In this document: positions 1 to 64,000 of the stretch, in pieces | Numbering within the stretch: the stretch's first letter is position 1 | Layout: the number at the start of each line of letters is the position of its first letter | Assembly (NCBI RefSeq): GCF_003970675.1 | Contig: NZ_CP034562.1 | Coordinates: 558,001 to 622,000 of the forward strand | Direction of reading: 5' to 3' | Origin: Flammeovirga pectinis | GTDB lineage: Bacteria > Bacteroidota > Bacteroidia > Cytophagales > Flammeovirgaceae | DNA length: 64,000 bases | Translations under genes and position numbers: made by a program | The notes under the pieces: model-generated | The model's input: the letters and a program-made list of their open reading frames with translations, nothing else | Databases searched by the model: none | What the model was told of the DNA's origin: nothing

Positions 1-384
1 TATTTAAATTCAGCTCCTTATTTTAAATACCATTTATCTGATTTAGAAGAAGGTGTTTATTCTTTTGTAGCATCGACCGAAATTGATGGAAAAAAAGAAT
101 ATTCAACAGGGAGTTTTGCAATAAAAGAAATGGCTTTAGAAGCACTTAATCCAACTGCTAATTTTTCTCTATTACGTGGAGTAGCAGATAAATCTGGAGG
201 GGTATACTATAATGCAGACGATATGAGTGGGCTATCTGATTTATTGGCTACTAACAAAGCAAGTCAGCGAATTCATGCGGAAGAAAAATACAAAGAGTTA
301 GGTTCTAATATGTGGATCTTAGGCTTGATGTTTATTTTACTTTTTTCTGAATGGATTATCCGTAAGCTACATGGAGGATTTTAA
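1..384 (+). CDS. C-terminal fragment of a membrane protein, 5' end outside window
   Basis: The reading frame is open from base 1 and stops at 384, so only the last 127 residues are seen. The visible part starts with a beta-rich stretch (EEGVYSFVASTEIDGKKEYS), then a segment with GVYYNADDMSGL, and ends in one hydrophobic helix (about WILGLMFILLFSEWII) with a short basic tail. This layout resembles the end of the large Bacteroidota membrane proteins with N-terminal membrane helices and an extracytoplasmic domain that lie near BatA/VWA genes. That assignment is an inference from the tail alone. An internal ATG at 130 is in frame but lies inside the protein and is not a credible start. Confidence 0.6.
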   Translation, partial: YLNSAPYFKYHLSDLEEGVYSFVASTEIDGKKEYSTGSFAIKEMALEALNPTANFSLLRGVADKSGGVYYNADDMSGLSDLLATNKASQRIHAEEKYKELGSNMWILGLMFILLFSEWIIRKLHGGF

Positions 385-505
385 TTTGTAGTACTTGTAA
401 TACTAAATAGTTTACAAAAAGGTATAGAATGTATTAATTAGTGTGAATTGTACATTATAACTGGTAGTAATCTAATAAAACAGTAGAATTTATAAAGTAA
501 ACATC

Positions 506-513
506 TACATTTG
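506..513 (+). promoter_or_regulatory. candidate -7 promoter box (TACATTTG) for the 709 gene
   Basis: TACATTTG followed by CA matches the Bacteroidota -7 consensus TAnnTTTG. No clear TTG sits about 20 bases upstream. If used, the leader to the 709 start is about 190 bases and holds a perfect 7-base-pair hairpin, TTTCAAG-ggaa-CTTGAAA, at 533-550. The 385-708 gap shows nothing else recognisable. Confidence 0.35.
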
Positions 514-708
514 CAGAGAATAGCAAAAACCTTTTCAAGGGAACTTGAAACCACATTTACACTATCCAATTACTTTTTTAATAAAAGTAATTTCAGTTAC
601 TCATTCAAATTGAAAAATTGAAATTATCTAAGATATACTATAGTAGATAGTTGTAAATTTATAGACATATATTTTAAACACATTATAAAAGAATTTCTTT
701 AATTTATT

Positions 709-2214
709 ATGGGGTTCAACACGTTGACAACCAAAGAAAAAGCACTGAAAATTAATTTAGACCCAACAATTTATGGGTCTTTAGCCGAAATTGGAGCAGG
801 CCAAGAGGTTGCTGCAAATTTTTTTAAGGCGGGTGCAGCATCAGGAACAATAGCAAAAACAATATCTGCATACGATATGTCTTTTTCAGATGCTATCTAT
901 GGGCCTGAGCCTGGAGGAAGATACGTTTGCCAAAGTAGGGTAGAAAGAATGCTTAAAAAGGAGTTTGGACTTCTTGGAGAACGTTTACCAACAAGAAAAG
1001 ACGAGACTTGCTTTTTTGCTTTTGCAGATACAATTGAACAATTAAATTTTAATAGAACAAATCAAGGACATGGTTGGTTAGGACTTCGTTTTCAAACACG
1101 CCCTAATTCAATCCCTAATGAGTGTGTTCTACATGTTGAATTAAAAGATAATGATCCTCTTTTACAACAAGAGACCATTGGTATTTTAGGGGTAAACCTT
1201 ATTCACGCATGTTTCTACCAAACCAATAATGTTGATGAGTTCTTAAGTTCATTAATGGATGGTTTAAGTATTCATAAGATAATTGTAAATTTTGTTCGTG
1301 TAAGTGGACCAGATTTCTTAGATGTCGATAACCGATTATTAAGTTTATTATTGGTTAAAAACGGTCTTGCAAAAACAACAATGTTTGGACCTGATGGCCA
1401 AGTAGCTTTACCTCAAGATTTCTTGTATAAAAAGAATATCCTTGTATTAAGAGGTAGATTTAGACCAATCACAAAAGTAAATATCGATATGATGGAGCGT
1501 TCTTATGAACACTTTAAAAATGATCCAGATGTTGATGAAAATAATATAGTAACTGTTTCAGAACTTACTTTAGAAAACCTTAGAATTTCTGAGGATAGAA
1601 AGAAAGACGAAACAGATTTCTTGGACCGTGTAGATATGCTATGTTCTTTAGGGTACACAGTAATGATATCTAAATACCAAGAGTATTATCGTTTAACAAA
1701 CTACCTTTCTAGGTTTACTAGAGGAAAGAAAATTGGTGTAGCTGTTGGTAGATATAACTTAGAATATATCTTTAATCCAGATTATTACCAACATCTTAAA
1801 GGGGGTATTTTAGAAGCTTTTGGTTTCCTTTTTGGTAGAAATATTAAACTTTATGTTTATCCTTCTTTAGATAGAGAATCATTAAACCCTAATGAGTTAT
1901 TAACGAGTGATAGTATCAATCTTGCAGAATCTCAAAGAGCGTTATTTCAATCTATGGTTGATAATGACAAAATTGAAGACCTAAAAGATTGTGATCCTAA
2001 GAACTTAAATATTATCTCTGATAATGTTTTAGAGTTAATTAAAAAAGGAGATGCAGACTGGGAAGATATGGTTCCACAAGTAGTTGTAGAACAGATTAAA
2101 CAGTACTGCTTATTTGATTACCCTTGTTCTGTTGAAAAGAAAAGGGAAATTGAACAATCAAGAAAAGAGTCAACGAGAAATAGACAAAGACGAATTATAA
2201 ATTCTGAAGATTAA
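709..2214 (+). CDS. conserved protein of unknown function (501 aa)
   Basis: I recognise this as a conserved protein of about 470-500 residues found across Bacteroidota. It opens with a well conserved block (KINLDPTIYGSLAEIGAGQE, then AANFFKAG and SAYDMSFSDAIYG). Names carried by relatives in databases, such as nicotinate-nucleotide adenylyltransferase or TonB-dependent receptor, are not supported here. There is no signal peptide, no beta-barrel pattern, and no HxGH nucleotidyltransferase motif. The protein looks soluble and cytoplasmic, mixing alpha and beta structure, with a charged C-terminal tail rich in R, K and E. It is monocistronic, with a strong terminator at 2232-2273. Function unknown. 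Confidence 0.8.
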   Translation: MGFNTLTTKEKALKINLDPTIYGSLAEIGAGQEVAANFFKAGAASGTIAKTISAYDMSFSDAIYGPEPGGRYVCQSRVERMLKKEFGLLGERLPTRKDETCFFAFADTIEQLNFNRTNQGHGWLGLRFQTRPNSIPNECVLHVELKDNDPLLQQETIGILGVNLIHACFYQTNNVDEFLSSLMDGLSIHKIIVNFVRVSGPDFLDVDNRLLSLLLVKNGLAKTTMFGPDGQVALPQDFLYKKNILVLRGRFRPITKVNIDMMERSYEHFKNDPDVDENNIVTVSELTLENLRISEDRKKDETDFLDRVDMLCSLGYTVMISKYQEYYRLTNYLSRFTRGKKIGVAVGRYNLEYIFNPDYYQHLKGGILEAFGFLFGRNIKLYVYPSLDRESLNPNELLTSDSINLAESQRALFQSMVDNDKIEDLKDCDPKNLNIISDNVLELIKKGDADWEDMVPQVVVEQIKQYCLFDYPCSVEKKREIEQSRKESTRNRQRRIINSED

Positions 2215-2231
2215 ATTCTAAGAATAAAAAC

Positions 2232-2273
2232 AAAAAATGTCACCTTTCTTTTAAAAGAGAGGTGACATTTTTT
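2232..2273 (+). terminator. intrinsic terminator after the 709 gene
   Basis: AAAAAATGTCACCT pairs with AGGTGACATTTTTT across a short loop. The T-run is part of the 3' arm. Confidence 0.8.
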
Positions 2274-2371
2274 GTTTCAAGATATTAATAGATACTATAC
2301 AGCTATAGGTAGGGTATTTTAAGTATATTTTGTATTATTGATGTATATTATTAATCATTTTTCAGTTTAAC

Positions 2372-2947
2372 ATGGTACATCAACAATACAACATTTCATT
2401 ACAGTCTTTATTAGATGATTTAAAAGACAATAAAGAAACGGCTTGGTCATATTTATATACCAATTTCCAAGCTATGATTGTCAACTTAATCAAAAAGAAT
2501 GGAGGTGATGAAGAAGCTGGAAAAGAGATTTTTCAGAATGTAATTATTGATTTACATAACAATATTCTTAGAGGAAAAGTAAGAGAAGATTCTAATCTGA
2601 AAAATTACTTATATACCCTTGCCTATAATCAGTGGAGAGTTCAAATTAGAAATACAAAAGGTAAAAATGATACATTAGAGCATGATAATACGCTAATTGA
2701 TGATAGTGTAAGCTTTGATGAAGAACAATATGAATTGTATGATGATTTGACATCGATTTTGGGGAATCTTGGCGAAAAATGCCAAGAATTAATCAACTCA
2801 AAATATTCTAAAATAAAGTTGTCGATGAATGAAATTGCCGAACAATTAGGTTTTATGAATGCAAGGTCTGCTACTTCTCAATTAAATAAATGTATGGAGA
2901 AGGCAAGAAAAGAAGCTGTTGTAGTGCTTAAATCTAAAGGGTTATAA
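2372..2947 (+). CDS. RNA polymerase sigma factor, sigma-70/ECF type
   Basis: A 191-residue protein with ECF sigma factor architecture. Region 2 lies at about residues 20-85 (WSYLYTNFQAMIVNLIK, then the acidic stretch DEEAGKEIFQNVIIDLHNNI). An acidic linker follows, then a region 4 helix-turn-helix at about 135-185 (INSKYSKIKLSMNEIAEQLG). ECF factors direct core RNA polymerase to a small regulon and are usually held inactive by a membrane anti-sigma. The next gene starts one base after this stop and fits that partner. The pair is probably one transcription unit, autoregulated as is common for ECF operons (inference). Confidence 0.88.
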   Translation: MVHQQYNISLQSLLDDLKDNKETAWSYLYTNFQAMIVNLIKKNGGDEEAGKEIFQNVIIDLHNNILRGKVREDSNLKNYLYTLAYNQWRVQIRNTKGKNDTLEHDNTLIDDSVSFDEEQYELYDDLTSILGNLGEKCQELINSKYSKIKLSMNEIAEQLGFMNARSATSQLNKCMEKARKEAVVVLKSKGL

Positions 2948-2948
2948 T

Positions 2949-3818
2949 ATGGAAAACAACGAATTGACTACTTATATAGATGCCTATTTGGAAGGTACTT
3001 TATCAGTAGAAGAAAAAGAAGTTTTTGAAAGCCGAAGAAAGGACGATAAAACGTTTGAAAATGAAGTTATTTCTCAAATTCAATTAATTAAAACTGTAAA
3101 GAGAAATGAGTTTGTAAAAAAGCTTAAGGCTTTTGAAGAGTCAAATTATCCAAACAAGACTGACTTAATAGATGCTTATTTATCCAATGATTTAACACCT
3201 GAATTATCTGCTTATGTAGAAAATAAGCTAAAAGAAGATGAGGATTTTAAATTTGAGGTAAAAGCACAAGAGCAAATTGTAGCTAAAGTACGTAGAGAAG
3301 CATTAAAAGAACAATTGTCTCAATTTGAAAACAAACAGGAAGAAGTACTAGAAGAACCTGTACCAGCTCAACCTATTTTTAAGGTGGAAAAGCCTCAAGA
3401 AAGCAGACAAGCCAAGGAGATTAGTTTTAAAGTATTCAATCCAAAGGTGATTGCAGTTGCAGCTTCTGTTTGTGTATTTATTTTAGCTGCTGTAGTATTC
3501 TTTAAAAACGATACATCTACTGCTTCTCCAATAGTAATTAGTAGTTATTCTATTGAAGTCATAAACGATACAGAAAGTTTAGGCTTTGCAGGAGATAACG
3601 ATCCAAATATTACAATTGAGATTGTTCAGGATGAATCTAAGAAAGGATATTATCATTTAGAAGATAAGAAATTACAGCTTTTTGTAGGAGAGAATAGTAA
3701 AGGCTTGTCTAAAGTAAAGCTTTCATTTGATCCAGTATCAACACCTTCTTTCTTACTTTATTTTAACGATAGAGATTATCTTATTGATTATACAGATAGC
3801 CCACAACCGTTAAATTAA
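2949..3818 (+). CDS. membrane-anchored anti-sigma-like protein with duplicated N-terminal domain
   Basis: A 289-residue protein coded one base after the sigma factor. The cytoplasmic N-terminus has two tandem copies of a 57-60 residue helical unit: residues 7-64 (IDAYLEGTLSVEEKEVFE) and 71-127 (IDAYLSNDLTPELSAYVE), each ending in a K/E-rich helix. A proline-rich linker leads to one transmembrane helix at about 167-185, and about 100 extracytoplasmic residues follow. No HxxxCxxC zinc motif is present. Position, size and single-pass topology suggest it restrains the sigma factor, with the outer domain sensing the signal. This is inferred from context; I do not recognise the sensor domain. Confidence 0.65.
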   Translation: MENNELTTYIDAYLEGTLSVEEKEVFESRRKDDKTFENEVISQIQLIKTVKRNEFVKKLKAFEESNYPNKTDLIDAYLSNDLTPELSAYVENKLKEDEDFKFEVKAQEQIVAKVRREALKEQLSQFENKQEEVLEEPVPAQPIFKVEKPQESRQAKEISFKVFNPKVIAVAASVCVFILAAVVFFKNDTSTASPIVISSYSIEVINDTESLGFAGDNDPNITIEIVQDESKKGYYHLEDKKLQLFVGENSKGLSKVKLSFDPVSTPSFLLYFNDRDYLIDYTDSPQPLN

Positions 3819-5447
3819 TTATCTTCCAACATACCATGTAAACCAATTTACTACATGGTTATCTTCAAAGATAAAACCGATATTTCCATGGTCATATGTA
3901 ATTATAGAGTGTGGTGAGTTATTCCATCTAAAAGAAGGGTAACCGTAATGGTTAGCATCTGTCACTTCAGAGAATTTAGAGTGAATCTTTATTCCTTTTT
4001 CTGATGTGTTTTTATAATTATCAAATGCAATGAGCATCTTGACTTCTTCGGAATGTCCTTGATAAATAATTTTAACAAAGTCATTACTTTCAGAGTAATA
4101 CAATGTTGACCAGTTTCCTAAATCAATTTCCTTAAACTCTTTTGTTAAGGACATATTTATAGGAAGTTGGTTTTTTATTGTTTCAAGGTTTTTGTTAATA
4201 TCAATATCGATAAGATTATTTTCAACTTCTTCCTCAAAATACGAGTTTACCCACTTTTTGAAATCGTCGAAATACGATGATTCATTATTGATTTCAGCCT
4301 CAAGAATCCTTTTATTGAGAATATTAATATCAGAGTTGTTACTTATCTTTTCAAAATTTGTAGTTGCAGCTGTAGTATTACCATTTAGAGCTTTACTAAT
4401 TCCTCTTACGAGGTAAGCATTTTCTGTAAGTTCTTTTCCCTCTTCGTTTAGAAACTGTTCCAATTCATTTATAGTTCCGCTAGCAGCGTCCTGGTTTCCT
4501 CTAATAGAATAGGCACAGGCAAGATTAATATATGCTATTTCATAGTAAGGATCTATTTGAATAGCTTGTTTAAAATGAGTAATAGCTTCATCTATCATTG
4601 TGAAATCTTGAGATCTTGATGTTAATTTATTCATATCCTCTATCCTTTTAACACGTACATCAAATTCGAAAGGATAGATATACGGATAGATTGAAGCATC
4701 ATTTATTTTATCTAAATAGAGACTTAACTGGCATATACCTAGGTTATTATGGATTAATTTACTGGGATAGTAATTCATTAAATAACTCATGCAATTATAT
4801 GCAGACTCAAAATGATTGATAGCATATAGGTTCTGAGCAGTTCTATAAATATTAATAAGCTCATCGGTTTCTTTAATAGCATCTTTAATTATGCTTTCCC
4901 TCTCTTCAAGACTAGGATACCCTTTAATAGTTTCTGTTCTATTATATTCTTTATAGACTAATCTAAGTATTAACGGGAAATTTGAAGGTGTATCAAATCC
5001 AGCAACAGCACCATAAAAGAGTCCAAATTTATCTGCTTTTTTCTCAATACTTATTTTTTCTTTTGAAGGTACATCTTTGATTTCTTTAGCGTTAAAACCA
5101 AAGTTTTTTAAGTGTTCTTCATAATAATGTCCTAATTCATGTCCAACTATACAGGCTAGTGCATCTAAAGAATCTTCTCCAACAGAGCTACATAAATCAT
5201 AAACGGTTTCATCTAAATAGATAATATGCTGGTTATTTCCAGGATAATATTTTGCAACATTGTCTTTCTGAGTAGACATTTTAAGGAGAGGTAATGTTCT
5301 ATTATCACCTTTCACTTTACAAATCTGACTTAAAACTTTTAAAGTGTTTTGGTATTTATAATTATTACTTTCTAAGTATTGTGCATAACACTGAGAACTA
5401 AAAAATAGTACTAAGAAGAATATCGTATGGAAAGGCTTTGTTGGCAT
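3819..5447 (-). CDS. M48-family metalloprotease with TPR-like C-terminal half
   Basis: A secreted or membrane-attached zinc protease. The HExxH motif is in VGHELGHYYEEH (residues 103-107 from the chosen start), and an E in the EKKADKFGLF segment is the likely third zinc ligand, as in M48 proteases. The middle has tetratricopeptide-like helix pairs (for example AITHFKQAIQIDPYYEIAYINLACAYSIRG). I chose ATG 5447 because MPTKPFHTIFFLVLFFSSQ then gives a clean signal peptide. An ATG at 5483 is also open, but it would lie only about 10 bases from the start point implied by the TATTTTTG box at 5498-5505. The stop codon directly abuts the stop of the convergent anti-sigma-like gene, leaving no room for a terminator. 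Confidence 0.8.
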   Translation of the reverse strand: MPTKPFHTIFFLVLFFSSQCYAQYLESNNYKYQNTLKVLSQICKVKGDNRTLPLLKMSTQKDNVAKYYPGNNQHIIYLDETVYDLCSSVGEDSLDALACIVGHELGHYYEEHLKNFGFNAKEIKDVPSKEKISIEKKADKFGLFYGAVAGFDTPSNFPLILRLVYKEYNRTETIKGYPSLEERESIIKDAIKETDELINIYRTAQNLYAINHFESAYNCMSYLMNYYPSKLIHNNLGICQLSLYLDKINDASIYPYIYPFEFDVRVKRIEDMNKLTSRSQDFTMIDEAITHFKQAIQIDPYYEIAYINLACAYSIRGNQDAASGTINELEQFLNEEGKELTENAYLVRGISKALNGNTTAATTNFEKISNNSDINILNKRILEAEINNESSYFDDFKKWVNSYFEEEVENNLIDIDINKNLETIKNQLPINMSLTKEFKEIDLGNWSTLYYSESNDFVKIIYQGHSEEVKMLIAFDNYKNTSEKGIKIHSKFSEVTDANHYGYPSFRWNNSPHSIITYDHGNIGFIFEDNHVVNWFTWYVGR

Positions 5448-5497
5448 AAGATTATAAAACAGGTTTAAATAATCATCGTTCATTTATTTTGTAGTCT

Positions 5498-5505
5498 CAA
5501 AAATA
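5498..5505 (-). promoter_or_regulatory. candidate -7 box (TATTTTTG) for the M48 protease
   Basis: It matches TAnnTTTG on the minus strand. It favours translation from ATG 5447 (leader about 45 bases) over ATG 5483. No good -33 TTG is visible. Confidence 0.35.
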
Positions 5506-5693
5506 CGATGTGAAAAATAAATTTACATGTTTATATCAATAAAAGTTAATGTATAGGTAGTTTTTAGTGATAATAATGATGTAGGGATATAAATAATCGA
5601 ACTATAAGGTGAGTCTTTAAAACTATGGGGAAGTACTAGTATTTAGACCTACTCTTTTCTAAAATATATTATTAATATTCAATATCTATTACA

Positions 5694-6818
5694 ATGAAAC
5701 AAGTTTACATTTTTTCTATCATTTCTATTTTCTTTTCACTAATAGCCGTTTCTACAAATGCGCAAACGAATGGAACTATTGATAGTTTATTAATGCATTC
5801 TACTATTATTAATGGAGAAGGGTATTATGGTAATGCAAATAGAAGTTTTGGAGATGTAGTGATTACACAGAACGGAACAGAAACTGTTGATGTAGAATTT
5901 ACGGGTAATACTCAAGAAGGAGAAGGGTATGTTGTAATTAATGGAGATTTAATTTTAGATGAAAATGTAATTCTAGTAGTAGATGAAAATACATTAGTAT
6001 TAGTAAAAGGTAACTTGATTATTAACGGTAGCGATGTACTTGTTGATTTGGAAGAGAATGCTTTTTTAGCTGTATCAGGTGATATAAAAGGAGAAGGAAC
6101 TGCATTTATGGTAGAGTCATCTTCTATATATTTAAAAGGAAAGAATACTGCTAATATAAATGGAATATCAGCTTTACCCTTTGAACAACTACCATTGGAA
6201 GGTAGCCAAATAAATGAAGAGCAAGTATTAACGATTGTAATGTTGGAATTAGGTCTTCAAGAGCCAAAAGATATGTCTTATTTTGAAGCAACAGTAGAAG
6301 GAGATCAGACTTTATTAGTTTGGGGTATAAAAGAGGAAAAAGAAGCTGTAGTATATATAATTGAACGTTCTATAAATGGATTAGAATGGGAGGAACTTGG
6401 TCAAGTAGTTTCTTTAGGTATTGATGATCAAGAATATTCTTTTGTTGATAATGATTTAGAAAATGAGACTTACCATTACAGGTTATCAAAAATGGATATT
6501 GCTGGCTTAGAAAATGAATTATCACAATTGTCTGTTTTAGTAGAAAAACAAAATAAACTAGAAGCAAAACTTTTTCCTAATTACTTAATGGCTGGTCAAG
6601 AAGTAGAAGTAAGGGTAAATGGTGTAAACGTTGGAGATAATGTCGAAGTGATTGTAGAGAATCAGCAAGGACAAATTGTATTAGAATTAAGTGAAATTGT
6701 AAGTGATCAATATGCGAACATTGCTTTACATGAAATGCAAAAATTCCCATCAGGTTTATATTTTATTTCAATTCATGACGGAAATAATGTAACAAACACA
6801 AAAGCATTAATTAGATAA
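5694..6818 (+). CDS. secreted protein with T9SS type A sorting domain
   Basis: A 374-residue protein with an N-terminal signal peptide ending near STNAQ (residues 1-24). Residues 30-160 are rich in short beta-strands with repeated I-N-G-D and V-K-G-N patterns, like a beta-helix or adhesin fold. A fibronectin-like segment follows at about 195-275 (LLVWGIKEEKEAVVYIIERS). The last 85 residues (KLFPNYLMAGQEVEVRV to the final TKALIR) match the Por secretion tail that targets proteins to the type IX secretion system. In this family the tail is removed and the protein attached to the surface or released. The function of the mature part is unknown. Confidence 0.8.
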   Translation: MKQVYIFSIISIFFSLIAVSTNAQTNGTIDSLLMHSTIINGEGYYGNANRSFGDVVITQNGTETVDVEFTGNTQEGEGYVVINGDLILDENVILVVDENTLVLVKGNLIINGSDVLVDLEENAFLAVSGDIKGEGTAFMVESSSIYLKGKNTANINGISALPFEQLPLEGSQINEEQVLTIVMLELGLQEPKDMSYFEATVEGDQTLLVWGIKEEKEAVVYIIERSINGLEWEELGQVVSLGIDDQEYSFVDNDLENETYHYRLSKMDIAGLENELSQLSVLVEKQNKLEAKLFPNYLMAGQEVEVRVNGVNVGDNVEVIVENQQGQIVLELSEIVSDQYANIALHEMQKFPSGLYFISIHDGNNVTNTKALIR

Positions 6819-6834
6819 AATACACATATTAAAA

Positions 6835-7176
6835 ATGAGAAAAAATAAATATTTAAAGTTGATTTTTATTGGGTTAGGACTCATTAATTTATTATTAATC
6901 CAAAGTAAGGGTGCTGATTCTAATAAAGACATTATAAGTGCTGTAATGCTTAGTCTATCCTATTTTATTTTTGCTTTTGTATCAATTAAAAGAGAGAGGT
7001 TAGCATTAATACTATCTATTGTAATGATAATTCTTTACTCGGTAATATTAATAGCAACAGACCCCCATTTAATGATTAAGAATGGTTTGATTGTAAGTTT
7101 ACAACTATCAATCTTGACCTATTTATTTCACCATATTTTTTTTAAAGAAAGTAAAATGATCAAAAAATCACTTTGA
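6835..7176 (+). CDS. small integral membrane protein (113 aa)
   Basis: A 113-residue hydrophobic protein with about four predicted transmembrane segments (LKLIFIGLGLINLLLI, ISAVMLSLSYFIFAFVSI, ALILSIVMIILYSVILI, GLIVSLQLSILTYLF) joined by short basic loops. It starts 16 bases after the T9SS protein stop, so the two may be co-transcribed. A terminator follows at 7197. I do not recognise the family. A small chaperone or accessory role for its neighbour is possible but unsupported. Confidence 0.6.
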   Translation: MRKNKYLKLIFIGLGLINLLLIQSKGADSNKDIISAVMLSLSYFIFAFVSIKRERLALILSIVMIILYSVILIATDPHLMIKNGLIVSLQLSILTYLFHHIFFKESKMIKKSL

Positions 7177-7196
7177 TGAATACATATATTCGTGAT

Positions 7197-7224
7197 AAGG
7201 CTACTCAATGGTAGTCTTTTTTTT
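7197..7224 (+). terminator. intrinsic terminator
   Basis: AAGGCTACT pairs with GGTAGTCTT (with G-U pairs), followed by eight T. Confidence 0.6.
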
Positions 7225-7284
7225 GTTTAATGGTGATATTTCTTTGAATTCGATATTACCTATTGAATCAAAAAAAGAAATAAA

Positions 7285-7434
7285 ATGAAAACAATATTAA
7301 GAGAGCATGTGAATAAGGTACTAAGTAGAAAATCTGATCAAAAAATTATAGAAAGTATAATTGACCTTTCAGTATTTACATTTTTTGGTTTTTGTATAGT
7401 AGTAATGATTGATGATGAATTGTCTAACTCTTAA
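7285..7434 (+). CDS. possible small membrane peptide (49 aa)
   Basis: ATG at 7285 opens a 49-codon frame. It has a basic N-terminus (MKTILREHVNKVLSRKSDQK), one hydrophobic helix (about SVFTFFGFCIVVMI) and an acidic end (DDELSNS). Single-pass topology and charge distribution look like a real small membrane protein. No homologue is recognised and no clear promoter is seen. It sits between a terminator and another short frame in an otherwise empty 430-base gap. Confidence 0.4.
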   Translation: MKTILREHVNKVLSRKSDQKIIESIIDLSVFTFFGFCIVVMIDDELSNS

Positions 7435-7445
7435 AAATAATAATC

Positions 7446-7580
7446 ATGAAAAAGCAAATGATAACAATGGGCTTAATATTAGTCTCTTTTTTATTCCTAA
7501 TTTCTTCTATTACCAACTCTAATAATACTTTTGATTATGGTAATTTTGATAACAATCAAAGTATAATGTACAAGAGGTAA
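7446..7580 (+). CDS. possible small secreted peptide (44 aa)
   Basis: ATG at 7446, 11 bases after the previous small frame, opens 44 codons. The N-terminus is a textbook signal or anchor sequence (MKKQMITMGLILVSFLFLIS) followed by a short N-rich tail (SNNTFDYGNFDNNQ). The tight spacing suggests translation with the 7285 frame. The stop lies 24 bases before the convergent PAP2 gene end. Function unknown; the coding call is tentative. Confidence 0.35.
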   Translation: MKKQMITMGLILVSFLFLISSITNSNNTFDYGNFDNNQSIMYKR

Positions 7581-7604
7581 CAGTTTAACTTAAGGTGCTT
7601 TTAA

Positions 7605-8153
7605 TTATTCATATATAAATTTCTTTAAAATATTATTCTTTAATAAAGAAGGAAGTAATTTATTTATGAGTACCGTTACTATAAAACTAAGTGTAATTCC
7701 TGCTAGGATATCTGTTGGGTAATGAATACCTAAGGCAATTCTAGAGTAACCAACTAGACAGGAAAATAAGAATAAGGGTAAAATAATAGCTAATTTCTCC
7801 TTTGCATATACGCAGGAAAAGAAAATGGCAAAAGATAATGTGGTGTGTCCAGAAGGAAAAGAGGAAGTAACTCCATCAGTTTTTTGGAGTACTGATGTTA
7901 ATGCATAACATGGTCTTAATCTAAAAAAGGAATATTTTATTAATAATCCAATTATTGCTGAAACCCCAAAAACTAATATCAGCCTTATAAAATTGATTTT
8001 ATTTTGAGAGGTTTGCTGAAAATATAATCTTACAGCAAAACAGATTAGGATGATAAAACAGATAGTAAAGGTTTGATGTGTAATGAAATTAAGAAATACA
8101 TCACTTTGAATAGAACTGTGATTTTGTGCCCAATTAATTACAATTTCTTCCAT
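7605..8153 (-). CDS. PAP2-superfamily phosphatase
   Basis: A 182-residue integral membrane phosphatase with the three PAP2 signature blocks. These are K73-x6-RP (KYSFFRLRP), PSGH at 100-103 (SFPSGHTTLS), and SR-x5-H-x3-D at 137-148 (SRIALGIHYPTD). Five or six membrane helices surround them. PAP2 enzymes dephosphorylate lipid phosphates such as phosphatidic acid, phosphatidylglycerol phosphate or undecaprenyl pyrophosphate, with the active site facing the periplasm. The substrate cannot be told from sequence alone. It lies downstream of typA but is separated from it by a strong terminator. Confidence 0.88.
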   Translation of the reverse strand: MEEIVINWAQNHSSIQSDVFLNFITHQTFTICFIILICFAVRLYFQQTSQNKINFIRLILVFGVSAIIGLLIKYSFFRLRPCYALTSVLQKTDGVTSSFPSGHTTLSFAIFFSCVYAKEKLAIILPLFLFSCLVGYSRIALGIHYPTDILAGITLSFIVTVLINKLLPSLLKNNILKKFIYE

Positions 8154-8183
8154 TAGGTTCTAGTAGTTAGATAAAATAAGGTA

Positions 8184-8218
8184 TAAAAAAACTACTTGAG
8201 TTTTCACCCAAGTAGTTT
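8184..8218 (-). terminator. intrinsic terminator of typA
   Basis: On the minus strand AAACTACTTG pairs with CAAGTAGTTT and is followed by a T-run. It lies between the typA stop and the PAP2 start. Confidence 0.75.
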
Positions 8219-8241
8219 AATATTTTAGTCAGGTTGAATTA

Positions 8242-10011
8242 TTATCTCAACTTGATTTTACGCATACGAATGTTTTGAGGTGTAACCTCAACTAATTCGT
8301 CCTCACGGATATATTCCATACACTCCTCTAAAGAGAAGATACGTTTAGGAGTAATTTTAGAGTTATCATCAGAACCCGACGCACGCATGTTTGTCAATTT
8401 CTTACCTCTAACAATATTTACTCTTAAATCCATTGGACGGTTGAATTCACCAACAACTTGACCTTCGTAGATTTCCTCAGTAGGATCAACAAAGAAAGTA
8501 CCTCTATCTTGAAGTTTATCAAGAGAATAGGCAGTTGGAGAACCAGTTTGGTCAGAAATGATTGCACCATTGTTCTTAGTAGCAATCTCTCCTTTGAAAG
8601 GTGCATACTCTTTAAAACGGTGAGTCATAATAGCTTCACCTGCAGTTGCAGTTAAGATATTATTTCTTAAACCAATGATACCACGAGAAGGAATTTGGAA
8701 TTCAAGGTGTTGCATATCGCCTTTAGGCTCCATGATTAATAATTCACCTTTTCTCTGCGTAGCTAATTCAATTGCTTTACCAGAAACAGATTCAGGAACG
8801 TCGATTACCAATGATTCGATTGGTTCGTTTTTCACTCCATCAATTTCTTTGTAAAGTACTTGAGGTTGACCTACTTGTAATTCGTAGCCTTCGCGACGCA
8901 TTGTTTCGATCAATACAGCCAAGTGAAGAATACCACGACCGTATACAATAAATCTGTCTTCAGAATCAGTAGCTTCTACACGTAGAGCTAAGTTCTTTTC
9001 AGTTTCTTTGTATAAACGATCACGTAAGTGTCTTGAAGTAACAAACTTACCTTCTTTACCAAAGAATGGTGAGTTGTTAATCATAAACAACATACTCATA
9101 GTAGGCTCTTCGATAGCCATACGAGGAAGTGGATCTGGATTTTCTACAGTTGTTACTGTATCACCGATTTCAAAATCGTCGATACCAATAATTGCACAAA
9201 GATCACCAGCTTTAACTTCTGATACCTTTTTACGACCTAGACCTTCAAAAGTTTGAAGTTCTTTGATACGTACTTTCTTTACAGAACCGTCAGCTTTTGC
9301 AAGACCAACGAAAGAACCTTCTGTTAGAGTACCTCTAGTTAAACGTCCAATCGCAATACGACCAACGAAACTAGAAAAGTCTAAAGAAGTAATCTGTAAT
9401 TGAGGGTCTCCTTCTGGAGATGGTGCTTCAGGAACTAAATCAACAATACCATCCAATAAAGGAACGATAGAGTCAGTTACGTTTTTCCAGTCGTCACTCA
9501 TCCAACCCATTTTAGATGAACCGTAGAAAGTTGGGAATTCCAATTGCTCTTCAGTAGCATCCAAGTTGAAGAATAAATCAAAAACTTGATCGTGTACTTC
9601 GTCAGGACGACAGTTAGGCTTATCAACTTTGTTGATAACCACGATTGGCTTCAAACCTAGCGATAATGCTTTACCTAGAACAAAACGTGTTTGAGGCATT
9701 GGACCTTCAAATGCATCTACTAAAAGAAATACACTATCAGCCATTTTCAATACACGCTCAACTTCACCACCGAAATCGGCGTGACCAGGAGTATCGATGA
9801 TGTTGATTTTAACTCCCTTGTAGTTAATAGAAACGTTTTTAGAAAGAATGGTAATCCCTCTTTCACGCTCAAGGTCGTTGTTGTCAAGAATCAACTCTCC
9901 TGCTTCTTGATTGTCGCGGAACAATTCTGCCGCGTGTAGCATTTTATCTACTAGTGTTGTTTTGCCATGATCGACGTGAGCGATGATAGCGATATTACGG
10001 ATACTACTCAT
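8242..10011 (-). CDS. typA: translational GTPase TypA/BipA
   Basis: A 589-residue ribosome-binding GTPase, close to the usual length of about 600. G motifs are clear: AHVDHGKTT (11-19), RERGIT switch I (49-54), DTPGHADFGG (72-81) and NKVDKP (about 127-132). The elongation-factor domains II, III and V follow, with the BipA-specific C-terminus (RGIIGLRNNILTATAGEAIM, then TPQNIRMRKIKLR). TypA acts on the 50S subunit, in ribosome assembly and stress or low-temperature growth. A TATCTTTG box at 10032-10039 may be its promoter. Confidence 0.97.
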   Translation of the reverse strand: MSSIRNIAIIAHVDHGKTTLVDKMLHAAELFRDNQEAGELILDNNDLERERGITILSKNVSINYKGVKINIIDTPGHADFGGEVERVLKMADSVFLLVDAFEGPMPQTRFVLGKALSLGLKPIVVINKVDKPNCRPDEVHDQVFDLFFNLDATEEQLEFPTFYGSSKMGWMSDDWKNVTDSIVPLLDGIVDLVPEAPSPEGDPQLQITSLDFSSFVGRIAIGRLTRGTLTEGSFVGLAKADGSVKKVRIKELQTFEGLGRKKVSEVKAGDLCAIIGIDDFEIGDTVTTVENPDPLPRMAIEEPTMSMLFMINNSPFFGKEGKFVTSRHLRDRLYKETEKNLALRVEATDSEDRFIVYGRGILHLAVLIETMRREGYELQVGQPQVLYKEIDGVKNEPIESLVIDVPESVSGKAIELATQRKGELLIMEPKGDMQHLEFQIPSRGIIGLRNNILTATAGEAIMTHRFKEYAPFKGEIATKNNGAIISDQTGSPTAYSLDKLQDRGTFFVDPTEEIYEGQVVGEFNRPMDLRVNIVRGKKLTNMRASGSDDNSKITPKRIFSLEECMEYIREDELVEVTPQNIRMRKIKLR

Positions 10012-10031
10012 GATAAATTTTTATGAACGTG

Positions 10032-10039
10032 CAAAGATA
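10032..10039 (-). promoter_or_regulatory. candidate -7 box of typA (TATCTTTG)
   Basis: TATCTTTGCA on the minus strand, about 20 bases before the typA ATG, matches TAnnTTTG. No -33 TTG is evident. Confidence 0.4.
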
Positions 10040-10154
10040 GCAGAACTATTATACTATTATAACTTTATACCCTTCTTATTAGTAACTATTGTTGAAAAAC
10101 TTAATTAATTGTATTTCATACTCTTATATGTTTACAAATAATTAACATGTTTTT

Positions 10155-10186
10155 TTTGCGAAACCGGTTTCGGGAAATGATATTTG
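10155..10186 (+). promoter_or_regulatory. promoter with operator-like palindrome in the spacer
   Basis: TTTG at 10155-10158 and GATATTTG at 10179-10186 are 20 bases apart, close to the Bacteroidota promoter layout. A perfect 14-base palindrome, CGAAACCGGTTTCG at 10159-10172, fills most of the spacer. The core resembles operators of LacI-family repressors. A bound repressor would cover the promoter of the 10293 gene. Which protein binds is unknown. Confidence 0.5.
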
Positions 10187-10292
10187 TACTGTAGAATTAA
10201 TAACACAAAACAAGCGATAATTACCTCACCTTTACCTTGGTGTAATTGTCTGATCATTAACTATATAATCAATAACCTTAATATCCAAGTAT

Positions 10293-10538
10293 ATGTCAAA
10301 CGAAGTGAAATTTTCGAAATTCCTGATGGGAATGTGCCTTAATACGGGTGAGTCTATGCAAGCAATTGCAAGAAATTTAGGAATTAATACTAATAGCCAA
10401 GAAATTAATGCATTAGTATCTAAATTTGAGGTTGAAGGCCTTGTAGAAAAAGTTCAAAGAACAACAAAAGAAACAATTGCTTATTTATCTCCTAGAGGAA
10501 ATGAAGAAGCTCGATTATTAATAGAAGGAGTTGTTTAG
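10293..10538 (+). CDS. small winged-helix-like protein, paralogue of the 10749 gene
   Basis: An 81-residue protein with a compact alpha/beta pattern suggesting a winged-helix DNA-binding fold. Helix SKFLMGMCLNTGES leads into a helix-turn-helix-like MQAIARNLGINTNSQEINAL, a third helix (SKFEVEGLVEKV), then a strand pair as the wing (TKETIAYLSPRG) and a final helix. About a third of its residues match the 80-residue product of the next gene, in the same order. It is monocistronic, with an operator-bearing promoter upstream and a very strong terminator downstream. The family is not recognised; DNA binding is an inference. Confidence 0.6.
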   Translation: MSNEVKFSKFLMGMCLNTGESMQAIARNLGINTNSQEINALVSKFEVEGLVEKVQRTTKETIAYLSPRGNEEARLLIEGVV

Positions 10539-10572
10539 TCGTTAAGATTAAATTTCATATAAATTAATAATA

Positions 10573-10618
10573 AAAAACAACCGCTATGTAAATTGCTTAC
10601 ATAGCGGTTGTTTTTTTT
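10573..10618 (+). terminator. strong intrinsic terminator between the paralogues
   Basis: AACAACCGCTATGTAA pairs perfectly with TTACATAGCGGTTGTT across a five-base loop, then eight T. Confidence 0.9.
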
Positions 10619-10748
10619 GCAAATAGTTAAAAACAATTAATAATATTATTAAATGCTTAAAGTAATTTAATATTAAAAACCTGATATATATTCTCACGTA
10701 TAAACCCTCAAACACAACCAAATAACAACCGATAAACCTAATAGTATT

Positions 10749-10991
10749 ATGTCAACAGAAATCAAACAATCAAAACTCTTAGTGGGTATCTGCATACACT
10801 CAGGTGAATGTCTAGAAGAAATTGCCAAAAATTTAGGGCTAAGTACAACTAGAGATGAAATAGAAGTATTAGCATCTTTAATGGAAAACGATGGCTTATT
10901 AAATGGTGTACACAGAGAGTATAATAAAACACACGCAGAATTAACATCTAAAGGTGTTAGTACAGCATTCTCACTTTTAGAGAACCATTAG
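10749..10991 (+). CDS. small winged-helix-like protein, paralogue of the 10293 gene
   Basis: An 80-residue protein sharing the order MS-E-K-SK-L-G-C-GE-IA-NLG-T-EI-L with the 10293 product. Conserved points include the NLG helix end, the GL turn before the wing and the KT-A-L strand. A terminator lies between the two genes, so they are transcribed separately and may respond differently. Two cysteines (in GICIHSGEC) occur, but no metal motif is complete. It shares a convergent terminator with the WG-repeat gene. Function unknown; a small transcription regulator is the most natural reading. Confidence 0.6.
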   Translation: MSTEIKQSKLLVGICIHSGECLEEIAKNLGLSTTRDEIEVLASLMENDGLLNGVHREYNKTHAELTSKGVSTAFSLLENH

Positions 10992-11023
10992 TAAAAGAAA
11001 ATAAGATCTTGATTTTAATAAAG

Positions 11024-11060
11024 AAATGGGCAAACCAATTAATTATTGGCTTGCCCATTT
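11024..11060. terminator. bidirectional terminator
   Basis: AAATGGGCAA-CCAAT pairs with ATTGG-TTGCCCATTT between the convergent 10749 and WG-repeat genes. The T-runs are short on both sides. Confidence 0.65.
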
Positions 11061-11083
11061 TGTTTTACTGAAAGAAAATAAAC

Positions 11084-14000
11084 CTAATCTACTAAAAGAG
11101 TATTTCCTGATTCGAATAAAATAACTTTATCGTTAGCGGCCTTTAATGTTCCTAAAAAGTAGTTATCATTCACAATGCTATTCTTCTCGTTAATGATATG
11201 TTCTAAATTAGAGATAGTAACATTGAATACCTCTTGATTATGACTGACTCTTGTAAAGTTTACAGTATTTAGAGGTTGACCATCTTTGCCTATCATTCTC
11301 CAAGTTCCATTAATTACTTTCTCAAATTCTAGATCTTTAGCTACATCTCCAGTTAGTGAAACTACTTTTCTATGTGCACCATATTTTTCTAAATAAATCT
11401 CCATTTGAAGCCTTGAAAATCTCTTTTTTATTGAAGAATCATTAATTTTTCTCGTTAACTCCCAAACTTCACCTGTTTTTACGAATGCAATACCGGCAGA
11501 GTTAAAAGGTGTAACTTCATCAAATTTCTTAGAATAAAGTGCTACCCCAGAATGAGAAGTGTGCTGCATATAACCAATTCCTTTAATAATGCATCCAGAA
11601 GTATCACTCATAAATAATTCCTCTCCAGCAGAAAGTTTACCTAAAATTTCACCTTTAGTGTTTATAATAGATGATGTATTAACGGTTGCATAATCACCTT
11701 TAAAACTAGTAGCACTATTAAATTGGATAGGTATAATTAATTCACCCTTTTGATTTATATATCCCCATTTATTTTTAATACAAACAGGAGCAATTTCATT
11801 ACTAAAACTTTTTGCAATATTATAGGTAGGTGCTATAACCCATTTACCACTTTTATCAATAAACCCATATTTTCTATCTTTTGCAGTCTTTCCATTTTTT
11901 TGAGCTACTGCTAAGCCATTTTCAAAGGGTTTTATTTTTTTGAAATTAAGTTTTACAATTACTTTTCCTTTTTCATTAATAACTCCTTGAAGTTTTGAAT
12001 CACCTTTTTTAGAAACGATTGCATAATTATTTCCAATAAAATGAAACTTGTAGTTTTTAAACTCAGTTGTATTCATCTTCTCTATCCTATTAGAGTTTAA
12101 AGGAGTAGTAGTATTCTTTACACTCCATTGGCCATCTTTATTAATAGAATAGACAACAGTAGAATCTTTTATAAATTTAATATATTGAGTTTGATGAATA
12201 GGGGCGGAATTATTGTATTTAAAGGAAATAAGTGTATCACCTTTGTAATTGATTAAACCCCATTTGTTGTCTTTTTTTGCAACAAATTGTTTGTCATTTA
12301 CAGCAAATAATTGATCATAAATTAAGGGGCAAGCTCTTTTTCCTTCATAATCAATTAGTCCTTTTTTATTATCGAGTTCAGCAATAGCAACTCCAGAGCT
12401 GTCCATCCAAATTTCTTGAAAGTTATCTGCAATAAAGTCGAATTCTGGTTGAATTACTTCTTTACCGTTATAATCAATAAAAGTTTGTTTTCCCTCTATT
12501 GTTCTTGCCTTTGCTATTCCTTTATGAATTGTCCAAACTTCTGGAAAACCTGAACTTTGTATATATTCTGGAGTTAAAGCAATCTCTCCATTATAGTTTA
12601 CAAATCCAGAACTACTTCTTTTTTCAATTAGAGCCAATCCTTCTTTATCTTTCCAAGCTCTTTCAAAACCAATAATATCAGTATAAACAGGAGGGATAAG
12701 TACAGTGCCATCCTCTTTTATATATCCAACATATTTATAGCCGGTAATAGTTTTTCTATCGATAGGATCTATAATTTGCTTTCTTTTGATCTTTGCAATA
12801 CCATTCTCAAAAGGTTCTAAAATATTGACATTTAATTTAGGTGTAAAACTCCATTTATTAGTTTTACTATAACGTCCCCATCTACCCTTTGATTTTATAT
12901 TTGCACCAGTGGCATCAATTTGAATTTCATCATAGATAGTAGGAATAATTTCTTTACCAGTAATATCAATTATTCCCCATTTACCTATACTGCCTTCTCC
13001 TTCTTTAATTTTTAACCAGCCACCTTTATTATAACCAATACCATCATATTCAATTGGAATCTGAATTGTACCATCAGTATAAACTAAACCGAATTTGTCA
13101 AATTTCTTAACTATGGCATACCCGTTATTAAAGTCAGAGGCTAATGTATAAATAGGAGCCGTAATTATTTCCGCATTTTCATCTATAAAACCATAGAACC
13201 CGTCTTTACTTTTAAAGTAAGCTACATTATCATAAAAATTACCAATTGTTTCTATTGAGTACTGATTTGCTTCGTCTGTAATTTGTCTTTTTATAGCACC
13301 ATTTATATTAATTAGATTATCCCATAAAGTATCAATACTAATTCTAGCCCAATTACTATGTGAGAAATCCTCTAGAACAATGTCTTTAAAATGATCTTTG
13401 AATAGAATAGTACCTTTTTGCTGATCAATTAAATAATAATTAAGTGTACCATCTTTTTCTTCTCGTCTACCTATAACTATATTTTTAGAATTGTTTTCTT
13501 TGATATAGAAGAAAGATAAGCCATTTAAAAGTACTTTTCCCGTTGGAGCAACGAGATAATAATCGTTTAAAACATCTACCCATTGAGGCGTTTTATAATT
13601 ACCCTTTTTTACTTCCAAACATTGATACTTAAGTATATTTTGAATTTGGAACCTTTTGAAATCTTTTAAAGAGTTAAATGTTTTTTTAGATGTGATTGTT
13701 CCTACTGAATCAATAACTATATAATCTAAAGCAGGGCTACCTTTAATTGTTGCGATAAGAAGGTTTGATTCTATAATATCAATTTTTTGATAATTTGGAG
13801 TAACCTGTTCTTCACAATTACTATTTAAGAACCCTTTAAAATTACCTTTTGATGTTATAAATATGGAAGTCTCTGTTAAGGTAATATCATCAAATTTAGG
13901 TGTAATGAGTTCTTTTCCATTTATATCAATTATACCTAACTGATCTCCAGAATAACTTTTAATTAAGTTAGCAAATGGAGCCAAATTAGAATAGGGTTTA

Positions 14001-14329
14001 CTTAAATGAGTATTATTATTATCAATTAAAAAGCAATCTGTATTATTCCAACCAACAAAGGTATCATCCTTTATAAATTCAACTCTATCGTATGCAATAG
14101 GTAGAATTATTTTACCAGTAGTATTAATAACTCCAATTTTATTATTCTGCCCCACTCTAAAATAAGTACCATTAGAAAGAGGAGTAATAAATTGATATTC
14201 TATTGGTATTATTACTTCAGTTCCTGATGTACCTCCCCATTTCCCATCTTTACAGACTGGATAAATAGTTTGAGAAAAACTAAAAAATGGAATTAAATAG
14301 AATAAGATAGTTAAGAATTTTTTTGACAT
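11084..14329 (-). CDS. secreted WG-repeat protein (1081 aa)
   Basis: A very long protein made mostly of WG-type repeats. About fifteen copies of a 30-60 residue unit with the pattern K-W-G-x-I-[DN]-x-x-G-K-x-[IV]-I-P-x-x-[YF]-D are visible, for example KWGIIDITGKEIIPTIYDEI and KYGFIDKSGKWVIAPTYN. ATG 14329 gives the signal peptide MSKKFLTILFYLIPFFSFSQ. An upstream in-frame TTG at 14338 is less likely. The last 160 residues lack the repeat and end in a different small domain. WG repeats are thought to form beta-rich interaction surfaces, and no enzymatic motif is seen. The protein is probably periplasmic or surface exposed. Confidence 0.8.
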   Translation of the reverse strand: MSKKFLTILFYLIPFFSFSQTIYPVCKDGKWGGTSGTEVIIPIEYQFITPLSNGTYFRVGQNNKIGVINTTGKIILPIAYDRVEFIKDDTFVGWNNTDCFLIDNNNTHLSKPYSNLAPFANLIKSYSGDQLGIIDINGKELITPKFDDITLTETSIFITSKGNFKGFLNSNCEEQVTPNYQKIDIIESNLLIATIKGSPALDYIVIDSVGTITSKKTFNSLKDFKRFQIQNILKYQCLEVKKGNYKTPQWVDVLNDYYLVAPTGKVLLNGLSFFYIKENNSKNIVIGRREEKDGTLNYYLIDQQKGTILFKDHFKDIVLEDFSHSNWARISIDTLWDNLININGAIKRQITDEANQYSIETIGNFYDNVAYFKSKDGFYGFIDENAEIITAPIYTLASDFNNGYAIVKKFDKFGLVYTDGTIQIPIEYDGIGYNKGGWLKIKEGEGSIGKWGIIDITGKEIIPTIYDEIQIDATGANIKSKGRWGRYSKTNKWSFTPKLNVNILEPFENGIAKIKRKQIIDPIDRKTITGYKYVGYIKEDGTVLIPPVYTDIIGFERAWKDKEGLALIEKRSSSGFVNYNGEIALTPEYIQSSGFPEVWTIHKGIAKARTIEGKQTFIDYNGKEVIQPEFDFIADNFQEIWMDSSGVAIAELDNKKGLIDYEGKRACPLIYDQLFAVNDKQFVAKKDNKWGLINYKGDTLISFKYNNSAPIHQTQYIKFIKDSTVVYSINKDGQWSVKNTTTPLNSNRIEKMNTTEFKNYKFHFIGNNYAIVSKKGDSKLQGVINEKGKVIVKLNFKKIKPFENGLAVAQKNGKTAKDRKYGFIDKSGKWVIAPTYNIAKSFSNEIAPVCIKNKWGYINQKGELIIPIQFNSATSFKGDYATVNTSSIINTKGEILGKLSAGEELFMSDTSGCIIKGIGYMQHTSHSGVALYSKKFDEVTPFNSAGIAFVKTGEVWELTRKINDSSIKKRFSRLQMEIYLEKYGAHRKVVSLTGDVAKDLEFEKVINGTWRMIGKDGQPLNTVNFTRVSHNQEVFNVTISNLEHIINEKNSIVNDNYFLGTLKAANDKVILFESGNTLLVD

Positions 14330-14424
14330 AAAACTCAAATAATTTCAATGTACACAGTTATACCTTAATGGATAAAAAGGTATTTAAGATTAGTTAGTGT
14401 GAATTAGTCGAAAGTCATGCCAAT

Positions 14425-14462
14425 AAAAAAGGAATTACAAAATCTAGTTATGTAATTCCTTT
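14425..14462 (-). terminator. intrinsic terminator of purK
   Basis: On the minus strand AAAGGAATTACA pairs with TGTAATTCCTTT, followed by more T. Confidence 0.8.
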
Positions 14463-14469
14463 AATATCA

Positions 14470-15588
14470 TTATGCTATCACTTTAAAGTACTTTTTAACG
14501 AGCTCTACTTTTCTGAGTAACTCATCTTTATCATCAGCAATTATAGTAATATGCCCCATCTTTCGTTCGGGCTTAGTAATGTGTTTTTCATAGAGATGAA
14601 TGTAAACACCCGAGAGTTTAAGAATTTCATCAATTCCTTTATAAATAGCTTCTCCAGTATATCCTTTTTCGCCAAGAACATTTACCATTGCAGACGGGCT
14701 ACGTCTTTTTGTATCACCTAAGGGGAAGTCTAAAATAGCTCTAACGTGTTGTTCAAACTGAGAAGTAATATTGCCTTCTATTGTCTGATGTCCACTGTTA
14801 TGCGTTCTAGGAGCAACCTCATTAACAATAACATTTCCTTCATTATCAACAAAAAACTCAATAGCCAATAAACCAACGTAGTCTAACTTATTTAATAAGT
14901 CTATAGAAATTTCTTTGACTTTATTTTCTACCTCTTTACTGATATTCGCAGGAGAAAGTAAATAATCTACAAGGTTACTTTCATGGTAAACAATCTCTAC
15001 AGCAGGGAATGTTTTAATTTCACCACTAGGGTTTCTTGCTGCAATAATTGATATTTCTTTATCAATATCAACCATTTTTTCAAAAACTGAAGGTCCATCA
15101 AACCCCTTAGAAAAATCGTTTTCAGTTTTCATTACCTGAACACCTCTACCGTCATAGCCACCTTTACCTATTTTCATTACTGCCGGTAATAGGTCTTTAT
15201 GTTGATCTAAATCTTCTTTTGAATCTACTAAGACAAAAGGAGAGGTTGGGATATTATTATCAGCGTAAAATTGTTTCTGAATACGTTTATCTTGAATTAA
15301 TTGAATATGATGAGGTTTTGGATAAACAGTTGTTCCTTGTTTTTCAATTTCAATTAACGCATCTGCATTTACGTTTTCGATTTCGATGGTTAATACATCA
15401 ATATCTTTCGCAAAATTCATGACTGTATCATAATCATTGAGAGAGCCTTGAACAAATTCATGCGCCATTGCTTTACATGGAGCATTTGGATCTGCATCCA
15501 ATGTTTTAACATGAATATTTAAGTTCATAGAAGACTGAATCATCATTCTTCCTAATTGACCTCCACCTAAAACACCGATCTTTTTCAT
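14470..15588 (-). CDS. purK: 5-(carboxyamino)imidazole ribonucleotide synthase
   Basis: A 372-residue ATP-grasp enzyme that carboxylates aminoimidazole ribonucleotide with ATP and bicarbonate in purine synthesis. The N-terminal Rossmann-like motif KKIGVLGGGQLGRMM is diagnostic. The ATP-grasp core has KIGKGGYDGRGVQ (about 140-152), the acidic metal site AIEFFVDNEGNVIVNEVAPR (about 242-261) and HNSGHQTIE. The usual partner purE is not next to it; the downstream gene is the WG-repeat protein. purD lies just upstream on the same strand, but a hairpin with a T-run separates them. Confidence 0.96.
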   Translation of the reverse strand: MKKIGVLGGGQLGRMMIQSSMNLNIHVKTLDADPNAPCKAMAHEFVQGSLNDYDTVMNFAKDIDVLTIEIENVNADALIEIEKQGTTVYPKPHHIQLIQDKRIQKQFYADNNIPTSPFVLVDSKEDLDQHKDLLPAVMKIGKGGYDGRGVQVMKTENDFSKGFDGPSVFEKMVDIDKEISIIAARNPSGEIKTFPAVEIVYHESNLVDYLLSPANISKEVENKVKEISIDLLNKLDYVGLLAIEFFVDNEGNVIVNEVAPRTHNSGHQTIEGNITSQFEQHVRAILDFPLGDTKRRSPSAMVNVLGEKGYTGEAIYKGIDEILKLSGVYIHLYEKHITKPERKMGHITIIADDKDELLRKVELVKKYFKVIA

Positions 15589-15602
15589 ATTAATTTATAA
15601 TT

Positions 15603-15650
15603 AAAAAGTCACCTCGAGATAATACTATTATTTGAGGTGACTATTTTTTT
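15603..15650 (-). terminator. terminator or attenuator between purD and purK
   Basis: AGTCACCTC pairs with GAGGTGACT. On the minus strand the 3' arm runs into five T. The T-run is short, so some readthrough into purK is plausible. Confidence 0.6.
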
Positions 15651-15665
15651 TATTTTTGAAATGAC

Positions 15666-16937
15666 TTATAAATCGAAGCCAATATCTTTACGATAATATT
15701 TCTTGTCGAACTGAACAGCTTCGGCAGCTGCAAATGATTTAGCTAATGCTTCATTCATTGTCGCTCCTTTTCCTGTTAATGCCATTACTCTACCACCATT
15801 TGTGATAACTTCGCCAAGTTCACTAAATGTTGTACCCGCATGGAAAGGTAATACATCTTCCACAGTATCAACTTTAGTAATTTCTTTTCCGTTCTGATAC
15901 TTTTCAGGGTATCCACCAGAAACCAGCATAACAGTACTTGTAACGCAATCTTCAAACTCAATTTTTGCTTGGTCAAGTTTACCTTGTCCTGCTAAGTCAA
16001 GAATTTCAAGAAGATCACTTTTTACTCTAGGAATGACTACTTCTGTTTCTGGATCACCCATTCTTGCATTGTATTCAATAACAAAAGGTTTTCCATCTAC
16101 TTTAATTAATCCAAAGAAGATAAAACCAACATAATCGATACCATCTTTTGTAAGACCATCGATTGTAGGTTTTACAATAGCTTTATCAATTTCTGCCATA
16201 AAAGCAGCATCAGCAAATGGCACTGGAGAGATAGCTCCCATTCCACCAGTATTTAAACCAGTATCACCTTCACCAATTCTTTTGTAATCTTTTGCTTCTG
16301 GTAAAGTAACATAGTTCTTACCGTCTGTAATTACAAAAACAGATAATTCGATGCCATCTAAAAATTGTTCAACAAGAACAGATTTAGATGCTTCACCAAA
16401 TTGCCCGCTTAGCATTTCTTTAAGACTGTTTTTAGCTTCTTCTAAAGAGTTAATAATTAAAACTCCTTTACCAGCTGCTAATCCATCTGCTTTTAAGACA
16501 TAAGGAGGCTTCTGCAATTCTAAAAATGCATATCCACTTTCTAATGTTTCTAATGTAAATGTTTTAGATGCACCGGCAGGGATGTTATGGCGAACCATAA
16601 ATTTTTTAGAGTAGTCTTTACTTCCTTCTAATAATGCTCCTGCTTTTTTAGGTCCAATTACTTTAACATGAGATAATTTCTCGTTGTCAGCAAAGTAATC
16701 AGCAACTCCTTCTACAAGTGGAGCTTCGGGACCAACAATTAACATGTCGATCTCTTCTTCTTGAACAAATTGTCCAAGTTTAGGGAAATCAGTAACCGAA
16801 ATACTGATATTTTGTGCGACTTCTGCGGTACCTGCGTTACCTGGTGCTGCATATAGTTTTGTTAGCTTGTCGCTTTGGGCAATTTTCCACGCTAGCGTGT
16901 GTTCTCTGCCTCCCGAGCCAAGAATGAGTACTTTCAT
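15666..16937 (-). CDS. purD: phosphoribosylamine-glycine ligase
   Basis: A 423-residue GAR synthetase that joins glycine to phosphoribosylamine with ATP, step two of purine synthesis. Family blocks are all present: MKVLILGSGGREHTLAWK at the start, AAPGNAGTAE, VGPEAPLVEGVAD, KADGLAAGKGV (ATP-grasp), DTGLNTGGMGAISP, and EYNARMGDPE with the metal-binding acidic residues. The length is typical. It is the first of two purine genes on this strand. Normal start at ATG 16937. No regulator-like site was identified in the 205-base gap to the divergent 17142 gene. Confidence 0.97.
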   Translation of the reverse strand: MKVLILGSGGREHTLAWKIAQSDKLTKLYAAPGNAGTAEVAQNISISVTDFPKLGQFVQEEEIDMLIVGPEAPLVEGVADYFADNEKLSHVKVIGPKKAGALLEGSKDYSKKFMVRHNIPAGASKTFTLETLESGYAFLELQKPPYVLKADGLAAGKGVLIINSLEEAKNSLKEMLSGQFGEASKSVLVEQFLDGIELSVFVITDGKNYVTLPEAKDYKRIGEGDTGLNTGGMGAISPVPFADAAFMAEIDKAIVKPTIDGLTKDGIDYVGFIFFGLIKVDGKPFVIEYNARMGDPETEVVIPRVKSDLLEILDLAGQGKLDQAKIEFEDCVTSTVMLVSGGYPEKYQNGKEITKVDTVEDVLPFHAGTTFSELGEVITNGGRVMALTGKGATMNEALAKSFAAAEAVQFDKKYYRKDIGFDL

Positions 16938-17141
16938 CCTGTTCCTGTAGTTTAGTTGTATAGATTTTACTATAAAAAAATATAATCGCGAATATGCTAA
17001 AAAAAATATCTCTATGCTATTCTATGTGTATTGTTTTTCAATTAGTTGTATATTATAAGTATTAAAAAAGATCAATTTATCCATAATCAGTAGCGTTGGA
17101 TATATTGTTAGGATTTTGAATTATTTATTACTTCGACATTA

Positions 17142-18059
17142 ATGAAAGCTTTACTTTTTAGAAATCAATACCAATTCGCAGAAACTCTAGGTAAACTAAC
17201 AATTACTGATGACAGTGGAATTGAAGTTTTTTCATGTGATACTTTAGAACTACCATGGAAGGAAAATAAAAATCGTATCTCTTGTATTCCTGAAGGTACT
17301 TATAAAGCAGTCTTTCGAGATTTTGGAGCCTATGCAAATAGAGCATTTCACATTCAGCAGCAAAATGGAAATGAGGTAGACGGAAGAACTGGTATATTAA
17401 TTCATTCTGGGAACTTCTTTACAGACACAAGAGGATGTATACTTGTGGGTAAGGGTTATGCTGATATTGAACTGAAAACAAAGCGTAAACATATTAAGAA
17501 AGATGGCATTTTAGATATTCTAAGGTCTAGAAAGACAATGGATGAATTATTGAATCTATGTTCTGAATTTGAAATTGAAATAACTTCAGCTCACAAAAAA
17601 GAGATAGAGATATTACCAATTGAAGAGGATTTGATGCTAGAAATTGAAGAAATTTTATTACCATTAAAAGTTGGAGATCAAGCATTTGTAAGTGTAAAAT
17701 CAAAATTAAATTTAAGAAAAGGCCCATCTACTAAAGAGAGTATAATTAAAACATTAGAAGATAAAGAAGAAGTGACAGTAAAAGGTCTATCTAATGAATG
17801 GGCAGAAATACAAACAATAGGATTATCTGGGTGGGTATCTGATAAGTATATTAATAGAGAAGATAATTTTGGAGTAGTAAAAGTAAATAGTGGACATTTG
17901 AATATTAGACGAAATTCCAATTTATCTTCTGAAAAATTGATTAATGGCGGTTTAAATAATGGTGAAAAGGTTGAAATTATAGAAAAAAAGGAAGATTGGC
18001 TTAAAGTGAATTGTAGATATGAAATTGGCTATGTTTATCAAGATTATTTAAAAAAGTAG
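17142..18059 (+). CDS. DUF5675 domain protein with two bacterial SH3 domains
   Basis: A 305-residue protein in three parts. Residues 1-125 match the DUF5675 family (CDTLELPWKENKNRISCIPE, GILIHSGNFFTDTRGCILVG), a phage- and Bacteroidota-associated domain with a conserved H and C. A linker follows to about 165. Two SH3b domains then occur: 166-232 (KLNLRKGPSTKESIIKTL ... GWVSDKYI) and 238-304 (HLNIRRNSNLSSEKLINGG ... IGYVYQDYLKK). SH3b domains often bind peptidoglycan or other wall components. No signal peptide is seen. A role in wall binding or lysis is suggested but not proven. It is the gene upstream of the first 31-base 3' element. Confidence 0.75.
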   Translation: MKALLFRNQYQFAETLGKLTITDDSGIEVFSCDTLELPWKENKNRISCIPEGTYKAVFRDFGAYANRAFHIQQQNGNEVDGRTGILIHSGNFFTDTRGCILVGKGYADIELKTKRKHIKKDGILDILRSRKTMDELLNLCSEFEIEITSAHKKEIEILPIEEDLMLEIEEILLPLKVGDQAFVSVKSKLNLRKGPSTKESIIKTLEDKEEVTVKGLSNEWAEIQTIGLSGWVSDKYINREDNFGVVKVNSGHLNIRRNSNLSSEKLINGGLNNGEKVEIIEKKEDWLKVNCRYEIGYVYQDYLKK

Positions 18060-18153
18060 TATTGTGTACATCTATAATATGATAATACGGAGAAATGTAA
18101 ATAAGTTTTAATAAAAATTTGTTTAAGTGTAAAATTTATACTTGTTTAGAAAT

Positions 18154-18211
18154 ATCAACAACGAAAAATGTTGATTTATCAAGAAAACACAAACCGTATA
18201 TACATCGGTTT
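18154..18211 (+). ncRNA. two small hairpins upstream of 3' element copy 1 (candidate RNA)
   Basis: After the 17142 gene stop there are 165 bases before the repeated element. They hold ATCAACA-acgaaaaa-TGTTGAT (18154-18175) and AAACCG-tatatacat-CGGTTT (18191-18211). With the element and terminator this could be an independent small RNA of about 130-150 bases ending near 18293, or a long 3' untranslated region. A poor promoter match exists (TTTG 18118-18121, TATACTTG 18137-18144, spacing 15). Confidence 0.35.
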
Positions 18212-18223
18212 TAAAAATATTCG

Positions 18224-18254
18224 ATTAGTTGGAAGTTTGTTTGTTAGTTTAGTT
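18224..18254 (+). repeat. 31-base 3' element, copy 1
   Basis: Begins ATTAGTTGGAAGTTTGTTTG and ends TTAGTTTAGTT. It is identical to the copy at 19324 and differs by one base from the copy at 20022. It lies 7 bases before a terminator hairpin. It is rich in G and T, unstructured by itself and in the same orientation as the other two. Confidence 0.85.
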
Positions 18255-18261
18255 TTAGTGA

Positions 18262-18293
18262 AAAGAACCTGTAATATTTACAGGTTCTTTTTT
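18262..18293 (+). terminator. terminator after 3' element copy 1
   Basis: AAGAACCTGTAA pairs with TTACAGGTTCTT across TAT, followed by T. The stem sequence differs from those after copies 2 and 3. Confidence 0.85.
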
Positions 18294-18319
18294 GTATACA
18301 ATTTTTTTATTTCTGAAAA

Positions 18320-18347
18320 TTTGGCTTAATTGTACACATTACTTTTG
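18320..18347 (+). promoter_or_regulatory. candidate promoter of the 18372 gene
   Basis: TTTG at 18320-18323 and TACTTTTG at 18340-18347 (exact TAnnTTTG), 16 bases apart, slightly short. The start point would be near 18354. This excludes the TTG at 18330 as start and supports ATG 18372. Confidence 0.45.
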
Positions 18348-18371
18348 TGTTTATTCCTAACTATCTTTACC

Positions 18372-18605
18372 ATGACTACCAACTTTACCTCATCATTATT
18401 TACTGAACCGTATCCTCAGTACATTTCTGACATAATAGAGTCTGCTACAGTGAAATTTAAAGAGATCAATTTAGAATTAATTGATCCAAATGAATTTTTA
18501 TCAATTCTGTATGATAAATTCTTACAGCTCCGTAAGAATAAAAAGGATATTACATTAGAAGAATGTATTAATAGTATCATCAAAGATGAATTATTAAAAC
18601 AATGA
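18372..18605 (+). CDS. small protein A of a tandem paralogous family (77 aa)
   Basis: Starting at ATG 18372 gives a 77-residue mostly helical protein without signal peptide. Its segment QYISDIIESATVKFKEIN, then NEFLSILYDKF, aligns with the core of the next two small genes: QY-x4-[IV]-[IFY]-E, a K/R-E pair, then [NS][ED][FY][LI] before a hydrophobic end. It lacks the beta-rich N-terminal part of the other two and continues with an extra helix (KKDITLEECINSIIKDE). No known family is recognised. The frame stays open upstream to TTG 18330, but a promoter box covers that part. Confidence 0.55.
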   Translation: MTTNFTSSLFTEPYPQYISDIIESATVKFKEINLELIDPNEFLSILYDKFLQLRKNKKDITLEECINSIIKDELLKQ

Positions 18606-18821
18606 AATTGATTTTGTGATCCTTCAATATATTCAATTAATTAGTGTAATAATTTTAAGAATAGTTGATAAAGCAGAATATAATTTTGGAACTATTTAGA
18701 AAAGTAGATAATAGTTCACCTTACGTATTGTTTTTTGTACTTTTTAATTATTCATTATATAATGATATAAAGTAAATCATATAACAATTCTAATAAAATG
18801 TACTTTTTACGCCTCTTACTG

Positions 18822-18851
18822 TTGTACAATTAAAATATTTACAATTATTTG
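18822..18851 (+). promoter_or_regulatory. candidate promoter of the 18920 gene
   Basis: TTG at 18822-18824, 19 bases, then ATTATTTG at 18844-18851 followed by CA. The same 19-base spacing and TTTGCA occur before the 19644 gene. The rest of the 18606-18843 gap shows no element copy and no convincing gene. Confidence 0.5.
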
Positions 18852-18855
18852 CAGA

Positions 18856-18884
18856 CGTAATCAAAACAGAACGAATTGATTACG
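18856..18884 (+). promoter_or_regulatory. 5' leader hairpin of the 18920 gene
   Basis: CGTAATCAA (18856-18864) pairs perfectly with TTGATTACG (18876-18884) around an 11-base loop. Outer arms ACAATTA (18841-18847) and TAATTGT (18891-18897) are also complementary. The hairpin begins where transcription should start, so the mRNA would carry it at its extreme 5' end. Confidence 0.5.
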
Positions 18885-18919
18885 ATTTAATAATTGTTTC
18901 ATACTTAAAGTAAATTGTT

Positions 18920-19273
18920 ATGACTAATTTCTACAAAATTGCATTAGAAGGTGAATTGAAGAATTCAGATATTTTCTTTTCAGTATTTTTAAAAGTTACG
19001 AAAAAGAACAATTTATTTAAGTTCTCAATTGATGCAAAAGGAGAGTTCCTTTCACTTACAGAAAGAGAGTCTTTATTAAACATAGGTATGTCTCAATATG
19101 CTGAAACAAGGATTTTTGAGACATTTTTAAAATTTAGAGAAGAAGGAATATCAGCAGATATTTCAGATTATATTAGTGTATTATCAGATGAATTATCTGT
19201 AGAGGATATTCATGATACATTAGTTGAATTGTCAATAATTTCTGAGGGAGCATTTATGAAATCAGCTTCTTAA
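18920..19273 (+). CDS. small protein B of a tandem paralogous family (117 aa)
   Basis: A 117-residue soluble protein of unrecognised family. Residues 1-47 are beta-rich (FYKIALEGELKNSDIFFSVF). Residues 50-95 hold the helical core shared with its neighbours (SQYAETRIFETFLKFREEGI, then SDYISVLSDE), and a further helix follows. The best relative in the window is the 19644 gene (TQYVESRVYELFSSTREKGN, then NEYIEIISKE). It is a complete single-gene unit: promoter with 19-base spacer, 5' hairpin, reading frame, 3' element copy 2, terminator. Function unknown; no catalytic or DNA-binding motif is seen. Confidence 0.65.
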   Translation: MTNFYKIALEGELKNSDIFFSVFLKVTKKNNLFKFSIDAKGEFLSLTERESLLNIGMSQYAETRIFETFLKFREEGISADISDYISVLSDELSVEDIHDTLVELSIISEGAFMKSAS

Positions 19274-19323
19274 GAATTAAAAATATTATAACCCAGAAAT
19301 ACTATTTACTATAGAATTAAAAA

Positions 19324-19354
19324 ATTAGTTGGAAGTTTGTTTGTTAGTTTAGTT
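19324..19354 (+). repeat. 31-base 3' element, copy 2
   Basis: Identical to copy 1 over all 31 bases. It starts 50 bases after the stop of the 18920 gene and ends 2 bases before the terminator hairpin. Confidence 0.85.
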
Positions 19355-19356
19355 AG

Positions 19357-19388
19357 AAAAGAGCTCGTGATTTTTACGGGCTCTTTTT
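19357..19388 (+). terminator. terminator after 3' element copy 2
   Basis: AAAAGAGCTCGTGA pairs with TACGGGCTCTTTT (with G-U pairs), followed by a T-run. Confidence 0.85.
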
Positions 19389-19453
19389 TTGCATTTTATC
19401 TTAACATGAGAGATGTTTATAGAATGTTATTGAATATGAACTATTTGCATATA

Positions 19454-19499
19454 AATATGATTAATCATATTCGTTAATGTTTTGTTCACAATTCGTTAA
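19454..19499. repeat. 18-base palindrome and spaced direct repeat upstream of the 19644 gene
   Basis: AATATGATTAATCATATT (19454-19471) is a perfect palindrome. Overlapping its end, ATTCGTTAA occurs at 19469-19477 and again at 19491-19499, 22 bases apart start to start, two helical turns. Both lie 57-100 bases before the promoter and could be binding sites for a regulator. AT-rich palindromes also arise by chance. Confidence 0.35.
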
Positions 19500-19555
19500 C
19501 CTATAGATTCTAACTAAGAAAAAATAGGATTATTTTAATGTTATGGGTGTAAATC

Positions 19556-19585
19556 TTGTTTAAACATATTTAAATGTGTTGTTTG
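19556..19585 (+). promoter_or_regulatory. candidate promoter of the 19644 gene
   Basis: TTG at 19556-19558, 19 bases, then GTTGTTTG at 19578-19585 followed by CA. The -7 box is a weaker match, but the geometry is the same as for the 18920 gene. Confidence 0.4.
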
Positions 19586-19590
19586 CAATG

Positions 19591-19610
19591 CCGTTAGATA
19601 TTGTTAACGG
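19591..19610 (+). promoter_or_regulatory. 5' leader hairpin of the 19644 gene
   Basis: CCGTTA pairs with TAACGG around GATATTGT. As in the 18920 gene it sits about five bases after TTTGCA, at the expected 5' end of the mRNA. The stem sequence is unrelated. Confidence 0.4.
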
Positions 19611-19643
19611 ACAACCAAGTATATCCATCAAATAATAACCTAC

Positions 19644-19991
19644 ATGATTATCAAATACAACTTCAAATTTCAAGACCCTAAGTCAAATTCAGATTTATCA
19701 GGTGAATTAAACATCACTATGATTTCTGAAACATCACCAGTTTATGATGTTACGTTAAATCAAGGTTCAAACAATGTTGATTTATTAAAGCTTATGAACG
19801 ATGTTTTTACACAATATGTAGAATCTAGAGTGTATGAGTTGTTTTCTTCAACAAGAGAAAAAGGAAATACATTGACTGAAAATGAATATATAGAAATTAT
19901 AAGTAAAGAAGCTCCAACTCCATTAGTTAAAGAAGTTGTTGGAGATATGCATTTTGTGTATGACAATGTAGACTATCTACAAGCATCATAA
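19644..19991 (+). CDS. small protein C of a tandem paralogous family (115 aa)
   Basis: A 115-residue protein with the same plan as the 18920 product. It has a beta-rich N-terminal half (IIKYNFKFQDPKSNSDLSGE, LNITMI, VYDVTLNQG), then the shared helical core TQYVESRVYELFSSTREKGN and NEYIEIISKE, and a short variable tail (HFVYDNVDYLQAS). No signal peptide, membrane helix or known motif. The gene has its own promoter, 5' hairpin, 3' element copy 3 and terminator. The tandem arrangement of similar units suggests duplication followed by divergence. Function unknown. Confidence 0.65.
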   Translation: MIIKYNFKFQDPKSNSDLSGELNITMISETSPVYDVTLNQGSNNVDLLKLMNDVFTQYVESRVYELFSSTREKGNTLTENEYIEIISKEAPTPLVKEVVGDMHFVYDNVDYLQAS

Positions 19992-20021
19992 AACACTAAA
20001 ATGACTTTACTAAAGAAATAA

Positions 20022-20052
20022 ATTAGTTGAAAGTTTGTTTGTTAGTTTAGTT
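20022..20052 (+). repeat. 31-base 3' element, copy 3
   Basis: Same as copies 1 and 2 except one base (ATTAGTTGAAAG instead of ATTAGTTGGAAG). It begins 30 bases after the stop of the 19644 gene and ends 8 bases before the terminator. Confidence 0.85.
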
Positions 20053-20060
20053 TAAGAAGG

Positions 20061-20093
20061 AAAGAGTTTCTGAATTTCGGAGGCTCTTTTTTT
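20061..20093 (+). terminator. terminator after 3' element copy 3
   Basis: AAAGAGTTTCTG pairs with CGGAGGCTCTTT (with G-U pairs), followed by seven T in all. The stem sequence is again different. Confidence 0.85.
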
Positions 20094-20209
20094 ATTTATT
20101 ATAGATAAATTGACAATACATCTATTATATTTGTCTTTTTGTAGTAAAACTTGCACAGTAGTTGCATTAGCATAAACAAGCTTTAAATATTTATTGAAGT
20201 CCTTCTCAG

Positions 20210-21181
20210 ATGACTCATTTACTCTTTAAAAAAATAAGTACCCTTCTTATCCTATTACTTCTTTCACAAGTAGGTTGGGCACAGTATGCAAAATGGAAAG
20301 TGGGTGTTGGTTTTCAATCTGAAAATATGATGGCATCTTCTTGGAATGATGCTTTAGGACCAAATTATTCTAACTTATCTTGGGGTTGGGGGTATAATTT
20401 ATCTACCGATTACCTTGTTAAAGATGGTATATCTGTAGGTTTACGTTATGGATATTCGTCATTTTCAGCAAAAAATATATCTTCAGAAACTCAATCTGCA
20501 GAAAAAGTTCAAGTAGCTTTTAGTGATATATCTATTTATGGAGACTTTTATATTTTAAAATTCTTCAGGAATGATTTTTTGACACATGTTCAAGAAAGCT
20601 TTTTTGTAAGAGTAGCACCTGTATATCATGGTATGAAAGTTAAACCAGGTAATTTATCTTTTACAGATAGTTCATCTACTGTAGTTCAAGATACCACTGT
20701 AAATATTAATGGGAGTGCTGGTTTTGGGTTAGCTTTAGGTATTGGATATACTAAATATGTAACAGATAGAATTAGTATCTCAGCAATTGCTAATATGGAT
20801 TTTTCTGGAGGACATTCAATAGAGAATTTATCTTATGTAAATGAGCCTTCTTATACTACTGTACCCTCAACAACATCAGCCTTTGTTTCTCGGTTTTCTA
20901 TAGAAGCTAAAGTTGCATATACTATTAAACAAAGGAAACCTCTTTGTCCTATTAGTAGTTGTAGTGTACAACAAGAACATGCTCATGCAATTTTGGGAGG
21001 AGCTAGAGTAAGAGGAAATACTTATAATTACCGTCAGAATCAAAAATACGGTGACGTTCATAGAGGGCAAGTAGAAAAATCTAAAAAGAAAAAGACAAAA
21101 TCATCAAGGGAACAAGATAAAATACAGAAAAAAGAAAAACGAAATAGAAAGAGATTAAGAATTATTGGAGCAGGACACTAG
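20210..21181 (+). CDS. outer-membrane beta-barrel protein with basic C-terminal tail
   Basis: A 323-residue protein with a signal peptide (MTHLLFKKISTLLILLLLSQ, cleavage near GWAQ) and alternating amphipathic strands typical of small Bacteroidota outer-membrane barrels (for example WKVGVGFQSENMM, GISVGLRYGYSSFSA, FGLALGIGYTKYVTDRISIS). The last strand pair ends near residue 242 (SRFSIEAKVAYTIKQR). About 80 residues follow that are unusual for a barrel: two cysteines, then a strongly basic tail (KSKKKKTKSSREQDKIQKKE). The tail may face the periplasm and bind something acidic. A TATATTTG box lies at 20126-20133. The specific role is unknown. Confidence 0.65.
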   Translation: MTHLLFKKISTLLILLLLSQVGWAQYAKWKVGVGFQSENMMASSWNDALGPNYSNLSWGWGYNLSTDYLVKDGISVGLRYGYSSFSAKNISSETQSAEKVQVAFSDISIYGDFYILKFFRNDFLTHVQESFFVRVAPVYHGMKVKPGNLSFTDSSSTVVQDTTVNINGSAGFGLALGIGYTKYVTDRISISAIANMDFSGGHSIENLSYVNEPSYTTVPSTTSAFVSRFSIEAKVAYTIKQRKPLCPISSCSVQQEHAHAILGGARVRGNTYNYRQNQKYGDVHRGQVEKSKKKKTKSSREQDKIQKKEKRNRKRLRIIGAGH

Positions 21182-21222
21182 AATTTTTGATTGATTTTAA
21201 ATGTTATTTTAAATAGATGTAT

Positions 21223-21230
21223 TACCTTTG
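21223..21230 (+). promoter_or_regulatory. candidate -7 box of the psd gene (TACCTTTG)
   Basis: Exact TAnnTTTG about 100 bases before the start. No -33 TTG at the right distance. Confidence 0.3.
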
Positions 21231-21329
21231 TGTGATTTATTTTATCTCACCATACTATTTATAGTTATTTCTATTCAAGAAAATAATAAAATTTATATGG
21301 AGGGTAATTAGTTCATATTAAACATATTC

Positions 21330-21995
21330 ATGACTATACATAAAGAAGGGCATTCGTTGTTAATCGGTTTATTGGTCGTTTTAGCAGCCCTAAACGCACC
21401 ACTATATTACTATATGCCAGAATTTGACATTTGGCATGGCGTAGCATTAACGGTAAGTGTAATTTTATTTCTTTTAATACTTCAATTTTTCAGAAATCCA
21501 AGGAGAACAATTCCTCAAGGTGACAATCTTGTTATTGCTCCTGCAGATGGGAAAGTTGTTGTTATTGAGGAAACAGAAGAGTCTGAGTATTTTAACGATA
21601 AGAGAATACAGATTTCAATCTTTATGTCTCCTTTAAATGTTCATCTAAGTAAGAATCCTATTTCGGGTATTGTTAAATACTTTAAATACCATCCGGGTAA
21701 ATTTTTAGTAGCGTGGCACCCTAAATCAAGTACAGATAACGAAAGAACTACCTTTGTTACGGAAAACAAAAGTGGTGTTCAAGTTTTGTATCGTCAAATT
21801 GCAGGTGCTTTAGCAAGAAGAATCAGATGGTATGTAAAAGAAGGTGATAGTGTAAACCAAGGTGAAGAGTTTGGTTTTATTAAATTCGGCTCAAGAATTG
21901 ATATTTACCTTCCTTTAGATACAAAGATTAACGTAAATATTGAACAAAAAACACGTGGGGGTGAGACTATTATTGCAGAACTTCCAAGTCGTTAA
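21330..21995 (+). CDS. psd: phosphatidylserine decarboxylase family protein
   Basis: A 221-residue pyruvoyl-dependent decarboxylase precursor of the short prokaryotic type. It converts phosphatidylserine to phosphatidylethanolamine at the inner membrane. Two hydrophobic helices (about 9-27 and 36-53) anchor it. Conserved blocks are APADGKVV (70-77), SIFMSPLNVHLSKNP (96-110) with the catalytic H, and FIKFGSRIDIYLP (183-195). The G187-S188 bond in FGSR is the expected self-cleavage point that makes the pyruvoyl group. A bidirectional terminator follows. Confidence 0.93.
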   Translation: MTIHKEGHSLLIGLLVVLAALNAPLYYYMPEFDIWHGVALTVSVILFLLILQFFRNPRRTIPQGDNLVIAPADGKVVVIEETEESEYFNDKRIQISIFMSPLNVHLSKNPISGIVKYFKYHPGKFLVAWHPKSSTDNERTTFVTENKSGVQVLYRQIAGALARRIRWYVKEGDSVNQGEEFGFIKFGSRIDIYLPLDTKINVNIEQKTRGGETIIAELPSR

Positions 21996-22011
21996 GATAT
22001 AAGATATCACT

Positions 22012-22052
22012 AAAAAAGGTATTCATTGTTTAAACAGTGAATACCTTTTTTT
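22012..22052. terminator. bidirectional terminator
   Basis: AAAAAAGGTATTCA pairs with TGAATACCTTTTTT. It lies between psd and the convergent MBL gene and overlaps the end of the latter's stop codon. Confidence 0.85.
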
Positions 22053-22821
22053 ATATACTGAGTACTAAACCATCAAAAGCAGGTTTAATATAAGCAGGTA
22101 GTTCTTTTTCTAAATCGCTATGAAACCCAATTCTATGCCCCATATGAGTTAAATAGGCTTTTTTAGGTTGCAATGAATTACATAAATCAACTGCTTGATC
22201 TAATGTGAAATGAGAAATGTGTTCCGTTCGTTGTAATGCATCAATAACCAATATATCAAGATCTTTTAATTTGTCTAGTTGGTCGCTGTCAATTTTATTT
22301 ACATCAGTAATATAAGCGAATTTCTTGATTTTAAAGCCCATTACGGGAAGCTTATAGTGCCAAACTTGTATAGGTTCTATAACTGTTTTACCAATGTTAA
22401 AAGCGCTGTTTTTTTCTATTTGGTTTAGATTAACAGAAGGTACACCAGGATATTTATTCTCTGCAAAAATATAACTGTATTCTTGTTTTAATTGATTGAA
22501 AACAGGTTCAGTTCCATAAAGTTCTATAGGTTTCATATTATTTAGAAAATAGAAACCTCTAATATCATCCATTCCTGCTGTATGATCTTTATGTTGATGC
22601 GTAAAGATCAGACCATCAAGTTGTCGTATATTTTCACGTAATACTTGTTGTCTAAAGTCTGGTCCAGAATCAATAATTATACTTTGACCATCATCAGTTT
22701 TTATATGTATTGATGCGCGAAGTCGTTTATCTCTATAATCCATAGATTTACAAACTTCACAATCACAACCTATAATTGGAACACCTTGAGAAGTACCTGT
22801 TCCTAAAAAAGTAATTTCCAT
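22051..22821 (-). CDS. MBL-fold metallo-hydrolase, PhnP-like
   Basis: A 256-residue metallo-beta-lactamase-fold hydrolase. The first strand is MEITFLGTGTSQGVP. A Cys cluster at 19, 21 and 24 (GCDCEVC) is typical of PhnP-like phosphodiesterases with an extra zinc. The metal motif HxHxDH is THQHKDH (75-80), and further metal ligands are probably in AYITDVN and YLTHMGH near the C-terminus. PhnP hydrolyses cyclic ribose phosphates, but no phosphonate genes are nearby, so the substrate is open. It overlaps a terminator at its end and may share a transcript with the 22840 gene, 18 bases upstream. Confidence 0.88.
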   Translation of the reverse strand: MEITFLGTGTSQGVPIIGCDCEVCKSMDYRDKRLRASIHIKTDDGQSIIIDSGPDFRQQVLRENIRQLDGLIFTHQHKDHTAGMDDIRGFYFLNNMKPIELYGTEPVFNQLKQEYSYIFAENKYPGVPSVNLNQIEKNSAFNIGKTVIEPIQVWHYKLPVMGFKIKKFAYITDVNKIDSDQLDKLKDLDILVIDALQRTEHISHFTLDQAVDLCNSLQPKKAYLTHMGHRIGFHSDLEKELPAYIKPAFDGLVLSI

Positions 22822-22839
22822 TTTAAATCATATTTGCTA

Positions 22840-23130
22840 CTATATAGAAAAGTCTTCTGCAGTAACAGTTTCGTAAAGTATGCTATTTTTCTCACTGAGT
22901 TGTGATATATCAACGTCAATTTCTTTCAGGATATCAATCATAGATTGAATTTTACCTTCTTGGCTATAATATTTATTTATTATGGCCACTTTCGCATTTT
23001 TAATTAGACAATAGCCCGATTTAAAACTTCCCTTTTCGTACCTAAGGTTAAAGTCTGTTTCTGCAAATAGATCTTCTAATTTTACCTGAAGCCCTTTGGT
23101 AGGCTTTAAACTGGTCTTTTTAACTGACAT
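22840..23130 (-). CDS. conserved small protein of unknown function (96 aa)
   Basis: A 96-residue soluble protein. It has a basic start (MSVKKTSLKPTKGLQVKLED), a beta-rich middle (GYCLIKNAKVAIINKYYSQE) and a helix (KIQSMIDILKEIDVDISQLS). Similar short proteins accompany hydrolase genes in Cytophagales, but I cannot name the family. It starts directly at the terminator of the response regulator gene, so expression may depend on readthrough or on a promoter within that gene. It is followed after 18 bases by the MBL hydrolase, which suggests a two-gene unit. Confidence 0.65.
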   Translation of the reverse strand: MSVKKTSLKPTKGLQVKLEDLFAETDFNLRYEKGSFKSGYCLIKNAKVAIINKYYSQEGKIQSMIDILKEIDVDISQLSEKNSILYETVTAEDFSI

Positions 23131-23174
23131 AAAAAAAACTGAATAAGTTACATTGCAATGTAGCTTATTCAGTT
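23131..23174 (-). terminator. intrinsic terminator of the response regulator gene
   Basis: On the minus strand AACTGAATAAG-TACATTG pairs with its complement, ending CTTATTCAGTT plus six more T. The T-run touches the start of the 22840-23130 gene. Confidence 0.8.
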
Positions 23175-23203
23175 GAAAATTTTGGAATAGTTTGCCGCTA
23201 ATA

Positions 23204-23578
23204 TTAGTTATTAGTGACTTTGTTTACAACGTTAACCAAATTATCAAAGTTTAATGGCTTTGGTAAGTATTCGTTTATTCCAACAGCTTTAAAATCGTCC
23301 ATGCTATAGTTCTTAGCATTGCCAGTAATAGCAACAATAGGTACACTATTTTTAGACGAATCGTCTAAAGCCCTAATTTTTTGAGCACATTCCATGCCGT
23401 CCATTACAGGCATATTAATGTCAAGTAGAATAGCGTCAAAATCAGTTTGTTCTAACTTGTCAAGTACTTGCTGACCATTTTTAACTGAAATAATTTCGTA
23501 GTTTTGAAATTGAAGTACTTTTCTAGTGATATTTTGTATAACTGAACTGTCTTCAGCTACTAGTATTTTTTTTCCCAT
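23204..23578 (-). CDS. single-domain response regulator (CheY-like)
   Basis: A 124-residue receiver domain with no output domain. The acidic pocket is AED near residues 8-10 and the phospho-acceptor is D53 (LLDINMPVMDG). Conserved T85 (AITGN) and K107 (LPKPLN) complete the site. The best likeness is to receivers of hybrid kinases or phosphorelay shuttles. No kinase gene is adjacent, so its partner is unknown. The gene is monocistronic with a strong terminator. Confidence 0.92.
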   Translation of the reverse strand: MGKKILVAEDSSVIQNITRKVLQFQNYEIISVKNGQQVLDKLEQTDFDAILLDINMPVMDGMECAQKIRALDDSSKNSVPIVAITGNAKNYSMDDFKAVGINEYLPKPLNFDNLVNVVNKVTNN

Positions 23579-23745
23579 TTGTAATTATAGTTTCAGATGG
23601 ATTATAGAATTATGTAGTATAATTTAGATTTTGTAGTTCGTGTAAAGAACATTTAAAAAGCTACAAACTATATATCAAAAATAAAAATAATAAATGCTAT
23701 AATACATTTATTCATGTAATTTTTTTAGACCTAAGCCATTTTAGA

Positions 23746-24255
23746 ATGAAATATTCAATGTTCCCCTTTGTTCTCATTTTAGTTCTTATTTCATCAGTAT
23801 TTGCTCACCCCATTCATTTAAGCGTAAGTGAAGTAAATTACAATTCTGAATCAAATAGTATTGAGATTGCCCAAAAAGTATTTATAGATGATTTAGAAGA
23901 TGGAATTGAGTTAATGGGTGGTCCTAAACTTTTTTTATATACTGATAAAGAACATCAAGATAGCGATACATGGTTGGCTAAATATTTTCAGCAACATATC
24001 AAACTCAAAGTAAATGAGAAAGAAGTGATGTTAAAGTGGGTAGGAAGAGAAACTGACCCAAAGCATGATATACAGGCAATTTGGATTTACATGGAAGTGA
24101 CTAAAATTAAAAAAATTAAGGCTTTGGAAGTTAAAAATACAGTTTTATTAGCTGTACATAATGACCAAAGAAATATGGTACATCTTACTTGTAATGATGA
24201 TAAAGTAAGTTGGTTGTTTGATGAAAAAAAAATAACCGAAATAATTCAGTGGTAA
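23746..24255 (+). CDS. DUF6702 family protein
   Basis: A 169-residue secreted protein with signal peptide MKYSMFPFVLILVLISSVFA. The following HPIHLSVSEVNYNSESNSIE and QKVFIDDLEDGIE are characteristic of DUF6702, found in Bacteroidota. Members are periplasmic, with mostly beta structure (LKVNEKEVMLKWVGRE, IWIYMEVTKI) and an unknown role; in some genomes they lie near secreted peptidases. Here the neighbours give no clue. Confidence 0.8.
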   Translation: MKYSMFPFVLILVLISSVFAHPIHLSVSEVNYNSESNSIEIAQKVFIDDLEDGIELMGGPKLFLYTDKEHQDSDTWLAKYFQQHIKLKVNEKEVMLKWVGRETDPKHDIQAIWIYMEVTKIKKIKALEVKNTVLLAVHNDQRNMVHLTCNDDKVSWLFDEKKITEIIQW

Positions 24256-24347
24256 TCGTTGACTTATGATGGTTTAAAATTGTATATTAAATAACTAAAT
24301 TAGAGAATCAAGACTGAACCTGAAAAGATACTCCTCATATTATTAGT

Positions 24348-27278
24348 ATGAAAAGACAAACATATAAGCAAATTAGCTACTTGTTAGCACTATTGTTCAT
24401 AAGTATACTTAGCCCTTTGCAATCTTTGGCAACTCACATTCGTGCAGGTGATTTAACTTTAAGAAGAACAAATGATGTTTCATTAGAATATGAAGCAACA
24501 GTAATTCTATATAGAGATGTAACTGGTGTTCAAGCCGGTGAAGGTCTAGTAGATTTTGGCGATGGAACAGAAGCTGTAAGCGTATCTCCAAGGTCTTTAG
24601 GTTTTACTGAAGATGGAGAAACAGAAATTATTCAATACACTACAAGGCACACTTTTCCCTCTTCTGGTAAGTTTAAAGTGAGCTATTTTGAAAGGAATAG
24701 AAATCCAGGTGTACGAAACATGGAAATTTCTTCTGAAACACCATTTTTTATTCAATCCGAATTTATGATTAATCCTGTATTAGGGTTAAATAGTTCGCCC
24801 TTCTTATTAATTCCACCAGTAATTAAAGGTGCTGTTGGACAAAGGTTTATTCATAATGCAGGTGCTTATGATGTTGATGGAGATAGTTTATCTTACAGAT
24901 TAACTGTTTGTTTACAAGGAAAAGATACACCTGTTCAAAACTATAGATTTCCTGATGATCCAAATGAAGAGTGGTCTAAATTTACAGAACAGTGTGCACA
25001 GCCTGCTTTATTTTATATTGATGAAATAACAGGTGATTTAATTTGGGATACTCCTTTTTTGCCGGGAGAATATAATGTTGCCTTTTTTGTAGAAGAATGG
25101 AGAGATGGAATTAAGATTGGAGCAGTAAACAGGGATATGCAGGTTATTATTACTGATCCATTAAACTTGAGACCAATTATTGAACCTCAAAATGATACCT
25201 GTGTTGTTGTTGGTTCTGATTTATTTAAAACAATATTGGCGTATGATCAAGATCAAGCACCTTGTTATAATCCAGACTCAACAATTGATTGGGGGCCACA
25301 CCCTATCGAATTAGAAATAGCACAGAAAAGTGATGAAGTAAAGATTGTACCTTATTCAGATATGAATTTTAACGTAACAATCTCGGGTTCTAATCAACAA
25401 AATGCAACAGGGCAATTTAGTTGGAGCCCAAAATGTACAGATGTAAGACAGCAACCTTATAAAATTACTTTTGAAGCAAAAGATAAACCTCAAGCAGGAA
25501 ATACACAACTAGGTACTTTAGAAAACTGGAATGTTACAGTAATTGGTGCAGCTCCAGAAAACCTACAGGCAGTACCTTCAACTTCTGCAGAATTAGCTAA
25601 ACATGATACAAAAGTTTCGCTCTCATGGGATGCTTATAATTGCTCAGGAGCTGATGAAATTTATATATATAGAAAAATAGGTTCCTTAGATTTTAATCCT
25701 GTTTGCGAAACAGGTTTGCCATCATGGACAGGATACCAATATGTTGGTAAAGTAGATGCTACAGAAACTAGTTTTACAGATAGAACTGTGAGCCAGGGTG
25801 CAAATTATTGTTATAGAATTTATGCTACTTTTTCTCCTCCTGAAGGTGGAGAAAGTATTGCTTCTTTAGAAGCTTGTGCTTTTATTCCTGATTCTCAATA
25901 CATTGTTAATGTAGATGTAGATCAAACAGGAACGGATGATGGAAGAATCAATTTAAAATGGACAGTTCCTTTAGATGTAGCTAATATAAATACAGTTACT
26001 TATAATGTGTATAGAGGAGAAGGTGACCAGATTCTAGAAGATGTTGATTATGTGAAATTAAATGGGTCACCTCAATCAAATCAAGATACATCTTATGTTG
26101 ATAACTTATTAAATACTGAAGAAATACAATATCAATATAGAATTGAGTTATTAGAAAATAATTTACCAACTGATACAACTTATATTGCTACCAATATTAG
26201 GCTAAAAGCAGATGCAGGATTAGATTTTGTAGATCTTTCTTGGGATGGTAATGTTCCATGGAATTTAACTCCGGATTCTATTGTCGTAGCAACGAATACT
26301 GTAGGTGTCTACCATTATATATATAGAAAGATAGAAGGAGATCAGCCTAGTTATACTTTATATGATAGTGTTTTTGTAAATCAGAATGGTTTAAGATATA
26401 CAGATAGAGGTAATTCTATTCCTCTAGATGATAAAAAACTATATTCTTATTATGTATCAACTATTGGTTCTTTTGAAGTTCCATTCTTACCAGAACCATT
26501 AGTGAATAGAACACAAGAAATTACAGTAGAGTTATTAGATACAATACCTCCTTGTCCACCAATTTTATCATTGAAAAATTATGAAGATGGTATTCCTTTC
26601 TTAAAAGATAGCTGTGCATCTCCAATCACTTCTAATGGTAGTAATACTTGCTCTAAGGATAGATTTACTGTCAATTTATCATGGTTAAATCAATTAGGAG
26701 GAGATTGTGATGATGATATTGTTCGATACAATGTTTACTTCTCTCCGAGAAGAATATCCCGTAAATCTGATTTTGGAGCTCCTTATGATACTTTTGAACA
26801 TCCTGCAGGAAAACCATTAACAGAAACTGTTTTGTACGATATGATTGATAGAGAATATGTAGCAGGAGTTTATGCAGTTACTGCCGTTGATGATTCTGGT
26901 AACGAGAGTGAGTTGAGTAACATTATAGAACAAGATAATTGTGTTTTTTATGAAATGCCAAATGCATTTAGCCCAAACAATGATGGATTTAACGATACTT
27001 TAATACCAATGAGGTGTCCAAGATTTACAAAAAGCATTAGATTTTCTGTTATCAATAGATGGGGTCAAGTAATTTATGTATACGATTCAGAAGATAATAA
27101 TGGAGACATTGAAATTAATTGGGATGGTAAAGATAGAAATGGAAATGAAGTAGAACCTGGTAATTATTATTATCAAGGTGAGCTTGTCAATTATAGACTT
27201 GATGAAAGTGATGAAAAAGTGAACATAAAGGGCTCTTTTGTAATATTAAGAGGTAAAGATTCGTCTACTTCACAATAA
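24348..27278 (+). CDS. large surface protein with gliding-motility-type (T9SS type B) C-terminal domain
   Basis: A 976-residue secreted protein. After the signal peptide (about 1-28, ending SLATHIRAGD) come a PKD-like beta domain, cadherin-like segments, and several fibronectin type III-like modules in the second half (for example VSLSWDAYNCSGADEIYIYR, INLKWTVPLDV, VDLSWDGNVPW). The C-terminal 90 residues (MPNAFSPNNDGFNDTLIPM, then INRWGQVIYVYD and WDGKDRNGNEVEPGNYYYQ) are the CHU-type sorting domain that directs type IX export. The protein probably acts in adhesion or gliding at the cell surface. It is not functionally tied to the cell wall operon that follows, and a terminator-like hairpin separates them. 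Confidence 0.88.
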   Translation: MKRQTYKQISYLLALLFISILSPLQSLATHIRAGDLTLRRTNDVSLEYEATVILYRDVTGVQAGEGLVDFGDGTEAVSVSPRSLGFTEDGETEIIQYTTRHTFPSSGKFKVSYFERNRNPGVRNMEISSETPFFIQSEFMINPVLGLNSSPFLLIPPVIKGAVGQRFIHNAGAYDVDGDSLSYRLTVCLQGKDTPVQNYRFPDDPNEEWSKFTEQCAQPALFYIDEITGDLIWDTPFLPGEYNVAFFVEEWRDGIKIGAVNRDMQVIITDPLNLRPIIEPQNDTCVVVGSDLFKTILAYDQDQAPCYNPDSTIDWGPHPIELEIAQKSDEVKIVPYSDMNFNVTISGSNQQNATGQFSWSPKCTDVRQQPYKITFEAKDKPQAGNTQLGTLENWNVTVIGAAPENLQAVPSTSAELAKHDTKVSLSWDAYNCSGADEIYIYRKIGSLDFNPVCETGLPSWTGYQYVGKVDATETSFTDRTVSQGANYCYRIYATFSPPEGGESIASLEACAFIPDSQYIVNVDVDQTGTDDGRINLKWTVPLDVANINTVTYNVYRGEGDQILEDVDYVKLNGSPQSNQDTSYVDNLLNTEEIQYQYRIELLENNLPTDTTYIATNIRLKADAGLDFVDLSWDGNVPWNLTPDSIVVATNTVGVYHYIYRKIEGDQPSYTLYDSVFVNQNGLRYTDRGNSIPLDDKKLYSYYVSTIGSFEVPFLPEPLVNRTQEITVELLDTIPPCPPILSLKNYEDGIPFLKDSCASPITSNGSNTCSKDRFTVNLSWLNQLGGDCDDDIVRYNVYFSPRRISRKSDFGAPYDTFEHPAGKPLTETVLYDMIDREYVAGVYAVTAVDDSGNESELSNIIEQDNCVFYEMPNAFSPNNDGFNDTLIPMRCPRFTKSIRFSVINRWGQVIYVYDSEDNNGDIEINWDGKDRNGNEVEPGNYYYQGELVNYRLDESDEKVNIKGSFVILRGKDSSTSQ

Positions 27279-27308
27279 AGTCGATCAGTTTATAAAATAA
27301 TCCTATTT

Positions 27309-27348
27309 TTGTAAAAGTATCCTCAAAAGGGATACTTTTACTGTATTT
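27309..27348 (+). terminator. terminator-like hairpin
   Basis: GTAAAAGTATCC pairs with GGGATACTTTTAC (one offset). The 3' T-run is weak (TGTATTT). Confidence 0.5.
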
Positions 27349-27353
27349 AATGG

Positions 27354-27382
27354 TTTGTATTTCTTATCAATTATTAATTTTG
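27354..27382 (+). promoter_or_regulatory. promoter of the murG-murC-ftsQ unit
   Basis: TTTG at 27354-27357, 17 bases, then TAATTTTG at 27375-27382, both good consensus matches. The start point would be near 27388. This puts the upstream TTG 27396 too close and favours ATG 27420 as the murG start. Confidence 0.6.
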
Positions 27383-27419
27383 AAGGAACATACAATTGAA
27401 ATTTTCTGGATCAGAAACT

Positions 27420-28538
27420 ATGAATTTAAAAATAATCATTAGCGGCGGCGGAACAGGTGGCCATATATATCCTGCAATTGCAATAGCGAATGCAATTAAA
27501 GAAATCAATAATGAAATAGAAATATTATTTGTTGGTGCTGAAGGGAGAATGGAAATGGAGAAAGTTCCAGAAGCTGGTTATGAAATTATAGGATTACCAA
27601 TTAGTGGTATCCAGCGTAGACTGACTTTAGAGAATTTATCGTTCCCAATAAAACTTATTAAAAGTTTATGGAAAGCAAGTACAGTTATTAGTGATTTTAA
27701 ACCGAATGCTGTTGTGGGTGTTGGGGGGTACGCAAGTGGGCCCATTATGTGGAGAGCACAGTCGCGTAAGATTCCAACAATTATTCAAGAACAGAATGGA
27801 TATGCAGGTTTAACAAATAAAATTTTAGGAGGAAGAGCAAGCAAAATATGTGTAGCTTATCCAGATATGGGGTATTATTTCCCTAAAGACTTAATTGAGT
27901 TTACAGGCAATCCAGTTAGACAAGATATTACAGACCTATCTGATAAAAAAGAAGAAGGGTTTAAGCAATGGGGTTTTTCTAGTGATAGAAAAGTAGCATT
28001 TATATTTGGAGGTAGTCTTGGTGCACTTACTTTAAATGAAAGTATGGCAAATGGAGTACAAAAATTACTCGATCAAAATATTCAAGTAATTTGGCAGACT
28101 GGTAAATACTATTTCGAAAAGTATAATCAGTTGTTTGGAAATAGAAAAAATGAAGGGTTACATGTTGTTCCTTTTGTAAAAGATATGGCTAATGTTTATG
28201 CAATTTCTGATGTTGTAGTGGCAAGAGCTGGAGCATTATCAATTTCTGAATTATGTTTGGCAGGTTTACCAACTATATTGGTTCCATCTCCAAATGTTGC
28301 GGAAGATCATCAAACTAAAAATGCAAATGCATTAGTATATGTAGATGCAGCTATTCTTGTAAAAGATGTAGAAGCAAGAGATGTACTTATTGATGAGGTA
28401 TTAGCATTGGCTAATGATGATAAGAAAAGAGAAGAACTGAGTACTCAGATATTAAAATTAGCAAAGCCAAATGCGGCAAAAGATATCGCTCAGAATATTA
28501 TTACTGCTGCAGAAGCACATTACAAACGAATGAACTAA
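27420..28538 (+). CDS. murG: UDP-N-acetylglucosamine--N-acetylmuramyl-(pentapeptide) pyrophosphoryl-undecaprenol N-acetylglucosamine transferase
   Basis: A 372-residue peripheral membrane glycosyltransferase that turns lipid I into lipid II. The N-terminal glycine-rich loop ISGGGTGGHIYPAIA and the second loop GVGGYASGPIMWRA are diagnostic. The UDP-GlcNAc site has IFGGSLGALTLNE, ARAGALSISELCLAGLPTIL and VAEDHQTKNA. I chose ATG 27420; an in-frame TTG 24 bases upstream adds eight residues unlike the family. The stop is 12 bases before murC, so the genes form an operon. Confidence 0.97.
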   Translation: MNLKIIISGGGTGGHIYPAIAIANAIKEINNEIEILFVGAEGRMEMEKVPEAGYEIIGLPISGIQRRLTLENLSFPIKLIKSLWKASTVISDFKPNAVVGVGGYASGPIMWRAQSRKIPTIIQEQNGYAGLTNKILGGRASKICVAYPDMGYYFPKDLIEFTGNPVRQDITDLSDKKEEGFKQWGFSSDRKVAFIFGGSLGALTLNESMANGVQKLLDQNIQVIWQTGKYYFEKYNQLFGNRKNEGLHVVPFVKDMANVYAISDVVVARAGALSISELCLAGLPTILVPSPNVAEDHQTKNANALVYVDAAILVKDVEARDVLIDEVLALANDDKKREELSTQILKLAKPNAAKDIAQNIITAAEAHYKRMN

Positions 28539-28550
28539 AAGAACTATAAA

Positions 28551-29924
28551 ATGTTACCTGCTTATATATATTTTTTAGGAATTGGAGGCATTGGGATGAG
28601 TGCTTTAGCTCGTTGGTTTAATGCCAATGGAACAAAAGTAGTTGGATATGATAAAACACCAACTGATTTAACGACTCAGCTACAAGAAGAAGGTATTGAA
28701 GTAGTTTTTGATGATGCTGTTGAGGCTTTGCCAAAAGAACTGCTAACACTACCTAAAAATGATGTTCTAGTGGTTTTTACACCTGCCATTCCTAAGACGC
28801 ATAGAGGAATGAACTTTTTGAAAAAAGAGGGATTTACAATAAAGAAGAGAGCAGAAGTATTAGGAATAATAACTTCTACAAGTTTTACAATTGGTATTGC
28901 AGGTACACATGGTAAAACAACTACATCATCTATGTTGTCACACCTTTTAGAAGCTAATAATAGAAATTGCTCGGCTTTTTTAGGTGGAATATCTACTAAT
29001 TATGGTACAAATATGCTATTAGGAAATAGCAAAAAGGATGACCATATAGTAGTCGTAGAAGCAGATGAATTTGATCGTTCTTTCCTTCAGTTATCTCCCA
29101 ATATAATAGGAGTGACAAGTTGTGAGGCAGATCATTTAGATATTTATGGAGATGAGGCTGCCGTGTTTTCATCATTTCAAGAGTTTATTAATAAGCTTCC
29201 AGAAGAGGGAAAACTCTTTTTAGAAAGCAATATATCAAAGTTAAAAGGACAAAATCCTTCTAATTCAAAAACGTACGGTATAGACAGTGGAGATATTTAT
29301 GCAGACAACTTAAGGGTAAAAGATGCAAAATTCTATTTTGATGCAAATTTTGGAAATAGTAGATCGATCTTAAATATTGGTCTTCAAATGCCAGGTTTTC
29401 ATAATGTTGAAAATGCGCTATTGGCAATGTCTATTGCTTTAGAAATTGGACTTTCTGAAAGTGAAATAAAACAAGCAATTGAATCATATAGAGGGGTAAA
29501 GAGACGTTTTGAGAAGTGGGTAGAAACGAAAGATAAAGTTTATGTTGATGATTATGCACATCATCCTACAGAAATTACTACCTTTATAAAGTCTTTAAAG
29601 GCATTATATCCTAACGATAAAATTACTGTAATTTTTCAACCTCATTTATATTCTCGTACTGCTGATTTTGCTGATGAATTTGGCGAAAGCTTATCATTAG
29701 CAGACGAAGTTTGGCTTTTACCTTTATACCCTGCTAGAGAAGAATTTGTTGAAGGTGTAAACTCTGAAATGCTTTTAGGTAAGATTACACATGATAATAA
29801 ACGAATTGTTATGGATGACGATTTGATAAATCAAGTAAAACAATTAGATAACCGAGTTGTAGCAACTGTTGGAGCCGGAAATATTGATCGTTTTATTAAA
29901 GAAATAGCTTCAATTTACTCTTAA
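28551..29924 (+). CDS. murC: UDP-N-acetylmuramate--L-alanine ligase
   Basis: A 457-residue Mur ligase that adds L-alanine to UDP-MurNAc in the cytoplasm, using ATP. The nucleotide loop near the start is FLGIGGIGMSALARW. The ATP P-loop is IAGTHGKTTTSSML (about 121-134). The central domain has EADEFDRSFL, and the Mur ligase C-terminal domain has KRRFEKW and DDYAHHPTEI. The ORF begins 12 bases after murG and ends one base before ftsQ, so the three are co-translated units. Length and domain order are typical. Confidence 0.97.
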   Translation: MLPAYIYFLGIGGIGMSALARWFNANGTKVVGYDKTPTDLTTQLQEEGIEVVFDDAVEALPKELLTLPKNDVLVVFTPAIPKTHRGMNFLKKEGFTIKKRAEVLGIITSTSFTIGIAGTHGKTTTSSMLSHLLEANNRNCSAFLGGISTNYGTNMLLGNSKKDDHIVVVEADEFDRSFLQLSPNIIGVTSCEADHLDIYGDEAAVFSSFQEFINKLPEEGKLFLESNISKLKGQNPSNSKTYGIDSGDIYADNLRVKDAKFYFDANFGNSRSILNIGLQMPGFHNVENALLAMSIALEIGLSESEIKQAIESYRGVKRRFEKWVETKDKVYVDDYAHHPTEITTFIKSLKALYPNDKITVIFQPHLYSRTADFADEFGESLSLADEVWLLPLYPAREEFVEGVNSEMLLGKITHDNKRIVMDDDLINQVKQLDNRVVATVGAGNIDRFIKEIASIYS

Positions 29925-29925
29925 G

Positions 29926-30705
29926 ATGGAGAAAAATAAATTTTACAAACAATTTCAATCCCAAAAAGGCATAACAGGAATAATAGTTTTATTAGTAATA
30001 ATAGCTATTACAATTTTGTATACGGTTGCCAATAAAAATAAATTTAATAATACCGGAGAGGTTGTTATTAATGTGACAAATTATGATGCACCTAGATTTG
30101 TAGAAGATACAGAAATTAAGGATGCCATCTCTAAAATGAATTTGGATAGAAAAGAGATGGATGCAATTTCTATTAAAGATATTGAACAATCGCTTAACGA
30201 TATTCAATTTGTTAGAAAAGCAGAGGTTTCTAAAGATCTTAAAGATAATTTAGTGATTGATATTGAACAAGATAGACCAATAGCTAGGGTGGTTTCAGCT
30301 TCTGGTAAATCTACATATATCAATAAAGAAGGTAAACTAATAGGATTGTCTAAGAAATACGCAGCTCGAGTTGTTTTAATAACAGGTAGAGGTGCAGATA
30401 GATTATTAGATGAAAAATATTGGAAAGACACAGTGTATGGTAGAAATTTATTGTATTTTGTAAATAAGTTGGCAAACGATAGATTTTGGAATGCGCAGAT
30501 TACTCAATTGGATTTACAGCCTGATATGTCGATTACAGCTTTCCCTCAAATAGGGAAAGAAAGAATTGAATTTGGGTATCCAATCGATTTTAATCAGAAG
30601 CTGGGTAAGTTAAAGGTTTATTATAATACAATCGTTTCCTCAAAAGGATGGAATGTATACAATAAAATTAAATTACAGTATGAAGGTCAAATAGTTTGTA
30701 ATTAA
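29926..30705 (+). CDS. ftsQ: cell division protein FtsQ-like
   Basis: A 259-residue bitopic membrane protein in the conserved ftsQ position between murC and ftsA. It has a short basic cytoplasmic start (MEKNKFYKQFQSQKG), one transmembrane helix (about 17-35, ITGIIVLLVIIAITILYTV), a POTRA-like segment (SIKDIEQSLNDIQFVRKAEV) and a beta domain (DNLVIDIEQDRPIARVV, STYINKEGKLIGL). FtsQ recruits other division proteins to the septum. Sequence conservation of FtsQ is low, so position and topology carry much of the call. Confidence 0.85.
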   Translation: MEKNKFYKQFQSQKGITGIIVLLVIIAITILYTVANKNKFNNTGEVVINVTNYDAPRFVEDTEIKDAISKMNLDRKEMDAISIKDIEQSLNDIQFVRKAEVSKDLKDNLVIDIEQDRPIARVVSASGKSTYINKEGKLIGLSKKYAARVVLITGRGADRLLDEKYWKDTVYGRNLLYFVNKLANDRFWNAQITQLDLQPDMSITAFPQIGKERIEFGYPIDFNQKLGKLKVYYNTIVSSKGWNVYNKIKLQYEGQIVCN

Positions 30706-30842
30706 GTAAAAATCAATTTGATTTATTTGCTTTTTTGATAACATTATTAGAAATTTTGACTTTTTAATCAACTTATGGATTTAGTGATAAATTCAACAAA
30801 CAAAGAAACCCACTTGTTACTCATCAAAAATTCAATTTGAAT

Positions 30843-32201
30843 ATGCAAGAAGAAAAGATTATAGTAGGGCTTGATATAGGTACAACCAAAGTTTGTGCTG
30901 TGGTTGGGCGAATGAATGAATATAATCAATTGGAAATATTAGGTCTAGGTCATGCAACATCTGAAGGGGTGAGGGATGGTACTGTTAGTAACATTGCTAA
31001 AACTACTGAAGCAATTGATCAGGCGATAACTGAAGCAGAAAACGATTCTCAGATTGAAATTAATGTTGTTAATGTTGGTGTTGCGGGTAAACATATAAAA
31101 AGTTTCCGTCAGCATGGTAGTATAACATTACCACATCAAGAAGATGAAATTTCTGTAACAGATGTGGATAGATTGACAAATGATATGTACCGTGTAATTA
31201 CAGAACCTGGTACAGAAATTATACACGTTTTACCTTTGCACTACACGGTAGATAGCGAAGAGAAAATTAAAGATCCTGTTGGAATGGCAGGGGTAAAGTT
31301 AGAAGCAGATTTTCATATTGTAACAGCAAATAGTAACTCTATTCGAAACATTAAAAAATGTATTGAAAGAAGTAACTTAGAGTGTGATCAAATGATGCTT
31401 GAGCCATTGGCTTCGAGTATGGCTGTTTTAACGGAAGAAGAAAAAGAAGCAGGTGTAACAATTATTGATATTGGAGGAGGTACTACAGATATAGCGATCT
31501 TCTACGATGGAATAATTCGTCATACAGCGGTAATTCCTTTTGGAGGTGATATAATCACTTCTGATATTAAACAGGGATGTGCAGTTATGCAGCATCAAGC
31601 AGAGCTATTAAAAGTAAATTTTGGACAGTCTATGGCTGTAGAAACAGGAGATACTGAAGTAGTGGAAATTCCTGGTATTAATAACAGAACACCAAAAGAG
31701 ATTTCAATAAAGAATCTTGCTTATATTATTGAAGCAAGAATGGAAGAGATTATTGATCTTGTAAAAGCAGAGTTAGCAGATTCTGGCTATTTTGATAAAC
31801 TAGCAGGAGGTTTAGTACTTACTGGCGGTGGTTCAAAATTAAAGAATATTCAGCACCTGTTTGAATACAAAATAGGTTTGGATACTCGTATTGGTTATCC
31901 GACTGCTTTTTTAGGTAAAAGTGATAGATCTGAGAGGGTAAAAGATCCTAAATTCTCTACTGCATTAGGATTGGCATTGGCTGGTTTTAAGGCGTTAGAT
32001 CAAAGAGAATTGGATAGACCTAGAAGTATTTATCAACAACCTACAGGTGGAGAAACAGTTCCTAAAGAACCAACTTCTGATAGAATTAAAGTTGCTGATA
32101 CTTCCCCTGCAAGAGGTAAAAATATATTTTCAGACTTTCTTCAAAAAGCAAAAGACTTGCTTATTGACGATTATGACGATACAGAAGATTATAAAGATTA
32201 A
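30843..32201 (+). CDS. ftsA: cell division protein FtsA
   Basis: A 452-residue actin-fold ATPase that tethers FtsZ filaments to the inner membrane. The phosphate 1 loop is IIVGLDIGTTKVCAVVG, the phosphate 2 region is TIIDIGGGTTDIAIF, and the adenosine loop is GLVLTGGGSKLKNI. The SHS2 insert lies at about 85-165. The C-terminus has a long polar linker and an end (FSDFLQKAKDLLIDDYDD) that resembles the amphipathic membrane-targeting helix. ATG 30843 is preferred to the in-frame TTG six bases upstream. It is followed by ftsZ after 190 bases. Confidence 0.96.
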   Translation: MQEEKIIVGLDIGTTKVCAVVGRMNEYNQLEILGLGHATSEGVRDGTVSNIAKTTEAIDQAITEAENDSQIEINVVNVGVAGKHIKSFRQHGSITLPHQEDEISVTDVDRLTNDMYRVITEPGTEIIHVLPLHYTVDSEEKIKDPVGMAGVKLEADFHIVTANSNSIRNIKKCIERSNLECDQMMLEPLASSMAVLTEEEKEAGVTIIDIGGGTTDIAIFYDGIIRHTAVIPFGGDIITSDIKQGCAVMQHQAELLKVNFGQSMAVETGDTEVVEIPGINNRTPKEISIKNLAYIIEARMEEIIDLVKAELADSGYFDKLAGGLVLTGGGSKLKNIQHLFEYKIGLDTRIGYPTAFLGKSDRSERVKDPKFSTALGLALAGFKALDQRELDRPRSIYQQPTGGETVPKEPTSDRIKVADTSPARGKNIFSDFLQKAKDLLIDDYDDTEDYKD

Positions 32202-32350
32202 ATAGTATTATTCTAATACGTTTAGCGATTCACTTAAATTTTTCTTATTTTCATTTATAATTTAAGAAAGATGTTAAAGATTGTACCTTATTATTTATAA
32301 TCTTTCAAATAATGCTATTATTTTAGCATAATATTTTAGAAATACATAAC

Positions 32351-32366
32351 CAATCAATATTGATTG
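32351..32366. promoter_or_regulatory. 16-base palindrome upstream of ftsZ
   Basis: CAATCAATATTGATTG is a perfect inverted repeat, ending 25 bases before the ftsZ start. It could be an operator or a small hairpin near the translation start. No TAnnTTTG promoter box is seen in the 190-base ftsA-ftsZ gap. Confidence 0.4.
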
Positions 32367-32391
32367 ATTGAAAAATAAATTTTTCAAGTCT

Positions 32392-33837
32392 ATGACTGAG
32401 ACGAGCTACGAGTTTGACATGTCTAGCAACCCTGCTGCTAACAAAATCATTAAGGTGATTGGTGTAGGAGGGGGCGGTGGTAATGCCGTACGCCACATGT
32501 ACGAATTGGGGATTCATGATGTGGATTTCTTTATCGCAAATACAGATAAACAAGCCTTAGAATCAAGTCCTGTTCCTTACAAAATTCAATTAGGTTTGGA
32601 ATTGACTAGTGGTTTAGGAGCTGGTGCTAAGCCTGAAGTAGGTAGAGAATCTGCACTAGAAACTAAAGAGGAAATCAAGCAGTACCTTTCAAACGGTACT
32701 AAAATGGTTTTTATAACTGCTGGTATGGGTGGTGGAACAGGTACAGGAGCTGCACCTGTTATTGCCGAAATTGCACGTAGCTTAAATATCCTTACTGTAG
32801 GTATAGTAACTATGCCTTTCAGATTTGAAGGAAAACCTAAAGAGAGAAGAGCACTTCAAGGTATCGAAGATTTAAAAGAACACTGTGATACAGTTCTTGT
32901 AATTCTTAACGAGAAATTGAAGGAAGTATATGGTCGTTCATCAATGAGAGAAGCATTTGCACAAGCTGATAATGTATTAGCTAGAGCTGCAAAATCAATT
33001 GCTGAAATCATTACTGTTGATGCATATATTAACGTCGATTTTGAAGATGTTAATACTGTAATGCGTGATGCAGGAACTGCTGTAATGGGATCATCTATTG
33101 AGTCTGGTGAAGACCGTGCTATCCGTGCGACTGAATCTGCAATAGCATCTCCATTATTGAATAATACTGATATTACAAATGCGAAATATATCTTATTAAG
33201 TCTTGTTGTAAGTGATTATGACGATTTAGATATGAGCGAACTTGAGCAAGTAACTAGTTACATTCAAGAACGTGCAGGTCAAGAAGCTGAAGTTATCTTT
33301 GGTGTGGCTAAAGATGAATCGCTTGGTGATGCAATTAGTGTTACTGTTATTGCAACAGGCTTCGAAGAAGATGAAAATGACAAACCGGCTGAAAATTTTT
33401 TTAGCAAAGGGGAGTCAAGTTTAGGTAGTTCACAAAGAATTAAAACGCAATCAAATGCTCCTAAACCAATCTCAGAGGTAAAGGAGGTAACTCCTGTTGC
33501 GGAAGTAAAAACAGAAAAGGTAGAAGTACCTGAAAAAGTAGAAACTTCGGCGGCTCCCCTGGAAAAAGTTGAAAAAGTTGATGATACTCCTAAAAAAGTA
33601 ATCTACTCTTTAAATGATGAGTATACAGGTAAAAAAGAGAAATCTGAAGTACCTAAAGATGTACTTTCATCTAAAGAGACTGAAGAAGATCAGCATTTAA
33701 GTAGTTATAAGAAATTTGAATCTGTAAAGGATATCACAAGTGAGGACATGAAAGACTTACGTGATATTCCAGCTTATTTAAGAAGAGGTGTAAAACTGAA
33801 TTCTTCAAATAAGTCTTCAGAAGAAGATTCGGAGTAA
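32392..33837 (+). CDS. ftsZ: cell division protein FtsZ
   Basis: A 481-residue tubulin-like GTPase forming the division ring. The GTP-binding tubulin signature GGGTGTGAAP lies at 113-122, with GVGGGGGNAVRHM near residues 24-36. The GTPase T7 loop is NVDFEDVNTVM. The core ends near residue 330. A long charged linker with repeats of E, K, V and P (about 345-440) follows, and the conserved FtsA-binding C-terminal peptide DIPAYLRRGVKL is at 458-469. An unusual 12-residue acidic tail (NSSNKSSEEDSE) follows that peptide. ATG 32392 is chosen over the TTG at 32368. Confidence 0.98.
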   Translation: MTETSYEFDMSSNPAANKIIKVIGVGGGGGNAVRHMYELGIHDVDFFIANTDKQALESSPVPYKIQLGLELTSGLGAGAKPEVGRESALETKEEIKQYLSNGTKMVFITAGMGGGTGTGAAPVIAEIARSLNILTVGIVTMPFRFEGKPKERRALQGIEDLKEHCDTVLVILNEKLKEVYGRSSMREAFAQADNVLARAAKSIAEIITVDAYINVDFEDVNTVMRDAGTAVMGSSIESGEDRAIRATESAIASPLLNNTDITNAKYILLSLVVSDYDDLDMSELEQVTSYIQERAGQEAEVIFGVAKDESLGDAISVTVIATGFEEDENDKPAENFFSKGESSLGSSQRIKTQSNAPKPISEVKEVTPVAEVKTEKVEVPEKVETSAAPLEKVEKVDDTPKKVIYSLNDEYTGKKEKSEVPKDVLSSKETEEDQHLSSYKKFESVKDITSEDMKDLRDIPAYLRRGVKLNSSNKSSEEDSE

Positions 33838-33859
33838 TTACTCTAAAAAATATATTTTG

Positions 33860-33891
33860 AACCTCATTGTGAATACAATGAGGTTTTTTTT
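33860..33891 (+). terminator. intrinsic terminator of ftsZ
   Basis: AACCTCATTGT pairs with ACAATGAGGTT across GAAT, then six more T. Confidence 0.9.
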
Positions 33892-33994
33892 ATACTTTTT
33901 AAGTAGGCACCTATCTTAAATAGAATTTTTTTATCTTGAAACCTAAGGTGATACTTTACCTTGATAAGATTTAGAATAATAGATTACTACTAAA

Positions 33995-34852
33995 TTATTT
34001 AGTACTAGTATATGACTTGTAGATAAGGTTTAATACCGTTCCGGCTATAACTAAAAGCATACCTAAAATTACTTCTAAAGAGAAGAACTCACCAAAGAAA
34101 TACATTCCATACAAAGCACCATAAATTACACTCGTATAATTCATACTTGATACAGTAGCTGCATCATCATCAGATTGATAGGCTTTTGTCAGTAATATTT
34201 GCCCAATTTGAGAAAGAATACCTATCGAAAGTAGTGCAAGCCAAGTAATTCCTTGCGGTGTAACCCATTCAAAATAAGTCCATAAACCTGTAATAGGAAC
34301 TGCTACAAAAGGAAAGTAGAAAACAACTACAACTGGATTTTCTAATCCTTTTAATTTACCAATCACTGTATATGCAGCAGCAGAACCAATAGCACCTAAT
34401 ATGGCAATTGTTAAGAAAACAGGATCAACTCTTGGGTCAAAACCTTTTATGAGAATAACACCAATTATACTTAATCCCATAAATAAAAATTGAAGCGGCT
34501 TTAATGGCTGTTTTAAAAACAACATTGCAAATAAAGCGGTGAATAGTGGTGCTAAATTTTGTAATACTACAGCTGTAGCTAAGGGTAAATTCTGAAAACT
34601 AGCAAAGACTAATATTAAAGAAACTGTACCAAAAAAACCTCTAAGAAAGAGTAGTTTCTTATTACTACCCCATAAATAGATACCGGCTTTTTTAAGTGTA
34701 ATATAACTAATTACAAGAGAAGTAAGTGCTCTGAAAAATACAACTTCTTGAGGTGGAATTTGTGGAATTGATTTTACAATCAACTGCATAGAAGTCATAA
34801 CAAATGCTGCTGCAAGCATTTGTTTAGCTCCAGTACCTATGTGTATTTTCAT
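33995..34852 (-). CDS. EamA-family drug/metabolite exporter
   Basis: A 285-residue membrane protein with about ten transmembrane helices in two EamA repeats. The first half has IPQIPPQEVVFFRALTSLVI and RGFFGTVSLILVFASFQNLP; the second has ILGAIGSAAAYTVIGKLKGL and AVPITGLWTYFEW. It ends LGMLLVIAGTVLNLIYKS. EamA carriers export small metabolites such as amino acids or nucleosides. The substrate cannot be deduced from sequence. It is divergent from the P-type ATPase gene (135 bases apart), which may share regulation. Confidence 0.88.
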   Translation of the reverse strand: MKIHIGTGAKQMLAAAFVMTSMQLIVKSIPQIPPQEVVFFRALTSLVISYITLKKAGIYLWGSNKKLLFLRGFFGTVSLILVFASFQNLPLATAVVLQNLAPLFTALFAMLFLKQPLKPLQFLFMGLSIIGVILIKGFDPRVDPVFLTIAILGAIGSAAAYTVIGKLKGLENPVVVVFYFPFVAVPITGLWTYFEWVTPQGITWLALLSIGILSQIGQILLTKAYQSDDDAATVSSMNYTSVIYGALYGMYFFGEFFSLEVILGMLLVIAGTVLNLIYKSYTSTK

Positions 34853-34986
34853 GAATTGAATATTCTATTTATCTAATTTGTTACAATTTTAGTTTTTATT
34901 TGTCAATATCCTCGCACAATTGATATATATCAGTTGAGAATTCAGAATTGCTAACGAAATTGCATAAATCTCAGATCAAATTAGAC

Positions 34987-37413
34987 ATGAACTCAGACAA
35001 ACATTTAGAAACTTGTTATCACTGTGGAGAGGACTGCATTGACGAAATAATTAAAAATGAGGAGGACAAATCTTTCTGTTGTAATGGGTGCCATATGGTG
35101 TATGAACTTTTACAAGAGAATGATTTATCTGATTACTATAAATTAAATAACCAACCTGGAGTTCGTCAAAAAGGGAGATCCCAAAAAGATAAATTAGCCT
35201 ATTTAGATGATGAAACTATCCGTAGAAAATTAATTGATTTTACAGACGGAGGTGTATCTAAGTTAAGTTTTTACTTACCACAAATTCATTGTTCATCATG
35301 TATTTGGCTTCTAGAAAAATTACCAGCTTTACACGGTGGAGTTCATGAAGCAAAAGTCAATTTTTTAAAAAGAGAAATATATATCACTTTCTCGGAAGAG
35401 AACCTAACACTTAGGACATTAGTAGAGCTCCTGATCAACTTGGGTTATGAACCATTAATTAATCTAGAAGATTTAGAGAAGAATAAAAAGAAAGAAGCAT
35501 CTAGAGAACAAGAGAAGTCTTTTTATATAAAATTTGGTGTTGTAGGTTTTTGCTTTGGCAATATTATGATGCTTTCTTTTCCAGAATACTTAGGAATAAC
35601 TGTAGAAGACCAGGGTTTTATAGAGTTGTTTGGATACCTAAATGTGTTGTTGAGTATTCCAGTTTTCTTTTATGGAGCAAGAGATTATTTAACTTCTGCT
35701 TGGAATGCAATTAGACATGGAGGTGTGAATATTGATGTGCCTATATCTTTAGGTATAATGGCCTTAATGTTTAGAAGTTTATACGAAATTTTTACAGAAA
35801 CTGGAGCGGGCTATCTAGACTCTTTAGGAGCCTTAATTTTCTTACTATTAATAGGGAAGTGGTTTCAACAAAAAACCTTTGATAATATTTCTTTTGAACG
35901 AGATTATAAATCCTATTTTCCAATTGCAGTTACACGTATTGTAAAAGGAATTCAAGAAAATATACCCCTTTCTAAATTAACTGTTCACGATACATTGGTT
36001 GTGAAAAATGGTGAACTTATTCCGGCAGATGCAATTTTAAAGAAAGGAATAGGAGAAATAGATTACTCTTTTGTTACCGGAGAATCAAAACCTGTTAGAA
36101 AGATATCTGGAGATGGTTTATATGCAGGAGGAAAACAAACCGGTGGAGTTATCGAAGTAGAAACAACAAAAGAAGTTTCTCAAAGTTATTTAACCCGATT
36201 ATGGAATGAACAAACGTTTCAAGAGGAAGATACCAAAGCATTTCTTCAGACAAAAACGAATATTATTTCTAAATGGTTTACGCTTGTTATTTTATTAGTA
36301 GCAGGCATTGCAGGAGGTTATTGGTGGTCTGTTGATGGGGCTACTCATGCGGTAAATACATTCACATCAGTATTAATTATTGCTTGTCCATGTGCATTAG
36401 CATTAAATGCTCCATTTGCTTTAGGAAATTCAATGAGGATAATGGCTAGATTTGGTCTCTTTACAAAAGATACTGAGGCTGTTGAGAAAATGTCCTCCAT
36501 TAATCATTTGGTATTTGATAAAACAGGTACCATAACGTCTGCAAAAGAACAAGCCATTAATTTTGAAGGAGATGAGCTTTCTGAAGAAATGAAGTCACTT
36601 GTTTATGCTGTTACCTCTCAATCTACACATCCTGTAAGTAGTAGAATTGCTCAATCATTAATATCATTTGATAAAAAAATAGAAGTAGAGAACTTTAAAG
36701 AAGTAGAAGCTTCTGGGATTGAAGGAATAATTGATGGTAAAGTAATTAAGTTAGGAAAAGCAGCTTTTGTAAATGCAGATAAAAATATGGAGAAAACCTT
36801 TCAGACGGTTTCTTATGTTTGTATAGATAATAAGGTGATAGGGAGGTTTACTTTAGCGCAATCCTTAAGAAAAGATATTGATAAGCTTATGCAAAAGCTT
36901 TATTCAAAAGGGTATAAGATTTCATTATTATCAGGTGATAATTCTTCTGAACGTAAAAAATTAGAAAAGATTTTTCCTAAGGGCACGGCAATGCATTTTG
37001 AACAATCACCACAGGATAAAATGAACTTTATTAGTGATAATCAAGAAAAAGGAGATAAAGTACTGATGATAGGGGATGGCCTAAATGATGCAGGAGCTTT
37101 AAAACAAGCAAATATTGGTATCGCAGTAGCAGAAGATGCACATCAGTTTTCTCCGGCTTGCGATGGAATTTTAGCAGCGAATAAGGTTAAGAAATTAGCA
37201 ATGTATTTGCGTTTTTCTAAAGCTGCAACAATCATGGTATATGTAGGGTTTATAATTTCATTCCTTTATAATATTCTTGGGTTGTCTTATGCAGTACAAG
37301 GGAATTTGTCCCCAATAATAGCAGCGATTTTAATGCCTTTGAGTTCAATTTCTGTTGTGTTAATAGGGATGTTAGGAACAACATTTAGTGGTGCTCGGTT
37401 GTTAGGGAAATAA
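34987..37413 (+). CDS. heavy-metal P-type ATPase, CcoI/FixI type
   Basis: An 808-residue copper-transporting P1B ATPase. The N-terminal Cys-rich module ETCYHCGEDC then FCCNGCHMVYELL is typical of CcoI/FixI. A heavy-metal domain follows (YLPQIHCSSCIWLLEKLP). Eight membrane helices, the ion site IACPCALALNAP, the TGES loop (VTGESKPV), the phosphorylation site VFDKTGTI and the hinge MIGDGLNDAGAL are all present. CcoI supplies copper to cbb3 oxidase. No ccoNOPS, ccoG or ccoS genes are adjacent here, so the link is by homology. ATG 34987 is used rather than an upstream in-frame TTG at 34948, because the Cys-rich module follows it directly. Confidence 0.9.
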   Translation: MNSDKHLETCYHCGEDCIDEIIKNEEDKSFCCNGCHMVYELLQENDLSDYYKLNNQPGVRQKGRSQKDKLAYLDDETIRRKLIDFTDGGVSKLSFYLPQIHCSSCIWLLEKLPALHGGVHEAKVNFLKREIYITFSEENLTLRTLVELLINLGYEPLINLEDLEKNKKKEASREQEKSFYIKFGVVGFCFGNIMMLSFPEYLGITVEDQGFIELFGYLNVLLSIPVFFYGARDYLTSAWNAIRHGGVNIDVPISLGIMALMFRSLYEIFTETGAGYLDSLGALIFLLLIGKWFQQKTFDNISFERDYKSYFPIAVTRIVKGIQENIPLSKLTVHDTLVVKNGELIPADAILKKGIGEIDYSFVTGESKPVRKISGDGLYAGGKQTGGVIEVETTKEVSQSYLTRLWNEQTFQEEDTKAFLQTKTNIISKWFTLVILLVAGIAGGYWWSVDGATHAVNTFTSVLIIACPCALALNAPFALGNSMRIMARFGLFTKDTEAVEKMSSINHLVFDKTGTITSAKEQAINFEGDELSEEMKSLVYAVTSQSTHPVSSRIAQSLISFDKKIEVENFKEVEASGIEGIIDGKVIKLGKAAFVNADKNMEKTFQTVSYVCIDNKVIGRFTLAQSLRKDIDKLMQKLYSKGYKISLLSGDNSSERKKLEKIFPKGTAMHFEQSPQDKMNFISDNQEKGDKVLMIGDGLNDAGALKQANIGIAVAEDAHQFSPACDGILAANKVKKLAMYLRFSKAATIMVYVGFIISFLYNILGLSYAVQGNLSPIIAAILMPLSSISVVLIGMLGTTFSGARLLGK

Positions 37414-37414
37414 A

Positions 37415-37454
37415 AAAAGCCCATTAATCAAACTAAGTGATTAATGGGCTTTTC
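37415..37454. terminator. bidirectional terminator
   Basis: AAAAGCCCATTAATCA pairs with TGATTAATGGGCTTTT between the convergent ATPase and GIN-domain genes. Confidence 0.9.
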
Positions 37455-37470
37455 TATTTTAAATGGAGTC

Positions 37471-38157
37471 TTAATTTATTTGTTCTATATCACCAGAACC
37501 ACTCACTTTAATCTTTGTGCGAGTAGGCTGACCTTTATATCTAATATCTCCCGATCCAGAAACTCTAGCAGTAATTTCTTCAGTAGCAAAGCAATCAACA
37601 TCGCCAGAGCCACTTACAGATATTGTAACAATTTTGGCTTCTAATCCTTTCGTATCAATATCTGCAGAACCACTTACCGAGATAGATAAACTATTAGCAT
37701 TTCCTTTAAGGTACAATTCACCAGAACCACTTAATGATGTTTCTATAGTATTTGCATTTATTTCGCCACTAAAAGAACCAGAACCACTACCTGCAATTTC
37801 AATATCATCAGTTTCTAATATACCCTTTGATATAATATCTGATGAACCTGAAAAACTTATTCCAGATAATTTTTCAGTGTAAGAAATCCTTACCTCAGCA
37901 TTTACATTGCGAACACCTTTACGAGGGTAAATACTTAATTTCCCATTTGTTATTTCTGTAATGATATCAGTAGTTTTAGTTTTACCATGTACTATTATAG
38001 TCGCAGTGTTTTCGTTGCTATGTGAAACCTCGACATCGAAAGAACCGCTAATTTTTATTTTTTCAAAATTATCTAAACTCCTCGTTGTTTCTTCTTGAGC
38101 ATATAGAAAAGTTGTAAAAAGGAGAAGAAGAGTACTAAGAATAAATTTATAATTCAT
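37471..38157 (-). CDS. GIN-domain (DUF2807) secreted protein
   Basis: A 228-residue protein with signal peptide MNYKFILSTLLLLFTTFLYA. It then forms a right-handed beta-helix-like domain: a series of strands each containing S-G-S-G/A-D, for example SGSGSFSGEINAN, LSGSGELYLKG, VSGSADIDTKG, VSGSGDVDCFA and VSGSGDIRYKG. This is the head GIN domain found in putative Bacteroidota autotransporter adhesins. A role at the periplasm or cell surface is likely, exact function unknown. The repeats are coding, not DNA-level array repeats. Confidence 0.88.
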   Translation of the reverse strand: MNYKFILSTLLLLFTTFLYAQEETTRSLDNFEKIKISGSFDVEVSHSNENTATIIVHGKTKTTDIITEITNGKLSIYPRKGVRNVNAEVRISYTEKLSGISFSGSSDIISKGILETDDIEIAGSGSGSFSGEINANTIETSLSGSGELYLKGNANSLSISVSGSADIDTKGLEAKIVTISVSGSGDVDCFATEEITARVSGSGDIRYKGQPTRTKIKVSGSGDIEQIN

Positions 38158-38309
38158 TTTTTATTGTAATTTTGTGTTTCAATATTTTTATTAATGTTGA
38201 ATAACAACAATTAACAAACTAAATATTGTGTGAAATTAATAGTATTATGCTTTAAAGACATGCTTTAACCTTAAAGGTTGCATGAAATAAAGATCCATTT
38301 AAATAGGGT

Positions 38310-38317
38310 TACTTTTG
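38310..38317 (+). promoter_or_regulatory. candidate -7 box of the phosphofructokinase gene (TACTTTTG)
   Basis: Exact TAnnTTTG about 75 bases before the ATG. No spaced -33 TTG. Confidence 0.3.
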
Positions 38318-38391
38318 TCATCCTTTTTTAGATTTAAAATACTGTTATTCGTGTTTTCAAACTTGAAATATATAAAAAGAAAGATTATCTC

Positions 38392-39732
38392 ATGAACGAC
38401 TTGAAAAGATCAGATTTTGAGGTTAATAGATTAGGTAAAGCCACGTTATTATCTCCGATTTTTAAAAACTACGCCGAAGAAGCTCCAGATAAAGAATTTA
38501 TTGACGATTCAAGAAGGATTATATTTGATGCTTCAATAGAAGCATATAATGCTAATAAAGAATCGAGTGAAGATCCAATATCATTCTTAAAAGCAGGTGC
38601 TAGAAAAGAAATTTATTTTGATCCATCTAAAACAAAAGCTGCAATTGTGACTTGTGGTGGTTTGTGTCCAGGAATTAATAATGTAATTCGTGGATTAGTT
38701 AATGGATTATACTACAGATATAAAGTAAGAAACATTTGGGGTATTCAATATGGTTATCAAGGATTTATTCCTGAGTATGGCCATGAAATGATTAAATTAT
38801 CTCCAGACGTTGTTAAAGATATTCACTTATTTGGTGGAACTATTTTAGGTTCATCAAGAGGTCGTCAAGATATCTCTGCAATGGTTGATGCTCTTGAAAG
38901 AGAAAATATCAACATATTATTTACTATTGGTGGTGATGGTACTTTAGCAGGTAACCATGTAATTAACGAAGAAATTAAACGTAGAGGTTTAAAAATCGTT
39001 ACTGCAGGGATCCCTAAAACTATTGACAACGATGTTAATTTTATGACCAAAACATTCGGTTTTGATACAGCTTTTACAACGGCTGCAGCTGTGGTAAGAG
39101 ATGCTCATAACGAAGCAACTGGTGCATATAATGGTGTTGCAATTGTAAAACTAATGGGTAGAGACTCTGGTTTTATTGCAGCAAATGCAGCTTTGGCAAT
39201 GCCTGACGTAAACTTTGTATTAGTGCCAGAATCTAAATTTGACCTTCACGGGGAAAAAGGATTTTTAGCAGCGTTAAAATCAAGAGTAGTAGACCGTCAT
39301 CATGCGCTAGTAGTAGTTGCAGAAGGAGCAGGTCAACATCTTTTTGATGAAGGCGATGAAGTAAAAGATAAGTCTGGTAATGTAAAGCATAAAGATATCG
39401 GAGTATTCCTTAAGGATGAAATCGGTAAATTCTTTACAGGTGAAGGCATTGAAGCTACAGTTAAATATATTGATCCGTCATATATTATTCGTTCAGAAGT
39501 AGCTATCCCTGCAGATAGTGTATTCTGTAATGATTTAGCTTTAAACGCAGTGCATGGTGCAATGGCTGGTCTTACTGACTTTGTTGTTGGACGTTGGCAT
39601 AACCAGTTCACATATTTACCTATTCCTGTAGCAACTGCTTCAAGAAAGAAAATAGATGTTGATGGTTCATTATGGTGGTCAGTTCTTGAAACAACAGGGC
39701 AGCCTATTAACATGACGAATGAGAAAAAATAA
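38392..39732 (+). CDS. pfkA: ATP-dependent 6-phosphofructokinase
   Basis: A 446-residue enzyme phosphorylating fructose 6-phosphate, longer than the classical 320-residue PfkA because of an N-terminal extension of about 80 residues; this is the long group found in Bacteroidota and other phyla. Sequence blocks are VTCGGLCPGINNVIRGLVN, TIGGDGTLAG, GIPKTIDNDV (catalytic D), KTFGFDTAFTTA, and KLMGRDSGFIAANA. In the donor loop, GGDGT rather than GGDDT favours ATP over pyrophosphate as donor; this is by homology and should be tested. It has its own terminator. Gene symbol by function. Confidence 0.93.
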   Translation: MNDLKRSDFEVNRLGKATLLSPIFKNYAEEAPDKEFIDDSRRIIFDASIEAYNANKESSEDPISFLKAGARKEIYFDPSKTKAAIVTCGGLCPGINNVIRGLVNGLYYRYKVRNIWGIQYGYQGFIPEYGHEMIKLSPDVVKDIHLFGGTILGSSRGRQDISAMVDALERENINILFTIGGDGTLAGNHVINEEIKRRGLKIVTAGIPKTIDNDVNFMTKTFGFDTAFTTAAAVVRDAHNEATGAYNGVAIVKLMGRDSGFIAANAALAMPDVNFVLVPESKFDLHGEKGFLAALKSRVVDRHHALVVVAEGAGQHLFDEGDEVKDKSGNVKHKDIGVFLKDEIGKFFTGEGIEATVKYIDPSYIIRSEVAIPADSVFCNDLALNAVHGAMAGLTDFVVGRWHNQFTYLPIPVATASRKKIDVDGSLWWSVLETTGQPINMTNEKK

Positions 39733-39763
39733 TATTGTCATATTCTGATAATTTATTACATAT

Positions 39764-39805
39764 AAAAGGGAAGGTACTGTAAAAAGTATCTTCCCTTTTT
39801 CTTTT
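39764..39805 (+). terminator. intrinsic terminator of the phosphofructokinase gene
   Basis: AAAAGGGAAGGTACT pairs with AGTATCTTCCCTTTTT, with extra T after. Confidence 0.85.
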
Positions 39806-39852
39806 AGGTACTTGTTGGGTACTTTCATATACCACACCTAAAGAAAACAAAT

Positions 39853-41037
39853 ATGTATTTATCAAAATGCTCTTCTTTTTATATAGTATTGTTACTGTTA
39901 TTTTCTATCAATTTCACTATCAATGCTCAATCTGACAAGAAAAAGAAGTCAGGAAAGAAAGAAATGACAAAGTTTAATACAGTTGAAGAAAGAAAAGGTG
40001 TTAAACTGAGGGTTGTACCAGGACCAATGTACGATCCATCTATTAAGTTTGGGCTTTTTGTAGCACCAATGTTAACCTATTATCCATCTAAAGGAGATAC
40101 AATTTCTCCTGTTTCTATGACTTCTTTTTATGGAATGTATACCACAAATAACTCTTATATAGCTGGTTTTAATAATGAACTATATTTAAAAGAAGATACT
40201 TGGAGGGTACGCGTTCGGGCTGGAGGTGGCGGATTAAATAAAGATATTTCTCTCTATAATGTATATGATAATACGCTAGATGTAGATACAACAAATATTA
40301 CGACAGCCGATGCAAAGCAGAATGTATTTCAGTTTGACTCTTATTTAATGAGAAGAGTTTACAATAAATTGTACATGGGTTTAGGCTATAATTATAAAAA
40401 GATTGATTTTGAAGGTAATAATTCAAGAGCAGATACTTTAGTTGAAGCAAATGGATTAGCGGGCAGTTCTGGAAATAATGGAGTTGCTTACAAGATGGAT
40501 TTTGATACTCGAGATAATGTAAACTATCCTTATAAAGGTTACTTTTTGAGTTATACAGGATATCAATACTTTAATTCTGGAGGTAAATCAAATGCTTATT
40601 TTGCTAACCTACTTAAAATAATGGGTTTTTGGTCTATCAATAAAAATTCTAGGCATGTTATAGCCGCAAAAGTTTATGCAAATTTGTTAGCAGGAGATCC
40701 AGAGGTTGCTAATTTCTCTTATTATGGTAGAGTAAATGGCGATGTACAACGGGGGTATCAGTCAGGAAGGAGAGTTGATAAAAATGCTTTAAATATTGAA
40801 GTTGAATATAGATGGACTACCCCTTTATTTGATAATAGATTAAGATTTATGGGACTTTTGGGGAACGGTAAAGTTTTTGGCTATTATAATGATTTTACGG
40901 AAGCAGAATGGCTACCTGTTGTTGGTGTTGGAGTTCGATATGCTATTTTACCTTACGAAAGAATTAATGTAAGATTAGATACAACATACAGTAAAGATGG
41001 TTTTATATGGTATTTTGGAATAAGAGAAGCATTTTAA
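39853..41037 (+). CDS. BamA/TamA-like outer-membrane barrel protein
   Basis: A 394-residue secreted protein: signal peptide to about residue 26 (FSINFTINAQ), a basic patch (SDKKKKSGKKEMTK), then amphipathic beta-strands typical of the surface-antigen (D15/Omp85) barrel. Near the end are YEVEYRWTTPLF-like strands (NIEVEYRWTTPLFDNRLRF) and GVGVRYAILPYERINVRLD, resembling the last strands of Omp85 barrels, with a final aromatic residue (YFGIREAF). There is no POTRA domain, so it is a lone barrel. Its cargo or role is unknown. Confidence 0.78.
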   Translation: MYLSKCSSFYIVLLLLFSINFTINAQSDKKKKSGKKEMTKFNTVEERKGVKLRVVPGPMYDPSIKFGLFVAPMLTYYPSKGDTISPVSMTSFYGMYTTNNSYIAGFNNELYLKEDTWRVRVRAGGGGLNKDISLYNVYDNTLDVDTTNITTADAKQNVFQFDSYLMRRVYNKLYMGLGYNYKKIDFEGNNSRADTLVEANGLAGSSGNNGVAYKMDFDTRDNVNYPYKGYFLSYTGYQYFNSGGKSNAYFANLLKIMGFWSINKNSRHVIAAKVYANLLAGDPEVANFSYYGRVNGDVQRGYQSGRRVDKNALNIEVEYRWTTPLFDNRLRFMGLLGNGKVFGYYNDFTEAEWLPVVGVGVRYAILPYERINVRLDTTYSKDGFIWYFGIREAF

Positions 41038-41041
41038 ATGT

Positions 41042-41080
41042 ATAAAAGCTCTATATGAATCATCAAATAGAGCTTTTATA
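41042..41080. terminator. bidirectional terminator
   Basis: ATAAAAGCTCTAT pairs with ATAGAGCTTTTAT between convergent genes. Confidence 0.75.
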
Positions 41081-41096
41081 TTTTCAGTTTTTTTTA

Positions 41097-42149
41097 TTAA
41101 GGTAAAACAGGTGCTTTTGTAATTTCTGCTGGTATTTTAGAAGTAAGTGTACCTAAAAACGCAGTGATATTAGAAGCTTGTTCATCTGTGATGTCTTTGT
41201 TTGATTGTAATTTTGCCATAATCTTAACAGCATCTTCAAGTTTGGCAACAGATCCATCATGAAAGTAAGGAGCTGTTTTCGTTACATTTCTTAGGGTCGG
41301 CACTTTAAATAAATATTTATCAGCTTCTTTCCCCGTGACATCTTTTCTACCTTCATCATGTTTTTTAGAACCAGTTAAGTTCCAATAATCTCCATATAAA
41401 CCAAATTTCTGGTACATATTCCCTCCAAACATATTTCCAGAATGGCAAGTAACACAACCAGCTTCTTGATAATCTCTAAGACCTTGAGCTTCTTTTGCAG
41501 AAAGTAAATATGCATTACTTTCTTGCGCTAAGAACCTATCAAACCTGGAAGGGAATAATAATGTTCGTTCAAAAGCACCAATTGCATTTCCTACATTTTG
41601 ATAAGTCACAGGGTTTTTCTGATCAGGAAATGCTTTCTTAAATAATTTAGCATATTCGGCTACTTCTTGTAGTCTATCAATTACTGCTTTTTCGTGTGGC
41701 ATTGCATGTTCAATAGGGTTTAAAATTGGTCCTATTGCTTGTTCTTCTACATCTTTTGCTCTTCCATCCCAAAACTGAGTAAACTGTAAAGCTGCATTGT
41801 AAACTGTAGGTGAGTTCCTTTCTCCAAATTCACCCGTATCACCCGGAGATGTGGTTTTATTATCTACTCCAAAAGTTGCTAAATCATGACACGAGTTACA
41901 GCTGATATTTCCTTCATTAGAAAGGCGAGTATCAAAATAAAGTAGTTTTCCTAGCTCAATCTTAGTATCATTTAATGGGTTCTCTGGGTTTGGTGCTGTT
42001 TTAGGCAAAACTCCGAACATAGAAGAAGCTACTTTCCATTCTTCTTTAGTTACTTTTTCTGCTTTTGCTGATTCGGATTTCTTGCCATCGCCTGAACAAG
42101 ATGTTAGTGCAAATGCAATAACAGAAATGTAAATTACTGCTTTTTTCAT
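41097..42149 (-). CDS. di-haem cytochrome c peroxidase, lipoprotein
   Basis: A 350-residue periplasmic peroxidase that reduces hydrogen peroxide with electrons from cytochrome c. It has two CxxCH haem sites, C84-N-S-C-H88 (low-potential haem) and C232-V-T-C-H236 (high-potential haem). The N-terminus MKKAVIYISVIAFALTSCSG is a lipoprotein signal with cysteine at 18, so it is anchored to a membrane. Conserved LGKLLYFDTRLS, FWDGRAKDVEEQA, and VPTLRNVTKTAPYFHDGS match the CcpA/MauG family. No partner oxidase is adjacent. Confidence 0.93.
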   Translation of the reverse strand: MKKAVIYISVIAFALTSCSGDGKKSESAKAEKVTKEEWKVASSMFGVLPKTAPNPENPLNDTKIELGKLLYFDTRLSNEGNISCNSCHDLATFGVDNKTTSPGDTGEFGERNSPTVYNAALQFTQFWDGRAKDVEEQAIGPILNPIEHAMPHEKAVIDRLQEVAEYAKLFKKAFPDQKNPVTYQNVGNAIGAFERTLLFPSRFDRFLAQESNAYLLSAKEAQGLRDYQEAGCVTCHSGNMFGGNMYQKFGLYGDYWNLTGSKKHDEGRKDVTGKEADKYLFKVPTLRNVTKTAPYFHDGSVAKLEDAVKIMAKLQSNKDITDEQASNITAFLGTLTSKIPAEITKAPVLP

Positions 42150-42296
42150 TTTTATTTAATTTAAGAATACGTGTGTGAATTAAAAATAGGTTTACTATTA
42201 GCTATATTAGTAAATCGAATTATTTAGTTGTGATTATATTCAATTAAAAATCGAATTAATTGGTTTAAAATTTCGTGAGAGTTCTTAATTGTAGAT

Positions 42297-42304
42297 TATA
42301 TTTG
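42297..42304 (+). promoter_or_regulatory. candidate -7 box of the 42330 operon (TATATTTG)
   Basis: Exact TAnnTTTG, 25 bases before the ATG. No clear -33 TTG. Confidence 0.35.
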
Positions 42305-42329
42305 AACATTCACTTTATATTATAAAAAC

Positions 42330-43340
42330 ATGAAAGTAATTATTCCAGTTGCAGGTAGAGGTTCAAACTTAAGACCTCTAACTAATACCCAACCTAAAGC
42401 CTTATTACCAGTCGCGGGAAAACCTGTTATCGCTCATATTATTGATATATTTATCGATGCAGGGTTCGATGACTTTATAATTGTAATAGGTTATATGGGA
42501 GCAAGGATAGAATCTTTTATTCTTGATAATTACAAAGATACAAAAATTCAATTTAATTTTGTAGTACAAATACCTAGAGAAGGGTCTGCTCATGCAGTTT
42601 ATGTTGCACATGAGTTATTTAAAGATGAAAAGGAAGTAGTTATTTGTTTAGGAGATTCTATTGTAAATTTTGATGCAAAGAAAATGCTGGCAAACCCAAA
42701 TTCTGTAGTAGGAATTCAGAAAGTTGATAATCCTGGTAAAGTTGGGGTGGCAGAAGTAATAGAGGGTAATAAAGTAAAGAAATTTGTAGAGAGGCCAACT
42801 ATACCAAAATCTAATTTAGGGTTAGTAGGTATTTATAAAATAGTTGATGTTCCTACATTTATTGAATGCCTTGATTGGGTTATAGAAAATAATATAACAT
42901 CTCAGAACGAAATAGTTATTACAGGTGCCATACAGAAGATGGTAGAAAAGGGAGCTCATTTTGATATTCAAGAAGTAGGGAATTGGTACGACTGTGGAGC
43001 AAAAAGATCTTTATTAGAAGCTAATGCTACTCTATTGGGGCGTCCTGGTTTTCAGGCAACAACAGATGATGATTTAAAATGTGAAAATTCTATTCTAATT
43101 CAGCCTGTTAAAATTGGTAAGAATACTATAATCAAGAATTCAATTATTGGGCCTAATGTTGTAATTGGAGAAGATGCAATTATTGATAATTGTAACCTTC
43201 AAAATTCAATTATTGGAGCATATACAGACCTTAAAGATTTATTATTAAAAAACTCTTTGGTTGGTCATGATTCAACTTTAAAAGGAATAGCTCAAAGTTT
43301 AAATTTGGGAGATCATACAGAAATAAATTTTGGAAATTAA
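42330..43340 (+). CDS. sugar-phosphate nucleotidyltransferase
   Basis: A 336-residue enzyme that makes NDP-sugars from NTP and sugar 1-phosphate. The signature loop is PVAGRGSNLRPLTNTQPKAL (residues 5-24). The catalytic site is further marked by VQIPREGSAHAVYVAHELF and ICLGDSIVNFD. The C-terminal third is a left-handed hexapeptide helix (IGKNTIIKNSIIGPNVVIGE), like that in GlmU or RmlA-long relatives, suggesting an acyltransferase-like or regulatory end. The exact sugar is unknown. It is the first gene of a compact three-gene operon with overlapping ends. Confidence 0.88.
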   Translation: MKVIIPVAGRGSNLRPLTNTQPKALLPVAGKPVIAHIIDIFIDAGFDDFIIVIGYMGARIESFILDNYKDTKIQFNFVVQIPREGSAHAVYVAHELFKDEKEVVICLGDSIVNFDAKKMLANPNSVVGIQKVDNPGKVGVAEVIEGNKVKKFVERPTIPKSNLGLVGIYKIVDVPTFIECLDWVIENNITSQNEIVITGAIQKMVEKGAHFDIQEVGNWYDCGAKRSLLEANATLLGRPGFQATTDDDLKCENSILIQPVKIGKNTIIKNSIIGPNVVIGEDAIIDNCNLQNSIIGAYTDLKDLLLKNSLVGHDSTLKGIAQSLNLGDHTEINFGN

Positions 43341-43914
43341 TAAGATCGAAGGTTGGGATTCTTTTTATAAGTCACCTAATGCATTTGGAAATCCTTATCC
43401 AGAATTGATTCATTTTTTAGAGGAGATTAAAATTAAAAGGAATTTATTAGATCTAGGTGCCGGTCAGGGCAGAACTACAATTCCTACTACAAAGTTAGGC
43501 TATAAAGTTACTGCTGTTGATTATTCTAGAGAAGGTATCTCTATAATTAAAAATTCTTTGGAAAAAGTTGATACGGAAGTTGCAGATATATTTGACTACA
43601 AAATTAGTCAGATGTATCAGATAATACTTTTAGATGCAGTAATACATTGTCAGCCCGAAGATTTAGAAAGAGAAAGTCAGCTCTTTAAATCCATAGAAAA
43701 TAAGTTAGAAAAGGATGGCTTTTTACTCTTAATTACTCACCAATGGGATATGAGAGAAGATCACCTAATAAAGCTATTTAATAAAAATTATCAGTCATTA
43801 AAATTCCAATTCAATTCACATATTGTTCATTCTTTCATACCACCAAATCAAATAGAAAAAAGTAGTATGGAAATGTCGTTTATGTGTTTTAAAAAAATAG
43901 ATAGAAATGAGTAA
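43330..43914 (+). CDS. class I SAM-dependent methyltransferase
   Basis: A 194-residue protein with a Rossmann-fold methyltransferase core. Motif I is LLDLGAGQGRTTIPTTKLGY, followed by VTAVDYSREGISI and IILLDAVIHCQPEDL. It is similar to TehB-like methyltransferases. No ATG precedes the motifs, so translation probably starts at TTG 43330, which overlaps the previous gene by 11 bases and suggests translational coupling. The target is unknown; the neighbouring nucleotidyltransferase hints at a sugar or lipid substrate, but that is inference. Confidence 0.75.
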   Translation: MEINKIEGWDSFYKSPNAFGNPYPELIHFLEEIKIKRNLLDLGAGQGRTTIPTTKLGYKVTAVDYSREGISIIKNSLEKVDTEVADIFDYKISQMYQIILLDAVIHCQPEDLERESQLFKSIENKLEKDGFLLLITHQWDMREDHLIKLFNKNYQSLKFQFNSHIVHSFIPPNQIEKSSMEMSFMCFKKIDRNE

Positions 43915-44662
43915 GACAGCATTAATCACAGGAGCTACCTCTGGCATTGGTAAAGCAACAGCAGAATTATTTGCAGAGCATGGTATACATTTAATTATTT
44001 GTGGTAGAAGACAAGACCGATTAGATCAATTAAAAAAAGAGCTAAAAGAAAAAGTGAATGTACATACTTTGTCTTTTGATGTTAGAGATAAAGAAGCTGT
44101 ATTTAGTAAACTAAACTCATTACCAGATGAGTTTAAAGTAATAGATATTTTAGTAAACAATGCTGGGAATGCACATGGTTTATCTCCTATTCAAGATGGA
44201 AATGTTGATGACTGGGATGCCATGATTGATATTAATGTAAAGGGATTATTGTATGTTTCTAAAGTTATTATTAATCAGATGAAAGAGCGTAAGGCAGGGC
44301 ATATTATAAATATAGGCTCAATTGCAGGTAAAGATGTTTATCCCAATGGAAATGTTTATAACGCATCAAAATTTGCTGTAAATGCTTTAAACGAAGCAAT
44401 GCGTTACGACCTTAATGAATTTGGTATTCGAGTTGGTGCTGTTCACCCAGGGTTAGTAAATACAGAATTTTCTGAAGTGCGATTTAAAGGAGATAAAGAA
44501 AAAGCAGAGAATGTGTATAAAGGTTACGATCCATTATATGCAGAAGATATTGCTGATATTATCTATTTTATGGTATCAAGAAAACGCCATGTAAATATTG
44601 CAGACCTTGTTGTTTACCCAACAGCACAAGCATCTGCAACAATTTTGAATAAAAATAATTAG
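43907..44662 (+). CDS. short-chain dehydrogenase/reductase (YdfG-like)
   Basis: A 251-residue NAD(P)-dependent oxidoreductase of the classical SDR family. The cofactor loop is TGATSGIGKATAE (residues 7-19), NNAG follows at about 85, the catalytic S is in NIGSIAGKD, and the Y-x3-K motif is YNASKFAVNAL. The arginine-rich CGRRQDRL after strand 2 suggests NADP(H). It most resembles YdfG-type enzymes that oxidise or reduce short hydroxy acids such as serine. It overlaps the methyltransferase gene by eight bases. Confidence 0.93.
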   Translation: MSKTALITGATSGIGKATAELFAEHGIHLIICGRRQDRLDQLKKELKEKVNVHTLSFDVRDKEAVFSKLNSLPDEFKVIDILVNNAGNAHGLSPIQDGNVDDWDAMIDINVKGLLYVSKVIINQMKERKAGHIINIGSIAGKDVYPNGNVYNASKFAVNALNEAMRYDLNEFGIRVGAVHPGLVNTEFSEVRFKGDKEKAENVYKGYDPLYAEDIADIIYFMVSRKRHVNIADLVVYPTAQASATILNKNN

Positions 44663-44696
44663 TAAGAAAATCTATCCTATCTCTTTTTAAGAGAGT

Positions 44697-44736
44697 AAAA
44701 AAAAGTGAGTCACCTCGAAAAGAAGTGACTCACTTT
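44697..44736. terminator. bidirectional terminator
   Basis: AAAAGTGAGTCAC pairs with GTGACTCACTTTT between the convergent SDR and purA genes. Confidence 0.85.
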
Positions 44737-44757
44737 TAATATATAGAAGCTTATAAA

Positions 44758-46023
44758 TTACTTCATAATTGTTTCCTCTCTATCTGGTCCCATAGAAACC
44801 ATTGTGATAGGAACACCAATGTAATCTTCGATGAATTTAACGTACTCTAATAATTCAGTTGGAAGTTGTTCAAATGGAAGCTTTACATCCACTTCTTGAT
44901 TCCATCCTTTTAGCGTAGTATAAACAGATTCTTTAATATCTTCTAAATCGTAAGGTACTTCTGTTGTAGTAGTACCATCTTTTAGAATATACTCCGTACA
45001 GATTTTGATCTCTTTAAAAGTATTCATTACATCTGCCTTCATCATAAATAATTCAGTAGCACCGTTAAGCATTACTGCATATTTTAGCATAGGAAGATCT
45101 AACCAACCACATCTTCTTTGACGACCTGTAGTAGCACCAAACTCATGACCTAAGTTTTGTAAGTCTTCTCCAACCTGATCAAAAAGTTCTGTTGGGAAAG
45201 GACCTGAACCTACACGAGTACAGTATGCTTTAAAGATACCAAAGATATTCTTCTGAGCATTTGGAGCAACACCTAAACCAGTAGAAGCACCTGCAGCAAA
45301 AGTAGTAGAACTTGTTACAAATGGATACGAACCAAAATCTACATCAAGTAAAGAACCTTGAGCACCTTCTGCTAATACTTTTTTTCCTGCTTTTAAAGCA
45401 TCGTTTACAAAGTACTCACTGTTTACGAAAGTAAGTTTCTTTAAGAACTCAATAGCACTAAAGAATTCTTCTTCCATTGCAGGTAATTGCTCAGTGAAAT
45501 CGAACTTGTAGAAGTTTAAGATTTCAATGTGTTTAGCTTTTAAAGCATCGTACTTTTCTTGAAAGTTTTCAGCAAATAAATCACCTGTTCTTAAACCTAC
45601 ACGTGCAGACTTATCTTGGTAAGTTGGTCCGATACCTTTTAAAGTAGAACCAATTTTTTGATCACCTTTACTCTTTTCATAGGCAGCATCAAGCAATCTA
45701 TGTGTAGGAATAATTAAGTGTGTTTTCTTAGAAAGAAGTATTTTTTCTCTAATTGAAAAACCAGCTGCTTCTAATTTTTCAATTTCTTCGCGGAAAATAC
45801 GAATGTCAAGTACTACACCATTACCAATAATATTAGCTGTTCCCTCTTGGAAAACACCTGAAGGAATTTGGTGAAGTACAAACTTCTTACCATCGAATTC
45901 TAAAGTATGTCCTGCGTTGGGTCCACCTTGGAAACGTGCAACAACATCATACTTTGGAGCAAGGACATCGACAACTTTGCCTTTTCCTTCATCTCCCCAC
46001 TGCATACCTAAAAGAATATCCAT
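44758..46023 (-). CDS. purA: adenylosuccinate synthase
   Basis: A 421-residue GTP-dependent ligase joining IMP and aspartate in AMP synthesis. The GTP site and catalytic loop is WGDEGKGKVVDVLAPKYD (residues 9-26), followed by RFQGGPNAGHTLEF, GNGVVLD, GIGPTYQDKSARVGLR, LAEGAQGSLLDVDFGSYPFV and ATTGRQRRCGWLD. All family blocks are complete and the length is typical. It stands apart from purD and purK. It may share a transcript with the STAS gene that starts 406 bases upstream and ends 56 bases before it. Confidence 0.98.
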   Translation of the reverse strand: MDILLGMQWGDEGKGKVVDVLAPKYDVVARFQGGPNAGHTLEFDGKKFVLHQIPSGVFQEGTANIIGNGVVLDIRIFREEIEKLEAAGFSIREKILLSKKTHLIIPTHRLLDAAYEKSKGDQKIGSTLKGIGPTYQDKSARVGLRTGDLFAENFQEKYDALKAKHIEILNFYKFDFTEQLPAMEEEFFSAIEFLKKLTFVNSEYFVNDALKAGKKVLAEGAQGSLLDVDFGSYPFVTSSTTFAAGASTGLGVAPNAQKNIFGIFKAYCTRVGSGPFPTELFDQVGEDLQNLGHEFGATTGRQRRCGWLDLPMLKYAVMLNGATELFMMKADVMNTFKEIKICTEYILKDGTTTTEVPYDLEDIKESVYTTLKGWNQEVDVKLPFEQLPTELLEYVKFIEDYIGVPITMVSMGPDREETIMK

Positions 46024-46078
46024 TCTTAATAGAATTATATTATAGTCCTGTATTAATTTTCAATAATAAATTATGCAA

Positions 46079-46429
46079 TTAACTACGGTTTAACCTTAGT
46101 AATTGCATTGCTTCTCCACGTCTAGTTACTGTTTGGAATACTTTATCTAGTTTCGTGATCTTTAACAACTTTGTCAGTTGTTCAGGTGGTGATATTATTA
46201 ACATTTTTCCTTTATGTTGAGAAATGTCAGTATACAATCGCACAAGCATACTTAACCCACCACTATTCATGTGATTTACCTCTGATGCATCCACTACAAA
46301 ATCAATATTACCAGACCTTGTGAAAATCTTTGCATCTCGAATTAAAATTTTTTCTTTAGGTAACCCTAAATAATCTCCTTTTAACTTAATATTTATAATT
46401 TGATCATAAATAAAGAAGCTGTATTCCAT
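46079..46429 (-). CDS. STAS-domain anti-sigma factor antagonist
   Basis: A 116-residue STAS domain. Beta-strands (YSFFIYDQIINIKLKGDYLG) lead to the loop VDASEVNHMNSGGLSMLVRL, where S of NSGG matches the conserved phosphorylatable serine of SpoIIAA-like antagonists. The C-terminal helix is TKLLKITKLDKVFQTV. Such proteins bind serine kinases or anti-sigma factors in partner-switching systems. No RsbW-type kinase is visible beside it; the partner lies elsewhere. A TATATTTG box lies at 46459-46466. Confidence 0.85.
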   Translation of the reverse strand: MEYSFFIYDQIINIKLKGDYLGLPKEKILIRDAKIFTRSGNIDFVVDASEVNHMNSGGLSMLVRLYTDISQHKGKMLIISPPEQLTKLLKITKLDKVFQTVTRRGEAMQLLRLNRS

Positions 46430-46595
46430 TTTTTTCTAGTTTTTAGTGAAAAACCTCACAAATATAACTTGAAGATAGTTAGGAAACTGTAATCAATTAT
46501 AATTTTATCATAACTTCGGGGTTGAAAGTGTGTTTCTTTTAAAATAATAAGGAAAAAAAAGCATTTTTTATTAGTAGAACTATCAAAGTAAGGCG

Positions 46596-47690
46596 ATGAA
46601 TACATTTGGAAAAGCATTTCGAATCACAACTTTTGGCGAATCTCATGGCAAAGCTATTGGTGTAACAATAGATGGTTGTCCTGCAGGCGTACAATTTGAC
46701 TTAGAGGAAATTCAGAATGAATTAGATAGACGTAAACCAGGTCAATCAAAAATTACAACTCAAAGAAAAGAAGCGGATTCTGTAGACGTTCTTTCTGGAG
46801 TTTTTGAAGGCGTTACAACTGGAACACCTATTGGATTACTTATTTGGAATCAAGACCAAAGAAGTAAGGATTATTCTCATATTAAAGATGTATTCAGACC
46901 TTCTCATGCAGATTATACTTACCATGCAAAATATGGTAATAGAGATTATAGAGGTGGAGGTAGAAGTTCTGCAAGAGAAACTGCAGCAAGAGTTGCAGGT
47001 GGAGCAGTAGCAAAACAATTTTTAAATAGCTTAGGAATTAAGTTTAATGCTTATGTTTCTGAAGTAGGTGATATTAAAGTATCTGATGATTATACTACTT
47101 TAGATTTTGCTGAAGTAGAAAAAAATATAGTTCGTTGTCCAGATGCTGAAAAGGCAGAAGCAATGATCGAATTAATAGATCAAGTAAGAAAAGATAGAGA
47201 TACTATTGGAGGTATAGTATCTTGTGTTATTTCTGGTGTACCTGCAGGTTTAGGTGAACCAGTTTTTGATCGTTTAAATGCAGAATTAGGAAAAGCAATG
47301 CTAAGTATCAATGCTTGTAAAGGTTTTGAATACGGTAGTGGTTTTGCAGGAACTAAATTAAGAGGTTCTACGCATAATGACGCTTTCTATGCTGATGATG
47401 CTGGAAAAATTAGAACAAAAACAAATTTATCAGGAGGTATTCAAGGTGGAATATCTAACGGTGAAGATATTTATTTTCGTACAGCATTTAAGCCTGTTGC
47501 TACAATTATGGTAGATCAGGATTCTATTGATAAGGATGGAAATGAAGCTACAGTATCTGGAAAAGGAAGACACGATCCTTGTGTTGTTCCAAGAGCGGTA
47601 CCAATTGTAGAAGCAATGTCTGCTTTAACTATTGCAGATATGGTTATAAGAGCAAAAGGAAATCGATTAGATCAAATTCTTGATAAATAA
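46596..47690 (+). CDS. aroC: chorismate synthase
   Basis: A 364-residue enzyme producing chorismate from EPSP, last step of the shikimate pathway, dependent on reduced FMN. Family motifs: [19 protein letters not shown] (residues 14-32), the RRxPGQ region ([16 protein letters not shown]), [37 protein letters not shown], and the C-terminal [14 protein letters not shown]. Length and blocks are complete. It is divergent from the STAS gene. A terminator follows. Confidence 0.98.
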
Positions 47691-47712
47691 TTCAAGAGAA
47701 AATATATTAAAA

Positions 47713-47749
47713 GACAAACTATTTCTATTTTGAAGTAGTTTGTTTTTTT
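47713..47749 (+). terminator. intrinsic terminator of aroC
   Basis: ACAAACTATTTC pairs with GAAGTAGTTTGT, then seven T. Confidence 0.8.
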
Positions 47750-47768
47750 ATGCATAAAATTATATGAA

Positions 47769-48650
47769 ATGAAGAATATAATCATATACCAGGCTTACGG
47801 AATGGAAGAGATTCTGAATGAATGTATCATGTCAATTCATTCCTTATCAAAGTATGAAAATACAATTGACCTTATAGTAATTTACACTGATAGTGTAAGT
47901 TATTTAGAGCAACGGTTACCTCAGAAGTATGTATATGATTTTAGAACTATAACTAATGAGCAAATAATTGACTGGAAAGGGGTGTTTTCATTTGTTCATA
48001 GAGTTAAAATAAAAGTTCTCCTCGATTATTTAAATAGTTCGACTATTGAACAGGATTTTAATCTTCTCTATTTAGATACTGATACAATTTTTATTGAAAA
48101 CTCAGACTTGATTTTTGAAAAAATAAATAATAATATCTTATTGATGCATGATGATGAAGGTATTATTGTAGATAATAAAAAAAATATAGTACATAAAAAA
48201 CTAACAAGATATCTAAAAATCCGTTTTGAGGAGGAAGGAGATTTCCCATTGAAACAAACAATGTATAATGCAGGAGTTTTGGGTTTTAAAAAATCTGATA
48301 AAGAATTGTTAGATAAAGTGTTACTATTTTCTGATAGTATTCATAAAAACCGACAAACTCATGTTTCTGAACAGTTTTCTTTTTCAGTTATATTCTCTAA
48401 TGAAAAAGGTAGGGGCTTTGAGTTATTGAAATCTTACATTTATCATTATTGGAACTTTAAAGAATATAGAACAGTACTAAAAATATTTTTTGATAAGTAT
48501 CAGTATTCAGCAGTTATTTCTACTCATTTTGAAAAGATTGACCCTAGACCATTACAAGAACCTAAATTAGCTTATGAAACTTCTGGTTTCTTAAAGAAAA
48601 ATATTAAAAAGTTATTTGGTAAGTGGAAAATGCCTGATTATGAAATATAG
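47769..48650 (+). CDS. glycosyltransferase-like protein (293 aa)
   Basis: A 293-residue protein with no signal peptide. It has the profile of nucleotide-diphospho-sugar transferases: an early helix-rich part, the strand and DxD-like metal site FNLLYLDTDTIFIE (about residues 96-109), and MYNAGVLGFKKSD (about 165-177), a pattern seen in the GT8-like or GT77-like families where the N-A-G-V/F motif follows the DxD. It ends in a basic stretch (FLKKNIKKLFGKWKMPD). Exact donor and acceptor are unknown. A terminator follows. The gene is close to the IS3 insertion but intact. Confidence 0.65.
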   Translation: MKNIIIYQAYGMEEILNECIMSIHSLSKYENTIDLIVIYTDSVSYLEQRLPQKYVYDFRTITNEQIIDWKGVFSFVHRVKIKVLLDYLNSSTIEQDFNLLYLDTDTIFIENSDLIFEKINNNILLMHDDEGIIVDNKKNIVHKKLTRYLKIRFEEEGDFPLKQTMYNAGVLGFKKSDKELLDKVLLFSDSIHKNRQTHVSEQFSFSVIFSNEKGRGFELLKSYIYHYWNFKEYRTVLKIFFDKYQYSAVISTHFEKIDPRPLQEPKLAYETSGFLKKNIKKLFGKWKMPDYEI

Positions 48651-48667
48651 GTAGCCATTTAAATAGC

Positions 48668-48704
48668 AAAAAGGGTTCTAGAAATTAATCTAGAACCCTT
48701 TTTT
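48668..48704 (+). terminator. intrinsic terminator
   Basis: AAAAAGGGTTCTAGA pairs with TCTAGAACCCTTTTT. It is intact, with the IS3 left end 11 bases further on. Confidence 0.9.
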
Positions 48705-48753
48705 ATATTAACTGTGTCTCGTCCTGAATTAGTGTTACACAAAACGTAACATT

Positions 48754-49182
48754 ATGAATGATCATCAAGAATATCAGTACACTAAGCGCACACAAAAAGA
48801 TTACAGCTACTCTTTTAAATTACAAGTTGTAGATGAAGTGGAACGAGGAGAAATAGGTATAACAGCTGCAAGACTTAAATATGGAATCCAAGGTCATGCT
48901 ACGGTCCGTACTTGGATAAGAAAGTATGGTAATTTAGATTGGGATAATAAATCTGATTTAAAAATGGGAAAGACACCAGAACAAAAATTATTGGAGCTAG
49001 AACAAAAGGTTCTATTATTAGAGAAGCAAAAAGCTTCTTTAGAAAAACAACTCTACGTAACAGATAAAAAAGCAATTTTCTTTGATATGATGATCGATAT
49101 TGCTGAGGATGAGTTTAATATTCCGATTAGAAAAAAGTCTTTACCCAAGCAGTTGACCAATTCAAAAACGAAGAAAAAATAG
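48754..49182 (+). CDS. IS3-family transposase OrfA
   Basis: A 142-residue protein. The N-terminal helix-turn-helix (SYSFKLQVVDEVERGEIGIT, then KYGIQGHATVRTWIRKYG) binds the element ends, and a leucine-zipper-like coiled coil at 75-105 (EQKLLELEQKVLLLEKQKAS) is used for assembly with OrfAB. Near the end of the frame AAAAAAG at 49131-49137 is positioned as A-AAA-AAG in this frame, a typical -1 slippage site leading into orfB. The frame stops at 49182. Confidence 0.92.
   Translation: MNDHQEYQYTKRTQKDYSYSFKLQVVDEVERGEIGITAARLKYGIQGHATVRTWIRKYGNLDWDNKSDLKMGKTPEQKLLELEQKVLLLEKQKASLEKQLYVTDKKAIFFDMMIDIAEDEFNIPIRKKSLPKQLTNSKTKKK
49131..49137 (+). promoter_or_regulatory. programmed -1 frameshift site
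   Basis: AAAAAAG lies at the start of the overlap between the orfA frame and the orfB frame, which is open from 49131. After slippage the sequence reads K-V-F-T-Q-A-V-D then into EKIGVKPTYELLGL, the usual start of IS3 OrfB proteins, so an OrfAB fusion transposase can be made. Confidence 0.8.
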
Positions 49183-49202
49183 GAGTCAAACCGACTTATG
49201 AA

Positions 49203-50060
49203 TTGCTTGGGTTAAATCGACAAATTTATTATCGTTCGAAAAGGAAAGTAAAAAACAATAATAGTATTGCATCTAAAGTAGTAGACTTAGTGAAAAAAAT
49301 TCGTTTGAAGCAAACTAAAATAGGGACAAGGAAATTATATCAATTACTTCTTCCTGAATTGCAATTACTAAATGTAGGTCGAGATAAGCTTTTTGATATC
49401 ATGAGGGCTAATCGACTCGATATCAAGCCTAAAAAACAATATCATGTCACTACAAATTCTCATCACAGGTTTAAAAAGCATAAAAATCTTATTGAACACT
49501 TGGAAATAAAAAGACCTGAACAAGTATTAGTTTCTGATATAACTTACATAGGTGAGCGAAGTAACCCAATGTACCTCTCCTTGGTAACAGATGCCTATTC
49601 TAAGAAAATAATGGGGTTAAATATATCAGATAGTTTGAATGCAAATGGAGCTATTGCAGCATTAAAAGAAGCAGTACACAATAGAAGCTATGTTGATTTA
49701 CCAATGATACATCATTCAGATAGAGGACTACAATATTGTAGTCATGAGTATCAACGACATCTTCAGGAAAATAAAATAGTGTGCTCGATGACGGAATCTT
49801 ACGACCCTTATCAAAATGCGGTAGCAGAAAGAATAAACGGAATTCTTAAGCAAGAATTTATTTTAGGAATAAAAATTAATGATCTCGATTTGATGAATAA
49901 ATTTATTAGAGAATCTGTATATATTTACAATAATGAAAGGCCTCATTGGAGTAATTATATGAAGACACCTGTTGAGATGCATCAGCAAAGTGAAATAAAA
50001 ATGAGAACTTATAAAAGTAAAAATAGCACCGAGTCTACACCCGATGCTATCAATATATAG
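49203..50060 (+). CDS. IS3-family transposase OrfB (DDE integrase core)
   Basis: At least 285 residues from the TTG at 49203, but the open frame begins at 49131 and the working product is probably the OrfAB fusion. The DDE catalytic triad is intact: D112 (VSDITYIG), D173 (HHSDRGLQY) and E209 (NAVAERINGIL), with the family's 35-residue spacing between the last two. An HTH_21-like part (TKIGTRKLYQLL) precedes the rve core. The C-terminal YNNERPHWSNYMKTPVEM is also conserved. No inactivating mutation is seen. Confidence 0.92.
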   Translation: MLGLNRQIYYRSKRKVKNNNSIASKVVDLVKKIRLKQTKIGTRKLYQLLLPELQLLNVGRDKLFDIMRANRLDIKPKKQYHVTTNSHHRFKKHKNLIEHLEIKRPEQVLVSDITYIGERSNPMYLSLVTDAYSKKIMGLNISDSLNANGAIAALKEAVHNRSYVDLPMIHHSDRGLQYCSHEYQRHLQENKIVCSMTESYDPYQNAVAERINGILKQEFILGIKINDLDLMNKFIRESVYIYNNERPHWSNYMKTPVEMHQQSEIKMRTYKSKNSTESTPDAINI

Positions 50061-50123
50061 TAGTCTAAATCTGTAACGCTATGGACGGACTAGACACTGA
50101 ATTAAATCAGAAACATTCAAATC

Positions 50124-51209
50124 TTAGTTATCGAAGATGTTTACATCATTCAAGTCAGAGAATGCTTGCTCTAAACGAGCGATCATAGACTCTTCAGATA
50201 CACGTAACCATTTACGAGGATCGTAATATTTTTTGTTAGGTTCGTCAGCACCTTCTGGGTTACCGATTTGACCTTGTAAGTAATCATGGTATTTAGCATC
50301 GTATCCACGAATACCATCCCAAGTTGCCCATTGAGTATCAGTGTCAATGTTCATTTTGATTACACCGTAAGAGATACCCTCACGAATTTCTTCTAAAGAA
50401 GAACCTGAACCACCGTGGAATACAAATTTCACTGGTTTTTTAGATTCAGTACCATGCTTCTCAACGATATATTTTTGAGAATCATCTAAGATAGAAGGAG
50501 TTAACTTCACGTTACCTGGCTTATAAACACCGTGAACGTTACCGAAAGCTGCAGCTACTAAGAATTTGTGATCAATAGCACCTAATTTTTCGTAAGAATA
50601 ATCAACTTCAGAAGGTTGAGTGTAAAGACGAGAAGGATCAACGTCAGAGTTGTCAACACCATCTTCTTCACCACCAGTGATACCTAATTCGATTTCAAGA
50701 GTTTGACCAATTTTAGCCATACGCTCGAAGTACTTACAAGAGATTTCCATATTTTCTTCTAATGGCTCCTCAGAAAGGTCAATCATGTGAGAAGAAAATA
50801 AAGGCTTACCTGTTTCAGCAAAATGTTTCTCAGAAGCGTCTAAAAGACCGTCGATCCAAGGAAGTAATTTTTTAGCACAGTGGTCAGTGTTTAAGATTAC
50901 ACGAGCACCATAAGCTTCAGCTAATTCATGTACATGCTTTGCACCAGCGATTGCACCAGCGATTGCAGCAGCTTGACCTTCACCTTTAACACCTTTACCA
51001 GCGTAAAATGAAGCACCACCGTTAGAGAATTGAATAATAACTGGAGCCTTTAATTTAGCAGCAGTTTCCATTACAGCGTTTACTGAGTTAGAACCAACAC
51101 AGTTTACAGCAGGAAGTGCAAAACCTTTTTCAAGAGCATACTGATATACTTTCTCTACGTCCTCACCAGTGATAACACCTGGTTTAATGTCGTTAATGTT
51201 AAAAGACAT
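50124..51209 (-). CDS. fbaA: class II fructose-bisphosphate aldolase
   Basis: A 361-residue zinc-dependent aldolase that cleaves fructose 1,6-bisphosphate in glycolysis. Blocks present are FALPAVNCVGSNSVNAVMET, IQFSNGGASFYAGKG, VILNTDHCAKKLLPWIDGLL (zinc ligand H), LEIELGITGGEEDGVDNSDV, HGVYKPGNVKL, and VFHGGSGSSLEEI. ATG 51209 gives the usual length; the in-frame upstream extension overlaps the promoter box. The IS3 element ends 28 bases after the stop, so the gene's natural terminator may have been displaced. Confidence 0.97.
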   Translation of the reverse strand: MSFNINDIKPGVITGEDVEKVYQYALEKGFALPAVNCVGSNSVNAVMETAAKLKAPVIIQFSNGGASFYAGKGVKGEGQAAAIAGAIAGAKHVHELAEAYGARVILNTDHCAKKLLPWIDGLLDASEKHFAETGKPLFSSHMIDLSEEPLEENMEISCKYFERMAKIGQTLEIELGITGGEEDGVDNSDVDPSRLYTQPSEVDYSYEKLGAIDHKFLVAAAFGNVHGVYKPGNVKLTPSILDDSQKYIVEKHGTESKKPVKFVFHGGSGSSLEEIREGISYGVIKMNIDTDTQWATWDGIRGYDAKYHDYLQGQIGNPEGADEPNKKYYDPRKWLRVSEESMIARLEQAFSDLNDVNIFDN

Positions 51210-51268
51210 AATATTATTTTGAATAATTTGTGATAGCATGCATAAACTACTTATGCAAATTTGCAGCA

Positions 51269-51276
51269 CAAATATA
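51269..51276 (-). promoter_or_regulatory. candidate -7 box of fbaA (TATATTTG)
   Basis: Exact TAnnTTTG on the minus strand, with the expected start point about 54 bases before ATG 51209. The frame upstream of ATG 51209 runs into this box, so its longer N-terminus is not translated. Confidence 0.5.
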
Positions 51277-51481
51277 CAACAAGTATATCGATTATGGTAG
51301 TCCGATTTTGGTGACTTTAGTAATATTAATTTACCTATAATTATCAGTTAAAGTATCAATTTGCTAAAAAAGGGAATCTTATATGTGAATATTTATAATT
51401 ATTTAGGCTTTTAAGAAAACACCCTATATACATGTAACAGTACAGATTAAAGCCAAAAAAATAATAAAAAATAGAAAAAAA

Positions 51482-51564
51482 AGTATGCTAACATACTAAT
51501 AGACTTTTGTCGTCTTATGTTTATGAATATCTTTACGGTCCAAATGTACATTTAGTATGTACAT
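51482..51564. promoter_or_regulatory. dyad sites upstream of accD
   Basis: AGTATG-ctaa-CATACT (51482-51497) is a perfect inverted repeat. ATGTACAT occurs at 51544-51551 and again at 51557-51564; each copy is itself a palindrome. These lie 37-119 bases before the accD start and could bind a regulator of fatty-acid synthesis. GACTTTTG at 51503-51510 is a one-off match to the -7 box. The rest of the 51277-51481 gap shows nothing recognisable. Confidence 0.4.
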
Positions 51565-51600
51565 AGATTTTTATTTCTACACACAGTATAGAAGTTTCCT

Positions 51601-52443
51601 ATGGCTTGGTTCAAAAGAAAGGAACAGGGGATACAAACCCCTACCAGTGAAAAGAAAGATTCACCAGACGGTCTTTGGTATAAAACAAACCAAGGCAAGA
51701 TCATACATATGCAGGAGTTACGTGAAAATGCTTACGTATGCCCTGACGATGAATTTCATGTTAGAATTGGTTCAAAAGAATATTTTGAAATCATTTTTGA
51801 TCAAAATAAATTCGAAGAATTAGATACAAATATGACTTCAGGTAATCCTTTAAATTTTAAGGATAGTAAAACTTATGAAGATCGTATTGCGGCTAGTCAG
51901 AAAAAGACTGGTTTAAAAGATGCTTGTAGAACAGCAGTAGGTAAAGTGAATGGCTTAGATTTAGTTGTAAGCTGTATGGACTTTAGCTTTATTGGTGGTT
52001 CTATGGGTTCTGTTGTAGGTGAGAAAATTGCTAGAGGAATTGATCATGCATTGGCAAACAAAATGCCTTTCTTAATGATTTCTAAATCTGGTGGTGCACG
52101 TATGATGGAAGCAGGTTTCTCATTAATGCAAATGGCAAAAACTTCTGCTAAATTAGCATTACTTGATGAAGCAGGTTTACCTTACATCAGTTTATTAACA
52201 GATCCTACTACAGGTGGTGTTACTGCTTCTTATGCTATGCTTGGCGATTTAAATATTGCTGAACCTAATGCATTAATTGGTTTTGCAGGTCCTCGTGTAA
52301 TTCGTGAAACAATTGGTAAAGATTTACCAAAAGGTTTCCAAAGTGCAGAGTTCTTACAAGAGCAAGGATTTGTTGACATGATTGTTAACAGAAGAGAATT
52401 GAAAAGAAAATTAACAACAATTTTGAAGATGCTTCAAAGCTAA
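51601..52443 (+). CDS. accD: acetyl-CoA carboxylase carboxyltransferase subunit beta
   Basis: A 280-residue carboxyltransferase subunit that works with AccA, AccB and AccC to make malonyl-CoA. The crotonase-like core is clear ([61 protein letters not shown]). The N-terminal four-cysteine zinc ribbon of the E. coli protein is lost: the first pair reads YKTN (27-30) and the second retains only C47 in CPDD. Such zinc-free AccD forms occur in other Bacteroidota. The upstream region holds dyad symmetries. Confidence 0.95.
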
Positions 52444-52462
52444 AAGTTAATTAACTAAATAT

Positions 52463-52507
52463 AAAGTCCTCAGAATTGAAAACTTAGTTCTGAGGACTTT
52501 TTTTTGT
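52463..52507 (+). terminator. intrinsic terminator of accD
   Basis: AAAGTCCTCAGAA pairs with TTCTGAGGACTTT, then more T. Confidence 0.9.
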
Positions 52508-52577
52508 TCAAAACTTTGAGGAACTTTAGCTTTCATTTTTTGATTGATAAAGTTCCCTATTTAGGAGAAAAATAAAT

Positions 52578-53855
52578 ATGCGTCAGGATACTACAAAGAA
52601 GAACGTCGATTGGCTTACCGTTTTTTTATACATCACAATGGTTATTGTTGGATGGTTAAATATTTATGCGGCAGTTTATCAACCTGATGCTCCAACGAGT
52701 ATTTTCTCTTTAAGTTTAAATTCAGGAAAACAATTAATGTGGATTGGTGGTGCTGCAATTATTGCGGCTTCTATCATGTTGATTGATTTTAAGTTCTTCA
52801 ATACATTTGCTTACCCTATTTTCGGAGTGACTTTAATAGCCTTATTGGGCGTTTTAGTAATTGGACACTCTGCAGGTGGTAACACCTCTTGGTTTAAAAT
52901 AGGATTTATCAGAATTCAGCCATCAGAATTTGCAAAATATGCTTTAGCACTAGCATTAGCTCGGTATATAGATAATCCAACGGTTAAGATTGATAAGCCT
53001 TCTGGGTTATTAGCTGCATTAGCAATTATTGGTTTGCCAACAGCATTAGTCATGTTGCAAAAAGATACAGGTTCTGCAATGGTTTTTAGTGCTTTTATTT
53101 TGATGCTCTATAGAGAAGGGTTACCAGATTGGATTATGACTTTAGGTTTATGGGCTGTATTCTTATTTATTATGGCTTTGGTTCTTCCTGAAACTGTAAT
53201 TATGATCTGCCTAGGCTTATTAGTAGTGATCTGCGTTTCTTATATTTTATATAAGAAGAAGAATAAATCGCTTATTTTATTAGTGACAACTATAGGTGTG
53301 GTGTCCTTCTTATTCACAGAAGGAATTGATTATATTATGTATGATGTAATGAGACCTCACCAAAGAAAAAGAATTGAAGTATTAGTGAATCCTAATATTG
53401 ATCCATTAGGTGTAGGATATCAAGTAACACAATCTAAAATTGCTATTGGTTCTGGAGGTTTATTAGGTAAAGGATTTTTAGAAGGTACCCAAACTAAGTT
53501 TAATTTTGTGCCAGAGCAAAGTACCGATTTTATTTTCTGTACTATTGGTGAAGAACATGGTTGGATTGGTAGCCTTGTAACAATAGGTTTATTTGCCGCT
53601 CTTATTATTAGATTGATAATATTGGCAGAAAGGCAGAAATCTAGATTTGCTAGGGTGTATGGGTATAGTGCGGCTTGTATTTTCTTTATTCACTTTATGA
53701 TTAATATGGGGATGACAATCGGAATATTTCCTGTAATTGGTATTCCATTACCTTTCTTTAGTTATGGAGGGTCATCTCTTTGGGCATTTACACTATTATT
53801 ATTTACGTTTATCAAATTAGATAGCCATAGATCTCAGATGTTAAGTAGATCTTAA
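52578..53855 (+). CDS. rodA: rod shape-determining protein RodA (SEDS glycosyltransferase)
   Basis: A 425-residue polytopic membrane protein with about ten helices. SEDS motifs: SWFKIGFIRIQPSEFAKYAL (residues 111-130), LQKDTGSAMVF, and VPEQSTDFIFCTIGEEHGWIG, with the catalytic acidic residue in this last region. The end carries IGIPLPFFSYGGSSLWAF. RodA polymerises lipid II during cell elongation together with a class B PBP. It is not beside mreBCD or pbp2 in this window. A shared terminator lies between it and the convergent patatin gene. Confidence 0.94.
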   Translation: MRQDTTKKNVDWLTVFLYITMVIVGWLNIYAAVYQPDAPTSIFSLSLNSGKQLMWIGGAAIIAASIMLIDFKFFNTFAYPIFGVTLIALLGVLVIGHSAGGNTSWFKIGFIRIQPSEFAKYALALALARYIDNPTVKIDKPSGLLAALAIIGLPTALVMLQKDTGSAMVFSAFILMLYREGLPDWIMTLGLWAVFLFIMALVLPETVIMICLGLLVVICVSYILYKKKNKSLILLVTTIGVVSFLFTEGIDYIMYDVMRPHQRKRIEVLVNPNIDPLGVGYQVTQSKIAIGSGGLLGKGFLEGTQTKFNFVPEQSTDFIFCTIGEEHGWIGSLVTIGLFAALIIRLIILAERQKSRFARVYGYSAACIFFIHFMINMGMTIGIFPVIGIPLPFFSYGGSSLWAFTLLLFTFIKLDSHRSQMLSRS

Positions 53856-53879
53856 ATAGGGTTGTTTTTATATAAAAGT

Positions 53880-53919
53880 AAAGGCAGTAAGAGAATCAAT
53901 TTCTTTTACTGCCTTTATT
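53880..53919. terminator. bidirectional terminator
   Basis: AAAGGCAGTAAGAGAA pairs with TTTCTTTTACTGCCTTT (with G-U pairs), between the rodA end and the convergent patatin gene. Confidence 0.75.
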
Positions 53920-53964
53920 ATTTAAGAGCATAATTATTAAATGATGCTTATTTAAATAGATTTA

Positions 53965-56364
53965 TTATTCTTCAAGAATCTTTTTATTGTAGAGAAGGAA
54001 ACCAATATTTAGTAAAAACATATAGTTATAATCTTCTTCATTATAATGACTTACAGAGCAACTTATGGGCCCGATTGGACTACTGTAAATTATTGATCCA
54101 GAAAGGGCTATATCTATGTAGTCTTTATCAAAAAAATCATGTTTTACTACCGTTACATTAATTCTATCAGTACTTTCATAAGAAACGTTTGAAGAGAAAA
54201 GATGACCTTCTAATTGCAATCGAATACTTTCCCCAAATATATTTTTGATAAGTTTAGCTCCACCAGCTATAAAATTAGGGCCTTTAAATCCGTCAGTAAA
54301 TAGACTTCTAGAATCAAATAGAGGATAATATGCAGGTGCATTTGCTAAAGAGGTTGATTTTGTAACAGATTGCTGATAATTAGAAGCAACAGCATGTCCT
54401 TTAAGTCCTAACGTAAAAAACTTTAATGGAAAATACTGTTCATATTGAACTTGCAACATCTCCCAAGGATTATAAAAATCACTTGTGCGTGGTGTACCTA
54501 CATAAATTTTAAATTTATTGTCACTCATTATAGCTTTAGCAGATGCTTTTAAGCGTTTTCCTGTTGTTGGAAATGTTGGGTTGTTTAAACTATTCATTTC
54601 CCAAGTAGCACCAAAAGTCCAACCTGTAAGTTGTTCTTCTCCCACTATATCAATAGGTAATGAAATATCAGAAGAATCACTTTCTAAATAGATCACTTGA
54701 TCATAATTATCAGTATTCCAGAAATAACCACCAAACATTGTTATTTTAGATTTCCTACCTGTAGCTGTACTAGCTTTTAAACCAGCATAATTATCAGCCC
54801 TATAAACATCTAAACGTTCTCTTGGTTCAAAAATCAATTCTCCAGCATTACCGTAATTCCATCGGTTTAGAATATATTCAGCTCCAATAGAGAAAGGAAT
54901 CGCTTTGGCATACATCGTTTCGACTTCAGCTTTTACAGAACTATAAAAAGCTCCTGCAAATGCATTTACCCTAATTGTATTTAATGATTTTCTAAAAACA
55001 CTAAGTTGTGCATTTAAGTATGCTTGCCCAATGTTTCTTGAAGCGATGTTTCCTCCAACACCAACTCTAATTTTTTTATTGGGAGTTACATCAATGTGTA
55101 ATCGAGGTTTATAATCTAAGGTGTCATAATAAAAATAGGCATCAATATCACTAAAATAATTATTTGATATAAGCATATTATATCGTCCTAATAAATGTTC
55201 TATAGAAGTATCTTTTCTTCTATTAGGTTTAATGATGTTTCTTACAAAAACACGTTGTCCAAAACTCAGATCATCACTTAATTCAACAAATGAAATATCT
55301 TCTACTGTTGGGTTGTATAATTCTTTAAATTCTGATTTTTTAGGTTCAACCCTTGGGTTATCACCATATTTTTCTTTTATAAAACCAATTTGAGATTGAG
55401 CATAATTATAACCAATGCTCATTAGGGTATCTACAGGAGTGAAATCTGCAGAAGAAAAGGCATCGACAGGTACGCCTAGATAGACATCTTTTAAAGAATC
55501 AATTTCTTCTGGGTAAGTATTGTTCATGATAATGTATTTAAGCACATTACCCTTTACCATTATATCATCATTCTCGTAGGGGTACTCTTCAATCATATCA
55601 TGAGCCCCTAAATTTACAGCAATAACCATGTCGGGGTTGAAGTCTTCCTTCATAACATCAACAGGTATATTATTGTAAACACCACCATCGAATAAATATT
55701 TACCATCAATTTTGATAGGTCTAAAAGCAAGAGGTACAGCCATAGAGGCTCTCATTGCTCTTTCCACAGAGCCCGATTTGATAGTAACTGCTTTTCGTTC
55801 AAAAATATCGCTACCTATACATCTAAATGGAATCTGAAGACTATCAAAATTATAATGCGATTCATAAGAGGCTTTATAAAGTCTTGCTGATAAAGCAAAG
55901 TTTAAGGATGCATCTTTAACTATTGTAGGGTCCCAAGAAACGTCATAATTGGAATCGAGTTCAATATTAAAATTAACCCATTCTGCACCTTTATCTTGTT
56001 TACCGAAGTAATATTCATCTGCTGGGTCAATTTGTCCAGATACCCAGACCTGAAATTGTGGATCTCTTAAAAATGCTTCTAGCTCATCAGTAGTATACCC
56101 TGCGGCATAAAAACCACCTACAATAGCACCCATTGATGTACCCGTTATATAATCAATGGGTATACCGTTTTCTTCTAAAACTTTTATAACTCCTACGTGT
56201 GCTATTCCTTTAGCACCACCACCGCTTAACACAAGGCCTACAGTTTTTCGACCTTTGTTATGTCCGACCTTTGGGAGAGAATCGGTAAAAGAATGCTGAC
56301 CAAAGCAGAATGAATTGGCAGTTAAGATTAGTAGAAAAAGAAGGGTTGTTTTGATGATATGCAT
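53965..56364 (-). CDS. patatin-like phospholipase with outer-membrane barrel (PlpD type)
   Basis: A 799-residue protein with a signal peptide (MHIIKTTLLFLLILTANSFC). The patatin domain has the oxyanion loop SGGGAKGIAH (47-56), the nucleophile elbow GTSMG (75-79) and the catalytic D in DGGVYNN (about 226). A POTRA-like segment follows (VEDISFVELSDDLSFGQRVF). The last 400 residues are a 16-strand Omp85-like barrel (RLHIDVTPNKKIRVGVGGN, FNAGAF-like strands, to FLLNIGFLLYNKK). This layout matches type Vd autotransporters that carry a lipase domain. The start lies five bases after the metK terminator T-run, so expression probably depends on metK readthrough. Confidence 0.88.
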   Translation of the reverse strand: MHIIKTTLLFLLILTANSFCFGQHSFTDSLPKVGHNKGRKTVGLVLSGGGAKGIAHVGVIKVLEENGIPIDYITGTSMGAIVGGFYAAGYTTDELEAFLRDPQFQVWVSGQIDPADEYYFGKQDKGAEWVNFNIELDSNYDVSWDPTIVKDASLNFALSARLYKASYESHYNFDSLQIPFRCIGSDIFERKAVTIKSGSVERAMRASMAVPLAFRPIKIDGKYLFDGGVYNNIPVDVMKEDFNPDMVIAVNLGAHDMIEEYPYENDDIMVKGNVLKYIIMNNTYPEEIDSLKDVYLGVPVDAFSSADFTPVDTLMSIGYNYAQSQIGFIKEKYGDNPRVEPKKSEFKELYNPTVEDISFVELSDDLSFGQRVFVRNIIKPNRRKDTSIEHLLGRYNMLISNNYFSDIDAYFYYDTLDYKPRLHIDVTPNKKIRVGVGGNIASRNIGQAYLNAQLSVFRKSLNTIRVNAFAGAFYSSVKAEVETMYAKAIPFSIGAEYILNRWNYGNAGELIFEPRERLDVYRADNYAGLKASTATGRKSKITMFGGYFWNTDNYDQVIYLESDSSDISLPIDIVGEEQLTGWTFGATWEMNSLNNPTFPTTGKRLKASAKAIMSDNKFKIYVGTPRTSDFYNPWEMLQVQYEQYFPLKFFTLGLKGHAVASNYQQSVTKSTSLANAPAYYPLFDSRSLFTDGFKGPNFIAGGAKLIKNIFGESIRLQLEGHLFSSNVSYESTDRINVTVVKHDFFDKDYIDIALSGSIIYSSPIGPISCSVSHYNEEDYNYMFLLNIGFLLYNKKILEE

Positions 56365-56369
56365 AGTTA

Positions 56370-56408
56370 AAAAAAAATCCTTGTTAGTGAAGCTACCAAC
56401 AAGGATTC
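56370..56408 (-). terminator. intrinsic terminator of metK abutting the next gene
   Basis: On the minus strand AATCCTTGTT pairs with AACAAGGATT, then seven more T, ending five bases before the patatin ATG. Confidence 0.8.
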
Positions 56409-56436
56409 AGAAAAAATAATTTTTACTTAAAAAAGA

Positions 56437-57720
56437 TTAAATTTTGAAAGCAGATTTGATTTTATCTACATAGTCTAATTTTTCCCAAGTAAAGAATTCA
56501 ACTTCTTTTTTCTCTGTAACAGTAGTACTTACTTTCTTACCGTTATTTTCAGAAACTTCAGTAGAGTTGATCTCAATTTCTTTTGTATATGGAGATTGCC
56601 CCATGTGACCATAAGCAGCAGTTGGTAAGAAAATAGGGTTTGTTAAACCTAATCTCTTAACAATAGCACTAGGACGCATGTCAAATATTTTTTCAATTTC
56701 TTTACTGATTTCAGCATCAGTCATATCAACTTTACTTGTTCCGTAAGTTGTTACGTTTAATGATACAGGATCAGAAACACCAATTGCATAAGCAACTTGT
56801 ACTAATGCTTCGTCTGCAACACCAGCTGCCACAAGGTTTTTAGCAATGTGTCTTGCAGCATAAGCGGCAGATCTATCAACTTTAGAAGGATCTTTGCCAG
56901 AGAAAGCACCACCACCGTGAGCACCTTTTCCACCGTAAGTATCAACAATTATTTTACGACCAGTTAAACCTGCATCACCATGAGGACCACCAATAACAAA
57001 TTTACCAGTGGGGTTTATATGGAAGATTGTATCAGCATCAATTAATTCTGCTGGAATAACTTTGTTAATTACATGCTCTTTAATATCTGTAGCAATTTGA
57101 CCTAAAGCTACATCATCAGATACACCAGGAAATTCATCGTGTTGAGTAGAAACAACAATAGTATGTACTCTTTTTGGCGTATTATCTTCGTTGTATTCAA
57201 TAGTAACTTGCGCTTTAGCGTCAGGACGTAAGTAACCAATTAAATCAGTATGACTTTTACGTATTTCAGCTAATCTTTTTACAAGGCTATGAGAGAAAGC
57301 AAGTGCCATTGGCATATATTCTTCCGTCTCTTTTGTAGCGTAACCAAACATCATTCCTTGGTCACCAGCACCTTGTTCTTTATCTACACCTTCGCCAACG
57401 TTTACACCTTGAGCGATATCTGGAGATTGACTATGTAAAGCTACTTGTACACCACATGAATGAGCAGCAAAAGAGTAGTCTTCTTTATCGTATCCTATTT
57501 TATTGATAGTATCTCTAACAACATCAGGAATTTCAACATATGCTTTTGTAGTTACTTCTCCAGCAATCACTGCTAAACCTGTAGTAACCATAGTTTCACA
57601 TGCAACTCTAGATTGAGGATCTTGAGTTAGCATAGCGTCTAATATTGCATCAGAAATTTGATCTGCAATTTTATCTGGGTGTCCTTCAGAAACGGATTCT
57701 GATGTAAATAAATATGTCAT
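56437..57720 (-). CDS. metK: S-adenosylmethionine synthetase
   Basis: A 427-residue enzyme forming SAM from methionine and ATP. Motifs: [19 protein letters not shown] (residues 7-25), [28 protein letters not shown] (methionine/ATP site), [20 protein letters not shown], and [20 protein letters not shown]. The length is about 40 residues over the usual 385 because of an insert near 385-410 ([20 protein letters not shown]). It is 20 bases downstream of the lipoprotein gene and under the upstream SAM-I riboswitch, a feedback arrangement that matches its product. Confidence 0.98.
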
Positions 57721-57740
57721 ATTATATAAAATTCGTAATC

Positions 57741-58400
57741 TTATTTAAACTTAATGTTCCATTGTGTGATGTAAGCACTCGTCTTTGCATCTGGAATCTT
57801 TCCAATATATTCTACCTCAGAAGAACCAAGGCGGTTTATTTCATAAGACTTAATCGTCTTAATCTCTCTATTTAAGTACCAATGGTAAGAATAAGAAGCA
57901 GAATCAATGGCATTTATCATGGTCTCCTGAGATTCTGAAGAAGCTGGTAAATGAGATGTGATCAGTTGTTTCCAGTTAATATTCTGTGTCCACTGTGCTT
58001 TTCTTTTGCGAATTTTGAGGTATTCAATTTCTTTCTTACCATCAATTTTTGATAATGCAGAATTTAAAGCTGCGATATCAACAAAAGCGAAGCGAATGCC
58101 CATTTTCCAATCAATTGAATCTAAAGTTGCTTTACAGTCATAAATGCCTGGTATAGCGTTTAGATCATCGGTAATTAATTGTAATGGTCTATTAAACTTA
58201 TTGACAGAAAAGATATGTTGCCCTTCATCATTTCTATATGTTGAAATAATATTTAAAAGCTCTTTGTTTTCGCTGAAATCAAACATAAAAGAGTAGTCCC
58301 CTTTGTTATCTTTCATTATTTGTAGCTTTTCATTGAGTTCAAAGCAACTTGTTAAAGTCAATAAGCTACAAAAGAGAAGAATTCTAAATATCAAAATCAA
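57741..58400 (-). CDS. lipoprotein of unknown function in the metK operon
   Basis: A 219-residue protein. The N-terminus [20 protein letters not shown] is a lipoprotein signal with the acylated cysteine at 19. The mature part has alternating helices and strands ([40 protein letters not shown]) and no recognised domain. No ATG precedes the signal region, so the start is likely TTG 58400. It is the first gene after the SAM-I riboswitch and ends 20 bases before metK. A function linked to methionine or SAM is suggested only by position. Confidence 0.65.
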
Positions 58401-58403
58401 TAA

Positions 58404-58470
58404 ATGTCCAATTAGTTTAATAATTAAAAGGCATTACTTATTTGATTAGCATGCGGACATGGAAATGTCC
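58404..58470 (-). promoter_or_regulatory. candidate switch between riboswitch and lipoprotein start
   Basis: On the minus strand the order is GGACAT (58470-58465), ATGTCC (58460-58455), then GGACAT (58409-58404), three bases before the TTG start. The middle ATGTCC can pair with either GGACAT. Pairing with the first leaves the start free; pairing with the second would bury it. Whether the SAM aptamer selects between them is inferred. Confidence 0.35.
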
Positions 58471-58494
58471 TTTTTTGTCATTTTAGGAGATAAA

Positions 58495-58600
58495 CTCATC
58501 TTTTCTCGAACACCTTCGAGTTGGGAATTGGCACCTTGCTATGGAGAGCGCAGGTTGCCAAGACGTTATAGGGCCCAGTCCCTCTGCCTTTCTTGATAAG
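58495..58600 (-). promoter_or_regulatory. SAM-I (S-box) riboswitch aptamer
   Basis: On the minus strand the aptamer begins CTTATCAAGAAAGGCAGAGG, has the core GGGACTGGGCCC, then GGCAACC, GGTGCCAATTCC, and ends GATGAG, which pairs with the opening CTTATC to form P1. These are the conserved blocks of the SAM-I class. It lies 94 bases before the lipoprotein gene and upstream of metK. In this class SAM binding lowers expression. No classical terminator follows in the leftward direction, so control may be at translation or through the alternative pairing downstream. Confidence 0.93.
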
Positions 58601-58611
58601 TATTGCGATTG

Positions 58612-58619
58612 CAAATATA
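58612..58619 (-). promoter_or_regulatory. -7 box of the riboswitch-lipoprotein-metK operon (TATATTTG)
   Basis: TATATTTGCA on the minus strand ends 12 bases before the aptamer begins, which places the start point right at the 5' edge of P1. No clear -33 TTG is present. Confidence 0.6.
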
Positions 58620-58776
58620 GATAATTGAAATAAAGATTAACTATTTATTATCAATCTTTTTCAATTCTTATTTATAGCGTTTCTATATAATAGAAAAAGT
58701 AGGAAATCTAGCGTAGAGTTTTGACCATATTTTTTCAAAATCCAGATTTCTCCAAATTTCAAACAGATTTGAATGC

Positions 58777-58784
58777 TAGGTTTG
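58777..58784 (+). promoter_or_regulatory. candidate -7 box of the TonB-dependent receptor (TAGGTTTG)
   Basis: Exact TAnnTTTG about 28 bases before the ATG. No -33 TTG at the right distance. The 58620-58776 gap shows nothing else. Confidence 0.35.
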
Positions 58785-58811
58785 TAATGAACTTATTAAA
58801 CTCCTCTGTTT

Positions 58812-61259
58812 ATGAACAAAAAAATAGCATTCGTTTTTTCTATACTTTCAATCGTTTTCCTGACTTCAGTTTTTGCAAATGATCCTTTAAAGCAAGGTTC
58901 AATTTCAGGTAAAGTTACAGAATCTGAAACTAATCAGATAGTTGAATATGCTACTGTGAGTGTTTTTGAAAAAGTATCACGAAAGTTAATTGGCGGAACA
59001 ATTACTTCTGCGGAAGGTGTCTTTCAAATAAAAAATATACCAGAAGGAATCTATACAGTTGAAATCACCTTTATTGGATTTCAGAAAACTATTATAGATG
59101 ATGTCGAAATTTCTAAAACAACTTCTTCTAAGAATTTAGGGAATGTAGTTCTTTCTACAGATGCCGAGGTTTTAGAGGCTGTAGAAATTGTAGGTACTAA
59201 AAATTCAATTCAATATGATATTGATAAAAAGATAGTAAATGTAGGTACTCAGTTTGCTTCTATGTCTGGTACAGCTGTTGATATTTTAGAGAATTTACCT
59301 TCTGTTTCTGTAGATGGAGATGGTAATGTAAGCTTAAGAGGTTCTTCTGGATTTACGGTTTTAATTGATGGTAGACCATCTGTTTTAGATGCATCTGAGG
59401 CTTTGCAACAAATACCTGCAAGTTCTATTGAAAATATTGAATTAATAACAAACCCTTCTGCTAAATACGATCCTGATGGTACTGCTGGTATAATTAATAT
59501 CATTACCAAAAAGAATAAATTAGAAGGTGTAAATGGCGTTTTTAATGTAAATGGTGGTATGTACGGTCGTGTGGGCGCCGATTTTCTACTCAACTTTAAA
59601 AAGAAGAAGTGGAATTATTATATAGGTGCCAATTATAACAAAAGACCAGGACCAGGTACTTATAATTCTGAACGAATTACGAATTCTAATGATACAGCCT
59701 CTTATGTTGTTTCTGAAGGAGAAAGAGAGCGTACTTTTGAAGTAGCTGGTATTCAGGGTGGTGTTGAATATGCTATTTCAGACAATGATTTTATCAAGTT
59801 CTCTGGTAAAATTGGCGACTTTAAAATGTATGGAGGTATGGATGCTGATTTTTATGAATATCAAAGAATTGGCGGTAGTGAAAACCCAATAAATGAAAGT
59901 AGGTACATTAGTAGTGAATATTGGGAAAGAGGAGGATTATATTATTCAGCTAACTTAAATTATCAACATAAATTTGCCAAAAAAGGCCACGTTCTTGATG
60001 CTCAAGTAGATTATGGTGGACGTGATATGACTGAGAGTTCTAAAAATGAATTATACCAAAAAGATGGCAATGGAAATGTGGCAAATACGCCATCTAGCGG
60101 CCAAAGTTCTACAGAAGTTGGTCCCGGTGGTAGATTAAGAGCCAAGATAGATTATACTTTACCAATTGGAGCAAATGACAAAATAGAGGCAGGGTGGCAA
60201 ACACGATTAAATAAAAGTGAAGATGTGAACGAAGTTTACAATTATGATGTGGCTACTGGAGATTACATTTTTGCACCTGACTTTAGTTTTACGACACAAT
60301 ACACCCAAACTATTCATTCTCTTTATGGTACTTACGCTGGTAGAATTGGAAAATTTGGCTACCAAGGTGGCTTACGAGCGGAGTATACAGGGAGAAATAT
60401 TAACTTAAAAGGAGAAGAAGAAGACTTTCCTGTTGACCAATGGAATATTTTTCCAACAATCCACTTATCTTATAACCTTCCTAAGGACGATCAATTGATG
60501 TTGAGTTATTCTCGCAGAATTGAACGTCCTAGAGGTTATTATCTAGAACCTTTTGTAACTTGGCAAGATGCCTTTAACGTAAGACGTGGTAACCCTGCGT
60601 TATTACCAGAAAATATTGATTCTTTTGATTTTGGTTATTTAAAAAATCTAGGTGATAAAGCATCTATATCTTTAGATTCTTATTACAGAATGACGCAAAA
60701 TAAAATTGAGCGTGTTCAGAGTGTTTATGAAGAAGGTGTAATTATGCATACCTATGAAAATGTAGGTACTGATTACGCATTAGGACTTGAACTTTCATTA
60801 AACTTTCAGCCATTTACTTGGTGGACTATGGACATAATGGGTAACCTTTATGATTACAAAGTTGAGGGTGAATTAGAAGGAGAGAGTTTTGATCGTCAGA
60901 GTTTAAACTGGAGTAGTCGTTTTAACAATACATTTAAGTTAGGTAAAGGAACTTCTATTCAGGTTAATAATAGATATACTGGAGAAACAGTGACAGCTCA
61001 GGGTAGAAATGAAGGATACTTTATGATGACTGCTGCTGTAAAACAAAGTTTATTAAAGAAAAAATTATCTCTTACAGTTTCTATGAACGATGTACTAGGG
61101 ACAGCAAATAGAAAAAGCTATTCTGAAGGTGTTGGATTTAATAATTATACAGAAGATTTTAGATATCCACACGTAGTTACTGCAACTTTAACGTATAGAT
61201 TGAATAACTTTAAGCCATCAAGAAGAGGTGGTGGAGATGGTGGCGGAATGGACTTCTAA
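58812..61259 (+). CDS. TonB-dependent outer-membrane receptor with carboxypeptidase-like N-domain
   Basis: An 815-residue receptor. A signal peptide (about 1-22) is followed by a carboxypeptidase-regulatory-like domain (GSISGKVTESETNQIVEYAT, then FQIKNIPEGIYTVEITFIGF) at 28-112. The plug domain has NVSLRGSSGFTVLIDGRPS and PSAKYDPDGTAGIINIITKK. The barrel follows, ending in VTATLTYRLNNFKPS and a glycine-rich tail (RRGGGDGGGMDF). The type resembles outer-membrane beta-barrel family receptors. The ligand is unknown. The two-component regulator gene begins 34 bases downstream. Confidence 0.9.
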   Translation: MNKKIAFVFSILSIVFLTSVFANDPLKQGSISGKVTESETNQIVEYATVSVFEKVSRKLIGGTITSAEGVFQIKNIPEGIYTVEITFIGFQKTIIDDVEISKTTSSKNLGNVVLSTDAEVLEAVEIVGTKNSIQYDIDKKIVNVGTQFASMSGTAVDILENLPSVSVDGDGNVSLRGSSGFTVLIDGRPSVLDASEALQQIPASSIENIELITNPSAKYDPDGTAGIINIITKKNKLEGVNGVFNVNGGMYGRVGADFLLNFKKKKWNYYIGANYNKRPGPGTYNSERITNSNDTASYVVSEGERERTFEVAGIQGGVEYAISDNDFIKFSGKIGDFKMYGGMDADFYEYQRIGGSENPINESRYISSEYWERGGLYYSANLNYQHKFAKKGHVLDAQVDYGGRDMTESSKNELYQKDGNGNVANTPSSGQSSTEVGPGGRLRAKIDYTLPIGANDKIEAGWQTRLNKSEDVNEVYNYDVATGDYIFAPDFSFTTQYTQTIHSLYGTYAGRIGKFGYQGGLRAEYTGRNINLKGEEEDFPVDQWNIFPTIHLSYNLPKDDQLMLSYSRRIERPRGYYLEPFVTWQDAFNVRRGNPALLPENIDSFDFGYLKNLGDKASISLDSYYRMTQNKIERVQSVYEEGVIMHTYENVGTDYALGLELSLNFQPFTWWTMDIMGNLYDYKVEGELEGESFDRQSLNWSSRFNNTFKLGKGTSIQVNNRYTGETVTAQGRNEGYFMMTAAVKQSLLKKKLSLTVSMNDVLGTANRKSYSEGVGFNNYTEDFRYPHVVTATLTYRLNNFKPSRRGGGDGGGMDF

Positions 61260-61293
61260 GAAACATTTCTAGAAATTGTAAATAATTAGATGG

Positions 61294-61974
61294 ATGAAAT
61301 TATTGTTGATAGAAGACAACGAATCGTTATCAGAAGATGTGATTTCAGCATTCAAAGACCAAAAAATTAGCATTGAATGGGTAAGTACACTCGAAGAGGC
61401 TAGAGATAAAATTGGTGTTTATGAATATGATATTTTAGTGGTAGACTTAGGTTTACCCGATGGTAATGGTTTGGATGTTGTTAAACTAATCAAACAAGTT
61501 GATCCAAATGCGGGAGTGCTTATCGTTACTGCTAGAGATAGTTTAGAAGATAAGGTACTAGGACTTGATCTTGGTGCAGACGACTATATTACAAAGCCAT
61601 TTCATATGGCAGAATTAATAGCTAGAGTTCGTTCCCTTTTCAGAAGAAAAAAATTTAAAGGAAGTAACGACATTATTATAGAAGAATTGAAAGTAGATAT
61701 TTTATCTAAAAATGTTTCTGTAAATGATGTTCCCTTAGAACTTACCAAAAAGGAATATGATTTATTGATTTACTTCCTTTATAATAAAGATAAAATGCTT
61801 ACAAAAGAGAATATTGCAGAGCATCTTTGGGGAGATCATGTTGATCAGGCCGATAGCTTTGATTTTATTTATTCTCACATAAAAAACTTACGTAAAAAAC
61901 TTCAGAAATCTGGTGGCGTAGATAGAATAAAATCTGTTTATGGTATGGGATATAAGTTTTCTACTTCTCTATAA
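61294..61974 (+). CDS. OmpR/PhoB-family response regulator
   Basis: A 226-residue DNA-binding regulator. The receiver domain has acidic residues ED near 7-8, phospho-acceptor D51 (LVVDLGLPDGNG), and K of TKPFHMAEL near 100. The winged-helix output domain (about 130-225) has ELTKKEYDLLIYFLYNKDKM and DSFDFIYSHIKNLRKKL. Its stop is two bases before the sensor kinase gene, so the two form one unit. Target genes are unknown; the adjacent receptor is the most likely first candidate. Confidence 0.95.
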   Translation: MKLLLIEDNESLSEDVISAFKDQKISIEWVSTLEEARDKIGVYEYDILVVDLGLPDGNGLDVVKLIKQVDPNAGVLIVTARDSLEDKVLGLDLGADDYITKPFHMAELIARVRSLFRRKKFKGSNDIIIEELKVDILSKNVSVNDVPLELTKKEYDLLIYFLYNKDKMLTKENIAEHLWGDHVDQADSFDFIYSHIKNLRKKLQKSGGVDRIKSVYGMGYKFSTSL

Positions 61975-61976
61975 TT

Positions 61977-63254
61977 ATGAGTAAAAAGAAGACATTTAAT
62001 TTACTATCAAGAATAACGCTTTTCTATTTAATATTTACTTTGGTTGTCTTTTTATTTAACGCAAAGTTTTTAACTAGGGAAGCTGACGAATTTATTGATT
62101 CTGATCTTAACAGACGCTTTGGTTGGCTAGAAAAAAAAGCTGAATATTTACTTGGAGATGGCATGTCTCCAGATTCTCTTATTGGTCATCATATCACAAA
62201 AATCACAGAAGTTACTAAACATTGTAAGAAGACAGAATACCCCGTTAATGAGGATATAACCGTCTTTCATGAAGATATTGAGCGTAACCTTATCCATAGA
62301 AAAAGAATTTCTCTTATAGAAGCCAATGGCAAAATTTATAGAATAGAAATGGATAGAGAGGTTCAGAATTATTATTATTTTAGAGATGATATTTTTGAGT
62401 ATGTTGTTCCCTCATTTATAGTTTTAATTATTCTAACTGTAACTTTTAATTACCTTCTTTCTGGCTACTTTTTACAATCTTTTAGAAGAATTCTAGAGCA
62501 AATGCAACGCTTTAAAGTAGGCTCTGCAGATAAGATTGAAAAAGTAGAAACGTCCACTTCTGAATTTGTTGAAATGCAAAACCTATTTACAAATATGGTA
62601 AAGAGGATTGATGCAGATTATAATCATTTAAAAGAATATACAGAAGATATTGCCCACGAGATTCAGACGCCTTTGGCAATTATAAGAAATAAGGCAGAAA
62701 CACTGATGATCTCGGAAGAATTAGAAGAGAAAGATGCGCGTGTGATTAAAACAATTTACGACGAAGCAAATCACCTTTCTAGATTGGGAACAACACTAAA
62801 CTTAATCACAAAGATTGAGAACGGAGAGTTTACTGATATACAAGAAATCAAAACAGAGGCAGAAATAAATAAACAAGTTGAAGCCATTGAAGAATTGGCC
62901 AGCTTAAAATCACTGTCTATAGAAAAGAATTTACTTTTTACTCATACTTTAACTATCGACCCCTACCTTTTTGATATCATTTTAAAAAATCTTCTTAAGA
63001 ATGCAATTAGGTACGGATCTACCGATGGACCAATTAAAATAAGGACTTCAGAAGCATCCTTTTCAATTAGTAATTATGGTGCACCGTTAACAATACCCGA
63101 AGATCAACTGTTTAAACGGTTTATAAAAGGGAATGCCTCCTCTCAATCTTTAGGTTTAGGATTAGCATTAGTACATAAAATATGTAAAGTAAGTGGATTG
63201 ACTATTTCATACAAATATGAACATAGACAACATATTTTTACAGTAGAAGCATAA
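61977..63254 (+). CDS. sensor histidine kinase
   Basis: A 425-residue inner-membrane kinase. Transmembrane helices at about 12-28 and 141-163 flank a periplasmic domain of some 110 residues with no recognised fold. A HAMP-like linker follows. The phospho-acceptor is H227 (YTEDIAHEIQTPLAIIRNKA), the N-box is ILKNLLKNAIRYG, and the G-box is SLGLGLALVHKICKVSG. The ATPase domain is on the short side. With the regulator two bases upstream it makes a complete two-component system. The signal is unknown. Confidence 0.93.
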   Translation: MSKKKTFNLLSRITLFYLIFTLVVFLFNAKFLTREADEFIDSDLNRRFGWLEKKAEYLLGDGMSPDSLIGHHITKITEVTKHCKKTEYPVNEDITVFHEDIERNLIHRKRISLIEANGKIYRIEMDREVQNYYYFRDDIFEYVVPSFIVLIILTVTFNYLLSGYFLQSFRRILEQMQRFKVGSADKIEKVETSTSEFVEMQNLFTNMVKRIDADYNHLKEYTEDIAHEIQTPLAIIRNKAETLMISEELEEKDARVIKTIYDEANHLSRLGTTLNLITKIENGEFTDIQEIKTEAEINKQVEAIEELASLKSLSIEKNLLFTHTLTIDPYLFDIILKNLLKNAIRYGSTDGPIKIRTSEASFSISNYGAPLTIPEDQLFKRFIKGNASSQSLGLGLALVHKICKVSGLTISYKYEHRQHIFTVEA

Positions 63255-63338
63255 AAAGTGGGTAGGTTTTTGGAGTAGATTAACAGACTGACTAATTTAA
63301 ATTATTAGAACTGAAAAACATCTCATCAAATCTTATTT

Positions 63339-64000
63339 ATGAAACGTCTGATTGGTATTATCTTAGGTACTCTTGTTATTGCGAGCCTTTATATTTTTAG
63401 CAATTTAGCACTGTTTTCATCAAAGCAGTCTGAAGTAGAATTGTTGCCAAAAGCACATGTAAGTGAAAATGCCGCTAAACATTTATCAGAAGCGATTAAG
63501 ATTAAAACTATTTCTTATGATAATCCTGCAGAGTTAGATTCTGCGGCATTTTTTCAGTTCTTAAGCTTTCTAAAAGGAGCTTATCCAAATTCATTTAAAG
63601 CAACTACACACCATCTGTTTGGTAGGTTTACAATGCTTATTGAATGGAAAGGCAGTAACCCAAGTTTAAAACCTATCATCTTAATGTCGCATTATGATGT
63701 AGTTCCCGTTCCAGAAGAAAATAAATTAGAATGGAAAGAAGATCCATTTGGAGGTGTTATTAAAGATGGAATGATTTGGGGTAGAGGTGCTATTGACGAT
63801 AAAGTTGGTGTAATTGGTATTTGCGAAGCAGTAGAAAACCTTATTATATCTGGGTTCCAGCCAGAGCGTTCTATCTACCTTTCTTTTGGACATGATGAAG
63901 AAGTAATGGGTGTAAACGGAGCAAGTCAGGTGGCACATTATCTAAAACAAAAAGGAGTAGAAGCAGAGTTTGTTTTAGATGAAGGTGGATATATTACACA
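63339..64000 (+). CDS. M20-family metallopeptidase, 3' end outside window
   Basis: ATG 63339 opens a frame that runs off the window; 220 residues are visible. A hydrophobic N-terminus (KRLIGIILGTLVIASLYIF) suggests a signal or membrane anchor. Zinc-site elements of M20 peptidases are present: H118 in MSHYDVVPVP, the bridging D in GRGAIDDKVG (153-154), and the acidic pair E187-E188 in FGHDEEVMG. Relatives are carboxypeptidase S-like enzymes that cleave peptides or amino-acyl groups. It starts 84 bases after the kinase gene with no terminator between, so it may belong to that operon. Confidence 0.9.
   Translation, partial: MKRLIGIILGTLVIASLYIFSNLALFSSKQSEVELLPKAHVSENAAKHLSEAIKIKTISYDNPAELDSAAFFQFLSFLKGAYPNSFKATTHHLFGRFTMLIEWKGSNPSLKPIILMSHYDVVPVPEENKLEWKEDPFGGVIKDGMIWGRGAIDDKVGVIGICEAVENLIISGFQPERSIYLSFGHDEEVMGVNGASQVAHYLKQKGVEAEFVLDEGGYIT

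Follow-up and report, generated by a model that had tools for sequence, protein, structure and literature searches.

The window, by which we mean the whole 64-kb stretch of Flammeovirga pectinis DNA that was analysed, carries three copies of a 31-base element, two of which follow small-protein genes (Table 1). A pattern search with a 30-mer returned exactly three window matches at up to three mismatches, 100 shuffles giving 0.00 on average. This bore out the original prediction of three copies on the + strand, with copies 1 and 2 identical and copy 3 differing by one base. The two small proteins are paralogous (BLASTP E 1e-7), and neither gene had a match in Pfam or NCBIfam. The surroundings of the copies had been described as otherwise unalike, which holds for the DNA as such, but not for the genes, as copies 2 and 3 both follow members of one paralogous pair. 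In nine Flammeovirga genomes copy 2 starts 47–97 bases past the stop codon and copy 3 only 8–31 bases past it. Because the latter distance is down to 8–10 bases in three genomes, copy 3 should be part of the mRNA 3′ UTR, unless a promoter lies within the gene.

Table 1. Element copies, terminators and associated features in the 64-kb window.
Feature	Position	Strand	Basis and remarks
31-base element, copy 1	18224..18254	+	core 18232-18254; pattern search of the window
31-base element, copy 2	19324..19354	+	about 50 bases past the stop codon of the 117-aa gene
31-base element, copy 3	20022..20052	+	one G to A change
Terminator hairpin and T-run, copy 1	18260..18293 (hairpin 18260-18292)	+	fold, z −4.2
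Terminator hairpin and T-run, copy 2	19355..19391 (hairpin 19355-19389)	+	fold and simple terminator scan
Terminator hairpin and T-run, copy 3	20057..20093	+	fold and simple terminator scan
Putative stand-alone small RNA, copy 1	18150..18293	+	variable 5′ part followed by the element and terminator; 5′ boundary guessed
Promoter-like conserved footprint 5′ of copy 1, TTTG ... ACTT.TTT	18117..18149	+	nine-genome Flammeovirga alignment; putative promoter role
Small-protein gene, 117 aa, copy 2 in its 3′ UTR	18920..19273	+	117-aa orthologue in 9/9 Flammeovirga genomes
Paralogous small-protein gene, 115 aa, copy 3 in its 3′ UTR	19644..19991	+	109-116-aa orthologue in 9/9 Flammeovirga genomes

Folding showed each copy to be followed by a hairpin, its loop 3 bases long, and by a T-run. 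The stems are unlike each other in sequence. The element was unpaired in the short folds of all three copies, also as predicted. The spacing, said to be 2–8 bases before the hairpin, was only roughly right, since the folds give 5, 0 and 4 bases for copies 1, 2 and 3. A simple terminator scan reported the terminators of copies 2 and 3 and not the copy 1 hairpin, probably because the T-run of the latter is consumed by the stem. The covariance model described below matches copy 1 from the core through the terminator (E 7.7e-10). The putative small RNA that would include this copy contains no ORF of at least 60 aa, and the spacing of the footprint upstream of it presumably does not fit the usual Bacteroidota promoter consensus.

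Copies in the genome, the genus and the order

Further copies were searched for in the whole genome of F. pectinis (6.68 Mb), where eight were found: the three of the window, four in a tandem array and one standing alone. The array lies on another contig, between ORFs, and consists of 30-base copies 350–366 bases apart, each with a terminator-like hairpin. The eighth copy, on the same contig as the window, was found with a 23-base core, and is the best match to the covariance model (E 1.2e-14). All nine Flammeovirga genomes have three clustered copies, one to four copies on another contig, and a copy of the stand-alone type. A longer form, with TTAGTTG ahead of GAAG, is common to the window copies and those of the second locus, and the leaders of copy 1 and of the second-locus copies have conserved 5′ footprints with variable middles.

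Conservation was then counted column by column over the nine genomes. For copy 1, all 30 element columns are invariant, with 33 of 100 upstream and 29 of 70 downstream; for copy 2 the figures are 26/30, 16/100 and 17/70, and for copy 3, 30/30, 22/100 and 32/70. Because the copies were picked by their likeness to the element (at most 3 mismatches), the element figures are raised somewhat; that the window copies adjoin the same genes in all nine genomes nevertheless runs counter to an explanation by ascertainment. As judged from these alignments, selection acts on the element.

To go beyond the genus, 291 genomes of the order were sampled. With at most 2 mismatches, the 23-base core GAAGTTTGTTTGTTAGTTTAGTT turned up in 27: 17 of the 18 in the family of Flammeovirga, 10 of the 13 in a second family, and none of the 260 others. 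The same pattern read backward, used as a control, matched in 1 of the 291 genomes. A covariance model built from 22 stand-alone copies picked out the same genomes in the second family (10 of 13); E was 8.6e-12 or lower for nine of them and 2.8e-4 for the tenth. Most of the copies matched there had themselves been part of the model, which found no more-divergent ones in that family. When the model was run on 395 sampled genomes of the phylum, nothing convincing appeared outside the two families. Weak matches in five of these genomes, besides that of F. pectinis (E 1.2e-5 to 7.3e-4), were read as ordinary terminators: by eye, none of the five has the promoter motif in the 70 bases upstream, and the three for which ORFs were listed (L128, L130 and L131) lie directly at the ends of protein genes. 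These searches run opposite to the case that would have discredited the prediction, namely only three copies, born of a recent duplication and absent from relatives. They support its central claim of selection on the RNA, as the element is kept over genera and two families, and the terminators change and covary.

The genomes with a match hold 1 to 8 copies, nearly always in one orientation and 5′ of a terminator. Outside Flammeovirga there is mostly a single copy, two or three being present in some genomes (G068, G144); G016 and G119 each have a second, odd match. Could the element be a mobile or selfish repeat of the REP type, which bears a terminator and has spread by duplication only? The tandem copies in G000 and G144 would fit, as would the restriction of the extra, longer-element copies to Flammeovirga. 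We consider this very improbable, given the low copy numbers, the nearly uniform orientation before a terminator, the sequence being the same over genera, and the neighbours retained in the family (see next section). Moreover, no exact 21-mer was found in viral contigs, one stand-alone copy had no plasmid match, and the many dispersed copies with mobile neighbours that typify such repeats were not seen.

The stand-alone unit and its neighbours

Comparison of all copies shows a stand-alone unit of some 70 bases to be the ancestral form, which outside Flammeovirga has a promoter-like motif, GAAGTTTGTTTGTTAGTTTAGTTTATTAAAG and a covarying intrinsic terminator. Counted from GAAG, the unit reads as a 24-base element, a short TATTAAAGTGGAA-like stretch leading into the stem, and the terminator. 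In Flammeovirga, the alignments further indicate, this unit was duplicated into longer-leader copies, into the tandem array and into the 3′ UTRs of the two paralogous genes, the duplicates retaining the element and a terminator.

The anatomy was read from an alignment of 22 sequences, made of 21 of the 31 listed sites plus L057. Left out were near-identical Flammeovirga copies (L098, L099, L101-L103), further copies from G144 (L124, at 459, and L125), and three sites of poor fit (L123, from G171, without a hairpin, and L112 and L116, whose element ends in C); one row, L097, begins six bases 5′ of GAAG and stops early. Of the first 24 columns 23 are invariant, the exception being the fourth base, which is G or A. 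In the terminator stem 98.5% of the cells are paired, and double changes occur in 9 of the 15 pairs; none of 500 shuffles reached the observed covariation on four of five measures, and 5 of 500 did so on the fifth. Only for the G171 copy did the fold contain no terminator hairpin. For the stand-alone copy of F. pectinis itself, the minimum-energy fold pairs a few bases of the element and the centroid none. A peptide encoded by the element was considered and rejected: many stand-alone copies, not all, contain a short NTG-initiated frame (scored by eye), which leaves the conservation past its stop unexplained.

The motif AAAC-N17/18-GTTA, with at least 7 of its 8 letters, is present 7–9 bases before GAAG in 19 of the 20 non-Flammeovirga stand-alone copies, where 300 shuffles gave 0.26 on average and never more than 3. 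This count should serve as a guide only, since the motif was scored on the very sequences, related to one another, from which it had been derived. In the nine Flammeovirga stand-alone copies the AAAC box is absent without exception and the GTTA part is kept; together these two groups make up 29 of the 31 sites, L112 and L116 being omitted. A whole-genome search of 7 genomes with TAAACAAA-N13-15-GTTTA gave no enrichment over a backward control. The Bacteroidota housekeeping promoter has the consensus TTTG and TAnnTTTG. We take AAAC-N17/18-GTTA to be unlike it, and to resemble rather the promoters of ECF sigma factors.

Next, the genes around the stand-alone copies were compared. In the family of Flammeovirga 17 loci were checked: 16 have a hemL motif downstream that points the same way, and 15 have, upstream and divergent, the motif of a TetR-type gene (confirmed by Pfam for that of L096). 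The distance between core and ORF is 171–423 bases at loci where an ORF of hemL size is listed, and about 500 in G016. Such regularity would suit a cis-acting attenuator, the element and terminator forming a leader that controls the downstream gene. This we regard as unlikely, because in the second family another gene is found downstream, which is even reversed in L113, L114, L122 and L123; the gene after the four-copy array also runs the opposite way, and window copies 2 and 3 stand at gene ends. The neighbours in the second family, which differ from those above and are convergent in several cases, imply that the unit is independent and not the leader of one gene.

Possible partners of the element

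The original prediction offered three roles for a conserved RNA stretch of this kind: a binding site for an RNA-binding protein, a 3′-end stability element, or the conserved part of a small RNA family. The last is the best supported, by the conservation of the element over genera and two families and by the stand-alone copies outside Flammeovirga, with their promoter-like motif at a fixed distance. The second fits less well, because in the stand-alone copies the element lies at the predicted 5′ end of an RNA of about 70 nt. Our main reading, to which we give a probability of about 60%, is that the element serves as a conserved, single-stranded seed in small regulatory RNAs of one family, present in the family of Flammeovirga and in one more family of the order. 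It is probably through this nearly unchanged, unpaired stretch that the RNA finds its partners. Transcription of the stand-alone gene would start at about GAAG and depend on an alternative sigma factor of ECF-like type, and the unpaired GU-rich 5′ end would pair with A/C-rich sequence around the starts of several mRNAs. Pairing may repress these mRNAs, or shield them, without Hfq and perhaps with the aid of a different RNA-binding protein. The additional copies, among them those in 3′ UTRs, which could be released with or from their mRNAs, would place the same seed under other promoters. A search for Hfq (PF17209) found none in 19 genomes (F. pectinis and relatives, one of them from the second family), and found it in 5 of 14 controls.

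Targets were looked for in 607 start regions from 864 kb (13%) of the F. pectinis genome. At or below −17 kcal/mol there were 15 duplexes, against 7.9 (sd 3.0) with shuffled elements, and none of 60 shuffles reached 15. At −16 kcal/mol there were 24 against 15.0 (reached by 3 of 60), and at −12 kcal/mol 173 against 146 (reached by 11 of 60). The reversed element gave 5, 12 and 153 duplexes at −17, −16 and −12 kcal/mol. With an ungapped score, the observed count was reached by none of 60 shuffles at one cut, by 19 at the lowest cut and by 9 at the highest. The enrichment of targets in start regions is thus weak and depends on the threshold. The best of the 607 regions belongs to an HmuY-like gene (PF14064; −21.5 kcal/mol), which was discarded as a candidate target since the site is not conserved: among the 11 matching genomes of 18 it is kept only in G000 and in the nearest species, G003, the nine others giving −8.2 to −14.2 kcal/mol.

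Long complements were not in excess either. Allowing up to 3 mismatches, the complement of the 23-mer matched in the nine Flammeovirga genomes the copies themselves and one place in G001, with 3 mismatches. For the 15-mer complement with at most 1 mismatch, there were 32 non-self matches in these nine genomes against 47 for a backward control; in 18 other genomes the counts were 39 and 47. An exact 15-mer in G006 (L163) is not a copy at 23 bases and has no terminator in the stretch listed after it.

We also asked how the element pairs with its own leader. In longer folds, parts of the element do pair with the leader in several copies. Self-sequestration by the leader was rejected, as the duplex energy falls below z −2 in only 1 of 42 copies. 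For copy 1 as for copy 2, at least 92 of 100 shuffles pair better with the element than the real leader does in 5 of the 9 genomes, yet z exceeds +2 for none of the copies, which falls short of showing avoidance.

Given the weakness of the direct target tests, a protein partner stays a live rival. The RNA could attract an RNA-binding protein, an RRM protein for instance, as a decoy or as a landing site; the repeated UUUG/UUAG units would titrate the protein, the 3′-UTR copies stabilising or localising their mRNAs. The G about every four bases fits such a role, as do the presence of the element in 3′ UTRs as well as at a predicted 5′ end and the lack of excess of long mRNA complements; Bacteroides RbpB is described as preferring single-stranded regions of noncoding RNAs (PMC11697453). 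Against it, repeated short protein motifs would not usually call for a nearly invariant stretch as long and as strict as these 23–24 bases, and we hold this role to be rather unlikely. A search by regular expression for RRM signatures gave none in about 13% of the F. pectinis genome plus the loci, a result that decides little.

Returning to the seed reading, it may be extended, tentatively and with clear doubt, to one seed put to two uses in a bacterium where Hfq is not detectable. It would form the 5′ end of a core small RNA under ECF control, and would also be a module added to tandem arrays and to the 3′ UTRs of a family of small-protein mRNAs, so that several unrelated transcripts might regulate, or compete for, one set of partners.

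Relation to known small RNAs

Comparison with Rfam 15 gave a SAM riboswitch elsewhere in the window and no family at the element, and none at the gathering score for five element loci. The stand-alone copy of F. pectinis, searched at E up to 10, had matches at chance level only (best E 1.6); no FopS row was among them, the copy of Rfam 15 used being one that may not contain FopS. Neither Rfam nor the best-matching papers listed contain a description of a small RNA from Flammeovirga or from its family. The sequences appear to define a small-RNA family that is new though its kind is known, and whose unusual part is the grafting of the seed onto 3′ UTRs and arrays.

Part of the resemblance is to enterobacterial small RNAs. 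The R1 region of GcvB is a GU-rich single-stranded seed, and GcvB is Hfq-dependent. The element is likewise GU-rich and single-stranded, and would be expected to pair with CA-rich mRNA leaders; it differs in that no Hfq was found here and long complements are not in excess. In RybB, the seed is at the 5′ end of the RNA. The stand-alone RNA is similarly thought to begin with its seed, and its putative promoter is of the ECF type, as for the sigma-E-dependent RybB and MicA (PMC1804206). Unlike in these RNAs, Hfq was not found, and the seed sequence is by eye unrelated.

FopS of Bacteroidaceae differs from the present family in its promoters, reported to be of the sigma-ABfr type, where the upstream motif here is AAAC-N17/18-GTTA. 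The latter, compared by eye, is presumably not a sigma-ABfr consensus. FopS is reported for Bacteroidaceae, whereas our element is seen in two families of another order. The layout is the one reported for FopS. According to PMC11697453 and PMC7366714, FopS/GibS of Bacteroides thetaiotaomicron is a multi-copy family with intergenic members and one 3′-UTR member, composed of a single-stranded 5′ seed and a terminator with many paralogues, in a phylum (Bacteroidota) whose member studied has no obvious Hfq; its defining traits would further include binding by an RRM-1 protein and pairing near the start codons of target mRNAs. The Flammeovirga element is also a single-stranded conserved 5′ stretch followed by a terminator, the likeness being one of layout. 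By this analogy (5′ seed, terminator, paralogues, 3′-UTR member), base pairing with mRNAs would be the best reading of the element. Its 23–24 bases, kept near letter for letter over two families, provide a covariance model, a predicted transcription start, a promoter motif and a small set of loci, and the family may stand beside FopS as a second case of the way in which multi-copy, long-seed small RNAs are organised in Bacteroidota that lack Hfq.

Neighbourhood of the stand-alone copies

In the Flammeovirgaceae, the gene order around the stand-alone copies is kept (loci L096-L109, L111 and L057): a divergent TetR-type gene, then the putative small RNA, then hemL. The hemL motif was found at 16 of 17 own-family loci, and the TetR motif at 15. 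A tetrapyrrole or haem connection of the putative small RNA is possible, judging from this genomic context.

Within the conserved footprint upstream of copy 1, the putative stand-alone copy of the window, AAGT...ACTT forms an imperfect inverted repeat and may serve as an operator. The two small proteins whose 3' UTRs carry copies 2 and 3 are paralogues of 109-117 aa, with orthologues at loci L049-L056 (9/9 Flammeovirga); they vary among species, every one having an Ala-Ser C-terminal end (9/9 Flammeovirga), and no family match was found for either paralogue. A SAM riboswitch (RF00162, 73.9 bits) lies elsewhere in the window.

Coordinates of the features
Feature	Position	Strand
Footprint upstream of copy 1	window 18117-18149	
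Small-protein genes	window 18920-19991	
SAM riboswitch	window 58493-58602	-
15-base piece, L163	G006:C38:293	
Isolated core match, L112:4048-4070	G016:C8:2293047-2293069	
Second copy, L116	G119:C219:2895-2917	
Tandem units, G144	L124:324 and L124:459	

Partial, possibly divergent and tandem copies in relatives

In genome G006, 15 bases of the element (AAGTTTGTTTGTTAG) recur without a mismatch immediately after a hairpin, the remainder being absent; it is either a fragment or a chance match. The second core match in G016 is isolated, has 21 contiguous core bases and is not followed by a terminator. Read on the opposite strand, it is almost perfectly complementary to the seed and lies upstream of an uncharacterised 336-aa gene, at a distance of 57 bases; the match would be either a relic or a rare genuine antisense target. 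G119 also has a second copy, ending in C and followed by an extra hairpin and a terminator-like one, between genes which we take to be scpA-like and glutamine synthetase III; it is possibly a divergent paralogue. Finally, two stand-alone units, each preceded by a promoter-like motif of its own, stand 135 bases apart in G144, an independent tandem duplication outside Flammeovirga.
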